Source: Mesodorylaimus sp. YZB2_4
Lineage: Eukaryota > Nematoda > Enoplea > Dorylaimida > Dorylaimidae
Assembly: GCA_030248295.1 (NCBI GenBank)
Contig: JASANH010000542.1
Location: forward strand, 310,001 to 374,000
DNA: 64,000 nucleotides
Reading direction: 5' to 3'
This document shows positions 1-64,000 of the stretch, in pieces. The position numbers and the translations under genes are program-made. The notes beneath the pieces were generated by a model that did no database searches, was not told where the DNA came from, and saw only the letters and a program-made list of their open reading frames with translations. Position 1 is the stretch's first letter. Each line of letters starts with the position of its first letter.

Positions 1-307
1 CAATTAAACTCACGGCTATTTCGCTGCTAAAGTATTATGTGCTTTCCGTGATAATCTAATTTTAAATTTAAAATTCCCGCTGCCTGAAACTTTATTTTAC
101 CAAGCTGCATCGTCATTTGCATTTGCGTGCCGCTGCGTTTGCGCGGGACACCTTTGTTCTATCTTTTTCTATTTCGACACGAAAACAAAACTCAACAAGG
201 CACATCATTTTCGTGGCGTGGCGTCGTCGAGTGGTTCAAATTGTTTCGGTTCTCATCTTTTTTTTTATGATCCGCATTTATTTTTCTACGAAGAAACACT
301 TTTCGAA
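1..307. other. Upstream flank of the AT-hook gene
   Basis: AT-rich sequence upstream of the first gene. Short open frames cross it, but in the frame of the gene there is no ATG before 308. I see no TATA box or other promoter element that I can support. Confidence 0.4.
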
Positions 308-2867
308 ATGGAGAGCGGCATGAATGAAAACCCATCAGCCCTGGTCAAAGTCGAATTCGCGATTAGTATGGAAGAAGAATTGCAATTTATCACCTTCATC
401 GAAAAGAACAAGTTCCCATCGACGCGGCTGGCTTTCGTACACCTCTTGAAAATGGCCGATTTGGAAAATGTGGGTCAGGGCGACATAGTGAAAGGTGAGG
501 CTGTGAGTTTTTGCATTTTTTAGGAAGTCCTGGCTTGACCTGTTGACCGCTATGCATAGGCTACATACTCTACTGTTGGGCAGGCATTATACATACCGTA
601 CATAAAATTCTTCATAAAATCTCTTGCATTTCAGCGGCACCAATGGAAGAAACTGAAACCACGAAACAGGAAGAGAAAAAGACTAAAGGTCGTAAAGGCA
701 AAAAAGACGCCGAAGAAACGATGGCTCCGTCGGATGGCAAAAATAACGGCGATACGATTTCTGATGGTAAGCAGAGAGATATCATAGATTTTTGGCCCTT
801 AGTTTTCCCCTGAAGAGGCGGGGCAAGTAATTTAGTTGGACTCACAAATCAATGCCTGGGTGGGTCACGACGAACCGTTACCTGTTCTTCGTTTGACTTC
901 ATGCGATAAGAACTTGGGACACTAGTGGCGCGCGAAGTGCTGGGTCTGTAGTGCCACGTATGAGGCCTCTTGGTAGTTTTGAACAAAACTTCGACTTTTA
1001 AACGTAAAAAACATAACAGTTTAGAAATACCGAATTAGGTTGTTCGACTCTGCTCTCTTTATTTAGCAAATAAATTCCTCACTAAGGGTGCGTACATATG
1101 CCCTCTGTATCGGCAAGTTGTGTTGTCCACACGTTAGGAAATGATATTTTGTTTCATGTTTGCCCAATGGGGGTCAGGTCAGGTGTCTGTCGATACAATT
1201 AATTTTAAACCGATGGGTCTTCTGTTCTAGAGACTCAGGAACTCGAGAACAAAGATGTGGCTAAGGAAGAAGGTACGAAGAAATCCAAAGGACGTGGAGG
1301 AAAAAAGGTCGCGGACGAGCCGGCGGGAAAGGAAGAACAAGCCAATGCCGATGATGCTAGCGGTAAGTGCAGGCTGCATGATAGCTGCGGTGGTACCTGA
1401 CTATTCCTCGGGCGTTTGTGTCTGCTAACACCCTCGTGCAATATTAAACCTGGCCCTGCTTTTTAGCTGACGAAGAGCAGCCGAAGCAAGGAAAGAAACG
1501 TGGACCAGCCAAGAAAGCCGCCTCCAGTAAGGAGAACCAAGACATAAACGATGCGGAAGTACAAAATACTGCCGATGCTACCTTTACTGGTAAGTTGTCT
1601 TATCCTAGCTATGCCTTTTTTTACAGCCCGTAATAATCTATTTTAGTTGCCGATCCTCCCGCGCAACCAGTGAAAAAGAATGCTCGAGGCAAAAAAGCTA
1701 TTCGTCCGATAGCCGAGGAGGGAGAGGGCGAAACCGGTACTGCCGAGGGTGAAGCCGCCAAGCCAAAGGAGGTCGATGACGGTAACGATAAGATGCTGTC
1801 TGCATATGCAATATCTAAAACACGCAAATTGTAGACAAAGGACCGGAACCAAAGAAACGACGAGGAAAGCTGGCCAAAGCGGACGATGAACCCAAAGAAG
1901 CAGCTGCAGCTACCACCACTCGTCGCGGAATGAAGAAAGTCACCTCGGCCTCGTCGGTTGTCGAGGCTATGCAAGATGACAATGAGGATCCGAAAGAGGA
2001 AACGGCTGCCAATGGTGACGGAAAAAAAGCTGGAAAACGCAAGCAAGCTGGTTCGAAGGCTCAAAATGGTGGTCGTGGCGTCGAAGAACGTAAGCACTGT
2101 TTTTTTAAAATGGGCGGACCTCTCCCTTCAGGTCCTGCTGGGTGTGGGCTCAGCATCAACTGATCCAAGAGGTGATCAGTTTCCGATCCGGTCCAAGTAC
2201 TCAATCAGCAATTGAAATTTTCCGCGCCTAATCCGTTAGGAAATGCCCATACTTGCGTTCGACCAAAGAAGAATACTCATGCTTTAAAGCAGTGAATCAG
2301 CTGAAATTGGTTCGATAGAGCTGTAATAATGGGAAATAATAAGGAGAAAATTGAATTTTTGCCTGAAGAAGTTGGGGAGCATCATTTTTCGCTCCTTGTA
2401 TGAACCCTGTCTTAATGCATGACAGTGGTGATTTTGTTCTCCCAAATTGATATCCCGCTTTAGACGCTGGCTAGTTCTCCTGTGTCCTTTGGAGTGATCC
2501 CTTGTGGTCGGGGTCCCAAATACGTCATCCCTGTTTGTTCGATGTTGTGGATTCGATCGGGTCTGGGCCAATCCAGACCCTTGATCAGATCAGGATCCAG
2601 GCCTAGGGATCGATGCTGGGTCCAAGTCGGGTACAAACTAATGGCACTGTGGCAAAATCTTTAAAAACACCGTTATGTATGGGTCAATGAGAAATTTGTA
2701 GGCAGACCTTGAGGGTAACTTTGGTTCATAACTACGGAATGTCGCTTTGTCCCGCACAATCAGCTAATATTTTGACTCTTGTTTTAGCCGATGGCGGTGC
2801 TACCGCTAAACCCAAGCGTGGTCGTCCCGCGAAGCAGAAGAAGAACAACGCTGGCGAGAGCGACTAG
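308..2867 (+). CDS. Lysine-rich AT-hook (HMGA/H1-tail-like) chromatin protein, 7 exons
   Basis: Exons 308-494, 635-766, 1231-1362, 1467-1589, 1647-1781, 1835-2089 and 2788-2867 give 1044 nt, or 347 aa. Every junction is GT-AG and every intron is phase 1. The first exon encodes a 62-residue acidic/hydrophobic N-terminal piece that I do not recognise. Each following exon encodes a 41-45 residue module (exon 6 is longer), with a basic AT-hook-like core such as KGRKGKK, SKGRGGKK, KKRGPAKK or KKRRGK, and an acidic tail. The last exon carries the canonical AT-hook KPKRGRPAK. The composition (K, E, A, G, D) fits a nuclear DNA-binding architectural protein. The function is inferred from the AT-hooks only. 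The start at 308 is the first ATG in frame. Intron 6 (698 bp) holds GATC-rich repeat debris. Confidence 0.85.
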
Positions 2868-3993
2868 ATGATCAATCGTTGATAAAAATTCACATGGGGC
2901 TCATTTTTGGTAGTAATTACTACCCGATGCATCTAAATTTTTTGCCTTCTATATTTTTTGATTGACGGAAATGCCCTATATATGCGTAACTTTTGGTAAG
3001 AAAAGCTTTCTAAACTTGCGTATGTAATTAAGTAAAATTTCAATACTTCTTGGACAAATTATCAATTTGTAATCAATGCTCGCTTCAAAGTTGATAAATG
3101 AGCTGCTAGACTAGGAGTGCACCTGGTCCTGTCAGTGCGTACGGCTCGATCAAGGCCTGGGGAGGTGTGGCATTGAATGATACGCCAGTGGACTGGTTGT
3201 TAATCGAGCAACAAAGTGAGTAAAGGCAAGGTTGATTGATGAAATAGTGCATAAAGCCTAATGAATTCGGCTGGCACTCGAAGTCAAATCACTCACCTTG
3301 GCCATCGATTACATATTGTAAGTTGTGGTCCTTGCTCGTGTACGTCCAACCAAATAGGCGATCAGTGCGCATCGATTATGATGGTCGAGTGGGGTGCTTA
3401 ATGTTGGGCGCACCAACTAGCTGACATCACAGTCCGCATCCCTCCCTCTGATGATGCATATTGACCATACCTCGAAGATGATGGAGGATTTGAAATGAGT
3501 CACTTTCACAAAGATCACGTTGAATCCCCAGTCAAGACTGTGTGAAGGGCAGATCATGCCGTACTGGGCACTGGTGCGGGGTAATGTCACTTGCAGGATA
3601 GGATTCGGTTTGGCAGGGGCGAGTCGTTGACAGTAGGATGGTTTTGGGGGAGGGGAGCAGGGACATATACTGTAATTGCGATTGCGGTGACTTGGTGCCA
3701 TGTTATCTTGCCTACTGTATCGTATATAACAGAATATGTGGGTGGGTGGAAGTGTGGTGATAGTGGCGGAGGGGTGGAAAGGGTCAGATATTGATTTGGA
3801 GATTTGGAGAAGCAAAGTGATCGGATATCGATTAAGAGTGAGCGTAGCAGGGCTGTAATTGTCTGATACTTTGTATGCAATAAGGAAGTGTGACGATGGG
3901 TGGTGACTAGATGATCAGATTTGGAAGTAGGAATATTGATTGTGTGATCTTAATGCAGCGAGTAATCGGATATGAATTCAGTAATCCGAAATC
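2868..3993. other. Intergenic, no gene seen
   Basis: Follows the stop codon of the AT-hook gene. No AATAAA is obvious close to the stop. Only short chance frames are present. The 3400-3990 part is G/T-rich on the plus strand and leads into the minisatellite at 3994. Confidence 0.4.
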
Positions 3994-4144
3994 GTACGTG
4001 ATCATATATCGATCGAGTGAGTGATCAAATTGTACGTGATCAGATATCGATCAAGTGAGTGATCAAATTGTACGTGATCAGATATCGATCGAGTGAGTGA
4101 TCAAATTGTACGTGATCAGATATCGATCGAGTGAGTGATCAAAT
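3994..4144. repeat. 38-bp tandem minisatellite, about 4 copies
   Basis: The unit begins GTACGTGATCAGATATCGAT and recurs at 3994, 4032, 4070 and 4108, the last copy being cut short. The unit is full of the palindromes GATC, TGATCA and ATCGAT. It is followed by a segment (about 4145-4400) that resembles the flank of the second minisatellite near 20.6 kb. Confidence 0.9.
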
Positions 4145-4410
4145 ACGAACCAGATGACTGCATACTGACTGGGATTTCGAGCATGTGCTCGTTAATTACG
4201 GCCGGATCAGATTGGAAAAATTTTTGATCGCATCGGATGCTTCGGACCAGATTATGTAAAATACTTGTAATGTTTTCAACGATCAATAATCCATCAACTT
4301 TTTTCGGGAGGCGGCTCTGCTCAAGCAGCCCCCGCCGAAAGCTTTGCCACTCTGTCCATCTTAGATCTTCTGTACTTTACGAGCAGATGAAGTGAAGTAG
4401 GAGATCCATG
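4145..4410. repeat. Diverged dispersed repeat, GATC-rich family (copy 1)
   Basis: Shares ordered blocks with 20940-21230: CGGATCAGAT, AAATACTTGTAAT, CAATAA/CAACAA...CATCAACTTTTT, GGAAAGCT(A/T)TGCCAC and a final CTGTACTTTAC/CTGAACACTTTAC block. In both places a GATC-rich tandem array lies just upstream, so minisatellite and flank probably belong to one repeat family. No coding capacity is seen. Confidence 0.6.
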
Positions 4411-4536
4411 CTTTATCAATGAGCCGACCGTTGACAAAATCAAAAATGGTAATTTGTTTTTAGGTGCAAAAGATGTATCATTCGATATTTGATCATTTTC
4501 AATCTATAAATATATGTGTCACAATGCATTTGACTA

Positions 4537-6068
4537 CAGTTGGTAAAAATAATTGATTTGAATGCGTATGCGTATACGCAAAGTCTCTCGAATGCGTATG
4601 CGTATTGCGTAATACGCAAATTGCGTACTCCACAAAGTATGCATACAAGTTTGCGTGTTGCGTATTTTTTCGATGGTCGGTTTCTAGCCCCATACTGTAA
4701 CTAATTATGCATCCGTGGCTAAAATTATCAGCGACCATAGCAGCTGCAAGGTCATTTTGACCTGGCAGTACATTTAGCTGCCGCTTATGGCCAGCTTTAA
4801 GAGTCCGACCGGAAAAATTCCTGTCAGCCGATCATGGATTCTTTCCGAGTACTCTCAGCTCCCATCTAATCAATGCCTTAATTGCCCAACGCGGTACTTT
4901 TCGAAACACTTGTTCAGCACTGGCGGAACATGCCTTAGCCACGGGGGCACAAGGTGATATTTAGCCATATATAATACAAAAAACCTAGCGCAGACTTTGG
5001 CTTTGAGGCCGCAGACCTGAATGACGGATAAGTTTCTTTGACATAACATTCTAGTCCAGCGTTTGGAGGCTTGCAGTGCAGCGGCCACACACTCACATTC
5101 CAAAGACTCACAAGAAGACTGCCAAGACTTTCCAGATTTCCTGCACAAATTTCGGATAAGAACACTTACATCAGATAAAAATTTTTAGGAATGCTTGCCA
5201 AAATTCCTATTGGATTATAAAAAGAAGTCTTTTTCCAGCATTCCATATTATATACTGCTCTGTAGAAACGCAGTTCACCTGGCTGCCTGATTGTGTGAAG
5301 AAACAGACGCTTCCTATGGGCATTTTCCTCATACACTTTGGGAGGATCTTAATTGAGAAACCTCAGAACTCCTAGCAAGTGAATCACGGAGAAGAAACTT
5401 CGCAGATTCGAATACACATTCTGTCACCCATTCTTCTTGGCCTCCTACATAATGTACATGAGAAATCCTCACCGAGGGGGCCAAATAAATTAGCGTAGTA
5501 CAGGATCGCTTCAAACTATCATACTCCCCCCTTACCGTGGACCCTAAATAGGGATCGCAGCATACAAAGTTGCACAAAAACCTTCTGTTTATGCTAGGGG
5601 CTTTATGAGGCTTTTATGAGAGCTTTATGGCGACATGCAGAAGAATCATAAAAGTCAAAACAAAAAGTTTAAAGGAGATAGATGTGGTAGAAGGATTATG
5701 TACAGTATGGTAGCTCTTCCTTCTACGAGCAAGCCAGTTTAAACTTGAAATGAGGCATGACTCAAACACGCAGATGCCTTACAGACAATAACTCTGATCA
5801 TTAGACAAGGAATATGGATTAATAAGAGGATGTGAGCACATTGTCTCCATCTATCGTCGCCATGGTTGCGAAAACATTCGCGGCTTTTTATGATTTAGCT
5901 CAAGCTGCTTTTATCGGCGCACGCATGGTATGTATTGCTTACAAGCCAGTTTGCGTATGCGTACATGCGTACATCGGTTGGAATGCGTATGCGTTTGCGT
6001 ATACGAATCCAAATTTCAATGCGTAATACGCAAACTTTGCGTATGCGTATTTTGTACGCAACCAACTG
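4537..6068 (-). mobile_element. DNA-transposon-like element with GCGTAT subterminal repeats (copy 1, longer)
   Basis: The element begins CAGTTGGT (4537) and ends ACCAACTG (6061-6068), a short terminal inverted repeat. Both ends are packed with the hexamer GCGTAT and its complement ATACGC (about 4560-4670 and 5945-6060). The interior at 4676-5120 is nearly identical, inverted, to 45000-45425, and 5880-6065 is the inverted counterpart of 44781-44930. Dense subterminal hexamers are typical of transposase-binding regions, as in hAT-type elements, but the superfamily is not proven. I see no intact transposase frame and no convincing target-site duplication. Strand is arbitrary. Confidence 0.75.
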
Positions 6069-8308
6069 TACATTGGACACGATGATCTCGCAATGGCCAG
6101 TTGGTCCATTCCACTAGTACGATCGATTTGGCCCACTGAAGTGGATCTTAAAATGTGCGGACACGACTAGGAAGATGAGACCATGTGTGGCGGGCAAGGG
6201 ACTCTTTATCTTTCGCGATTTAGGAGATTACAAGGCAGAAGGTGGGCTGCGGTGGAAAACCTACATTTTTAATCTCAGTTTTCCCTGCCTCTGTAAAGTC
6301 GAGTCGATGCATTGTTTGATAAAAGTTCGTGGCTTAGGCCCACTAGTGTGCATGTTTAGCCTAGAATAATCTTGCAAATTTGAAAGACGTGACTTGCACA
6401 TCGCACTTGAAATAAAGGTCTGCTTCTCAGGGGCTCTTCTCCAATGGTCAGTCCAGCAGAGAAGCATATCTACGATCTCTGCCGACGAAAACATTCTTCA
6501 GGTACTTTTGTTTACCCCTATTCCTCGAATCCAAGTGCTCGTACATTCGTCCATCTTGTCTTTTACGACAAGAGGCATAAAATCAGGTTTCGACATTGTT
6601 CCTCTAAAAAACAACGAAGCTTGAATTCTATTTCTGACTGCTAAGAATTGAGGACTCTATGTCAACATGGAAATCATTGCATCAATTCTTTTGCGGTCTG
6701 GATTTTATTGACCCATTTGGTTTGCGAGGTGCGAAATCGGCTTTTTGGGAATGTTGTTTGTCAATAGTTGGTGTTGTTGATCGAGACGCCAATGTTTACT
6801 GGCCATTTTCAATGGTTCGCTGAGACCGTCTTACAAGGAGGATAGAAAGGGCGCATGGCGGAGTGTGCGACTAGGTCTGGTTGAAATTGGTTTGTTTTGA
6901 AGGATGTTTATTTCGTGTAGCTTATGATCGGAATGAAGTTTCCGATTGGTTTTTATTGTGCACATTTTGATTCGTGGAAAGCGAGTTTATCGAGTGCACT
7001 CTGCGCTGAGATATTGCATTTGGATTTCTCCTCGAGACTGAAATCGCCCCTCGAATCCCTTAAAAATTCTTCCCCCTTCGCAGAAATACTCTCATTGCCC
7101 ATATTCCACGATCCTTTGACCGCGTGCCTGTCGACTACTGTTCCGCTTGTTGGTCACCCAGCATGATCCCAATTGCCGCCCTCGATTTGCACGTCCTTTT
7201 ATGCCAATCTTGCTCGTCGAGTCCCATTTTGTGTCCTCGGTCCGCCCACTCGTCGTTGTATAATTCCCATTTGCCCCCACTCTTATTCGTCATCCCCATT
7301 GTAAGTTGTTTTCCTTCACTGCCCTCCTGGTTCATGGGTAGTAAAAAGGAAGAAAATTTTAAAAATTTCAGCATTGCAGCTTCACAAAAAGCTGCTATTT
7401 CCGAATTTTTGCATTAAAACCCAAATTTTTATTGAAAACTCCAAAAGTTTTCTTGTCCTACAGTATTTCCAGACGACGAGTCGAGCAACACTTTTGCGCC
7501 TCGTGCGTCCAGTAGCTAACGTGTTCGCACCAACTTGGGTGCATGTTTTGAGAGGAGTACAGTTTTCTAGTGCGACTAATGACCGTCATGAATTGATGCG
7601 AGTCATGTTGACGACTGTCGGACGTGTCATCGTGTGTGTTAGTGTTGTAGAGCATGGACTCGCGTGCACTCGTTTGTGTCCATTGGTGTCATTGTATCGA
7701 GTTTCATGGAAACGCATGGACGACCAGTCTCCTCCCACCTCGTCACCGTCCGGTCTAGATTTACTCCATACTCTGGCCCATTCATACGTGATCATATTCT
7801 ACTTTTCAATCCACCCTTCGTCCAAGGCTCGTCACCACCCGCTCAAACTTTTCTCCCTTGAAATTCGTCACTGTACGAGCCATCGGTGCGTAATTTACTT
7901 ATTCCCCTACAATGCCTCAAGCCAGGCTTGTATCCCCGCTCACTGGCTGTACCAAAAAAGGCATGAATTCTTCATGAATCCAATCCAGCGCTCGCTCGCG
8001 GATGGGAGACCATTTGTGACGAATCGAGGCTACTCTAGTAAACAACTTTGACCAGGCTGGTCAGACAGTTGGGACCTGATGATAAATGTTTTTTCCCTGG
8101 TATCGGCTTCTTGATAAAAAAATGGTGGGATCGCGATTTTGTGATCGAAAATATTTGACATTCCCTAGTCAATAGCTAACGCGCATGATGACTGCACCCA
8201 TCGCAAACCTTTTATGACCAGCTCATATGTACTACAGCGTCTGAATCTTTCAGAAACCTCAATGGACTGTATTGATTCCAAGAATTCAATGCGATAATAT
8301 TTTTCAAA
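6069..8308. other. Intergenic, no convincing gene
   Basis: Several 60-225 codon open frames exist, but none has an ATG start together with splice or composition support. A strong acceptor-like site (gaatctttcag, ending 8254) lies 54 bp before the start of the next gene and may mark the 5' end of its mRNA. Confidence 0.4.
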
Positions 8309-11300
8309 ATGTGGAGATTCTTGGCATTAATTTTGGTAAGTAAACCCGTTCGGAATGTCAGGCTCTCAGTGATTGTGATTTCTGATAACTTGAATTGTTG
8401 ACTAAAAATTTTAAAATTGTTCGACTTCACCTTAAAATCAAGTACATTTTAGATATTGTTCAACGATCTCCTTATTTGCCACAGCGAGGATCAAAGGGGA
8501 ATTGTACACGTGTATGGATCCAGCCGCATAAAAGGTACGTTTAGTTTATTTTTCTGGCTTCACTGTACCTTTTGGATTTTTATGACCCAGACTAGCATTC
8601 GTTCAGGTTCCGTTTTGTGCAAATAAGAGTATACAGCAGGATGAAAACTGCATCTGCCATGCAGGTGCGCTGATTCTTTCTGCATCTGCTTGGGGTCATG
8701 ATTGTACAAACAGTTTTTTTCTCGAAAAGTCTTGCCATTGATTTCTGTCGAATTCAGCCCCCTTTATTCACATTTAGATCAGATTATGATTGTCAAAGTT
8801 AATTGTTTGGGAATAATTTTCCGAGATGCCAATCTAGTCTTCAGGTTTCCAGAAGCCACACCTGCATGTGTCATCATGGCACGAATGTGGTGTCTGACAA
8901 TGTCCTATCTTTTCATTGAGCTTTCCGACCTCGCCTCGTTCTCTTGTGAGGCGCCAGGAAGTGACCTCCACTTTTGGGAAGGATGTAATATTCTTTATTC
9001 AACAGACACGCCCTACCTTGGACTGGATTATGAGCAACCGCGCCAGTCTCCTTTCACTAAGTTCTAAATAAGTTATATTTCGTGTCCCACACACCATATT
9101 CTCCATTGGAACTTTTCAAATTTCAACATAATTCTAGACGCCTACTTGACAGACAACACGTAAGGATTATTTTGATTTATAGCTTCTTGACTTTTCAAAC
9201 ATGTATATTTTCACGCCTACATTGACATTGAGAATTTAGATTTGCGAGGTTATTCTCGGGTTGTTGCGCCTATAAAGTTTTCGGAGATTTGTAAGTTGAG
9301 CCCAATAATCTACTGTGGGGTGGTCTGCGATGTCATGTCATACTTTATCCATAGCCAAGCACTATACAGCGCACTCGAGGGCAGAAAAACGAATATTTGA
9401 CAATCAGTTTTACCCAGGCGGGAGTCGAACACTCTCGTGTAAGTGAGAGGCACACGCCTAAACCGCTAGGCCGCGACCTGGACCATGAGCAGTGCAAAAT
9501 GTGCTCCCATGTCATACTGTTCGGTGTAAAGTGTAAAGTGCGTTTTTGGTGTCCACCTTGTCACTCCGCCATGCAAACAGTAGTCGTTTCCATCACTGAC
9601 TTTGGCATGCAATTGTTATGTGGTTCAGTGATCTTTTTTCCAGGAACGGTTAAGAGAATGACAAAATGGTAACTTTTTCATCCTCTTTTGCAAAAGATTC
9701 GGTTCCAACAGGCAAAAAACGCATGATATAATCCGTCTTTATGTTATCTCATCACAGTGAGAAATAGTACGTGTCAACAGTAACCCTAAAACTCTTCCCA
9801 TTCCAAAGTTGCACTCAGAAGTTCGTTTGGAAATCTAAAAATAGGGTCACTTCTTACATAAATCGCTTGCATTCTCAAAATAGAATTAAGGTTAGGACTG
9901 TATAAAGTCGAAAATCGGGAATCGAGAACAGACGTATGCGAGGATTATTCGCCATGCATAACATTTTATTGGCGAATCTTATGGTCGAAAATCGGTCGTA
10001 TTTTTTTCATAGTCTCATTTAGTTTTTATGAGGGAATTGAAACGTGCCGAAACCAGTCGACTCATTATAGTGGCTTTGTGTTCACGGTTTGAAGATTATC
10101 GAGGAGTTATGCCTGGATGATTTTCCTACAGAATTTACAAAAGATACTTCAAACTACTCGTGAGTCGAATTTTTTTCAAGAGCAAGAAAAGTCGACACGC
10201 TCTGATTTGGATAAAATCTGGTAGTCTGGTTTAGGTTGGCCTATTTGCTTTGATTTTTTCTGGCTTGACTGGAGTCAGCTTGTGATAAAATTCGAGGATT
10301 ATTGTAGGTGCAAATTTTGCAAATAATTAGTCCTAGAAATGAGAAGACTGTTTTTCTAAATGGTAGCAATGAAATGTTTGGGTTCGAATCCCTCCATAGA
10401 CTGATTTTTGTAAATTTTTTCCGCGTTTTTGTTTTGTAGTTAAACTAGAATGCGGTTCAAAATTTATGAATGTCAATTTATTCATCAACGGGACAGCACC
10501 ATTTTTCGATTGGATTGTTGTTGGAAAAACAAACAGAGCCGATTGCAGACAACAAGGAAATGGCGACCTGCAATATTTGATTGAAATTCCATTATTGAAC
10601 GATCCGTGTGGAACAAGAATGGTGGGTTGATGAGTTTTCTATGGTTTGTAATCAAGATACTGTAGATTGTACTAACCATTGTGACTCCTTTCGAAAAACT
10701 TCTGATCCTTCTTTTATCCATTTATCGATTATCTTTCAATTTCAGATCGATGCTTCAAGTACATTTGAAAATGTAATCAGCATCAAAAAGATGCCTTTAT
10801 TAATTTTGGAAGGGGACGAGACAGTGTCCGTGCAGTGTGTTTATGGGCCACCAGAAATTGGCACTGCAGTTATTCCAACTTTACCTCCATCGCAGAATGT
10901 GCAGCAATCGTAAGTGGCGACTTGAATTTCCTAGCTTTAGTGCATATAATATTATGAATTGTCAGTTTTCCTTATTTTTACGCCAATTATACCCTTTAAA
11001 ATGCTCCATTTCTATTTCTAGCTTTCTGACCACACCCAAAAAAGAAGAACCTTTGGACGACGAGGCGAATAGTATCGAGAACACAAAAGTAGCAGGCATT
11101 TTACCAGCGCATATCTATTTGATTATTTTCATGGTCCTATTCTTGACACTACTTTGCCTTTGTTGTGGTTGCATGTATTTTTTCTTCAAACGACGGAAAC
11201 TACGAGTGGAACGCCGAAAAAAGTTATTATTGGCAGTACCAGCCAATAGCGAAATGAGTAAATTGGGTCTACGCCATTTATGGTGGTCGGGAAAACACGG

Positions 11301-14300
11301 TCTCGCTGGTGGCGTGGTGACGAGTAACACCGGGACCGTGTCCAACGATGCCCTATTATCCCACGATTACATGATATCCACTAATTCCACTGCACGTGGC
11401 CATCTGTCAGTCAGCACCGACTATCCAGGCAGCACACCACCCTCCAGTGGGGGATCGTCCAATGGCAGCGCCGGCACAGCCAATGGATTGATCATAAATC
11501 AAGGCCACGAATCCCCCGATGCCAGTAGTGCTGGCAGTGGGAATATGCAAATGTATGTGCACGATGACCGTCGCATGCTCTCCACATCTCGCCTCGAACA
11601 CCCGATGGCCAACGTGACCAGTCGGAGTGGGGGCATGGTGGCTGCCAATGTCGTGGGCAATAGTCTTCGATGTATTCCCGAAGAGAGAGCGGATCATTCA
11701 CGATCGGACGGCAGCACAGCGAGTAGTGGTCGGGCGCAGACTCCGAAAAGCTCCCTAGGCCAGCAGATTAGCAGAAAACCAGTGTACGCATCGGTGGAGA
11801 AAAAAAACAAGTTGTATCAAAGTGGTGAGTCGTGTGCAATGCCCACACTCAATGCGTTGAATAGGGGAGGACTGTCTGGTCAAACAGAAACTTCAGCCGG
11901 GCTGTGGTGGTGTATACTGCACTGCATTTCCACTAAGGCGCTAGAATGAGTCAGATATCCCTATTATGGACCTATCCAAATTGCAACAACCAAAATCATC
12001 TAGATGGAAAATGACTGTGGGGAGTGACTATTGTTACTGCACCCAACAGCTTACGGGCTGGGGCCATTTGGAAAGAAAATTTTTTTCTTCCTTCTGGTTG
12101 ATGTTTCAGCTGCTGGTGCAGTCGCGAGACTTCTGCTTTTTTGCCCCTCCGACTTCGGTCGGTCGCATTCTTTGCCACCCTCCATAGTCACGGGCTGCAC
12201 TGGCTACTCACGATGACGCGTTGGAGTCTCTCTTGGCTACTCAGCTGGCGGTTAGCTTTTCTTGACTAGCAGATTTCCTGAGCATAAGTTATGCCAAGTC
12301 AACTCATTCACAAAGACTTCCATGCCAAATCCTTTCCTGTCCTATAGTACATAGTTCTGTATAATCACGTATGGAACCAGTAGATATCGCAGGGGTGTAA
12401 AGTCCAAGCCACGTCGAAGGAACCTTGGCGAGCGTTCATCTTTGCGCCAACACTTGGAATGAGTCACCTGCAGGACTTTTATGCAACGAGTTCCACGGAT
12501 ATTTGAGTGCTCCTATTTGTTTTTTTTTGAATTTTTTGTGGGTTGGTCCCGCGCCGCCCCAGTTCCCCACGGGACTTCCAACCCGTTTTGCCTATAGCCG
12601 GCCAGCAGTCATGATATGATAAGCGAGGCCGTGAGGTGACCAGCTCTCACGGCAGCGTTCCTCTGCGCGTCTCCACTAGGAGCACCTCCACGCGAGGGCA
12701 TCCTCGACAGGACACCAACTTCCTCGGACGATGGCGGGTGGGCTTTGAACCCTGTTGGTGTTCGACAGCCGAGACTGTCCACTCGTTTGGCTTCCGTCTC
12801 TCCACTTGGAGTACCTCTAGGGTGCCGGGTGAGTCACCCACGGCCTGGCGTGCAAGGTCAGCGAGGGTTTATGGTTCGCAAACCGACCTCCATCACCGGG
12901 GATCGAACCATGGACGAATCCAGCTACTCGCTCCCAATGAGACGAATGCCGAACCGCTGCACCACCGCGGCCGCTGTAAATGCGGGGGTCCCAACAGTTC
13001 CTTAGACCATAATCTTCGACAGCGATTGGCGTACGAGCGGACGCAATGCAGGGCCATACAGTCGTTCATGCAATGCTGGCTAGTAATATTGGCCTGGCAT
13101 TACAAACGCTTGGGCCTCAGCAAGTTCCGACCAGCAGCATGTTCCTTGAATGTTTGAGTTGTAGGACCTGCAAGACCGACTGACTATGCTATTTACTGTG
13201 TGACACAGTGTAAAATGCCAATGAGTGAGGTGTCAGCAGCACTGACTACGGTTTTTAGTGCGCGCATAAATGTTTCAAAATGTTCCAACAAATAAGCCAT
13301 GCGATTGTCTTCGTTGATGCACATCTTTCATGCTCCATTTTCTACAGCCATTGCAAATGGCCATTCCTTGCATGCCGCTAATTGTTAGGTTTACCTGCCA
13401 ACAGCCCCATGCCAGACTGCTTTTTTGCTGCACTGTCCACCACAAAGCACCGTTTTGATTTTGAGAGAACAAAAATCAGCGCGCCGTCATGATTTATCGC
13501 TGATACAGTATTTGTAACACCACAGTGCAAAGTGTACACGTGATATACCCCTTACAGTAACGGACATGGTCACCTTTTGCAGGTCTTTCGTTTTAGATTT
13601 CAATAACACGTCCTCAAATGAGTCGCCTGTGGGCAATCAATCATCATCGACACCCGTCCAAAATGACACTCTGATCAGCCACGTTCGGTCAGTATCAGAA
13701 ATCTATACAGTACCTTCTCACAACGGCAGTGAAGAACAAGACCCCGATGCAGCCTCGATTTCAACCCTGGAAGGAAAGCAGTACTCGCCAACCCAAGAAC
13801 AAATCCGACAAGCCACAATCGTGCGAGCGGATATCCATCACATGGGGTCACCTCATAATCACGCATTATCGCCCCCACCCGTCATCCCATCCCCACCACT
13901 GACCACACCTCCTCCCCCTCCACCACCACCACCACCGCCACCAATCACGAAGAACTATAGTGATGGGCCAGCTCACCACGCTCCACCGCCCCCAAAATCG
14001 AGTGGTTTCATCCCCGCAACGATCGACTGGCAAGTATTTATTCGAGCAGTCGAAAATGATCGATCGCCAATACTAGACGATCGAGATATCGATCGATGGC
14101 GTCGATTGCTGACTGATGACTCGGAAATTCGTTGTCAAATAATAAATGCTAAAACATTGGAAGATTTCGAAAGTATCAGTCACTCGGCCAAGTATGGTCG
14201 CGAATTTTCCCAAGAAAAATGGGCCGTCATTGTTCAGAATCTCGCCCAAGTAGCTTTTATGCGCCGATTAAGTAACATTATCGATACGCAACACGAACAA

Positions 14301-14984
14301 CAGCAGGCGCAAAAACCAGCTAAGCCCAATCAGACTGCGATGAATGTCAAACCATTGGATCCGAGTCAACTGAATTCCAATTACGATATGGGCGAAACTC
14401 TAAGAAACCTACAACAAGGACGTCAAAAAAGACTATTCACGCGCGAGTCATATTATCAAGTCAAACAAGGCATAGCACCGGTGGCAGTGATCGATGATGC
14501 AGAGATGGAGAATGGCGGCCATCTAACTGGACACAATGGCGAATCCAAGGACGACACTGGATCGGACGGTTATACCGACCCCCACCACCCCGCTTCCACT
14601 ACCACAACCATGCTATCGCAAGGATTCAGGGATCGATCGAGTTCGGAAATATTCGAAATGCCGCCCATGCTGACTGTATATTTGGGTGATGTACCTTCTG
14701 AAAAGAATCTCTACGAGGACCAATTTTTGAGTGGCGCCGAGAACACTTATTCCACAGCGTCTAATATCGGCACAGCCACTCCATGCGTACCCAAACCTTA
14801 TCACTATGAGAATAACGGGACTAAAACGGACGAGGATGAGCGTCAGTACCATGTTGGAGGCATGCTCAGTTCGAGCTCGATCATAGAATCGAGTGAACGA
14901 GGGACGACCAATGTCTACGCACCCCCATCCTCGTCCACAATATATGCACCGGACAGCTCGAATGGACGTTGGAAGCCTTATTGA
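8309..14984 (+). CDS. Single-pass membrane protein with ZP-N-like ectodomain and long cytoplasmic tail, 6 exons
   Basis: Exons 8309-8335, 8453-8534, 10440-10621, 10746-10909, 11022-11824 and 13597-14984 give 2646 nt, or 881 aa, with GT-AG junctions and continuous frame. Residues 1-19 form a signal peptide (MWRFLALILILFNDLLICH). Residues 38-150 resemble a ZP-N module: four cysteines in the contexts LEC, ADC, DPC and VQC, then FENVISIKKMPLLI and a C-V-Y end, as in nematode cuticlins. No ZP-C half follows. A transmembrane segment (about 183-207, leucine/cysteine-rich) is followed by KRRKLRVERRKK. The tail of about 670 residues is Ser/Gly/Thr-rich, with a 13-proline run near residue 530 and then a more globular-looking stretch (about 556-645, starting GFIPATIDWQVFIRAV). 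This suggests a surface or cuticle-contact receptor whose tail could bind SH3/EVH1-type partners. That role is inference, and I cannot name an orthologue. Confidence 0.85.
9330..9490 (-). mobile_element. tRNA-derived SINE, family B (degenerate, intronic)
   Basis: Lies in intron 2 of the ZP-N receptor gene. On the minus strand a tRNA-like head (box-B-like sequence at about 9418-9430) is followed by a tail containing CTCGAGTGCGCTGTATAGTG and ending in CATGACATGACAT. The same head and tail recur at 15575-15755. Confidence 0.7.
12540..12978 (-). mobile_element. tRNA-derived SINE, family A (copy in intron 5 of the ZP-N receptor gene)
   Basis: On the minus strand it starts GCGGCCGCGGTGGTGCAGCG, with a pol III box A (TGGTGCAGCGG, 12955-12965) and box B (GGTTCGATCCC, about 12899-12909). 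The body includes GGAGGTCGGTTTGCGAACCA, a GTGAGTCACCC hairpin and TCCTAGTGGAGAC, and it ends near GACTGCTGGCCGGC and an A/T-rich tail. It is closely related to 31955-32300, 34425-34826 and 52325-52600. Confidence 0.85.
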
Positions 14985-15144
14985 CCAAGCATCTGTAAAT
15001 TCCGATTAGCTGCGCGATACGAAGGGTTGCTTTTGCAAACATTCATCTTGCATTTTCGGTATTTAGCTTTATGGCTTTGGTTACTTGGGACAAATTGTAT
15101 GCATATATTTTTGTGTGGAAATTTCAACGCATGGTAAGGATACC

Positions 15145-15150
15145 AATAAA
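15145..15150 (+). terminator. Polyadenylation signal AATAAA
   Basis: Canonical hexamer 160 nt after the stop codon of the ZP-N receptor gene. It is the first AATAAA downstream of that stop. Confidence 0.6.
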
Positions 15151-15569
15151 AAGTGATATTTAGATATTACAGAAAACAAACACGGCAGCGCAGAAAGTTG
15201 CATGTACTATCATTATGTTCTTTTTATTTCAACTGAAAATTCGAAGGGCTTTCTGGAAAAATTTTTCCAAAATGAATGATTTATCGAATTTCAAAATTAT
15301 CTCTGCGCGTGCTGTTTGCGAGCTATTATTGATCCTTATTGACAGCAGTGGCCACGGTTGCACTGGTTCGGCGCTCTCCTCTCTGTACTGCTTGGTAGCG
15401 AGAGACTGGACGTCCCAGATTTCGGACCCAATCATAGTCACAGTCGGGCCCTGCGGGATGAATTCTTGGCAAGGAAGTCAGTTTGTAAAGCCAGCCTCAA
15501 GCAGTACCATCGCGATGCTCCTAGTGAAGAGACGGAAGCCAAACTAGCAGAAGTCTAAGCTGTCGAATA

Positions 15570-15760
15570 CAGACCGGGATCATGTCATGTCATACTTTAT
15601 CCACAGCCAAGCACCATACAGCGCACTCGAGGGCTAAGGAACACATAATTAACAATCATTTTGTACCGAGGCGGGAGTCGAACCCGCTCCTGTAAGTGCG
15701 CACCCAGCGTGAGAGGCAGACGCCTTAACCCGCTGGGCCACGACCCCAGGGTCCATCCCA
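15570..15760 (-). mobile_element. tRNA-derived SINE, family B (well-preserved head)
   Basis: Minus strand: the tRNA-like head begins near 15747 with GGTCGTGGCCCAGCGGG (box A) and has box B GGTTCGACTCC. An extra arm lies between them, as in Ser/Leu-type tRNAs. The tail has CTCGAGTGCGCTGTATGGTG and a (CATGA) repeat at 15580. The head folds like a tRNA but is fused to a SINE tail and repeated in the window, so it is not called a tRNA gene. Confidence 0.8.
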
Positions 15761-16957
15761 GCCCACCCTCCATTCTCAGAGAAAGTCGATGTGCAATCCA
15801 GGATTCCTCCCCAGGAGACGATTCTGGTGAGCACAGAGGGGGAGATACCGTGCGTGCTTGCTTCCAAATAGACTAGCTTACAGGGTTTGACTGCTGGCCG
15901 GCAAGGGGCAAAACTGGGTTTTGATCAAGTGAGGAGAATAAGAAACAAAAAATAGACTAGGAAAATTATTTTTCTGGCTATCACCACTCGGAGTACCATC
16001 AAATTTAACAAAAAGGCAGGGTGAAAAATTTTGCTGTCACTTGGCTCCACTGGCCGCTTATGATTATAAATTACGATGGCGAAGACCTATGTAGATGGCC
16101 ACAGACCATAAAGGAGACCAGGCATACATCTTTGCTGCTACGCCATATGCCTACCGTAAGATACCCAACCACAAGCCTGTTGGCCGCCAGTGTTTGCGCA
16201 GGACATCACTTTATTGCGGACTGTGGAATGTGTTCGTAATTTGTTAACTCTGCCACCACATTTGCACACGCCTGCATTATCAGAGATGCCGCTATTTGAA
16301 CGAAGAGCATAGGTTCTTTGTCCGCGAGACATTCAGTAACAACTTGATAAGAAATCTAAGCGATGTGAAGATGTGAACAGTAGGTGACTTATGTGCTCAT
16401 TATATCGTATACATTCATGTAGTTCACCCTCCCAAGACTCGTTGGGTAGTAGTCCCCCGAAGTATAGTTTCCTCCGGGTGTCTGCGGGTACCTATAGGTA
16501 TCCCCATAGTACCCTACCATGTTGGGTCTTAGTCTTTGGGCAGGGTTAGGAAATTTTCATTGCAGAAGAAGCAACGAAGCTAGGAGCTAAACTCATAAGC
16601 AATCATACGAATGGTGTCCACACTGTGTTTAAGAATAAAAAACATTCAGAAAATACTTACGCCAGAATGGGTTGTTCATTTAAATTTTTCTTCCCCCTCC
16701 CCTATTATTTGAGTATGTACAGTATCCTGGCTCCTCGTAGCTGATATCTGTTCGGACGCGCAGGCAGAAAATTAACAGTATCACAGCAGGGAGGCAACCA
16801 ATTCTGTGTCATGTTTCACAAGGTAACCATTGCGTTGACATCCGCGCATTCGCTGCAAAGCCCTCGTTGGCTTGCAGTGGTGTAAAAAAGCTTCTGAGTG
16901 TTTTCTACAGGTAACGCCAAATACACAAACCATCACACCATGAGGACCTGCAGTTTT
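15760..16957. other. Intergenic with repeat fragments
   Basis: Contains a family-A SINE tail fragment (TTTGACTGCTGGCCGGCAAG at about 15887) and no convincing coding exon. Confidence 0.4.
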
Positions 16958-17012
16958 AACAACATGCTCTAACAAGAAACGCTGACAGTGTTTCTTGTTA
17001 GAGCATGTTGTT
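16958..17012. repeat. Perfect 23-bp inverted repeat (hairpin), 9-nt loop
   Basis: 16958-16980 and 16990-17012 are exact reverse complements with no mismatch, separated by gctgacagt. The stem arm begins AACAACATGCTCTAACAAG. It lies 296 bp downstream of the bHLH stop codon. The origin could be a miRNA-like or siRNA-producing hairpin, or a foldback left by a mobile element. The sequence alone does not decide. Confidence 0.9.
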
Positions 17013-17126
17013 CACTGGAAAGAAGCATGAAGTGCACTGTAAACAAATACTGTGCGTGAAAATGACCTGTCGAAAATCCTTACTTGTCCCTGTGTCAGAC
17101 CCCTTTGAAAACCTGCAGACCTTCTT

Positions 17127-17143
17127 GGGGGGGGGGGGGGGGG
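17127..17143 (+). repeat. Poly-G tract (17 G)
   Basis: Uninterrupted run of 17 G between the hairpin and the bHLH gene. Comparable runs occur at 39285, 52557, 38825 (as C) and 55798 (as C). Confidence 0.9.
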
Positions 17144-17307
17144 AAGAGGATAAAACCCATACCAACAATCATCAATATTAGGGTCAGCAGCCACTCAGTC
17201 AAGTTTGAAATCCTTTGAGGGGCCCCCACTCACATCCCGCAGCATGGACCCAAAATCCCAGAGGCCAGGGCAGCAAGTGAGGATTTACAGAGCATTATCA
17301 TCGGCAT

Positions 17308-18360
17308 TCACCCACACATCTTCCATTGGTGCTGGCGCTGGCAAGCTGCCTGGCGAGTATCAACTAAGAGGTCGTCCATGAACTGTATGTAGCTTATGGC
17401 TAGCCTCAAAGTTTCGATTCGGCTAAGATTCTTCTCGTAGGCAAATGTGGGCACGCGTTTTCTAAGCGAATCGAATGCAGCGTTTAAGTTGAACATGCGT
17501 CGGCGCTCCCGAATATTGGCAGCTTTACGTTGATGTTGGGTGGGTATTCGTCGACGTTGCTTCTTCGCTGGTTTGTGTATTGCGCCGTCCTCATTTTGAA
17601 ATAGGTGGGCAGGGCGACGGCCTGGTTTTCGACGCGGCTCCGTTGCCGGATTGTCTGCCCAATCTGCCATTGAGGGCTGGTAGTCGGTCGAAATGGCACC
17701 ATTTTGAGTTTGATACGTCCATAAAGAATCGGTTGTGGTTGCGTAGTAATACAGGTCTGAACTGTCTGTCGATGCTCCATTGATTACAGCCTGCGGCCGT
17801 CTATTCGCCATTGCATAATCGTAGGTGGGCGGTTGAACCAAGTGATCGATATCCAACGAGGACATCAGCAATGGTCTTCTTGCGGAGTCTAGCCGGGGTT
17901 CATTTTCGATAGGCAAACCATCGAGCGCATTTTGCGGGGCCGAGTGGTCCTCTTCGTATTGACAGGCCACCCTGTCATCCAAGTTATGTGGCCTCCATAG
18001 GCTCAGTGGGGTCGGGATCTCCGGCAGCTCCGATCTGTACTGCGAATAGCCACTGGCATAGCCGTTGTGCATCGGATGTGGACTTTGTACTTGGCCGCAT
18101 GATCCCCACACTTTCGGCTCGTCCACATCCAAATCTCCGTCATCCCGGCCATATGCTGTGTCCTCCGAGCACGAACGTTGAATGTAGGCAAACGGCTGAT
18201 GGTCTTGACTTTGCGATTGGTCCCAAGTTCTCAGATTTGGATCACTATGACAGGACGAAAAGCCTCGTTTTTCTGAATCTTCATTCTCGCAATTTGGAAG
18301 GAGGAAACGACAAAGTTCCGAAATTGGTGGCAATGCTTCCGGTGCCTCGGACGCGTCCAT
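17308..18360 (-). CDS. Fer3: Fer3-like (FERD3L/PTF1A group) bHLH transcription factor
   Basis: Uninterrupted 350-aa frame on the minus strand. The bHLH domain is residues 278-332: basic region [18 protein letters not shown], then [19 protein letters not shown], which matches the Fer3/FERD3L signature (MFNLN and FAYEK...[10 protein letters not shown]) better than PTF1A or Twist. E-box contact residues (N, RERRR) are present. Family members bind CANNTG as heterodimers with E proteins and specify neurons or mesendoderm in other animals. A basic segment [10 protein letters not shown] about 30 residues before the domain looks like an AT-hook or nuclear localisation signal. The N-terminal 270 residues are acidic, Ser/Tyr-rich and probably disordered. 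The start at 18360 is the first ATG; the open frame upstream has none. The gene has no introns, unlike its neighbours. Confidence 0.9.
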
Positions 18361-20500
18361 TCGTCCACCTTCGAATAAGTACAGTAGAAATAAAACGAGT
18401 GCTCTTGAAACGGTTCGAGAAGAGAATGAAAGCGAAAGTGGATTTGTGGCGACTAAAAGGCTAGATCTGCGCAAGCTGACGCCAATGTCGTCCCGACGAA
18501 ATGGTTATGGACAGTGTCGTTAGTTGAACCAATTCGTCCCTTCTCTTCATCCTTTCAGAGCCACTAAGTCGGCTCGCTGTATGCGCTTTTCTCAAAATGC
18601 GCTACCTGGTCCTTTTTACCGATTTGTAAACCTAATTGTGATGTGTATGGAAAAAATATTTTATGACCTTTCCACGGAAGCGAGTCGCCAGCCCAGAAAT
18701 GGTCGTTTCTATTTTCTACGGTTTATGCGCCGTGCCGAATTGGCCCTCTTGAAAACGGCTTGGAAAAACGGTATTGTAGCACCGGTTGCACACGCGCCCA
18801 TAAAAGGCTTTACTAAAGGTCATTCGCGGCTGAGTCCCCACCAATTGTTGATGTTTTTCTTAGTCTCGCGGACTGTCAAATGATACTTCCGGTTAGAAAG
18901 GCGGTCTTTAAAAGGCAAAATTGACGTGTGTTCACTTACATTCAAAATGACCGTATGACCTGCTCTGCGTGAGAGAGTGCAAAGGTGACAGTGAAGTCAA
19001 GTGGACATGGTGCGTGGAAATGTGCCTACGCGACTGAAATACTGAATGCAGGATATAGCGATGTGCCCTGACCGCCCCTGGCGCTGGTACAAGTATGGGT
19101 ACTGACTATGAGTTTGTAAGAGGCGCATAGATAAAAGATTAAATGTCGTTTGTGTGCCTTGAGGTTGCGATTGCGTGAGAAAATGTTTGTTGGGGCAGTT
19201 GGGATTTGGGGCTATTTTAGTTGGGGCTAATTTATTATGGCAGCTGGGCTATTTTATTCAGTTGATGGTGTGAAGCTGAGAATTTGAAGCAGTGTTTCGA
19301 TCCAGACGGTCGGCTTCCTGAGTACACTGATTACTAGCCAGCCAGGGTATAGGGACAGGTGTTATGAGGGAAGCTCTTTTTGGGATAGCAGCCTCTATTG
19401 CAGTCAACGATTGCTAAAACATCGGCTGGGCTGGTCAAGATACAAAAACTGTATGCTTTTCAAAAGCCGAAACAGAAATCTGGATTATCACCTAAATACG
19501 TACTCCCTGGACCGAAGAAACTTCTCGTCCCATCTAATCCAAAGAGCCAGGAGGGTTAATCTGGTATAAAGTACCATGCACTTTGTCCGCAATCAGCCTG
19601 GAATCGACGATTTAAGATTGCTTTGGTCTGATATATGTCTGATGTACTGTACCTTGCTTCATACTCTCGGATCTCCTTTCATTGTCACGTCTTAACTTTA
19701 CTGTACATAATATATGCCCCACATTTCGGATCTCAGTTGCGTTTCGCCGAGAAAAAAATCAGAAAGATCACGGGTGCTGGCAAGTGTGCTACTACATAGA
19801 TGACAGAAAAGGTACGCTATCATGGGCATTCAGCTCTAACGAGAAAACTGTAATTCCCTTCCACATTTTCCTAGCGCTTATTGTTAGTCCCTCCTTGGCA
19901 CAGGGTCTGCCTTCCCGCATTTTCCCTCCTTTTTCACCAGTCTGTTGCGTCTCGTATTCAGGTTCACTTCCCTCATGTTTTCTAACAAGAGATATGCACA
20001 TCGCTAAAAGTTTTTTAAAGGATCGAGACAAGTGCTAAAACGTAGGCTGTGAAAAGAAAAAAATCTGTTTTTTAAAGTTTTAGCTGCACCTGAGCGAGTG
20101 GTCAAGAATGGCGCGCGATTGAAAAATGACCGCAACTTGAATACTGTAGGGACTTGTTTGTTTGATTAAGTGTACCTGATTGTCTTACCTGGCATGCTGA
20201 CGTGTGCAGAAGAGCAAACAGCAAGAGAGCAACGTGGACTGCAGATCGATTTCTCGGCTGTATGAAAAGTCGGTCTGTCCCGTTCGTACAGAAAGAATTT
20301 TTCATTATATGAACAGATATTTAGCCGCTCGAAAGGTAAGAAGTTTATCGCAAATATTTAAAGAATTTCGATGTAGACTGGTAGAATGTTGGAGCTGGAG
20401 AGTCGAGTCCTATGTATTTGTTTTAGTTTCAGGTCGAAGCGGCCTGTGTTTCAATTTCAAGCGTTCTGATTTTGGGTGAAAAGCCTGCAAGAAGAGGTGA
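18361..20500. other. Upstream region of the bHLH gene, no gene seen
   Basis: No ATG-initiated frame with splice or composition support on either strand. A 119-codon frame at 18524-18883 lacks an ATG start. The region presumably contains bHLH promoter sequence, but no single site can be called. Confidence 0.4.
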
Positions 20501-20590
20501 GAATTGTTTAAGATTAATTTTAGTGAAGCATCTGTGAACCGATATCGCAATCTCCTGATCGATATCTTGATCACTAGAGTAATTTCTAAG

Positions 20591-20758
20591 CACCAGATCG
20601 ATATCCTGATCACCAGATCGATATCCTGATCACCAGATCGATATCCTGATCACCAGATCGATATCCTGATCACCAGATCGATATCCTGATCACCAGATCG
20701 ATATCCTGATCACCAGATCGATATCCTGATCACCAGATCGATATCCTGATCACCAGAT
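20591..20758. repeat. 20-bp tandem minisatellite, about 8.4 copies
   Basis: The unit CACCAGATCGATATCCTGAT repeats exactly from 20591 with no spacer. The unit carries ATCGAT, GATATC and TGATCA palindromes, like the 38-bp array at 3994. The perfect identity of the copies points to recent expansion. Confidence 0.95.
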
Positions 20759-21720
20759 TAAAATCAGCTTCATCTTGTCTCAGCCTGTTTTATCACTTGT
20801 CTCGATGCTTTCAAAAAGTTTTAAAGATGTTCATATCCATTGTAAGCGTGACCATCCATCGTCTCTTTGGTCTGCCGAGCGACCATCTGGGACCATCTTC
20901 CATCGCTTTGCGGGCTACTGAACCTGGGTCTCTGCGCATCACATGCCCATGATTCACGACCGGATCAGATGGAGGTTTGTCGGATAGGATGAGTTTCAGA
21001 TCGGATCATGTGAAATACTTGTAATTTTCTTAACAATCAACAACGCATCAACTTTTTCCGGAAGGCCTCTTCCCATGATACAACAGTACTGATTATCATG
21101 GTGCCATGGCACAAGCCACGCCTTCGGAAAGCTATGCCACACAGCTCATCATGGATCACTGAACACTTTACAACCTGATACAGTATAGTAAAGCAGATAC
21201 ATGCTGCTCATAAATGACTGCTGAGACAGTCACACATTTTTTGTACGCCAGGACAAAGATATTAGGTGTGTGGACATTTTAACGAGGACGTGAAAAAAAG
21301 TTGGCAATTACGCAGATGACACTTACTTGCTGACTGGATGTTCGAAATCGATAGAACGAATTTTGCATGTCTACGATATGCATATAGGAGCGTCAGGTGC
21401 AACACTGAAATGACCAAAGACCGAAATCCTGCTGATTGGGATCATCAACAGGCGTGGGTCAGAAAAGGAGCTAAGGCATTTTGTGGTTGATGGTCTCTGG
21501 TCTCAAATAATAGTAGCGGCAAGATAGCATGTAACTCTATTTGTGAGCAGGAATAAGGAGGCATCAATGAAAAATATTGATGTCATCTCATTCATCACAT
21601 CTCATTTATTAGTTAGTTGCTTGCATGCATTCTTCTAAACACCATTGCCTCGGTACTTAGGATCGGATAACCGAACAGAGGGGTCCGATCCGATCTGGCC
21701 GTGACCCATGACGCACCGTC
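20759..21720. repeat. Dispersed GATC-rich repeat family (copy 2)
   Basis: Shares ordered blocks with 4195-4400 (see that entry). It ends at about 21640-21716 with GGTCCGATCCGATCTGGCCG, which resembles 46600-46630. Together with the minisatellite it probably forms one repetitive element of about 1.2 kb. No protein-coding capacity is visible. Confidence 0.55.
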
Positions 21721-24700
21721 AATCCAATGATTCTATCCAATACCAATGACCAGAAAGTCCAAACAGAAATAAAAGCCATATTTGATAAACGAGTTCGAAA
21801 CTGTGCAAAATTTCCACAGCAAAGTCATATGGAATTTGATGCAAAAATTTAATGGTCAGACACAAAGCACTGCCCACATACATAAATATGATTACGAAAA
21901 TGTCTAGGAACAATTAATGCGTGGTTCTGACACAAATTAGGACTAACACAGGGTTTTGTCATATGGCATAGAAGAATCACTATTTCAATGCCCACATGGC
22001 AACACTTTTTCTGAGTCCTGTTTCACAAGCTTTCAACTCTCGTAAAAATATTTTGAAGCGAAGCACTTGTGTGCGTTGCCCTGAAGAAATATGGTGCGCA
22101 GCCAGATCAGAGTGTTAGTGCGAATAGAATAAAGGTAGATGAGCTAAGTTTAAACAAAGTTCCATCTTTTCGAATATTTCTTTATCGAATCAGTTGTCTG
22201 AGGTAGTGGCGCTATCTGACTGCTGTCTGAGGCAGTGGCGCCTTTTTCGACAAGGTTTATCTGAGCTAGTTTTTAAGTAATCGAGTTCCCTTATTGTATT
22301 TCTGTGTTTTATACATTATGAGTGCGCCCGTGGTGCTTGAGTATAAATAAAGTATGAAATATGAGCCTATCTAAACTTCCCAACTTTGGACTTGCTTTTC
22401 CAAGATAAGTTATAATTGCTGACAGCGGCGGTTAGCGTGCATGTTTCAGTTCTTAACTCAAAAGAAATCAAGTGCCCAGGGTTTGACCCCGCACAAATCT
22501 GGCTGACGTGATACCTTCATACGATTAGCCACTAGAGTAAACGTACCCATGCGAACCAGACTATCTCAAAAATCCGCGGGGGCTTAAAGGGGACCGACTA
22601 AAGTATATAAGGCCGGGTAGTTTCCAGGAGCAATCAGGTCTGCGAGTATGTTTCTCTTCGAAAGTTCCCGATATTGGGGGCTCTATAATCATATGGCAGC
22701 CCTGATAAGATAACAGAGACTGCTTCGCTGCTGCCCGTTTGGTCAAAAATTTAAAATACACGAGCCAGATACTTATAAATCGTCAGGTGAACTTTTTATG
22801 AAGCATTTATCTCTGGAGTGTCCATTTTTTTAGACAATCGAAATTTAAAAGTGGGCATATAAAATTACATTCCACCATCGAATCATTCGATCGATCCAAT
22901 TTGTATTTTGATGCCATTCAATCAGTCCGCTATGATAATTGAATGTGCACTTGAACTAGGATCTAAAAATAACTGCTACTTTTTGATTTGAGTTGCGAAA
23001 GATCCTCTTTGCATCCTCATATACATATTCAGTATATGCCAGAGTGTTTAAAATTCTCGAAGAAAAAACTTCCGTCACTTCAGATTTTGGATGTTCCCCC
23101 AATGTTTTCCAAAAAGCACTGCGGGCCAAGGGGATTGCAGTAAACGTGTAGTTCACCTTGAACATGCTGCGACTGACGATAGGGCCCCGTCTGCTCACAA
23201 GAGAACATTTCCAACCATTAAGTCGAGCTTTGCAAAACCAAAAATTGCAATATGCTCCCAGATGCAAAAGAAAGCTCTGTGCAAAATATTAAAGGCGTCT
23301 GGCCAACTGGTCAGCCGTGGTCAGCGCCTAAAATACTGTGAATTTTTTGAATTCTGGTAGATTTTTTGGAGCTGGTAGCTTAAACTCGAAGCCCGAAACC
23401 CGGAAACCCAGTGTGGAAAGAATCCTGCGTGGTTTTTCCAACTTTTGACTTCCTTACCACACAAAAATTCTAGAATTCGCAATAATTCTGGTGCTGATCA
23501 GTTGGCTAGACGCCCCTAGTATTTTGCACAGCGTTCTTTTGCACCTACAGTATAAACACGTTACAATTTTCGGTTTTGCAAAGTTCGACTTAACGGTTGG
23601 CGATGTTTCCTTGTCAGAACCTCTTATATTAACTGGTGTTTTACGGAATAAAGTGAGCTGTGATACCGTTGCTCAGTAAACAAAATTTTGGAACATGACA
23701 TTTTCATGTTTTTTGAAGGTCAAAGTAGTTTGTTTCGTTGTAGTGTTGTTTAGTTCAGTGTTTAGCAAGGAGTTGTATGATTCGTGCTAAATGCCCTTGA
23801 GTGCGCCTTCGACCTTCAGCATCTTAAAATGGTGAATTGAACTGGTGGCATGTTTCCCTGCCACTCCTTATCGTAAAGTTCTTCTGACTTAATCCCATCC
23901 CGTATCTGTTCCCCGTATCTGTTCAGCATTGTTGGTTGTGGCTGACGGGGAATGAAACTTTTACAAACTAACGAATTGCTGGAGCGTGGAATGCTATGTA
24001 GCCCCAGCTTTCGTCAGGATAAACTTTGAGCTAGCCAAACACAAAATGCGTGCGTTGAGTTATGCGAAAGCATGACCTAAAAAACCGATAAAAAAATTTT
24101 CACAAAAATTTGAGTTTGTTCAGCAAAACCTAATTGATCTTTGCCACTTGAAATCAGCAAAATCAGTGCAATTTTTGCTTTCTCCCTTTAGAATCAGTGA
24201 TGTTCAATGTCTGGGTAAAATACTGTATCTAAAGATAAGCAGGATGTAGCTGGGCTACGCTGCAACACAAATGTAATGTAGGCATTGATGTGCAGGCACA
24301 TACTGTATTGAAGTACCACAGAGCTGAACGTAGAATCCAGTCGCATTTTTGCCCTTTTCAAAGGCTCCTTTTTATGCTAATTTTTTAAAACTTCTGAAGC
24401 TACTCACGCAATGCACGGCTTGGTCGCATTTTTAACTTTATTCGTACCTTATCCCACCCCTTTCAGAGTAATGTACAATAGCTGTTTTCGTGTTCTGTAT
24501 TCGTGAAGTGTTCAGAGACACATGGCGTTTTCACTTTTGAACACCCGCCATTTATAAAAAACGAGACACATTTTACTTTGTATTTCTGTGCTTGCTCGGA
24601 GCAGTGCCTGGCACTTATTGTTAGTGCTCCTGGACAGACATCAAATATTCTCGAATCACCTACCGCTTCAATTTTAATCAATGAAGGCTCAAAGGGGCTC

Positions 24701-26443
24701 CTCGCAGCTGTCTTCTATCCCACTGTTGTGCTTAAACGCAGGGCAAGAACACATTCTAGGAAACGGTTGCCATGGAACTTACGCCAGCTCTATGAAAGCT
24801 TTGAGCCCTACCCTGTGCAAGATCCGACTACGCCGTTTCCCCACGTCCACAGGCTTGTGAGCTTAACAAAAGTGCAACGCAGAAATGCTGTGCCCCCGCC
24901 CCGTCAGCCACGAAGAGTAAAGTCAAACACTGTCGTCTGGTTTGCTAACTAGGAAAGCCTGGCAGGTTTGACGCGTCGAAAAAAAAGTCGAATGCAATTG
25001 TGACTTTTTTGCCGATTTTCAGCTGAAAGTTCGATGACGTTACCGAAAATGACCTTTTGCGCGCCAAGCATGACAGCTTTGCCACGAGTTGGCAGAGGAT
25101 GTGCTGTCCTGTACTGATCTGCTAATCGCAAGTGTAACTTCCGCCAGGCCATCCATTTTGCTGTGCAAATTTATTTATATTTCGCGTCATTTTCCACTCC
25201 TAACGTATTTTCCCATCTGTCTGCTAGAAAAACATGATTTTGCGTTTCGACGAGCGCGCAATGGGTTTGTGTGTTTTTCACTGGCCGTCCTCGTCATTTA
25301 CCATCTCTCGAGGTCGCCATCAGTCTTTTCCTCACTCCTTGCCTGGCCGACCTTTTTTGCATATCATCCTGTTTAATCCGGATTGATCAAATGTGGCGTT
25401 GCGCCGATTTTACCCGTTTTTCGTATTCCCTAAAGATTCACTACAATTTGCCAGACGTTCCGTCGTTTGTCGTTTTCGACCAGGGATTATCGAATTGCTA
25501 CAATTTCCTTTTAGTCGCTCGCTCGCTCGCTTTCGCATTGCATGCAAGAGAAAACGATTTGTACTTAGCATTTTTCTTGCCATATTTGCCGAGTCTCGAG
25601 CGTGTACGGCCGTCTCGAGCACCCGTACATAGATAGGGGGCGTAATGAAAAGGAAAGGGGAGGAAGGAAGAAGAAGGGAAAGGGTGTGTATTAGCTGTTC
25701 CTTGACGCGAGTTTGAAGAAAATCATTAGGTGTACATTCGAGAAGGCCTGTCTCGCTCAACCGCGGGAATTCCTATTGAACAGCACAGCCTGGCTTTGCT
25801 GGCACGTTTCATCACCTATCGAGCCACATATTGCAGCCACTGACGAGTAGAGCTTATATTTACCTTTTCGCTCAGTTTAGCATAGCTTGAAAACAAAATG
25901 TGGCTGTCTTTCAAAATATTTCAAGCCTGGATTAAATCCGGTTTTTCTAAAGTTGGTGACGTTTGCTTGCTGTTCGTGCTCACTGCGACAGCTATTGTGC
26001 GAAGCGGCATTCCTGTGACGCTCAACATCGTGTCAGAGGCGTTGACTGGGGACGGGGTGTACGTCAAAAGAATAAATTCCATTTGGTTTTCGGCAATGCA
26101 ATAGGATTCGGCTCGACGGAAACCACTTTCGGTCAATATCTAGTCAGAAAAGGGGGTTTATGAAGAGTGAGAAGTTCTGTCACTATTTTTCCTTCGCTTC
26201 GATGAGGTGGACAGGATTTTAGTAGAGAAAACTTTTTGTAAGTCCCATTTTCCGCCGCTCACAGACAGGCCCCTTTCTTGAGTCGAGAAAACTCGATTTC
26301 GTGTTTTACATCGTCGAGTTATTGGCGAAACTAAACTGCCTAGAAAGAGATTTTCGTAGATTTAACAAAGGTTGTAAAATTGACTAAAATTAGATGAGTT
26401 ACGTTTCATAATTCACGTATTGTAAAACCGGACCGGATTTTAG
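21721..26443. other. Intergenic, no convincing gene
   Basis: The stretch 22430-22490 has weak tRNA-like boxes (GGTTAGCGTG...GGTTTGACCCC), probably a SINE relic. A purine-rich tract (GAAAAGGAAAGGGGAGGAAG and following) lies at 25645-25690. A 149-codon frame at 24503-24952 lacks an ATG. A 68-codon ATG frame at 25898-26104 has no supporting features. Confidence 0.4.
26433..26443 (+). promoter_or_regulatory. Acceptor-like site 8 nt before the DUF229 start codon
   Basis: ccggattttag ends at 26443, followed by ggaattcg and the ATG at 26452. A 3' splice site this close to a start codon fits spliced-leader addition in nematodes. A cis-spliced 5' UTR intron is the alternative. Confidence 0.45.
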
Positions 26444-26451
26444 GGAATTCG

Positions 26452-29400
26452 ATGTCATCAAAAATGAGGACCGTGCGTTTGAAAAATACAGTAACTGTTA
26501 TTGGAGCTTGTGGAATCTGTTTATTATTGATTTTTGCAACGCGACAACATTTTTCGATAACTTTTTCGAAAAATGATCAAGAAGCACCTGCCAAATTCTC
26601 GTTCATTGCGCCGGAGAATACGAATGAGGCGAAAAGTGCCTCAAGAGCTCCCTCCTTTGTCCCACCGAAAGTAAAAATCGTGAAAAAAGAATTTGGAAAA
26701 ATTCAAAACACAAAAACCGAAAAATCAATCGATCAAGAAATACCTCGGCAGAAAGGTCAAGCAGGGTGTCATCTACCCGAATTGGAGATTGATGCACCGG
26801 CGGTCAAGGGTTTTTTCAAACCATCCAAACAGCTGGAATGTTCAGCAGTCGAAAAGAATTGGGTTTATGTTATAAATTCCACATTCTACATCGATCCTGA
26901 TGCTAGCGAGCGTCATGGCGGTGGTGATATTTCGTGCGATTACACATATTTTTGGCGCGTTAACGACACAAACACGCAATCGAAAACTATCGAAAATTTT
27001 GAGTCCGGTTCGAAATTAAAAAGTGATTTTTTTCAAGTTAAATGTAAAATTTCATCTGATGATCAAGCGAAATATTCGAATATTCACGCAGGTATTGTCC
27101 CATCAGAAGATGCATTGAAAAGAGCAGAGGACAAGAAACTGCCGGATAATGCATTGGGTTTGAATGTTTACATTGTCGGTTTCGATAGTTTGTCTCGACT
27201 GACATTTATGAGAAAATTACCCAAATTATACAAATACTTAAAAGACACCATGGACGCCATTGTATTAGAAGGCTATAATATTGTTGGAGATGGCACTCCG
27301 CAAGCGCTGATTCCTATTTTTACGGGTAAAACGGAAGTCGAGCTGCCATTGACCAGAAAAAGATTCCCGAACGCAAAATATGTCAATGTTTATCCATTTG
27401 TCTGGAACGAATATCGAGACGCGGGTTATGCAACTTTGTATGGCGAAGGTAAGCATATTTGTTTGGGTCTGTACATATTTGCTGTTGAGCTAGGTTTGAT
27501 AATATTTTTCAAATGTCTACCTGCTTTCTGTTCTTAAAGTGAACAGAAGATGTTTTGAATTTCCCGCCATTTCCGTCAGAGATGATTGGAGCTCGCGAAA
27601 AATGGCGCAGATCTTTGCATCGGAAGAGTGCAGATCCACAGGTCGACAGGTCTTCAAAAGATTTAGAGCGCGTGTTATGGAAAAAAACAGGGTTCACGTT
27701 TTTTCTCTGCGAATTTGAAAAGATCAATTCGACTTCGAAAAACTACTTTTCAAATAGCCCAAGTCCACTTTGAATAGAATTTCTTTCACGTTTTGGTTAA
27801 GTAGGTCAAATAAATTTAAGAAATTGATGTGGAAAAATTTGGGGTATTTGGTTCATTGAATCGTAATGACTATATTGACAAGAAATATTTTTTCGGTTTG
27901 GTTTTAAATATACCGTTTCGAGGATGCTTATGCTGGAAAAATTTTTAAAAACTCCAGCCTACAGTCTTTTTAGTTTTACTTGTTTAAAACTTTCAGTCAC
28001 TTAAAGTCAAACCTCTCTGCCGGAACCTGGGCCGTAAAAGTTTTTATAGCGCACAAGTCGTATGATGTAGGCCATATTGACCGAGTAGACGGGTTGAAAA
28101 TAAGTGTATAGGTTGTTCAGTGGTCGTCCTGTATTGTTTACACAGGCCACACATAATGTCGTATAGAAATAGACGATGAAGGAATATTTGCATTTGGCTA
28201 TTCAAATATGCTGATTCATCCCAATTTCCTAGTGTGGTAGTCCTGATGAAATTACGGCAGAATATTTTCTTGCCGATACTTATAAAAAATAAACCATAGT
28301 GAACCATTGAGTTGGCTGCGTATTGGGTTTCCCGCTGAGAAAGCTGCGGCCTTCCCATGAGGGTCCTATCGGATTTCCTTTGACGCTATTGGAAAATTAT
28401 CTTTTTATGACGATGAATAGGTAGTTCCCAATCTCGCCAACTTCGAGTCGATATGATGAATTGTGCACTTGCGCACTTTTGAATTACGGCCCTAATCGTA
28501 AGAATCATTCTCGACTCTCGAGAAAAAAAAGGCACATCGATGTTCACGGGTCTGCGAGAAGAAGAATTTACGAAAAACTTCACCGCCAAGAGATTGGGTT
28601 TTCCTTTGACGTGAACCTAAGTAAAATCAATGCCATATATCAACGCCTGACACACGATCAATGCACTGTTTGGGAGCTCTTCTCACAATGGGAAAGAAAC
28701 GGAGGCAAAAGTCACCGTGTTCTCGAAAACGGACGTGCATAAAGTTTTGTTGTTTTAGATGCGGCACGTGTGGGCACATTCACGTATCGTCTGAAAGGTT
28801 TCGATGCCCAGCCAACCGATCATTACATGCGAACATTTTATACGGTAGCAGAACCAGAAATGCGCAATCATAAATATTTATGTTGGGGCAATGAAGAACA
28901 TCATAAAACTCATTTCGAGTAAGTTGTTTAAAAATTCTGGTGCCAGCAGCAGGGAATTATTGATTTGGAAAGATTGAAACCTGCTTATTTTTGCACTTGA
29001 AAGCTGATACTTTTGCACTTAGCTAATGTGCAGCAGTACCTTTACACCTCCTTTTTACCATATAACGCCTGGCAACACTGAAGTTTTCTCTGCTAGTTTC
29101 ACTGATGTTCTAACGACTAGCCTTATCAATAAGCAGAGGAAGAGGTTACGAAATAAAAATGCGCAGTGACAGACAAAATGATCAAAATGAGTTGGCTATA
29201 ATTTTATATCAGAGTTTTCACTGTGAGCAGGCCAACAGATTGTGAGCCAGCTTGCATGCTGATTTTGGTATTGCGGCTCATATACAGTATACATAGAGGC
29301 TGGGCTATGGGAACTGATATGACACTTCACAGTACAGAATGCAAAAAGCAATGTTCATTTTACAGGATTTGTATGAGTAAGCTTCTGCATTAGATGGCAA

Positions 29401-30432
29401 ATATGCCTGGGTAGGATTAAGAAAAAGTCAAGTCGTTATTTCGCCTTCAGATTTCATTTTTAGTCGCGGGAAGTAATTGACTACTTTTCTAATTTCAGTT
29501 ATGTCCAACATTTCTGGAACGCCTATCCAGAGTCCATAAAAAAATTTGCTTTCCAATTCCACGCATATCTTAGTCACGATGACGTCAATTTTGTGGAAGT
29601 GGCTGACGACTATATGGTACAACACATGAAATTTTTTGTCGAAAACGGTCACTTCAACGATACCATCATCATATTTATGTCCGACCATGGACATCGATTC
29701 GCTGAATTACGAGCTACTCAACAGGGTAAATTAGAAGAAAGGCTGCCATTTTTCTCATTCGCATTCCCACCATGGTTTAAGCAAAAATATCCCGAAAGTG
29801 TGGAAACATTCAAGAAAAATTCTCATCGTTTAACCACGCCATTCGATATCCACGCAACTTTACAATCCATTCTTCATTTCAATCCTAAACCTAAAACGGG
29901 CAATTTGAAAAATAGAGAAATCTCATTATTCGATGAGATCCCCATCGAGCGCACGTGTCAAGATGCTGGTATCGAACCCCACTGGTGCACTTGCTTGGAT
30001 TGGTCGGATGAATCGGTCACTGAACCAATCGTAGAATACATTGCAGATAGTTTAGTACAAGCAATCAACAAGGAGACAGAGCGCGAAAGAAAATTATGTT
30101 CCAAAATTAAATTAGATCGCATCGAAAAAGCATCAAAATATGCTCCAGCATCGGCTGTTCTTAGTTTCATGAAAACAAAAGATAAAGATGGATTTGTTCC
30201 CGACTTAACGGGCAACAGTACAGTTCAGATTGAGTATTATCAGTTGGATTTATGGACTACTCCTGGCAATGCCCACTATGAGGCATCAGCAGCCTGGGAA
30301 AAGCAAAGTAATGAACTCACAATTGATTTGGATTCAGTCCAGCATGTGAACAAGTTCGGTGATCAACCCCATTGCATAATTGACAAAGATTATTTTCTGG
30401 CAAAATGGTGCAAATGTTATGACAAAATTTAG
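26452..30432 (+). CDS. DUF229 family type II membrane protein (sulfatase / alkaline-phosphatase fold), 3 exons
   Basis: Exons 26452-27448, 28759-28918 and 29499-30432 give 2091 nt, or 696 aa. Junctions are GT-AG with matched phases 1 and 2. A short cytoplasmic start is followed by a signal anchor (about residues 12-29). The lumenal domain shows the DUF229 landmarks: IVGFDSLSR (metal-ligand Asp245), GDGTPQALIPIFTGK (nucleophile region, Thr282), and the metal-binding SDHGHR at 447-452 followed by GKLEERLPFF and FPPWF. The family lies within the alkaline-phosphatase superfamily and is strongly expanded in nematodes. Its substrates are largely unknown; hydrolysis of a sulfate or phosphate ester in the secretory pathway is inferred from the fold. 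A second in-frame ATG (codon 5) could also serve as the start. Confidence 0.92.
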
Positions 30433-30678
30433 TATTTATACCGTGGAATGCATTCTGAGAGTCAGTGTAAAGTGATTGTGAAAAGCTAAATTTAAAGAGT
30501 TTCATGTCTCGCAAACCAAAACTTTGATTTCTAGTTTTAGTATGTTTTTAATGATTTTGTACGTTTTTGTCTCTTTAATTTCTAGCATAAAAATATCTAA
30601 AAAAATTTTCTCTTACGAGATTTTCGTCACTCTGTGTGCTCAAACGGGTTTTTTCTGTGGTGCACGTATTTGGTGAAA

Positions 30679-30684
30679 AATAAA
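30679..30684 (+). terminator. Polyadenylation signal AATAAA for the DUF229 gene
   Basis: Canonical hexamer 247 nt after the DUF229 stop and only 17 nt before the end of the convergent cuticlin-like coding sequence. Confidence 0.6.
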
Positions 30685-30699
30685 GCAGAAATTACAGTT

Positions 30700-30705
30700 T
30701 TTATT
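30700..30705 (-). terminator. AATAAA overlapping the stop codon of the cuticlin-like gene
   Basis: On the minus strand the last codons read AGA AAA TAA AAA, so AATAAA spans the stop codon. If used, it would leave a 3' UTR of only about 15-25 nt. No later AATAAA is obvious before the DUF229 3' UTR. Confidence 0.35.
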
Positions 30706-33700
30706 TTCTGCTTCTCTTATAAGCTGCCATAAAAAGACTAATGGAGACAATTGTCATGGTGGCATTAAGTGCTGCATAACTTGAGAAACCTAATACTGAT
30801 AGGCAAATGTCATTTTGTCCATTTTTTCCACCCTGATTTTTCGATCTTAATGATTTTGGAATCGAAAAAACGGATTCTTGTTGAGAGATTGCTAAAAATC
30901 AGAACAGTCGTATATGCTAAATTAGATGACTCTAGAATTTTCGACTTACTGTCTGAGTTTTTTGGATCCAAATCCATGACTGTAATTGGATCGGAAGCAA
31001 CATCGATCACTTCGTCCGACTTGGAATCGCCTTGCGTTGAATTTTGCAAACGAAGTCCATTCCATTCTGCTGTTAAAATCGGTGTTTCAGAAGTGAAGGA
31101 AACATTTTTGCTTCTTTTTCCGCGTTGCGGTTCTTGGCATTGTGGTTTCTAAACGAAAAATTTTCTAAAAACAATTTGTTGCAGACTGTAGTAGAAATTT
31201 ACTGGACACTGCTGACCAGGTTCGCGTACGCCGATGGACACCTGACAGTTAAAATATAGGTTTGACTTGTCAGCGTACTAAAAAGAAAACGTAATTTACA
31301 TATTTTTCTCGCCAGATTCGTGATACTAATCTGAAAATGAGTGTTTTTGGGGCAGGGACAGAAAGTTTTTAATCACAAGATTCACCTTCTGAGCGACATA
31401 ATCAATTCTGCCTCCTTTTATACAGGTTTTTCATTGTCTTTCTATGTACTTTCTCAGTCAGTCGAGATCAGAGATTAGTAATCGCTCAATTTTGGGAAGG
31501 TTAAAAGCATACTTATATTTTTAAAGCTGATCGCATCGAGCTATATGTTAATAAATCCTCATTTCCATGGGAGATGTTCAACTCACTTAGCCTGCATCAG
31601 CTCCTTGCAGGGGTGCACAAAATAACATACTGTCAACAAACCACACAGAGTATTGTTGCGTAAAGTTACGAAAACAGCATCTACTTGTAGTAAGTTGCTA
31701 CAAAACAGGCACATTTTACTCGACACAGTAAAAGACCGTCATAGACTGTGTCAATCAAAGAAGTAAAAGTTTGTTATTCGAATAAGCAACGATTGTGGGC
31801 TGGCAGCACTTTCTAATGAGGATGGCACCCGCACCCGTACTATATTGGGCCAGAAAAATCCAGAAGACAAAGACTAATGGTCTAGGCTGGGCATGAATGG
31901 ATAGCTTCCTATTTTTTTGTCTAAAACCCTTACATTGACTTTCTGCTTCATCGCGGCCGCGGTGGTGCAGCGGTTCGACATTCGTCTCCGTTTGCTTGGG
32001 AGCGAGTGGCTGTATTCGTCACAGGTTCGATCCCCACTGACGGAGGTCGGTTTGCAAACTACACACCTTCGCAGGCTGAGGGTGACTCTCCCCGGCTCCG
32101 AGTGCGGAGATGGAAGCCAAATATCTAGACACTTCGACACCGAATCTTGGCTCTCGAACACGGACAGGGTTCACAGCCCACCCGCCATCGTCCAGGATGC
32201 CCTCATGTGGAGGTCCTCCTAGTGAAGACACACATGGACGCTGCTGTGTGTGCTGGCTTTTTTTATAAGGTTTGGCTGCTGGAGGCATAAGCGGGCTTGC
32301 GCCTACAAAAATTTTTTTGAAATTATTATCATGGCTTCGTGTGCGATAAACAGTTTTGTTCTCTCTCTTGATAATTAAAATTTAACAATCGTAAGCGGTT
32401 GAGTGTAAAAGGAGCCCGGGGAGGAGGATTTCTGTTGGAGCAAGTGACGAGGCCAAACGGGTCCTCAAGCAGTCCAGAACCGAAATGCCCCCGCGCGCGC
32501 CCACCCTCGCGGACCCTCCTAAATTACCGTACGCAAACCAAGCAACATATATACTTGCTGGTCACTGAAACATCAAGTCACCTGGTTGGCGAGACAACAG
32601 CGCCTCCAGTGGCGAAAGCGCACACAAGTGCTGTAAACTACACTTTTCGATTCGGTCCAGTTAGGGAGGGGGCGTAATCAAGCGCATATTTTGAGCCCAA
32701 AATATTTGCAAGAATTTTTTGTATATGTATTCGTTGTAAGTCTTGCCTGCAAGAACGTGTACAGAAATGTTTTTAATTATGGAAGCTTAAAAATTAGAAA
32801 TTGTTGTGCGCAAAGAGGAAGTAGAAATTTTTTGGCCTCTATCGGCCACGCTGTTTTTATGAAGACCTAAAATTTACTTTGTAAGGCAGCGATGAGCGAC
32901 GCTCACTCAGCCTATTTTTGAACGGCAACTAGCGATGCTCTGATTATCTGGATTTAGGGACTCAGAGAAACTCGGAAGCCCCAACCCTTGTCGTATGTTG
33001 CTGGACTGAATGGCAGATCCGAGAGCAATGAGTAAGATCTTGAAAAGAAAACTGAATAACAAAGTGCTAAATAATTATCTGGCTAGATCTCTGGCTTTAC
33101 CAAAAAATTATCAGTTAAAATGATTATTTTAAGCAAAACCAGAAAAAACTGAAGTCACCATACCTTGAATACATGAGATTCTTTTCCAGCCATTAAATCT
33201 CCAATATATTCAAGATTTCCAAGTAAATATTTATCTTGAGCGCATCTGAAATTGCACGAAATCTCCCATTTTTTATGACGACTTTAAATCCTTTGATCTT
33301 ACCCGTTCGAGTCAAGCAAAGAAATGTTATTCCCCGATCCATCCTCTACTGTGCAAGAATGCACAATCATGCAAAATGTGTCCACTGGAAGCGAAAAAAG
33401 AGTGCTGATTAGCTGATGACAATAACGAAAAATGCTTTCTTAGCAAATTTGGGAATAATCACTATGTAGTCTAGCTTCGTAGTCACAGTGACATTTCAAA
33501 GGCCAGCTATTCAATACGTCCTTAGCTTTACTCTAATTGAGAAGTCATAAAGCGGGCAATAATTAGCGTTGATACTTTTAACTGGAACTGAAACTGAAAC
33601 TGAATTTCTCGGTAAAAACTGAATTAAACTGTAACTGAAACTTTTTTAATCGTTTAATCCTCACATTTGTGATCTGCTCTCCGCTGTTCGCGCAAAGTTC

Positions 33701-36700
33701 AAGAGAAGAGGAACCGCATCCGAGCGATTGCTGGCTCGACTGCTGCTGACCGCGAGTAGGAAGCATATTTTGCCATCTTTAAAAACCTCTTAGCGGTTGT
33801 AACTGCAAGTGGATCCTCTTGAATTTTCGTTCAGTCATAGACAAAACTTGCCACATTTTTATAATATTGCAGTGGTTCATCAGCTTACTACGTTATCGTC
33901 TGGAAGAGTTTCGCGAGCGAGGCCCATGTTGAACAAAAGTTGATATAATTAAATTAAAAAAATGAAAGAGGGACTATTTAATTTGAATCATTTAATTAAA
34001 AACGACATCTTCAAGTTACATTTTCCTGATCTGAGAGAGCCTTGCCAACTGGCATCGATGACTCTAATTTGTTCCTTGGCAAAGGAAGGTCTCCGCTAAA
34101 TATTAGACCCGTCTTTCCAGCGTCAGCATTGAAAATCTTGCGTATTTTTGAATTCTTATATGGTAAAGAGCCAGTAAAGGGAGAAACTCGCAGGGATTCT
34201 CTGAACTTCGCTTACAGGTTTTGATGTTCAAGCTTGTGTTCCCACCGAGTTTTGGGTTTTTCGATAAAACCCAACAAGGCTGGAAGGTTTCGAAAAAATT
34301 GCTGGAGTTTGGGCCAAGCTCTACTAGCAGTTGGCTAGACAGGCAAAATTTATCGAAATCTAGCATGCAAAAGTGAGATTAAGAAAAGTTTTTTATATAA
34401 ATTTTTGGCCCGAAGCCTGTTTTTGCCAATATCCGGCCAACAGTCAAACATTCTAAGCAGGGCTGTGCAGCGTCCCTCCAGCTGACACAGCAGCTTCCCT
34501 CTGTGTGTCTCCACTAGGAGCACATCCACACGAGGGCCTCCTGGACAGGACACCGACTTCCTGGGTCAATGAAGGGGGCTGGCTTTGAACCCTGTCGGTG
34601 TTCGACTGCCGAGAGTGTCTCCTCGTTTGGCATCCGTCTCTCCGCTCGGAGCACCTCTTGGGTACCGCGTGAGTCACCCACGGCCTGGCGTGCAAGGTCA
34701 GCAAGGGTTTATGGTTCGCAAACCGACCTCCATCACCGGGGATCGAACCCGGGATGAGCCCAGCCACTCGCTCCCAAACCATACAGAGAGACGAATGCCG
34801 AACAGCTGCACCACTGCGGCCGCGTGAAGTAAGAAAAGCGTAGATTTATTGCTCGCCAAGTGTTTAAATCTACACACGAAAATTTTTTGAAAAAGAACCG
34901 AATTATTCAACTATATTCAATTAACTGAAACTTTTGAGATTAAGTGAGACGCTAAAACGGAATCTTTCTCCTAAAACTCTATCAACGCTAGTGATAAGGG
35001 GGTTTCTGAGTCCCAGCACAAAAATAAAGTTCTGATTGTACAGATAAGTTGAATCACCAAACCGCTGTGACATGGTTGAATGCAATATATTTGCAATAAT
35101 CAGCAAGCAAAAATCGGGCTTACCAGCCTCAGTGTCGCACGTCCATTTATGGTAAACCTGATCACCAATTTTCGCAAATTTGACAGGGGCACCGTTCGGA
35201 TTGCCTTCGAGCACTTCGTAACGACAAATCGGCATTGGGACTGTTTGTGTTTGTAGAGATGTGGTGAGCATGCTGAAAGTTAGAGTACTGGTCAAGTTTA
35301 ACGCGGGGAAAAAAATTCTTTTTCTTTCAAAATGACATGGGTAGGAGCCAAAAATTGATGGTTCTGCTTGCTGGTCTGTACGCTGTATTTAGGCGTGCAA
35401 TGTTCAGAAATTTTTTAAAAGGCACGCTGGGGCCGAATTAGCTGCAAGTTGCTCAAGTCAACGCTAGCAAGAAATCAAAGGATGCAGAGCTGGTAAAGTT
35501 TATTAATATAAAGCTTGCTTTTTCAAATCACCGCAGTCTTGTTCTGTTTGAAAAATGGCGCGAGATTTGAATTTGGGCAAAATTTTAAGCGTCAGTGTTG
35601 TTCAGGCTGGAGGTAATAGGCAAGTAATTGGGTGGGGCCTTGTTAACTTTTCCCAGAACAGGTTAACGGCGGTGAAGTAAGTTTTATAAGCAAATAATAC
35701 ACAAAATGACAGTGTCAGAATCAGTGCCTTACCTGACTTCCAATTCTGCAGTGACCGTTTTAACAGCTTCCATATAAAAGCACTGGACCATATAAGCTCG
35801 ATCAACCTACAGTATAAGATTTGGTTCAATTTTTATCAAGTAAGTTTCAAATGCTAACCCACTTTTGTGATCAGTTGTGGATGGAATGAGATAACTACTG
35901 TCACACTGACAAATACTCCTCTTGGGTTTCCCTGAAAGATAAGAAGGATATTCCTCGCCTCCTCTATTTCAACGAAGTTTTGGGTGAATACAGGTCTGTT
36001 GGGTCTGGGATCCATTGAGAATTTCTGCACGTGTTGTGGGGCTCGAGTTCGAGGACGGTCTCTATTTATCAAACGTTTATGAGATCCCTATCGGAGGGTG
36101 GGCTGCCTGAGTGGACGCGTGCATACAGTGCTTCGGTGCTCTACAGGCTTGGGCAAGAAGTCAGCCTATGCGTCCACGAAATGAATAGAAGCCACTCACA
36201 GATCTGGTCCGACGAAGTCCACACGAGGTGAAAGGCAACCTGATTTCAACTTCTTTCTTGCTAGCTTCACTTTCACCAGTGCGGCATCCTGGCTCCCCAT
36301 ATCGACCTTTCACAAAGGCATGCCCCTCGAATGTGTTTCTGGTTTGCCATTTGATACCGATAAACGATTCGCCGCAAGTGATTTCGGGTATTCCTGCAAT
36401 AAAAGAGGTAAAAGTCAGTTACAGGAGAGAATTCAACACAGAAAATACCGAGTTTTTCTGACAAAAAGAGCCTTCAAGCAGAAGTCGACCGAAAAACTTG
36501 TAATGCAGGTTTTTGGGGGAGGGGGGGAACAAAAGCAAGGATAGGAGGAAAATTTGCGGCTAGCCAAAGCAGTAAAAAATGTATGTAACTCTATCTTGGC
36601 TCCCAAATTTGTTGGAGTCATTTCTATTCTACAGTATTTCTATTTTACTCTAGCCGAAGCACATAAATTCGCACTCAAAACAGCAAGTACAAGGGATTCA

Positions 36701-37548
36701 CAACTCAAATATAAGTCTATAAAATAATTCAATAAATGAAAAGATAAAAAAAAGATAAAACCTTCATCAGTCAAATGTCAACTTCGAAACCGAGTCACGG
36801 AAAGATGCAAAGCTGAGAGCAGTCACATCGTACGGCAAGGAATTCCATAAATTTAAAACGGAATCCAAGAAACTTTGCTTAAAACGCATGATAAACTTCG
36901 TACTGTTTTTCTTTGTAAAGCGTCATATACTGTATATTTTCAAGTTCTCCATAAAAAATATAGAGTTTTGTAGAAATATAGAGTATGCTCCGTTGTGCGC
37001 AGGGTTTTATAGCATCTTAAATCTATGGGCGATGTTTTGAGCATCTTATATGTCTTTCCTCAACGTGGTGTGACTGTGTCGATGAACACAGGGCGCATAG
37101 TCGTAAACTAGTTTGCCATAAATGGACCTATGGGGGGGGAGTAACATTTGGGCGCCAATGGGAAGTTTTTGAACACTTTGGGTTTGACAGCAGGAGGTGG
37201 ACATGTACAGTTTTTAACAAGCACAAAAGTTTCATCTGTAAAGTTCAAATCTGCTATTGGTTTTAAAGTAGCACACCACATTTAACAGGTCGCCATAAAG
37301 AATAGCAGACCAGCTTACCTTCCACTCCATTATCGATTGGAATCGATGATGTCGTTTCCTAAGAATAGCGTTCCAAATATTGCAATTGTCTGCAGCAAGC
37401 AATGTGTCCTCAGCAGAATGGTTTGATTCCGCGCACACACACTAGGCACTATATTTTTAACACATTGGGGTATCCAATGTCAAAACCATACAAAATGTCT
37501 CCTTACCCAACTACAATAAATCCAAAATACGAGTACTAACCACCACAT
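30701..37548 (-). CDS. Cuticlin-like ZP-domain protein, 11 exons
   Basis: Minus-strand exons: 37548-37507, 37358-37319, 36393-36200, 35931-35863, 35806-35733, 35272-35124, 33384-33303, 33245-33164, 31277-31203, 31148-30950 and 30771-30701. They total 1077 nt, or 358 aa, with all phases matching. Order: signal peptide MWWLVLVFWIYCSW; SIPIDNGVEGIPEITCG; ZP-N with NTFEGHAFVKGRY and SVTVVISFHPQLITK; linker; ZP-C with MPICRYEVLEGNP and IGDQVYHKWTCDTE; DTFCMIVHSC; NLEYIGDLMAGKE; and YADKSNLYFNCQVSI. A furin-type site RGKR lies at 278-281, then an acidic stretch, a short membrane segment (about 341-353) and a KRSRK tail. This is the typical cuticlin plan: the membrane-anchored precursor is cleaved and polymerises in the cuticle. 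SINEs sit in introns 6 and 8. Confidence 0.93.
31955..32300 (+). mobile_element. tRNA-derived SINE, family A (intron 8 of the cuticlin-like gene)
   Basis: Starts GCGGCCGCGGTGGTGCAGCG, with box A TGGTGCAGCGG and box B GGTTCGATCCCC (32023). It continues GGAGGTCGGTTTGCAAAC, GAATCTTGGCTCTCGAACAC and CACCCGCCATCGTCCAGGAT, and ends near 32300 in a T-rich tail. It is antisense to the host gene. Confidence 0.85.
34425..34826 (-). mobile_element. tRNA-derived SINE, family A (intron 6 of the cuticlin-like gene)
   Basis: Same family as 12540-12978, head at 34826 and tail near 34430. Box B GGTTCGATCCC is intact, and the sequence is close to the 12.6-kb copy over several hundred bases. It lies in the same orientation as its host gene. 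A short insert in the head gives CGTCTCTCTGTATGG between boxes A and B. Confidence 0.85.
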
Positions 37549-38824
37549 TTTTGTCAAAAATTACTTCTCTCGTGGAAAGATTGAATAAAAATTCTAACGA
37601 GATATAGAATAAATAAGATTTCCCCAGACCATAAACCTTATGTTCACTTACACATTGGCCCAGAACGAATCCCCACCAATCCACGTGACCGTTTCTCCAG
37701 TTCAGTCTCTTTGTATACAACTGACCGAACCCGAATTCGGGCCCGACATTGGCGTGTCCTCGGGCGAACACCAGCACCAGCACGAGTTTGCCCAAAATTC
37801 GTCAACTTGTTTGGGGGGAGAAGAAAAGAATGGCGAAAATGAGTATATTTTCTTTTACCGCCATATTTAGTTAGGTAAGTGCAGATTGTGCAATAACCTA
37901 ATTCCCAGTCTTTATGCAATAAGTACATAGTTGAGCAATGAGGCGCGGAAAAGAGACGACTACCCGATTCGTGTCTGTTCGTCGAAATATAGGCGATTCG
38001 GTAGTTTGACCGAAAAACTCTATTCTCACGTTTCGAAAAGAACGGGTCGAGCCAATCGTTTGACACGAACGACAAAACAGGAAGGTCGAACAAAGCGGTC
38101 AGTCCAGGGCGGATACCACATCTTTGACCTGGCATTGAGTTCCAAGTACCCGAGTGGAAGGGCGGGAAGGAGGAGAATTAGTGCAGGATGACATTGGAGT
38201 GGTTATGACTCGAGGGACAGGCGATTATAATGGCAATAAATATGTTATTCGGACGATGAGGCATAAAGGATGACCGTGAAGATGCAATTCATGAGATTAC
38301 AGGGGACTCATGTCAGAGTCGAAATTTGAGGTGCTTTTATGCTGATATTGATAGTGAATGAGTATACAGAAGATCGCCAATTCAGAAAAATCATTTGACG
38401 ACTCAATGGAGTTCTTGTTGGAGAAAAAAGAAAACGAGGAAGAGTAAAATATTCTTTTAAGTATCGGGTTTTATCTTTTCTGTTGGCCTTGCAGCGTAAT
38501 CTTAGCAAATCCCTGATGGCAGTCTTGTTTCTCTTTTATTAAGCAGCGTAACACTTATTGTCGTCAAAGAAAATTTAGTCAACTTACAAATGACCCGCCT
38601 TATGGATCTGCCATTAAGTCAGCACACCTTGCGGTATGGGTACTCATTTGGTTCCCCTGAAACCTAGTTCCCCTGGTCGTGCAGGTTCACAGCAGGAGGC
38701 CAGCGTGACTGCGATTGAGCCGATTGGGCGGCCAGGTCTAATTTGGCTTCGCGCGTGAGCTTGTGCTTTCTGCCTGTGCACCCCAAATGCCTGTTTGTGT
38801 GGTCTGTCTATTAGACGTGATGCT

Positions 38825-38839
38825 CCCCCCCCCCCCCCC
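38825..38839 (+). repeat. Poly-C tract (15 C)
   Basis: Uninterrupted run of 15 C; equivalent to poly-G on the minus strand. Confidence 0.9.
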
Positions 38840-39284
38840 ATCGCACATTCCTAAAGAACCCTGGGAATATGGGGGAAGTGCCTTGTTTGAAGGCCCTCTT
38901 CTTTTGCAGCCATCTGACAATATACTATAAGGCAATAAATGAAAAGCAAGCTGGTTAGGAGGCAGGCGCATTCAGGAAGTGCCATTACGTGCTAAAATTA
39001 CTTAGAAGACTCCTATTTTTCTTTGTGAAGTGCAGCCCTTGACCTCTCGTTTTAATGCTTCGGTTTAATTTAAAACCAGAGAAAATTACACTTTTTTATC
39101 AAAATATAATTAGGCACGCAAAAAATTGCAGGCAATCTTTAGTTGCTCAGTACGGCGCACAATACGTGACAAAATCAAGAATGTTCTTGCCGTTAGAAGG
39201 GAAACAAGGAAACCAGTGAAAAAAGATGTGTCGTCGCGTGGATGAAGTCGACTCGCACAATCTCTGACCAGGCGCGTACGCAGC

Positions 39285-39302
39285 GGGGGGGGGGGGGGGG
39301 GG
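39285..39302 (+). repeat. Poly-G tract (18 G) in a GC-rich repeat-like patch
   Basis: 18 G directly after CCAGGCGCGTACGCAGC, then more G-runs and CTCGGGCCCCC. The GCGTACGC palindrome followed by G-runs resembles the end of a short non-autonomous element, but no second end was found. Confidence 0.85.
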
Positions 39303-39882
39303 AGGGGGGTGCTGGGGGGCTCGGGCCCCCTACGACCCTGAAAAGTAAGGTAAAGGTTTACAAACTTCGTGCAATCCCGGCCATGCGTTTGGTTACATGT
39401 CCACTTCATACATTTTTGTGTTTTCGCAGTGCAAGATTCAAAATTTTTGCGCCTCCGGTGGGGCGGAGATAAACCAAGATTGAGCAGCGAAAGAAATTTT
39501 TTCATGTCACTCGAAAACGAAAAAAGTTTTCACCTGACCTAGCCTTGGGGCCTAGGGTCGGCCTAGGGGCCTAGCCTAGACCTAGGGTTTCGTTAAAAAA
39601 GAGTCAACAAGTGCTGCATTATCGAGGATGTCCCATGCTCTAATTTTCGGTTTTTCAAGATGAATTTTATCACACGATCAAGAGATCTGCTACCAACCAC
39701 ATTTTCAACGACAAAATCACCTTCTTTAAAGGCACTTCTTTCCCTCTCTTATAGAGGCTACTATATAGTTTTTAGAAATTCAGCATTAAATTTTACTACT
39801 CAACAAAAAAAATTCCACATGAAAAACGCAAAATATATTTCAAAAGTTCATTAGATTCTTATTTTACTGCTTTACTGTCATC

Positions 39883-42407
39883 TTAATTTACCGCACCATT
39901 ATCGAAAATGTAATCTTGTAATTTTTCTTTAATAAGGTCACTTTCTGAAATATGGCGCTGCCAAAGTGTTTCATTGGTTAAATTTGATTTTAAATTGACA
40001 TGGCGCGCTTCCGACAATAACGCATTCTTTGCAGACTGCTCTGCAGACGTTTTAAGCCAGTCTTTTGGGGTTTTCTTATTTTTTTCTTTTTTTGCTGGAA
40101 AACTTTCCTTTCCTTTCCTTTTAGCACGGGAAAAGTGCATTGTACAATGGCAGCTCTGACCATTGCTCTGGACAAGGCACGGTATACTTTAAATTGAAAA
40201 AGCCGTTCCCTTGATCTTTTTTTTCGGCGACAAGCGCCAAACATAGCCACAATCACATATGGCCATTCCAACGACGACACCTCGTGCCACATTTTAATAG
40301 CGGGCGCAGAACCCCAGTTGAGCTGCGTTTTTAAGTACGATACCATTTCTTCAAGTCGCGGTTTGATCTGACCATCAAGTGCTTTCAGATGTTTTTCGTC
40401 CACAAGAATAATGGCAACTTGACTAAAATTAGGGGGTTCTTGTGCGCTGCGTTCAAATTCAGAATTTAGTTGACGCAGCTTCTTTTCGATATTGACCGCC
40501 GTTTTTTCGACCGCATCAGCGATTGAGCAACAACAGTTAGTTTCTTTTTCCACTTTTTTGCCCTCTATTTTATGGCCAATGGAAACGACACCATAATGTC
40601 TTGCTTCTAGCCCAGGAAATGCTTCATCGAAAATACTTTTTGTACAACGCATCACTTGCGTTAATGTTTGAATTTTCCAAAATTGTGTGTCCTTGAAAGA
40701 GAAAGCGTCTCCCTTATCCGGTGCTCCCTCGAACTCAATCCATCCACGATGCCGATACTCTGTGTATGGATCAATTGCAAGCCAAATCAGTTTCTCGCGG
40801 TGGTTGCCGTAGAAATAAAACATCAGGGTCACAGAAACGACGTACGACAATCTCCAAAAACGATTCGACTCACTGATAGATCGACTATCGAGAGTGTCAT
40901 CAATAAATACAGCGTCAAATTTTTCGAGCGGAATAAGCATCTGCTTAAATGTCGGGTTCAAAACTATGCGATCTATGCCACCTTCGTTTTTTAGAAAAGC
41001 AACTATATCATTGTGTCCTGGCCGACAAGAAAGCATTGGTTTTAAAATTTCCCTTATTTCTTGGTCCTGAAAGAATTCTTTCATGTAAGAATTCCACGAT
41101 TCTACGCGAAAAAGCACAGGATCTTGGCAGCCTGAATCAGTCGCAATTCGCATGTAATGTTCCATGAAACAGTCAGCTGCAAACACAACGACTGATGTTT
41201 TCGCAATTAACAGATCTTGAATTTTTCTCATGATGACAACTGTTTTCCCAGTTCCAGCAGCACCGAAAAGTATTTGTCGATTAGGACCATTGAATGCATT
41301 CATTTGATCAGGTGTGAAGTACAAATATCTTCCATAATTTTCCACAGTTTCCACAGTCCATAATGGTGCTTTTAGAAGATGTTTTCCCACAGTTAATTTA
41401 GATTCGAATGACACTTTCGAACCTGCTGGATTTTGCGCATCCAGTCGTTCGTGTATATCGGATTCCATATCCGTTGCAGAAAAATTTGGTTTAAATAAAT
41501 TTATGGGCCCAGCTTTTTTAAAATTCACAATGCTCCTAAATCCAGTAATTATTGGCACATAGGCTTTGTAAATATCTTCTGGAATCGGATTTTCATCATT
41601 GAGTAGTCTCACCAAAGTTGATTTCATTTGACAAGACTCTTCGCGAAACCATTGCGTAATCCGAAGCAGTTTATTATTGATTCGCTGTTGGTCCTTCTCC
41701 GTCAAGTTTTCCAACCAATTCGAAAATGACTGTTTTTGAAAATTTGGGGTAAAAAGGATTTTTCTCACCTTGTCACTCGGCAGTTCCTTACCGGTGCAGA
41801 TTTCCAATATATTTAGAAATTTTTCACCTCTATTTAATTGCTCAACTCCTTTTTTGTAGCGTTCTGGCAAGGAGCTTTTGCTTTTCTTAAAATCTTTGCT
41901 AAAATCATTACTTTTTACTTCAAAAAGAATTATGCCAATTTTTGGGCCGATTAAAATAAAATCATATTCAGCCAACTGGTTGGTTTGAATGCTGGAAAAA
42001 TTCATATCTGGAAATAATTCGTGGAGATGGTTTTCCAGGCGACTTAAATTTAAGGATTGCACGGCAATAAATGGTGTTTTTAGTTTAATATGAATGCAAT
42101 GCGTAATGGCTTCATAAATAATATATTCGGCGTTGTCGGCTTCTCTCTCTTTTCTCACCCCAAATGCTTTGCCATCTTCATTGCTTTGCACATTTTTTAT
42201 TTCTCCGAAACATTTATTATCGACTTCTGGATTTTTAAAAACGAAAATCTGAGGAATAATATAACTTGCATTTTCGTCCCATTCTGGCCAAAAATTATAT
42301 AAATAAAAATTAGATTGCTCAAAAAAGGTTGGAAATTCTTGACCTGCAGGGCCAATAAATCTACGCGATTTGGGAACAGTTTGAGAAAATGCTGAAGCGG
42401 CCGCCAT
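39883..42407 (-). CDS. NERD-nuclease / SF1 (UvrD-like) helicase protein, intronless, probable 3' frameshift
   Basis: An uninterrupted frame runs from the ATG at 42407 to 39990 (805 codons). Residues 95-200 look like a NERD-type PD-(D/E)XK nuclease: AEYDF (Asp149), IILFEVKSND (Glu163, Lys165) and GVEQLNRG. A superfamily-1 helicase follows: Walker A GAAGTGKT at 382-389, FDAVFIDD at 497-504 in the Walker B position (the usual acidic pair is DE, here DD), LIWLAIDP (540-547), LTQVMRC (582-588), SLEWPYVIV (712-720) and YRALSRAM (742-749). From about residue 757 the frame becomes purely basic, while the neighbouring frame (40140-39883) reads as a normal charged helical tail. This suggests a 1-nt indel near 40105-40140. 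Such fusions are commonest in bacteria and patchy in animals. A role in nucleic-acid processing or defence is inference. Confidence 0.8.
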
Positions 42408-42545
42408 CGAAAAATCTTGCCTTTTCTAGAATTCTTTAGCACTGGCGGAGAAATTCAGTGAAGACACTTCAAAAGTATTTCAGGTTCTTTCCTTCGCAGA
42501 ACAAGAGGATCTTGCTGCCTTTCTCTACCGCTACAAACCAGCGTA

Positions 42546-43937
42546 AAGGCGAATTTATACTTCACTGCGGGTGAGGGCCGGGCGAAGGTGGCGGACGGGC
42601 GCGGGTCGATTTACATGTTTATACTAGCAGCGGGCACGGGACGGGTGAAGGGCGGGCTGGAGCGAGGGCCGCCCGTAAAGGGTTCTTTGTCAACCCGTCG
42701 ACGGGCCGCTTTGTCTGCAAAAAGCGGGACGACATTTCGTGATGACACAGAATGACTTAGAATTTTTTACTGCTGGAACGTAAGGACTTGTAACTCTGTG
42801 CCGACGACCAGGTGACTCACTGATTGATTATAGTGCAATCTGGCTCACAAAAATTTCCTCCTGTTACGATTTGCTCTTTTTCACAGAAAATAGCATTGCT
42901 AAACTGGCTGAATACACATTCCTCAATTTTAATAACAAATCACAAACAACACATGATGTAAAAATACGATTAAGAATATGTAAATTCCGACTTTAAACAG
43001 AAAAACCAAACTGCTGCTGACATCACTGACGATGAGTTACCGTTTTTATTCTGGAAAGTGACACAAGAAAATACTTCGACTGACATTGCATGAGAAGCGG
43101 AGATACAATGTCTCCCCTGTCAGGGAGTAAAACTTCGCGGGAGCCGCTTGTGTCCATGCGGTCGAATGGCCTGTCAAACGCTGGATAGAGTCTAAAAAAT
43201 AGCACGATTTGATTACGATGAGTGTCAAAGCGGAAAATCGTTCTTCTCGAGAAGTCAGGGGATTGAATGAAGCTCATCTTTCAGTTTTCAGACGCATATT
43301 AAGGACTGTTACAGATCCCAGCCCAACTTTATGCCCAATGAAACCATCAGTATTTCACGAAAAAGAATTCCCTTACTTTGTAATCTGTCGTAATGATGAA
43401 AATGACGAAAGCAAGTGGCAGCGAGACATCCAGGAAGGTTTTCTGGGCGAAATCTTAGAAAATACAATAAAAATAAGTCATAGAGATATCACTCCCAATC
43501 GTCTTGTCAGAGCGCGCGCTGGCCAGAAAGTTAGGTCTGAAGAAAGGTGGAAATAAAATACTTTGCGAACGCTGACTAAATTTTCCATTCGATATTCGAA
43601 TTCTACGATAAAAACTGTGCAAGAAACTCTTATCTTAAAAATTTTCAGTCGAAATGGCGAAAAGTAGTTCAGAGGAGAATACCAACGGGTCGAGTTGCAA
43701 TAAGAACGAAACTTATTGCCATTTCGCCCGCAAACGGGCCGACCGCGCGCGGGTGATATTGGTGACGTTTATACTTTTTTCGGCTACCGACGGGCTGGTT
43801 TGTAGCGTTTATACTGCCAGAGGGCGCGGGTCGACGGGTGACGGGCCAAGCCAGGGCTACAGTAAGCTCGAAACTTACTTTTACCCCTGTGCGGCCCTCG
43901 CCCAGCCCTCACCCGCAGTGAAGTATAAATTCGCCTT
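42546..43937. mobile_element. TIR-bounded 1.4-kb DNA element
   Basis: 42546 onward begins AAGGCGAATTTATACTTCAC. The same sequence, inverted, ends at 43937. About 40 bp match almost perfectly, then G-rich related blocks follow (GGGCGCGGGTCGA, GACGGGTGACGGG). The motif TTTATACT recurs near each end. Flanks are GCGTA and CAGTA, so no clear target-site duplication. Inside are ATG-initiated frames at 43218-43556 and from 43654. Neither is a recognisable transposase, so the element is probably non-autonomous. Confidence 0.7.
43218..43556 (+). CDS. Hypothetical 112-aa ORF inside the TIR element
   Basis: ATG at 43218, stop ending at 43556. The second half (FPYFVICRNDENDESKWQRD and following) has a charged, protein-like composition, but no family is recognised. 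An acceptor-like site and another ATG frame follow at 43654. The frame could be a transposase remnant or captured host sequence. Support is composition only. Confidence 0.25.
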   Translation: MSVKAENRSSREVRGLNEAHLSVFRRILRTVTDPSPTLCPMKPSVFHEKEFPYFVICRNDENDESKWQRDIQEGFLGEILENTIKISHRDITPNRLVRARAGQKVRSEERWK

Positions 43938-44780
43938 CAGTAATCTTTGGCTGGGCCTCTCGCCCAGATGCGCTGTGTTCGAAGCTGCAGTAAACAATCG
44001 TGACTGCTGTAAAGTTGGTTCATGTGGGTGTTTCGCATTCACGGCGCATCCGGGTGTGACAATATGGTGGAAGCGTGAAAATTAGGTCTAGTATGCGGAT
44101 ATCTAGTTTTCTCCTTCTACTCTGCCTGCCACTGTCGTGAGTACGTTTTGTTAGCGCTTTTGGGAGTAGACTGAAACAGCCGCTACAACACTTTGCTCCC
44201 GTAGTCCGACGTTGCTGCTGTAGCTAGTCGAAATGAAGGGAAGCCGTCATCACTGCATAGCAACCACCAACAGTTCAAAAGGAGGGAATTTAAAAGTCAG
44301 TTTCCTTCCACAGTTCCAAAAGAAAATTTTTGACATTGACGATGCATTGCATAATAAGTAGACAGCAAAGATCTACTTCATTCAATGAATTAAGGCAGGG
44401 TTTCTGTAAGAGTCGTGTAAGAAGCGGGAAATTCAAAAGTTTCGTACTTCTGGCACTTGGTGATCGCTACTTCCTTCCCCTCTATTTCCATTATTAGAGC
44501 TCCAATTTCAACAAGGAAAAAAACCAATCGATTCCATTTCCCATGCTCTATCCGAAAATGACTGTCTGGTTTTGTGCTCTGTTTTGCAAATTTGCAAAAA
44601 TGGATTTTTCTGAAAACTCTATTTAGCTGGGTGCAGATTTTTGCATATTTGGGTATCAAATGTGAAGCTAAAGTACAGACGATGGGGGGATCAAGTTGAA
44701 AGCTAGATGGATTGGCATATTTGAGGCTTGCCAGTGCCTGTCTCCTAATTTTGCATAAAGCAACAGGAGGCCTGAAAGTA
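43938..44780. other. Intergenic, nothing convincing
   Basis: No frame with splice or homology support. The long minus frame at 44390-44884 runs into the transposon copy that starts at 44781. Confidence 0.35.
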
Positions 44781-45555
44781 CAGTTGGTTGCGTACAAAAT
44801 TCGCATACGCATAGTTTGCGAATACTCATTGAAATTTGGATTAACCAGTGTGCGCATTCGCAAACTCGCTTGTACGCAATACAAACAATGCGTACGCCGA
44901 TATGAGCAGCTTTAGCTAAATTGCAAGAAACTTGGAAAGTCTAATTGTCAGCAGACTTTTTGTAAGTCTTAGCAATGTTTTCTAAGAGTGTGGTCGCTAC
45001 GCTGTAAGCCTTTTAAAAGCTATACTAGAAGGTTATCGTCAAAAAAGCTCAGTCAGTCATTCAGGTCTGCGGCCTTGGAGCCAGTCTGTGATAGGTTTTT
45101 GGATTATATACTGTATATCTACAATAAATATCACCTTGTGCCCTCGTAGCTATGGCATCTTCCGCCAGTGCTGAATGGATGTTTGAAAAAGTACCATAGT
45201 GGAATTATTCATCGCAATTAAGGCACCGATTGGGTGGAAGCTGAGAGTACTTGGAAAGAACCCATGATCGAAGCTGACAGGAGTTTTTACGAGTACGCTG
45301 GCCAAAAGCGGCAGCAAAATGTACTGCCATGTCGAAATGACCTTGCAGCTGCTATGGTCGCTGATAATTTTAGCCACGGATGCATAATTAGTTACAGTAT
45401 GGGGCTAGAAACCGACCATCAAAAAAATACGCAACACGCAAACTTGTATGCATACTCTGTGGAGTACGCAATTTGCGTATTACGCAATACTCATACGCAT
45501 TCGATAGACCTTGCGCATACGCATACGCATTCAAATCAAGTATTTTTACCAACGG
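44781..45555 (+). mobile_element. DNA-transposon-like element with GCGTAT subterminal repeats (copy 2, internally deleted)
   Basis: Begins CAGTTGGTTGCGTACAAAAT and ends in ACCAACGG (45548-45555). It is the reverse complement of 4537-6068, with about 750 bp of the middle missing. The stretch 45340-45425 is nearly identical to the complement of 4676-4760 (TAATTAGTTACAGTATGGGG and flanks). ATACGC/GCGTAT hexamers crowd both ends. Confidence 0.75.
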
Positions 45556-46589
45556 TACCTGAAAGTCGTCAGCTTGGAGGGCATCTCAAACTTTGGCGCC
45601 AAATTTCTCGATATAGGTGAGAGATAGCATTTTTTCGCGGTTGGCATTGGATATCTCATTCATTTGCGAACACGCTGATGTGTTGTTGGTCGAGAAAGAC
45701 CGAAAGTTCGGTGACTTATGGCCGATATCGCCCAAGCACTTTAAAAAGTTTTTTTAGATAATCCTGTGAAAATCGAGTTTGCACAAAAAGCATTGTTGCA
45801 TAACTATCCTCACTTAAATGAGCATCGAATTCACACATAAAAAATGGGGCTTCCAGAAACTAAAGCTTTGCAATTTGTTTCCCATGGTTCGAACCTTACA
45901 GAAAACTTGTCTTAATACCTAGCTAACGCTCGGAGATGCTGTTCTTGCATGTTTTCTATCGCGATGAGTAGTAAAGAAATGACATCGAAAAGTTTTCTTG
46001 TGCAGTCTATTGTAGCAAACTTGCTTACTATGAACTAGCAGTTCTGGAGGAAGAAGTTTTTCCTGGTATCAAGTGACTGATGACACGGTTTTTATTTTTG
46101 TTTTCTTATTGTTCCGCTTTAGCAGCAGCCATCTTGGCGATGCAGGGATAGGATTGCGCAGGGGCCTTCATCAGATTTTCGCAGCCTGATTATCAGGTAA
46201 GGGCATTTTAAGAATAAATTTAAAGATCACCATTTTTGCCGATGATGATCATAAAAGGAACTATGCGTCTATCAAAATTATCCAGGCTAAAAAAGTAATT
46301 GTGGTGGGAAGTTAAACGTCTGCTGGTTAAATTTGTAGCCACATATTCTGAGAGTATGCAGCAGGGCCACAGTTGAGATGAGGTTTCAGATGGGATACGG
46401 AAAGTTTGTCCCCACCTTTACTCTACGCACAGTTCGTCCTAGACTCAGTTTTGTCCCCAGTCTTACAAAAACTTTAGAGGTCAATAACGAGTTCATGAAT
46501 GACGCCAAGTCATAATGGAAGAGTACGGATCGTCGTGACTCGCCGATGACTCACTCACAGTGTAGAGTGTGAAGCTGTGTAGTCCTGTA
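45556..46589. other. Intergenic, nothing seen
   Basis: No open frame above background and no recognised repeat. Confidence 0.35.
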
Positions 46590-46830
46590 CAGAGCAAGGA
46601 TCAGATATCCGATCTGGTCCGGCCGTGATACACATCGGACTCCTCGTAAATGGCGGGCTAGCTTTGGACCCTCTCATCGTCAGTGCTCCACAGTCAAGAC
46701 CATCTATCCAATTTGATTCCGTGTCTCTGCCCAGATCACCTCGGCAGTCAACCATGGTCTAACATGCATGGTCAGCGACGGTTAGGTACCAAATCACCTG
46801 GGATTGAACTCACGGTGTTTTAGACAGCGC
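46590..46830 (-). repeat. Diverged family-A SINE relic
   Basis: Ordered matches to the 12.6-kb SINE: ATGGCGGGCTAGCTTTGGAC, CAGTGCTCCACAGTCAAGAC, GTCTCTGCCCAGATCACCTC, GCATGGTCAGCGACGGTTAG and GGGATTGAACTCACGG (decayed box B). The left flank has a GATC-rich motif shared with 21690. Confidence 0.55.
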
Positions 46831-46911
46831 ATATTTTTTCTCTTATCTGTTGCCTGATTCTATCGACTGTATGCGTGCGGCATCGTTTTTGGTTGCTGCT
46901 GTACTTTTGAA

Positions 46912-47087
46912 TCAATTTATCAGAGCGCGCAGTGAAGTCCTATTCAGTAGACGATTTCGAAGATAATTTTGGGCATTTCTAAGTGATAGAGTGTAGTATG
47001 TATGGGAAAACTGGCTGGGTGAGTTTTTGGCAGACATGTTGTAGGGGTATTTTTCATACCAGGCAAGTTGGTCGGGCTCGATTGCCA
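46912..47087 (-). CDS. Possible terminal exon of an unknown gene
   Basis: On the minus strand, acceptor tcctttag at 47088 opens a 58-codon frame ending at 46912. It reads AIEPDQLAWYEKYPYNMSAK, continues with a polar, asparagine-rich sequence, and ends in a stop. Composition looks coding. An in-frame ATG at 47100 would instead give a 62-aa ORF. No upstream exon could be joined in phase with confidence. Confidence 0.25.
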
Positions 47088-47424
47088 CTAAAGGACACAT
47101 GCTTTTTTCTGTTTATCTTCTAGTTAGTCCGGCGATGAACCATTTCCTTCTGATAAATATTATTACCCAAATCAAGCAGCATTCCACAGCTGGTACATTT
47201 TCACCGATTAAAAAAACCGTTCGACAAATAAATTATAATTTTAAACATTCAGTACAGTACAGGAAGATGAGAGAGCAGCACATGGAAGACTGAAATGTCT
47301 ACAGACATTTTGAGCAGTATGTATCTCCTTTGGTAACTGGTGCAAACGTAGAAAAAGTAGTTGCGTACAGACGACATTCGGGAGCAAACGAACTTGGGAA
47401 TCACATGCCCAGGCAGGCGGCTGA

Positions 47425-47527
47425 AGCTGTGCATGCTGAGGCGCATTCGAATTCAGTAGCGGGTTTATTATTTCCGATATAGCCAGTGTTTGGGCCACTT
47501 CCACTGCACGGAATATTGAGCCCTAAA
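47425..47527 (-). CDS. Possible PAN/apple-like exon, perhaps broken
   Basis: On the minus strand, acceptor aatcttttag precedes a frame with IPCSGSGPNTGYIG, then a C-x3-C-x6-C spacing in ECASACTASAACLGM. That pattern is typical of the PAN/apple core. The frame then meets TGA with no good donor. The frame is also open upstream through a hydrophobic stretch (about 47530-47610) that lacks an ATG. It may be a pseudogene piece or an exon with an unrecognised donor. Confidence 0.25.
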
Positions 47528-47616
47528 AGATTTATCAGTAATATATGCAGGCATGAAAGAGTAATGAAAATTAGGAATGTCGCTTTCTCCACCCACGACC
47601 ACTGTTGCAACACCAA

Positions 47617-49394
47617 ACTTTAAAAAGTTTTGCTGTAGTTGCAATTTTGAACAGAACAGTTACAGTTTAGGTGATTGGCTATTTGGAAAACGCAATTTCG
47701 TTTCGACTCTGATTTGATTAAGACCAAAGGAATACACTGTGCTCACTGTGTGAGCTCCATGTGCTGCAAGGCTTTACGCCCTCATTTAGGCAACAAAATG
47801 CAGCAGCTGTGATAGGTGTGTATTTGGTCCCCTTGACTGGCCGCCTGATACACGGAGCAGTGTATTGGCTTGCCTTCTTTGGCCAGTCAATACACTCTCT
47901 TCAGACGGAAGAGATTCGTTGGGTTGATGTCAGGCTCCGACCAGGCAACCTGCCTGAGACCATCCGCTCCCCGTTGTACCGCCGTTCAGCCTGCGGCGCA
48001 GCTCCTTGAGCAAAGTCTAGTCCAGCAATGTGTTCACTGCGGTTGGTTATGTACGATATATACATACAAAAATTTTGTGTAATTGTAACTACATTAAAAC
48101 TCTGGAAATACTTGAGTATACAATATGCATACACGTACATTTCAGAAAAATACGCGTAGTATACCAAAGGGGTGCAGTATACAACACAATGTATACTTTT
48201 GATTGCAGATGAGCGAGTCCAGCTTGTTTGTGCTTCGTGAGAAGGATAGAATAATGACATTTTGTACCTCTTTTTTGCTCTTCACGCAGCGTCTTTGTCA
48301 GGGTGACGTGGCAGCAAGGTAATTGAGACTCCCCCTGCAAAAGGGCTTATCCTATGCTCGGCCAAGCCAACATGAGCTTTAAAGTTTTAATATTTCCAGA
48401 AAGCCTTTGTCTGCGTTTCTAAAATTAAACTTACATTCTCAGAAAATCTTTTACCTCCCAGATTAACAAAGGCAGGTTATTGCAAACAAGGAATATGAGG
48501 GTCGTCTTGAATTTTGTTTCCCAGACAGAGATGAGGTATCCAATATGATAGAGGCATAAATGAAGTAGTTTGTGTTGGTTTTCTTGGCGCTTGTGTGTGC
48601 ACTGCATATATATCCGAAAAATCAGTGTATCTGATCGGGAGAGTATTATTTGCAGACTGAAATCCCTCTTGTTGGCGGACTGCGCGAGTAATCCCAGTCA
48701 GCCGCATGGGTTGAAGCTCCGTTTCAGGTTTACAAGGTTCATATAAGGGTGGAGAACCAGGAAAACCTATAAGAGCCGATGGGGAGAAAGAGGGGAATGC
48801 AAATATTGCCTGGAGAGCTGAAAAAAACGGGAAAACTGTGGCAGGTTGGATTTTGAGGCTTCCAATTTTAAATCACCCGCATTATCGAAAGATGTTCGCA
48901 ATATTCAAAAAATCAGATCAAAAAAACATCACGAGAGTAAACGATTTTTTTGGAAAGCCGGGAAAAATCATTTTCCGCTCCTGCCATATGGGCCCTGGTC
49001 ACTTTATTTCAGTGGTTTGGGATAAGATGAATGGTAGTCACCTGATTTTCTCAGTTAAAATATGTACAGTATGGGCATGCGGTGTTTTTGTCGAAAATAG
49101 TTTGTAACAAAGACGAAAAATCGGTCTTATTATTCCCAAAAAGTCTGTTATGACAGACTCGAAACTTTAAGAGGTGGAACCAACAGTGTGGCACCCCAGC
49201 TACTCAAAATCCTCTGCCTAGCTGTCATAAGGTTTTGCTAGGAGTAGGCCTGTAAAAAATTTATGAATGAGAATATCAACGCTGATATTCAACTGTATCA
49301 GAAATTTTGTATGTCTTCAGGGAAAGCCTTGACAAACAGTCGAAACGCTCACCGCAACAACATGGCGTACATGGACACAGTGTTGTCGTCGTAG
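47617..49394. other. Intergenic, nothing convincing
   Basis: A partial inverted repeat (TTGACTGGCC...GGCCAGTCAA) lies at about 47837-47892. No coding exon can be supported. Confidence 0.35.
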
Positions 49395-49590
49395 TCGTCA
49401 TCGTTGTTGTGGATAAAGTTGTACTCGTATCAACGACAAGTGCAGTACTTGACTGGGTTTTTAAGCAATGCGGCCACTCCGGTATTGCTGGTCGCTTCAA
49501 TCCACTTGAGCATTCTTTCGTTCAAACTTTTGCTTATTATTTTACTTTAGGCGCTTATCTAATACATTCGGGCGAGTGGCAGTTTTTTTA
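49395..49590 (-). pseudogene. Duplicated, frameshifted copy of the last exon of the adjacent secreted-protein gene
   Basis: Aligns with 49927-50110 over its whole length (GTTGTGGATAAAGTTGTAC, TTGCTGG(T/C)CGCTTCAATC and ATACATTCGGGC are shared). One extra base in the run GGGTTTTTAAGC, against GGGTTTTAAGC in the parent, breaks the frame. A further insertion lies at about 49545-49560. Downstream of the indel the frame reads a threonine run and a cysteine cluster instead of the parental tail. Confidence 0.7.
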
Positions 49591-49830
49591 CGCAACTCGA
49601 GGCTTCGGTTTTTTCATCTTTTGTGGCTGTTCCCCGCATGTCGCCAGTAGGCCAGATGATGCAAGTTTTCATACAGTGCAGGCCTACTGCCCCTTTTTGT
49701 GTAGAGTCCAGAACATTTTCATTCAGTAATTTAGAATATAAATTTATACTATGAACTATGCATAAGGCGTTGTTATTTTACCCGACTCCATAAAACAGCA
49801 CACCCCACAATAGAGCAGTGGGAAATTTTT

Positions 49831-51723
49831 CTAGCCGAACTCCGGTATTCTTTCAGTTACTGGTATCTTGACCACGCCAGTGATCAGGGGGAAAAACGGT
49901 TGCGTTGGGTTCACTGGGGTCGCCGGCTTCGCTGTTGTGGATAAAGTTGTACCCGTAACAACGACAGGTGCATTACTTGGCTGGGTTTTAAGCAATATGG
50001 CCACTCCAATATTGCTGGCCGCTTCAATCAACTTGAGAATTCTTTCATGCAAACTTTTGCTTTGTTTTGGCGCTGATCTTAAATACATTCGGGCTAGCGG
50101 GCATAGTGGGAGAGTGTTCTGCTCTTTAACGTGAGTACACAGTTCGAGATACATTTTCTCCAAATTACTAAAACAAGAGGAAATTTTTTACGGAGAGGAT
50201 TCTATCTAACCATGACAGTGACTACTAACGTGCTCAAACTTTTCCCGTAGTTGCTGCTCGCTTCACGGAAAGTGACCTCCATGGCAGTGTTCAATGGCGT
50301 CGGCTCCTTTAGTTGTAATTTGCCAGTGCAGCTCCTTCTTCGGGGAAGATTCGTCACGTTGCAGCACATAAATAGCACGCTATGACAAAGTACACCCTAT
50401 AGTATAAGGGGCGAAGGGGATTGGACCAAGAACCAGGTAAAATTAGTCATTATCGCAAACCTGGTGTCTTTAGGTGCAGTTTTAAGGCATCTTCTGAAAT
50501 ATTAGGTACATGGCTCTGGGAAATATCTGGCACTTACGCTGCTTGTGAGTCAGTGATTCGATCGTAAAGTGCGTATATTCCTCGGACATAAAGGTTTTCA
50601 CCGTAAATTTTTTTCGTGCATTCCGTATTGTATTCGCAAGTCTGCAAATAAATGCCACTAGATTAGAGAGACCTATCACGTCCACCGCATGGGTTTCTGT
50701 TCATCTTCATCTTTTACCACATCCTTGGGCCTCAGAAGCCCATAAGCGTTCGAGGGTCAAGGGGCACATTGCATACAAAACATTTACCACCCCGCGAGTC
50801 GTACGCTCGCCCGCAACTGCGCACCAAGCATGAGAGGCACACGCCTGATCCACATTAGGCCGCGAGCCCTACCCACCAGTAACCAATGATTCTTGATGTC
50901 AAGAGTTTCCCTGGCCGGGTTGGATATCGTGCGGGGGGCGCCAAACTCAACAGAAAATGTTTAGTCCAGAGACCAGGTTACGATCAAACAACGGAAGCAT
51001 CTAACAAGTCAAAAAACTCGTTAAAGTTAAGTACATAGATCATTTCGAGTAAAAATCACCCTCGAGTGCGCATAAGCGTTTGGTGATGTGGTAAAACATG
51101 AACATGATAAAAAGTATCAAGTTTTATTACACTTAATCTACTGCGCCGAAGTATGGACGTGCTGACTTTGGTTGCAGCTATCCAGAAACAGACTAACTTT
51201 ATTTAGCAACCTACCTCCTGGCAACTGGTTGTAAAATTCCTGCAATGTATTTGAAATTTTCTGAAATTTTTTGCTGGCACACTCCACCAAATATCAGACA
51301 CAGCGCGGCCTGGTCTGCAGCTGACTTTGATCGTATGCTTCTCAAATTGAACGCCTCCGCCTATGGCCTGATCACGTTGACGGACGCCTGGTCTATGTGT
51401 CGCTGCTTCATTCGCGGCGATTTATTTGCTAGATTTCGCGACATCGGCCGAGCATATTGCTGATTTTTTCCTTGAATAGAGTTCTGACCTTTCGGCTTTT
51501 TCAAATTCGCTGCAGGGGGACGACTCTGCTGTTTCTTTTGGATGTTCTTTGGTTTTTGCTGATTTCTTCGAGTTTGCTGTTTCTGCGAGTTTTGGTCCTG
51601 TCGTCGTTGTTGCGGCCACGATGAACGAGTGGTTTTTCGCGCTTGCTGTTGCGACTTTGGTCGACGTTGCGCATCGAGTACAGAGATGCACACGAACAAG
51701 AAAGCCAACAACAGCAGTTTCAT
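49831..51723 (-). CDS. Secreted basic, Gln/Lys-rich then Cys-containing protein, 4 exons
   Basis: Minus-strand exons 51723-51489, 51387-51215, 50641-50538 and 50167-49831 give 849 nt, or 282 aa. Phases match at each junction (1, 0, 2). Residues 1-18 are a clear signal peptide (MKLLLLAFLFVCISVLDA). A disordered segment rich in Q, K, R and S follows (about 19-90). A compact part comes next, with VSCRPGRAVSDIWWSVPAKN, cysteines in IHC, TSC, TCEYNTEC, ELC and LPLC, and helical sequence KSLHERILKLIEAASNIG. It ends in a Thr/Pro-rich tail. I do not recognise the family. If intron 1 (donor gtcaga, about 100 bp) is not spliced, the frame stops at 51361, giving a 120-aa basic secreted protein. A broken copy of the last exon lies 3' of the gene. 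Confidence 0.65.
50700..50885 (-). mobile_element. tRNA-derived SINE, family B (degenerate)
   Basis: Minus strand: the decayed tRNA-like head (CTCGCGGCCTAATG...GAGCGTACGACTCGCGGGGTG) is followed by a tail with CCCTCGAACGCTTATGGGCT and ATGAAGATGAA repeats. It lies just upstream of exon 3 of the secreted-protein gene, in its intron. Confidence 0.6.
51056..51105 (+). repeat. Family-B SINE tail without a tRNA head
   Basis: CTCGAGTGCGCATAAGCGTT and TGAGGTAAAACATGAACATG-like sequence match the tail of the 60.9-kb copy. No tRNA-like head precedes it. Confidence 0.6.
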
Positions 51724-52324
51724 ATTTGATTTCACAAATCGCCTTCTTCCAAATGAGCTCTTAGTGAAAAAGAACATCGGTTTAGACTCACTGCTCACAT
51801 GAATTATGGTTTTGGCGATAAAAGGGCGAAACTTGCCCCAGTATTCGAGAAAATTTATTTTATAGGACTATAGGATATAGCTGGCCGGCCAGGGAGCTAA
51901 AGTGCCGGCTGAAGAAATATCAGTCAGTCAAGTGTTATATTCTGCCAATACTTAATTGCACGAGAGGCGTCACATATACAGTAGCTGGGACTACGAAGAC
52001 TCATTCGCGTGATGTGGAGTGAAAAAGTAGTAACTAGTTCATGACTGTACTGTAGCGGCCGTGGCTGTGCATCAGTTAGGCACTCGTCCACCTGTATTGA
52101 TACCGTCAAGGTGCTCGGAGTGGACAGACTGACGTGAGTACATAGGTACTATCATGAGCCCAGAAGGGGATATCACTGCTAGATTTGCTTTGGCACAACA
52201 CGTTGTTTAGTCTTTTGTCAGCAGCTGGAAGACTGAATCATAGGCCAGCTTGGTAGGTGAGCTCTCGCAAGAAGTTTTTACCCATAATTTAGTGGGCCAG
52301 TAAAGCGCTTGCTTATACCGAGTC
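51724..52324. other. Upstream flank of the secreted-protein gene
   Basis: No gene seen on either strand. No promoter motif can be supported. Confidence 0.35.
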
Positions 52325-52600
52325 CGTTTACTGTATTACAGAAGCCAAACGAGTACCTAGCCTCGGCTATGACACACCGACTGGGCTCACAGCCCGCCCG
52401 TCATCGTCTAAGGAAGTTAGTTTCCACTCCAGAATACCCTCGTGTGAAGGTGCTCCTATTGGAGACGCCAGAAGGAACCTGAGAGCTGGTCGCCTAACTG
52501 CCTTGGTTATCCATGACTGCTAGTCAGCAGCAGACGAAATGGGTTGGAAGTAACGTGGGGGGGGGGGGGGGGGGGGGGGAAATGAGGCAAAGCGGGGCTT
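52325..52600 (+). mobile_element. Family-A SINE, 5'-truncated, with poly-G expansion
   Basis: Lacks the tRNA head. It begins near GAAGCCAAACGAGTACCTAG and runs through CACCCGCCATCG-like sequence, GGTGCTCCTATTGGAGACGC and GACTGCTAGTCAGCAG. The 3' end, where other copies read CCCGTGGGGAACTGGGG, is replaced by a 23-G run at 52557-52579. Confidence 0.75.
52557..52579 (+). repeat. Poly-G tract (23 G)
   Basis: Longest homopolymer in the window. It arises inside the 3' region of a family-A SINE. Confidence 0.95.
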
Positions 52601-52758
52601 AGCGGCCCCCCGCCTCAGTTTTCCCGCGAAAATTTAAAACTAACAGCTCTCTACATTATTTGTAAGCCTTGAAATTCCAGTCTCTTGAGCCATTGTTCCT
52701 GATCCTGATCCATCCGGGCTTGTGAACCTTCCGCTACCCTCGAGTCATGTTCCCCCTG

Positions 52759-52950
52759 TTAAGACGCATGGCGTGCATGAGGCTTCGTGCAGCAAATCAT
52801 CACAACATCAAACGTGGGGGCAGTGAGTGTCACGAAACAAAACAGCTTCTTGAAAGCTGCATAATTGATCACATAAAATACGGGAGCCAAAGTGTGAGCT
52901 ATCCACACAGACGCTAATATAAGCCAATCAAAATTCTGTTTTCTGGTCAT
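52759..52950 (-). CDS. Weak candidate exon with GPCR TM7/helix-8-like sequence
   Basis: 63-codon ATG frame on the minus strand. WIAHTLAPVFYVINYAAFKK resembles the end of TM7 (an NPxxY-like APVFY) followed by the basic start of helix 8. There are no further exons in support, so it may be chance. Confidence 0.2.
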   Translation of the reverse strand: MTRKQNFDWLILASVWIAHTLAPVFYVINYAAFKKLFCFVTLTAPTFDVVMICCTKPHARHAS

Positions 52951-52998
52951 AGGTCATCAATGAGAGCTTCACCTAACAGGAGGGTTTGTGGCCTGCAG

Positions 52999-53251
52999 AA
53001 GAGCTGGTACTCTCAGAGAACACTGGGTGCAGTTTGTAACATGTGTGTTTCATCTACTGGACAGTATATTTTGGCTCTCAGCCCGCACACCTTCGGTCTC
53101 TTTTTGTCAGATGGTGGGTTTACTCATCTTATCATGCTGTACAGGTGCCCTGGTGCCACACCTTTATATCTCAGTTTTTCCACTAAGTTATGCAAAACGA
53201 GGGCTCTTCATAGGCATACGGGAAATATGTTGCTGCCGTGACATCACCTGA
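52999..53251 (+). CDS. Weak candidate terminal exon with multipass/GPCR-like sequence
   Basis: After the acceptor-like gtggcctgcag, a plus frame runs about 83 codons to a stop at 53251. It has two hydrophobic segments, then VPHLYISVFPLSYAKRGLF and a membrane-proximal cysteine cluster (REICCCRD), reminiscent of TM7 plus a palmitoylated helix 8. No upstream exons were identified. Confidence 0.2.
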
Positions 53252-55495
53252 TCCAATTTCTGTACGAAAATTTTTACTTCGCGCAAAAAAAATATGCAGC
53301 TTACTCAACTTTATTATTCTCTTTTTCCCGAACTCCAAGGAATGGAAATCTGGCGTCTGAATCTAAAATCGCTATTTGAAGTTAGGATGTACCCTGTAGA
53401 AGCAACAGCATGCATAGATACTTGCTTGAAAAGTTTTATCACAGCGCAATAAACGTATGAAAATAAATTGAGGGATACACAGTAATTGACGAACTAAGGT
53501 GAAAAGCTTACAGCTTTAGCGATGATACATGATCTTTTATATCTTATCTTTTATGTTTGTCACGCATAAACAGCTGTACCTGGCGATTACTAAAATAGTC
53601 ACGATTTCTCTGCAGGTTCAGCTTTATGAATTTCAAAAAAAATTGTTTTCTAGATTCACAATTTTCAGGAAAACAGCTAAATCAAAAGTAAGCACGTTTT
53701 TCCACTGCTTGCTCGCATTGAGCACATTCTCGTCGGGTTACTGAATCATAATATGTCACGTCTTAAAGAAAGGAACTGCAGATAAGTTATGCTAAACAAG
53801 GGCATACTTGTCAGACGCAGACAAAACACTTTTGGAATATGCCTGCTAGTCGCCGTGGCAATCTTGAAGCCAAAAAACCATGGTCGATTGCGGAATGTCG
53901 TAGTGATCACAAGAATTTTTCAAACTTCTATGTCCAAACATACGACATTAAATGAATCAAAAGACTTCATCGCTTCTGATTTCTCTCAGCGTGCAGTATT
54001 TTGTGTTGGGGTTTTCTTTCCTAAACTAACACGGTATTCAGAGAATTGAAAATTATATTTGGCAGATGGCAAAAATAGTTGATTAAAACAGTCATCGATT
54101 CTGATGTTGTATTTTTCGATTTAGGTTTGATGATAATGTGAAAATTTTGATTATAGATTGTTCTTGACTTTTCGTTGCATGAAAATATGTGAAGATATTC
54201 TAGAAGGATTTTCAGTGTGTCTCTGACCCGAATCACCTAAATCGGTCGTCCAGCTGTTCGAGCTTACATGACTAGTACGAGCGAACCACATTTTGATCCC
54301 ATCTTTAGGGGCTCGTATCCAAGAACATTACTTGGCAGGAAAAGACCCTGGGGGCAAGACTTAACTGAAAATCCTGTGGAAACATGGACACAGACAACGA
54401 TTTCGTAGAGAATCATGAGTTTCCTCACAAGGCTTCAGGTTTTCAGATTCCAACTGATTTTTTTCTGTAAGTTTTTGTAATTAGCATTTTTGAGGGAGCC
54501 TTCCAAAAAAAACGCAGAGCCGCTTTTCACTTATGGCCATGGGGCCTTCGTGGCTTCATATTAAAGGTTGGAAACAAATACCCTATCCGGTCTGGTGATA
54601 GACGACTTCCCGCGCCTCAGTTGCGCCACAGTGAGACAGGAAGGGACTATAAATGGATGATGCGCCGAGCGAAAAATGGCCTGAGATGTACCTTGCTCTC
54701 AGCTGTCGCCAAACCAAACTGTCCGTACTATGCGCTGTCTTGTGAACTGGATTCGACCTCGGGTGTCTGTTTGCTTCTGTTGTACTTTGTGCTTTCTAAT
54801 CTATGGATGGGCATCAGAGCGCGGTTGTTTTGAACCCACTCCCTTAAAAGACTACGTTCGCACACTGATCTGACCAGAAATGGACACCTTAGTCTCTATA
54901 ACAGGGCTGCTGGCTGGTGCTTCCCAGATAGCCAGGCACGAAACAGACGTGTAGTACTGTACGAAGCTTTGATTCTTAGACTAATGTCCCGCACGCTTCA
55001 CTGAACGTAACCATGCGCAACGACTTTGTATCGTAAAATTGCCCCGTGCAGCCGTGCTTCGACACCGGATCCGGTGTCGAGACTCGACTCGACCCAACCC
55101 TATCTGATCCAAAAGTTGACCAGCATGCCTTATAGCAGCTGAAGTTCCTTGAGATAAAACCCTTGCACAAATCCTCACAAAATGCTGTGTGCTCAAATAA
55201 TGGAGAAAAACTTTAGAAGATCTAACAGCGACTAGGGTCTTTCCGCTAGTCTTAAGCAAGATTCAACCACTCCAAATAATGATTATGAGGCGATTCCCCA
55301 CTGTGTCATTCCCCCACCGTCAGTGAAAAGGAACTGCGAATATTCAAATTTCGAATTAGTCGCAGTTTGAATATGTTGTCTGGAAGTTTATTTTTTTTAG
55401 TTTACAGTTCCAACACAAAAATGGGAGCGTTACCAAATGTAAGCATATGCGACATTATTGTTGACCAACATATTCGGCGAAAGCGCTACTTTCTT
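53252..55495. other. Intergenic, no convincing gene
   Basis: Short ATG frames at 53529 and 53789 (71 and 86 codons) have no supporting features. No repeat of the families above was recognised. Confidence 0.35.
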
Positions 55496-55744
55496 TCAAA
55501 AATCACCCATAAGATCAAGTACATTGTAAAATCTCGAAAAAACTAAGAAAGAATAGCTCCCACCCATTTTTTTGCCAATGTTGATGAAATCGTTGCGGTT
55601 ACAGTGCTCTGCTATCCTGCGCATCACAGGCAAACGCGTGCGAAGTGTGTGCAATTCACCTTTCTCCGAAAATTCGATTTTCGCATTTTTTAAAACAGGG
55701 ATATGGATCTGAGCAAAACGAAGTATGTTAACCTTATTATTCAT
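55496..55744 (-). CDS. Hypothetical 82-aa ORF
   Basis: ATG at 55744, stop at 55496. The sequence is charged and protein-like (KIEFSEKGELHTLRTRLPVM and following) with one possible acceptor (tttgctcag) inside. No family is recognised. It could be a terminal exon or chance. Confidence 0.2.
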   Translation of the reverse strand: MNNKVNILRFAQIHIPVLKNAKIEFSEKGELHTLRTRLPVMRRIAEHCNRNDFINIGKKMGGSYSFLVFSRFYNVLDLMGDF

Positions 55745-55797
55745 GGGGACAACAGTACATATCACAGCACTCTTACCTTTTTCAAGGTAACCCCCCT

Positions 55798-55813
55798 CCC
55801 CCCCCCCCCCCCC
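55798..55813 (+). repeat. Poly-C tract (16 C)
   Basis: Run of 16 C preceded by another six-C run; equivalent to poly-G on the minus strand. Confidence 0.9.
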
Positions 55814-56109
55814 TCGTGCTACTTTAGCTTCAAGGGATTTTGCAGCACTTTAAATTGTAAAGTACGCCAAGACTTAAATACAGTATATAGCTTTGAATTA
55901 TCCCGCACCAGCGGCAAAGTGCACGGGTGGGATTTTTACAGAGAGCCAAGGGCGCGAATTTGAAATTTTGACGTTTTGTAATTGGTGACTCTTGTACTGA
56001 TTTAGTTCAATCCTTTTTGCGGCAGATAGCTTTCAGGGACGTTTTCCGCTACCTTCTTCCCATAAAATACACTGCGCCCAGCATCTCGAGCTCATCGCCT
56101 TGCTCATGT

Positions 56110-56651
56110 TTATGCACCATCATCAAAGCCATGAGTTCTCAAAAATAGTTTATTTACGTTGTTACCTTGACGACAAGGAGGCGAGAGAAGGGGCCTGTCG
56201 AATGGCTGACGATGAGGTGAGGCTGTAGCGGCCGGGACCGGTTTCCAGAAGGACAAATAAAAGCCTGAATAACCCTCCTGGCGACGTTTGCCTTTCGCGA
56301 ACACAACGTGGTCAGCAGGTAGAATCGATCGTCGAGTCTGGCACCGACATTGCCTCTTGATCTTTGCCTGTGTTGACACTTCGAGAATCGAGAAGAGCGT
56401 GCGTAATTCGATAAGACCAAGCTTACTTGTAACATTTTCCGAATAAGCTGGGCTTGCTGCTTAGATTGACTTGTAAGACTCGCAAAGCCGTCAGAATTTT
56501 GCCTAATCAAACCAAGGTAAGCAAACGTAATTTTTAGTCTGATTATGATGTTTTTCCACTTTCTGCCCGGCAATTTGAACATTGGACTGTTCTCTGAATT
56601 AAAACGAGTTTGGGGAATGTAATTTGAATAATAGACGCGTTGTCGCGCCAT
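56110..56651 (-). CDS. Possible two-exon gene of unknown function, divergent from the Cys-rich gene
   Basis: On the minus strand, a frame from the ATG at 56651 runs to a donor CAA/gtaagc near 56428. An acceptor tcaacacag near 56365 opens a frame reading AKIKRQCRCQTRRSILPADH, then GYSGFYLSFWKPVP, to a stop at 56110. The CxC plus aromatic WKP pattern is loosely reminiscent of NTR modules, but this is weak. The unspliced alternative frame (to 56154) is purely basic. Its ATG lies 54 bp from the divergent start at 56705. Confidence 0.3.
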
Positions 56652-56685
56652 TCCGCCTTCTCTTCGAGTATATGACACAACTGCC

Positions 56686-56695
56686 GTTTTTTCAG
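56686..56695 (+). promoter_or_regulatory. Acceptor-like site 9 nt before the start of the Cys-rich gene
   Basis: gttttttcag ends at 56695, then tggccagtc and the ATG at 56705. It is a textbook pyrimidine tract plus AG, at a distance that suits spliced-leader addition. Confidence 0.5.
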
Positions 56696-56704
56696 TGGCC
56701 AGTC

Positions 56705-56980
56705 ATGGATGACCAATCATTCTTGGACAAAAACGAGGACGAGCAAAAGTAGGTTAGGGTGTGATCACATCGACTGGAAAGTAATTGTAAAATCTTCGAA
56801 ATATCAATGTATTCTAGAGTCTATTTTCAAGAACAAACTAGAATGGACGATTCTTCAGATGATCGATGTTGCGGTCGATGGTGCAGGAAAAATTATTGTT
56901 GTCAAAACTCATGTAGTAGTATCTTAGCCATGTTCGTGGGATTATTTGATTGCTGGAAATGTTGTAATTGCGGACAGTAA
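56705..56980 (+). CDS. Small Cys-rich protein (68 aa), 2 exons
   Basis: Exons 56705-56748 and 56818-56980 (intron 69 bp, donor gtaggt, acceptor tattctag, phase 2) give 207 nt, or 68 aa. Acidic N-terminus MDDQSFLDKNEDEQK, then MDDSSDDRCCGRWCRKNYCC, a short hydrophobic turn (SILAMFVGLF) and DCWKCCNCGQ at the end. There are ten cysteines in the last 37 residues and no signal peptide. The CC clusters around a short hydrophobic stretch suggest a palmitoylated or CYSTM-like tail-anchored protein, or a metal-binding one. Neither is demonstrated. It is too short and too split to be found by simple ORF scanning. Confidence 0.6.
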
Positions 56981-57780
56981 TTCAATTTTTGATTGCAATT
57001 TTTTGGTTGTCCAAAGAATGAATTAAAGTACAGTGCCGTGACATTTTTGCGTGTTTTCTTTTTTCGCTTTATATATATCGATTCTCACATGTTTTCGTGT
57101 TTTACTGTATGTGTATGAAGATATGTAGGTGTGTCTGAGAAATCGAAAAAGTGAGTCTGTGACAGATGTTGCGTGGGAAGGCGACAAAATTTTTATTTTT
57201 TCGTATATGACATTTCGGATAAATTTATTGCACCGGTATAAGAGCCAGGAGACAACAGCTGGCTTCAAGGTTATTTTTTGGTGGATCGTAAATTTACAAT
57301 AGTCATGCTCAACATAAAAAGGTCGTGAAAAATTTTCGGCCAAACTGAATCTCTGCTGTGAGTGCCAGAGTCTGAAAATCAGTGGGTAACAGCTCAAACA
57401 CAGTCACCCCTTTCAAGGTCTTTATCTGAAACTAACTTCCACTCACAGCCAGTTAATGCGATCCATCTCTCAATTGCCCTTAACTATAATGTTTCTGCAG
57501 CAACTTCACGATGCATGGCATTTTGCACATCACTTTGCCATGGGTGTAAAACTTAGTTTCGGATTGGTGTTATCAGCTTATGATGAATAATGGCGATATG
57601 AAGTAAAAGTCGCACGTTCTCTTCTAGCATGATGCACCAGAAATATCTTTATAAAATGGTTATGTCCCTATTCTTACATTTTTCGACACAATTCTACATA
57701 GAATCTTCTACAGAAAGTACCTCCGGAGCAAATCTTATTTTCCGAAGTGCGCAGCCTCACGCGATCAATATTTTCTTAAC
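56981..57780. other. Intergenic, nothing convincing
   Basis: A minus frame at 57023-57397 and a plus frame at 57362-57556 are probably chance. Both lack supported starts. Confidence 0.35.
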
Positions 57781-58063
57781 ATGGGATTGATGAAAATGTC
57801 CCTGAAGGATTACGTTCAGCATCATAAAAAAGAACAAAGGAAATTACTTGAAGAAGGAAGTTTCATAAGAATCCTTATTGATTATTTTATCAAATAAACC
57901 TACAGTTTTACAAGAAGGCACGGCTCCAAAACCGCATGTTCTTGCCTTGTCAAAATCTTGTCTTTCTATCGACACAGAAACCACCGATTTTACTCTTAAA
58001 AACTGTCTACAAAAACTTTTCGACCATTTTGATAGTTTTGGTCAACTGACAAAGTTTGATTAA
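57781..58063 (+). CDS. Possible small gene, 78 aa in 2 exons
   Basis: ATG at 57781; exon 57781-57859, short 46-nt intron (weak donor gtttca, good acceptor aacctacag), exon 57906-58063. The product starts MGLMKMSLKDYVQHHKKEQR, continues KLLEEG, and ends with a polar helix-like stretch (LKNCLQKLFDHFDSFGQLTK). The second exon looks coding. The donor is unusual and the 5' end uncertain, because the frame is also open upstream of 57781. Confidence 0.3.
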
Positions 58064-58628
58064 GTGGTTCAGAATACAAACATTCAAAAATTCATGCACC
58101 GTTATATCTCTGTCTGCAAAATCCTCTCGGATAGTTCCCGAATTCTTTGTCAATAATTCGGAAATGATGAAGTGGAAAGGAAATATGGTTTCTTGGAACT
58201 ACCCATTTTCTCGTCTCTAAAATAAGCGTAAGGACACTGTTGTACAGCAGGTGGGGCAGATGTCGCCGTGATGTAATACCGTATTGAGTTATTCATAATC
58301 GATCATCAATAAGACGGGTTCGAAATTTTTTCGAGAAGATTTTTATAATAAAATATCAAAACAGAGAATGCTCGAATGCATTATTCCATCAGGGTGCATG
58401 GAGAAAAATTCTGGAACATGAGTTTCTGAATTGATTTTTAATTTTATGACGGTTTTTTGAAGCGCCAGGGTCAAAGAAACTTGAGAAATGTCGCGTTTAA
58501 TAGTCTTCGAAAGAGCAGTACCTAATTTTTAATAGAGAAATCAGAAATTCTTGTTATTCCTCGAAAAACCATTATTTGCCGTTGGTAAACCATTATACAA
58601 GGCACATGAATAAATCGGGTAGTGGCTC
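58064..58628. other. Intergenic, nothing seen
   Basis: AT-rich, with no frame or repeat that I can support. Confidence 0.35.
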
Positions 58629-59033
58629 CTAATTTATTGACGATGGTCTCCGGTTTGCGGGGGGCGGATAAGCCCATCGTTCCTCTTTCTTCCACCTCGA
58701 AGCTGGTCTCTGTTGAGCATGGTCTTCCGGCGCCTTTTCTTGCTGGTCGACTTTCAATTGTTCAGCAGGCTCATTATCAACAGTCGGTTCATTTTCGTCG
58801 GTTGCTGATTCAGAAATGGTCGAAACTGAATCTTTCCTTTTGACTGACGATGGATGCGTGATTCGGTGGTTCGAATTGGGTGTACGGCCATTCCTACTCA
58901 CTCGTCCATGATGCGAAGAATTCCCATTACGAGCGTTCGGCAATGATAGCCTAGCCACTGGCGTATTGCTAGATTCAGCCAAATGCTTGGCTTCGGCGAC
59001 GACACTACTCGTTTTCGTAGCACTAGAACCCAT
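58629..59033 (-). CDS. Disordered 134-aa protein with N-myristoylation-type start
   Basis: ATG at 59033, stop at 58629. The N-terminus MGSSATKTSS has Gly2 and Ser/Thr at position 6, which fits the N-myristoyltransferase consensus, so the protein may be membrane-tethered. The rest is low-complexity: Asn/Ser/Arg-rich, a KRKDSVSTISES phospho-site-like patch, an acidic patch, and a more ordered-looking end (SRWKKEERWAYPPP). No family is recognised. The acceptor-like cttgtag ends 12 nt upstream of the ATG. AATAAA (minus strand, 58638-58633) immediately precedes the stop codon. Confidence 0.5.
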   Translation of the reverse strand: MGSSATKTSSVVAEAKHLAESSNTPVARLSLPNARNGNSSHHGRVSRNGRTPNSNHRITHPSSVKRKDSVSTISESATDENEPTVDNEPAEQLKVDQQEKAPEDHAQQRPASRWKKEERWAYPPPANRRPSSIN

Positions 59034-59829
59034 ATTTCGTGAAGACTACAAGAAAGCTCGATAGTGAGTAAAGGTTTCTAAGAAAACAAAAGGACATCAC
59101 GGCCAGTGTCTTTATAAATATAATCTAAGATAGTGAACCTTGTTGTTTGCTAACCGACGTCCTGGTTCTTTCGAGGGTTAGCCGACAGGTGAAAAGCCTT
59201 TCTTCGCAATTTATCCGACGTGGGCTGCCCGAGGAAGGCTTTCTAATCTTATGATAGCTAGCCAAGGTAGCTTCTTTCCTATCTAACGTTAATATGAATT
59301 TGAAAGAGAGGAGTAGACTGGTGAGATGAGTCCTTCGTGACTATCCTGTACCAAGGAGAAAAGCTAACGATACGAGCCTGTTCTCAAGCCCCTTTCGCAG
59401 CGAGCAATTACTGTTTTTATCGTTTCGGCACTCAATCGACGTCATTAGAGACAATCGTATTGTGATGATGTTAATTATAAGAAATTGGCCAGTATTTTTC
59501 TCTTGGTCCTTCCTTAGACTAGCTAACGCCCGTGGCATTTGATAAAACACATTTTCACGACTATGCTTTCTTCGAGTTCCTTCTGATTGCAATAAAAAAA
59601 TTTAGTGGAGCTAATTTGTAAGAGTTGCTACAAAAAGGCTGAATGAAAAAAAAGCAAAGGTGATATAAATTTTGAAAATATATCAAGAGAAAGTGGCAAC
59701 ATTGGCAATGGTACATTTGAAATTTTTATTTGAGTTCAAAATCAACATTGTGTGCGCTACCATAGGATTCCAGCACATTTGAAATTATTATAGCATGTCT
59801 TTTAGGTTTATCAAGCAGCTAACAGGGGA
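59034..59829. other. Intergenic, weak frame only
   Basis: A minus frame (59341-59592) follows an acceptor-like ttgcaatcag and has mixed composition, but no start or partner exon. No other feature. Confidence 0.3.
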
Positions 59830-59839
59830 GTGTTAATTA

Positions 59840-60009
59840 TCAGGGCCAAGAAACAGAGTACCTACCGTGCTGTTAGGCAAAGAGTGGGTGCTCGATATGT
59901 TACAGTGAACACGGACAGACGCTATGCGAGAATATGTACAATGTGGTCGCGCAGGTCACAGGACCCCAGGAAAATTTGGGCACTGAGAATGCAAAAATGT
60001 GGCAGCGGT
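59840..60009 (+). CDS. Weak candidate internal exon, Arg-rich
   Basis: Acceptor ttatcag, open frame (RAKKQSTYRAVRQRVGARYV and following) and donor AGC G/gtaatc at about 60009, phase 1. The phase is compatible with the candidate terminal exon at 61372. Support is splice signals and composition only. Confidence 0.18.
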
Positions 60010-60195
60010 AATCAGGATTGTTGGTATAAGCATATCTATTAGTATTGTGTGGATGAGGAGTAACGAATGACAGTTGCTCGCCTGTTTGTATTCCCCTTGC
60101 CGTAAAGACAGGCACAGCAGAGCACTGCGGTAATCGTAAGGTACTAGCTCGCAACTCCCTTCACCGCCAACATCGTCCTACCGCAGGTCGCTCCT

Positions 60196-60378
60196 TTAGC
60201 AGCACCCACACAGCACCAGGTGCACCGTTTCACTCATTTTTCTAAAATCGAATGCTACAATTGTTTTCGCTGCGGTGGAGACTTGAACTTTTTGGCCACT
60301 GACCTTTTGATCATTGAATCGCACAGTAAGCACGAGAAAGCATGCAATCACAAATGAAAAAATCGAAAGATTAAACAT
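60196..60378 (-). CDS. Candidate secreted short ORF or first exon
   Basis: 60-codon frame starting ATG at 60378, with a signal-peptide-like N-terminus (MFNLSIFSFVIACFLVLT). It has a possible donor AAAAG/gtcagt after about 24 codons. Read through, it ends in a cysteine cluster (LCGCC). Either a very small secreted peptide or the first exon of a gene whose remainder is not identified. Confidence 0.25.
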   Translation of the reverse strand: MFNLSIFSFVIACFLVLTVRFNDQKVSGQKVQVSTAAKTIVAFDFRKMSETVHLVLCGCC

Positions 60379-60849
60379 TGCAAGTAGTAGGAGAGCGAAA
60401 GCTGAGCCGCGGTCGCACTACGGCTGACAATAATTATGAACCTATTTTTTGTTTATTCCTTGGGGTCGCACGAGAGGTAGTTAGAAAACAAATCTGCGTT
60501 CTAGTGCGACCTGCCCTCTATTTTCGGGAAAATAGTCCAAGAACAATTCCAATGAGAGTAGACCCAGGTCCCTGCTCTGAGAACAATTCTCAAGCGAAAA
60601 CGATTCTGTGTTCTAATGGAACAAGGAGACTTATTTTAGAACAATCCTCTGGCAGGAGCAGCACCAAATCTCGAGATCGTGCCATGCTCACGGATCGAGT
60701 CGGATCATTTTTGACACAAAAAATTGACCATTCGAAACTTCTGATCGGGTTCCGATCTGAAGTTTCGATGGTCTTTTGTTCTCTAAGCCCGTGGTATCTG
60801 CGATAACTAAGCGCAGGAAAACAGCACTCTGCACTCTGAACACCTCTGG

Positions 60850-61205
60850 AAGGTAGGTACTAGATGTGTTACCCTCGACCTGCAGCGTGCGAGGTCGCGA
60901 GGGTTAGGTTTACACAACCTCCCTGATGTGGCCCTGATAGCTCAGTGGTACGACATCAGGATCGCAAGCGGAAGTTTGCGGGATCGAATCCTGGTGGGCG
61001 TGGTACATTTGCACTGAGAAGCGTCACTAAAGCTGAGCCCTCCGGGGTGGCTGGTTTAGGGTTCCAGCCTCAAAGCGATCCCTAAAGCTTCGTGCTCGAG
61101 TGCGCATAAGCGTTTGGTGATGAGGTAAAACATGAACATGAACATGAACCTCCATCACTGAGGACTGAACCCAGTACGAACAGCCGCTCGCCTAGCCTTG
61201 TGCTA
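60850..61205 (-). repeat. Family-A SINE relic interrupted by a family-B SINE
   Basis: Left part GCGTGCGAGGTCGCGAGGGT...TTACACAACCTCC and right part AACCTCCATCACTGAGGACT...CAGCCGCTCGCC correspond to adjoining pieces of the 12.6-kb family-A copy. They are separated by the insertion at 60923-61146. Confidence 0.7.
60923..61146 (+). mobile_element. Family-B tRNA-SINE, intact head and tail, with target-site duplication
   Basis: The tRNA-like head starts GCCCTGATAGCTCAGTGGTA (60931; box A TAGCTCAGTGG), with a box-B-like GGATCGAATCC. The body is followed by CTCGAGTGCGCATAAGCGTT and a tail of (CATGAA) repeats. It is flanked by 7-bp direct repeats AACCTCC at 60916-60922 and 61147-61153. Confidence 0.85.
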
Positions 61206-61371
61206 CAATAGATCTTTGTACATGCAGTAAATGAAAAGTTTTCTCTGCCACCTAATCGTAAGGTATCGTCGAATTCCGGTCAATGTAACAATGGCGCCCA
61301 TGCAATATACTCTACGATCTGTATCCCCACGCGGCCGCTAATGCATTTTTGCTACTTTTCTTTCTTTTCAG

Positions 61372-61475
61372 TCACTTCGTACCGTCGGCGTCGGCTGTAC
61401 AAATCGTCCGCCAGTGTCACTAACGCCCATAACGCCCACACGCCCATTGGCAATTTGTCTTCGACCACTGTGTAG
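61372..61475 (+). CDS. Candidate terminal exon ending in a PDZ-ligand motif
   Basis: A strong acceptor (cttttctttcttttcag, ending 61371) opens a 34-codon frame: TSYRRRRLYKSS, then a polar stretch ending GNLSSTTV and a stop. The C-terminal T-T-V fits a class I PDZ ligand, and RRRR after a membrane segment would suit a cytoplasmic tail. Upstream exons are not established. Confidence 0.25.
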
Positions 61476-64000
61476 TGTGATGTGATCAGTATTAGTGTCG
61501 ATGCTATTTTTCTGCTCGCAGTTAGATTCTTGCAAGTGAGCTTCTCATCTTTCGAGAGAGCATGGTCGAAAGCATGGATGACTCAGAATTTGGACATAGT
61601 CGCTGCCGGACAATAGTTTCTAGGAGGAAAAACTATTGGAAATGTCCGTTTTTTTTTAAATTTGAAAATTATGGCAGTAGTGTCATTTATGGTCGGCATG
61701 GATCCACATACTTTAGCTCATCCGCTTGTAAAGTAGGTCCATGATGAGCAGTTTGTGCCAAATGGCACTCTGATAGTAAAAATGATTATAACGAAAGCCT
61801 TTGGGGAATGGTGACATGTTTCTGATTGGAAGAGAGAGATTACAGTTATTTCATATGATGACCGATCCGAAACTCATTTGATCCGACTCGGCCATCAGCC
61901 ATGGCATCCATGCCATCACGAAAAGAGCTGGAGATGTTGCGAGGTCTGCTGTTTGTAAGCAGATCTGATACTGAGCACTGGGCAGATTTACGTGAGGCTT
62001 CGCTGTAGAAGCCATCAGAGCAATAGATTCTTGCAGAAAATTTGTATGCGAACAATTAGTCTGATAGCTAAGAGAAAACTCGTGCGGATGCGGGGGATTC
62101 TTGACGGTACCCGAATTAAATAAGAGATTTCACGTGAGAAATGTTTCCCTATTTTTCATCACGATGCTAATGTGAGAAGGCCGAATTATGGTAGGAACCA
62201 AGGTGCAGGCGAGAAAATGGCAGGGTGCAGGCTAAATTTTTAATAGGAACCAGACGTAAACTTTGAGCAGCAAATTAAATGTTTTTAAATGATGCTCGCA
62301 AATTTTTTAAAACAAAGAAGCGTTCTTTGCAAAACTGGCGCTGGTTTATCAATTTTAACCAATTCTTTTTTAATAAGATGACGACAAATACAGAAGAAGC
62401 CTCGCGAAACATATCCACGCTTTGAATTATGGGGGTGAGGGGCCACAAACCTGAGGATCTGGCGCGTAATTTAAACTGAAAAGTTCTGGAACGATTCTAG
62501 TGGAACTTGCACAAATCAGCAGAATGATTCTCTGCTCATTAGTGCGACCCGCTCCCAAAAACAGCTTTAGAGATACGATCTCAAGAATAGGCTTGGAGTA
62601 GTTCCCGAGAATAATTGCAATTGCGACTTCGGGCTGATTCTGGATGCTACCAGGACAGGGAAGGCGCCTATTTATACCTGAAACTGTTTTTCGATGACCC
62701 AACAAAGAGCCGAACCAGTATTTTCTGCCACTTGAAGTTTTATGTCCTGTGCTCTCCCACAATTCCTGTTATTTCCCACACCTCCTCACACAATACAGTC
62801 GTCCATTCCTTGCCTATCGTGAATACAGTTTCTCCATTCACAGGTACAGTATAGCCCCTAGCACCATCGTCTTTGAAAATTCCATGGTCATACTGCCAGC
62901 GCGCGGTAATGTCTGTCGAACTTCAAGCTGTCGCTCTCGAAAAATTTCCCTCTTCATTGCCAGTAATATCTCCTGCTATTTCTTCGCATCCATAATCATG
63001 CGTTTTTGGATTTGAACCCGTCAAAATCGCCGCTTTAAAACAAAGCTTGCCTGGCATCGTCATCTTTTCGAAAAGCAAATAATATCTCGACAATGAAAAA
63101 GGTCATGAAAACAGATTTCGCAGACTTGTGAGTGGGTAAAATCGAGGAAGGAGAAAGTCCATAAGCTATAGTACCTATAATTTATTTTGCAGGGCTGTTT
63201 GCCTCTGCGAACCACATCCTACAGCACAGGAAGCCCCACGTTCCGAAGCGAGATCGTCCGAGCGGATCGAAATTTTAAGAACTCTCATTGTACGGTCCTT
63301 GGGTACTGTGCTGTGGCGAACGCACTGGAATAAAACTCATCTAAGTCAATCACGCAGCTCTCGTATGACGCCTCATAATTCTCAAAAAAACTCACCATTG
63401 TATATTCTGTAGATTTGATTTTAGTGCTGCGTTTTTTCTAGGGCCGCAAATAAACATTCTTTGGGCACGAATCAATTGAAATGCTGCCAATTATTGTTAT
63501 CCGTACAGAATGACTGTATGATCACAGTGTAACACGATGATAGTCTGCGTCGAAATGGCAACAGTTCATTGCCAGGTTCATGAAGTGTTATGAGTAATTT
63601 TGTTTGGCATTTGGGGCACGCTGTGATCTGGCTTGGATTGAGAACGTCTAGGGGTTTGGTCTATTGATTACCACACCACAAAAAAGATTTATTGCTCACC
63701 GGTGACTGGCCGTTGATAAGGGTGAAATCTCTTGAACGAGCGCTTAAACGGGACGACCATCGTCGATGAAACTTTACTCACAGCCGCCGCAGGTGGATAC
63801 GAAATTTAACAGACTCACTTACACACGAAAATGCGCCACCTTATATACCTTTCCTAATACACGTGCCTATAGAGTACAAGGTCAGACAAACAATGTCATA
63901 AAAGAAAAACCAGTATGGTTAGCACAAAATCTGATGCACGCGTGTTAGATCTAGAAACATTTCTGGTTCCTGTCGCTTGGCCGCTGATGAACTTTGATCC
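61476..64000. other. Right end of window, no convincing gene
   Basis: A 60-codon ATG frame at 61562-61744 and a minus frame at 62427-62762 (no ATG) are not supported by splice signals or composition. No known repeat family was recognised. Confidence 0.35.

Follow-up and report, generated by a model that had tools for sequence, protein, structure and literature searches.

NERD domains and UvrD-like helicases recur in bacterial defence systems. An excerpt of one account lists NERD among the domains of the defence systems Mokosh type I and Nhi-like, and reports that the Gabija helicase GajB binds or senses DNA termini and promotes GajA activity (PMC10952713), while an excerpt of a second describes a NERD-type nuclease in a rare YprA-linked system (PMC12458937). 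Bacterial NERD-UvrD helicases (PADLOC C3a187, annotated as 'nuclease-related domain-containing DEAD/DEAH box helicase') have the same domain order as a protein encoded in the window, by which we mean the whole stretch of nematode DNA analysed here (64,000 nucleotides). Among the open-licence papers searched, we recognised none, by title and abstract, that deals with a NERD-helicase family of a nematode.

The window protein is encoded on the minus strand, as are all of its features given below, by a single-exon coding sequence of 805 codons at 39990..42407, which agrees with the original prediction of one long exon; 'single-exon' and 'intronless' refer here to the coding frame only. When the window was shuffled 30 times with a Markov model, no frame exceeded 216 amino acids, and chance was therefore rejected as the origin of the 805-residue frame. 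Pfam identified a NERD nuclease domain (PF08378) at residues 121-218 (41754..42047), which scored 25.4 bits (gathering score, 22.1) and has aligned residues D149, E163 and K165. The helicase half fell below every Pfam cut-off (UvrD-helicase, 13.7 bits against 23), the best sub-threshold matches being ResIII and TrwB_AAD_bind ahead of UvrD, and the C-terminal 256 residues gave no Pfam match. To a profile of nine bacterial NERD-helicases, plasmid sequences found with a bait sequence, hhalign aligned residues 360-760 (40128..41330) at 92% (E 6.6e-7), collinear through motifs I to VI in order; an unrelated exon of the window scored 1.3%, and the last 256 residues alone reached 13% probability. The fusion of a NERD domain and an SF1 helicase-like core in one gene, as originally predicted, is thus borne out by a Pfam match above the gathering score and a collinear profile alignment.

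Alignment with these relatives and locus-by-locus reading placed Walker A (GAAGTGKT, residues 382-389, 41241..41264), motif II (IDDTLD, residues 502-507, 40887..40904, in place of the canonical D-E-x-Q) and motif VI (YRALSRA, residues 742-748, 40164..40184). All 11 aligned sequences, ten bacterial proteins and the window protein, share D149, E163, K165 and Walker A. The motif II glutamate and the motif V glycine are present in all ten bacterial sequences and both are replaced in the window protein, so the predicted DD at Walker B is real. Walker A, the motif VI arginine and the order of motifs are those of SF1, and D-E-x-Q at motif II is absent from clade A, the family clade to which the window protein belongs.

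Against PADLOC-DB, the window protein matched NERD+UvrD (2.9e-6) and RTasNERD-Hel (5.7e-6), each in two stretches; the helicase half alone still matched both (0.00055 and 0.016), and the NERD half alone matched no model. A NERD-helicase model was the top match for the window protein and for nine of ten further members, a ranking biased because PADLOC-DB holds defence proteins, and the family's matches lie mainly around Walker A. Searches of NCBIfam and PHROGs were uninformative. Pfam NERD reached its cut-off in one of ten other members (L036), scored below it in four and was absent at E 0.05 in five; C37 and C204 exceeded the cut-off in a genome search with the NERD model. The UvrD-helicase cut-off was reached by none of the ten, the best scoring 22.2 bits.

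The gene span had been predicted as 39883..42407, of which the main frame accounts for 39990-42407, and reaching 39883 entails a shift into the -1 frame. The main-frame codon score goes negative in the 120-base interval 40250-40130, in which the third frame scores +2.6 for that one interval, and is negative from the interval starting at 40115, and the -1-frame score is positive from about 40160/40115 to 39883. This movement of the coding signal makes 39883 a sensible end point. The -1-frame tail (39883..40188, with a stop at 39883), where the coding signal continues for the last ~80 codons, lies outside the conserved domains and has no Pfam match. The switch sits in an A-rich stretch past motif VI and may reflect a mutation, a short intron, frameshifting or an assembly error. 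Close to the shift, A-AAA-AAG occurs in the zero frame at 40086-40092. Programmed -1 frameshifting was rejected as a claim because folding of the RNA downstream gave no notable structure (z -1.46, matched or bettered in 19 of 200 shuffles; z -0.93, in 34 of 200).

The surroundings of the gene are those of a nematode-like genome. The window also holds a cuticlin C-terminal domain exon (34924-35388), a bHLH gene and a DUF229 gene, two of whose exons are separated by GT-AG sites identified by visual inspection. The genome gave 27 matches to TTR-52, a family that matched none of 14 control genomes and that to our knowledge is nematode-specific. Despite these TTR-52 and cuticlin domains, the canonical nematode SL1 leader had no exact match in 145 Mb. 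The contig that carries the window (C103) is 378,677 bases long, paralogues lie on contigs of up to 2.45 Mb, and in GC3 the gene resembles the DUF229 gene and intron-bearing neighbours; contamination, already considered unlikely in the original prediction, was rejected on these grounds. A ~1.4-kb element with 54-nt inverted terminal repeats (87% complementary) occupies 42546-43937, 139 bases upstream of the gene's ATG, and two plus-strand frames in or across it matched no Pfam family at E 0.05. A dispersed repeat family, with copies 68-83% identical, is found at 12586-12974, 31946-32256, 34421-34829 and 52338-52560.

The window gene belongs to a large family, which answers the question of copy number that the original prediction had raised. 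Searches of the window's own genome (145,146,385 bases in 1067 contigs) returned 35 matches with the window protein, 49 with the paralogue C71 and two with the NERD model alone, one of these two in a new place (C37). Grouped by hand, the matches from these three queries (two members and the NERD model) fall into at least 25 places distributed over 21 contigs. One frame runs from near the N-terminus through motif VI in 13 of the 25, comprising eleven clade-A copies (C103, C71, C501a, C48, C49, C276, C27a, C6, C33, C27b and C140) and two clade-B copies (C104 and C37), with C276 and C27b counted as open though they have no ATG ahead of the conserved start. The other 12 are broken or interrupted, partial, cut or redundant. 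Two copies stand in tandem on C501, and C528, which a contig end truncates, is 99.6% identical to C48 and may be its haplotype duplicate. The two halves of C99 and C204 are separated by ~0.9 kb and ~2 kb more DNA than expected, which we take to be insertions, with introns also possible. A 520-base palindrome with arms 90% identical was observed between the paralogue halves at C204 (L033, 4517-5033). Compared whole, members are about 23-45% identical; identity to the window protein is 24-31% in clade A and 18% for C104 of clade B, with C71 and C501a 45% identical to each other and C104 and C37 41-43%.

We read the motifs of each locus through a clade-A profile, in which the C501 row merges two copies, C204 is counted once, the near-copy C528 is included beside C48, and C9 and C2c are without the motif II region. 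In 19 of 20 clade-A loci, D is the second residue of motif II (A in C33), and none of the 20 has the usual motif II Gln. At motif V, the second residue is S in 19 of 20 loci and G in C33, and the preceding Lys is found in none. The nuclease residues are mostly kept: the NERD D is present in all 19 covered loci and the E and K in 17, the exceptions being C140 and C2c. Walker A retains its Lys in 23 of 23 covered rows, although Ala or Ser replaces its Thr in C114, C204 and C140; at motif IV, Gln stands in place of Arg in C9 and C68 reads ambiguously; and the motif VI Arg is present in 19 of 20, with Lys in C33. Clade B keeps DE at motif II (IDEVQ in C37, IDE in C104). The sharing of DD by 19 of 20 clade-A loci, together with nuclease residues that are mostly retained, indicates that DD is the shared state of one clade. 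We therefore rejected damage or decay as the source of DD; the original prediction had suggested that DD could impair ATP hydrolysis. These motifs may point to altered ATP use in clade A rather than lost function, and the DD motif could also be compatible with normal ATP hydrolysis.

Codon-position comparisons were made on protein-guided alignments, which favour positions 1 and 2. The window gene and C71 are identical at 0.42, 0.51 and 0.33 of first, second and third positions, and the order 2 > 1 > 3 holds in all 16 pairs listed from 46 computed, with third-position identity of 0.27-0.41. Old pairs are saturated for dN/dS. The young pair C48/C528 (L027/L038) differs by four synonymous and five non-synonymous changes, and these differences show no sign of purifying selection.

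Taken together, we favour, with moderate confidence, the reading that the gene is a member of an old, chromosomally resident, single-exon family of nuclease-SF1 proteins that would act on foreign or damaged nucleic acid under the control of ATP. The observed part of this reading comprises the copy number (as a lower bound), open frames at deep divergence, the codon-position pattern, the conserved catalytic residues and, shared within clade A, a motif II with DD and without Gln and a likewise altered motif V. In the mechanism that we propose, each protein joins an N-terminal NERD nuclease of the PD-(D/E)XK type to a UvrD-like SF1 core; the core would bind nucleic acid and ATP, with slow turnover or switch-like behaviour, and its ATP state would gate cleavage of non-self or damaged nucleic acid by NERD. 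The family would evolve by birth and death in the manner of immune or genome-surveillance genes, and its copy number, divergence and mixture of open and broken copies appear to resemble those of immune gene families. The reading is weakened because 12 of the 25 places are broken, partial or redundant, because C140 and C2c are without the NERD E and K, and because the frame of the window copy switches.

A separate matter is where the family came from, for which the original prediction had named horizontal transfer. It is plausible, though we would not bet on it, that a bacterial NERD-UvrD gene entered a nematode ancestor long ago and then expanded and diverged, and this account of origin can hold together with the reading that we favour. 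It is in keeping with the uninterrupted coding frames of the 13 open places, with the occurrence of the NERD-UvrD architecture on bacterial plasmids, and with the control genomes, where the NERD model matched three of 14, all three bacteria. However, a tree of 22 of 23 sequences (A_C72 was dropped as partial, and C276 and other broken copies were outside the set) separated 12 nematode from 10 bacterial rows by one branch (100/100), so the window family is not nested among the bacterial NERD-helicases; the program warns of long branches meeting, and the bacterial sample is small (n = 10). The clade-A profile likewise ranked clade B (71 and 64 bits) ahead of all bacterial rows, none of which exceeded 45 bits. 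Composition also goes against the proposal, since the GC3 of 12 members ranges from 0.24 to 0.47, which leaves no common foreign composition.

With tblastn, the window protein had no match at E 0.1 in 50,697 phage and 72,556 plasmid records, and three matches at E 4-6 when the limit was E 10; C71 and C37 had no match in plasmids at E 0.01. No relative was found in viral contigs, which were scanned four times, once with alignment A1 and 600 stretches. A scan of genome contigs with the window protein alone returned 19 stretches, none related, and a second genome-contig scan returned at least one relative, a Dehalococcoidia NERD-helicase that is 22% identical. Six NERD-only proteins were also retrieved from plasmids. 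On plasmids L009 and L010, the NERD-helicase gene directly follows a gene with a DUF1998 domain, with a DarT-like gene next in L009, and these surroundings look like a defence island. The separation of the family from the ten bacterial NERD-helicases makes recent transfer unlikely; an older transfer is neither shown nor refuted by the searches and the tree, and the origin may be ancient transfer or ancient vertical descent.

The activity that we propose could instead serve genome maintenance, the protein being an enzyme of repair or recombination and not of defence. Profile A1, built from the nine bacterial rows and the window protein, matches the structures of UvrD, PcrA, Rep and FBH1, which speaks for such an enzyme. 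Yet at least 25 strongly diverged places, many of them broken, would be unusual for a core repair gene, and we consider this alternative doubtful; defence-type surveillance of nucleic acid probably ranks first and genome maintenance second.

It is improbable that the family is an ageing mobile element or virus-derived, with copies scattered by transposition. The dispersal of single-exon frames over 21 contigs, the 12 broken, partial or redundant places and the inverted-repeat element directly upstream of the window gene would fit such a history, but a comparison of the flanks of 21 loci revealed no similarity beyond the genes except for repeats that are scattered and lie at differing distances. 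Among the inverted pairs listed for nine loci (five of 20 pairs for L036), only two weak ones bracket a gene, of 20 nt at 80% in L026 and 18 nt at 83% in L039, and they are unlike each other and found nowhere else. C48/C528 is the sole near-identical pair seen, and the viral-contig scans gave no relative. The lack of shared flanks and of strong bounding repeats makes an active mobile element unlikely, and the selfish element once suggested is not supported as an active one.

Retroposition of the copies from one another, also among the original explanations, is just as improbable: dispersed single-exon frames with unshared flanks would fit it, but no locus is demonstrated to have introns (C99 and C204 hold extra DNA) and none of 12 stops is followed within 400 bases by an A-run of at least nine, both weak points for old copies, as very old tails would have decayed. 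A pyrimidine-AG lies just before the ATG in three of 12 copies read by eye (L032, L036 and L040), which makes a 5' UTR intron or trans-splicing possible.

The old resident family that we favour may be compared with several known systems. Bacterial NERD-UvrD helicases share the NERD D/E-x-K, Walker A and the motif IV and VI arginines with the window protein at 15-18% identity, but they are shorter (537-622 residues, against 739-989 for the open nematode copies) and, unlike the window protein, carry DE at motif II and G at motif V in all ten cases. RTasNERD-Hel is the best or second match for nine of 11 members scanned, and Nhi was matched once, by L025; both sets of matches are partial and lie mainly around Walker A. 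Gabija has an SF1 core in common with the family, in that GajB structures match profile A1 and the GajB model of PADLOC-DB matches the window protein at 0.0024, but its nuclease is a separate protein whereas NERD is fused in the window protein, and Gabija is not known to have a NERD domain.

Among animal proteins, the Schlafen group III members SLFN5, 11 and 14 also have an SF1 helicase part. We tentatively suggest that the nematode proteins form a family of nucleic-acid immunity, in which NERD and an SF1 core with remade motifs II and V could work as an ATP-gated sensor in a Schlafen-like role; such a family, of about two dozen loci, would be built from the same parts as the bacterial NERD-helicase defence proteins. 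A large animal family with retained nuclease residues and a shared non-canonical ATPase motif would add to the defence-type proteins found in both bacteria and animals. The family also offers 11 open clade-A copies in which the effect of DD could be studied, with the two DE-bearing clade-B copies as an internal control. Pfam detected no Schlafen core nuclease domain in the window protein at E values up to 1, and its SLFN-g3_helicase model scores below the cut-off in L032 and L039. SLFN11 itself matches profile A1, with its nine bacterial rows and one nematode row, at 6.8e-22.
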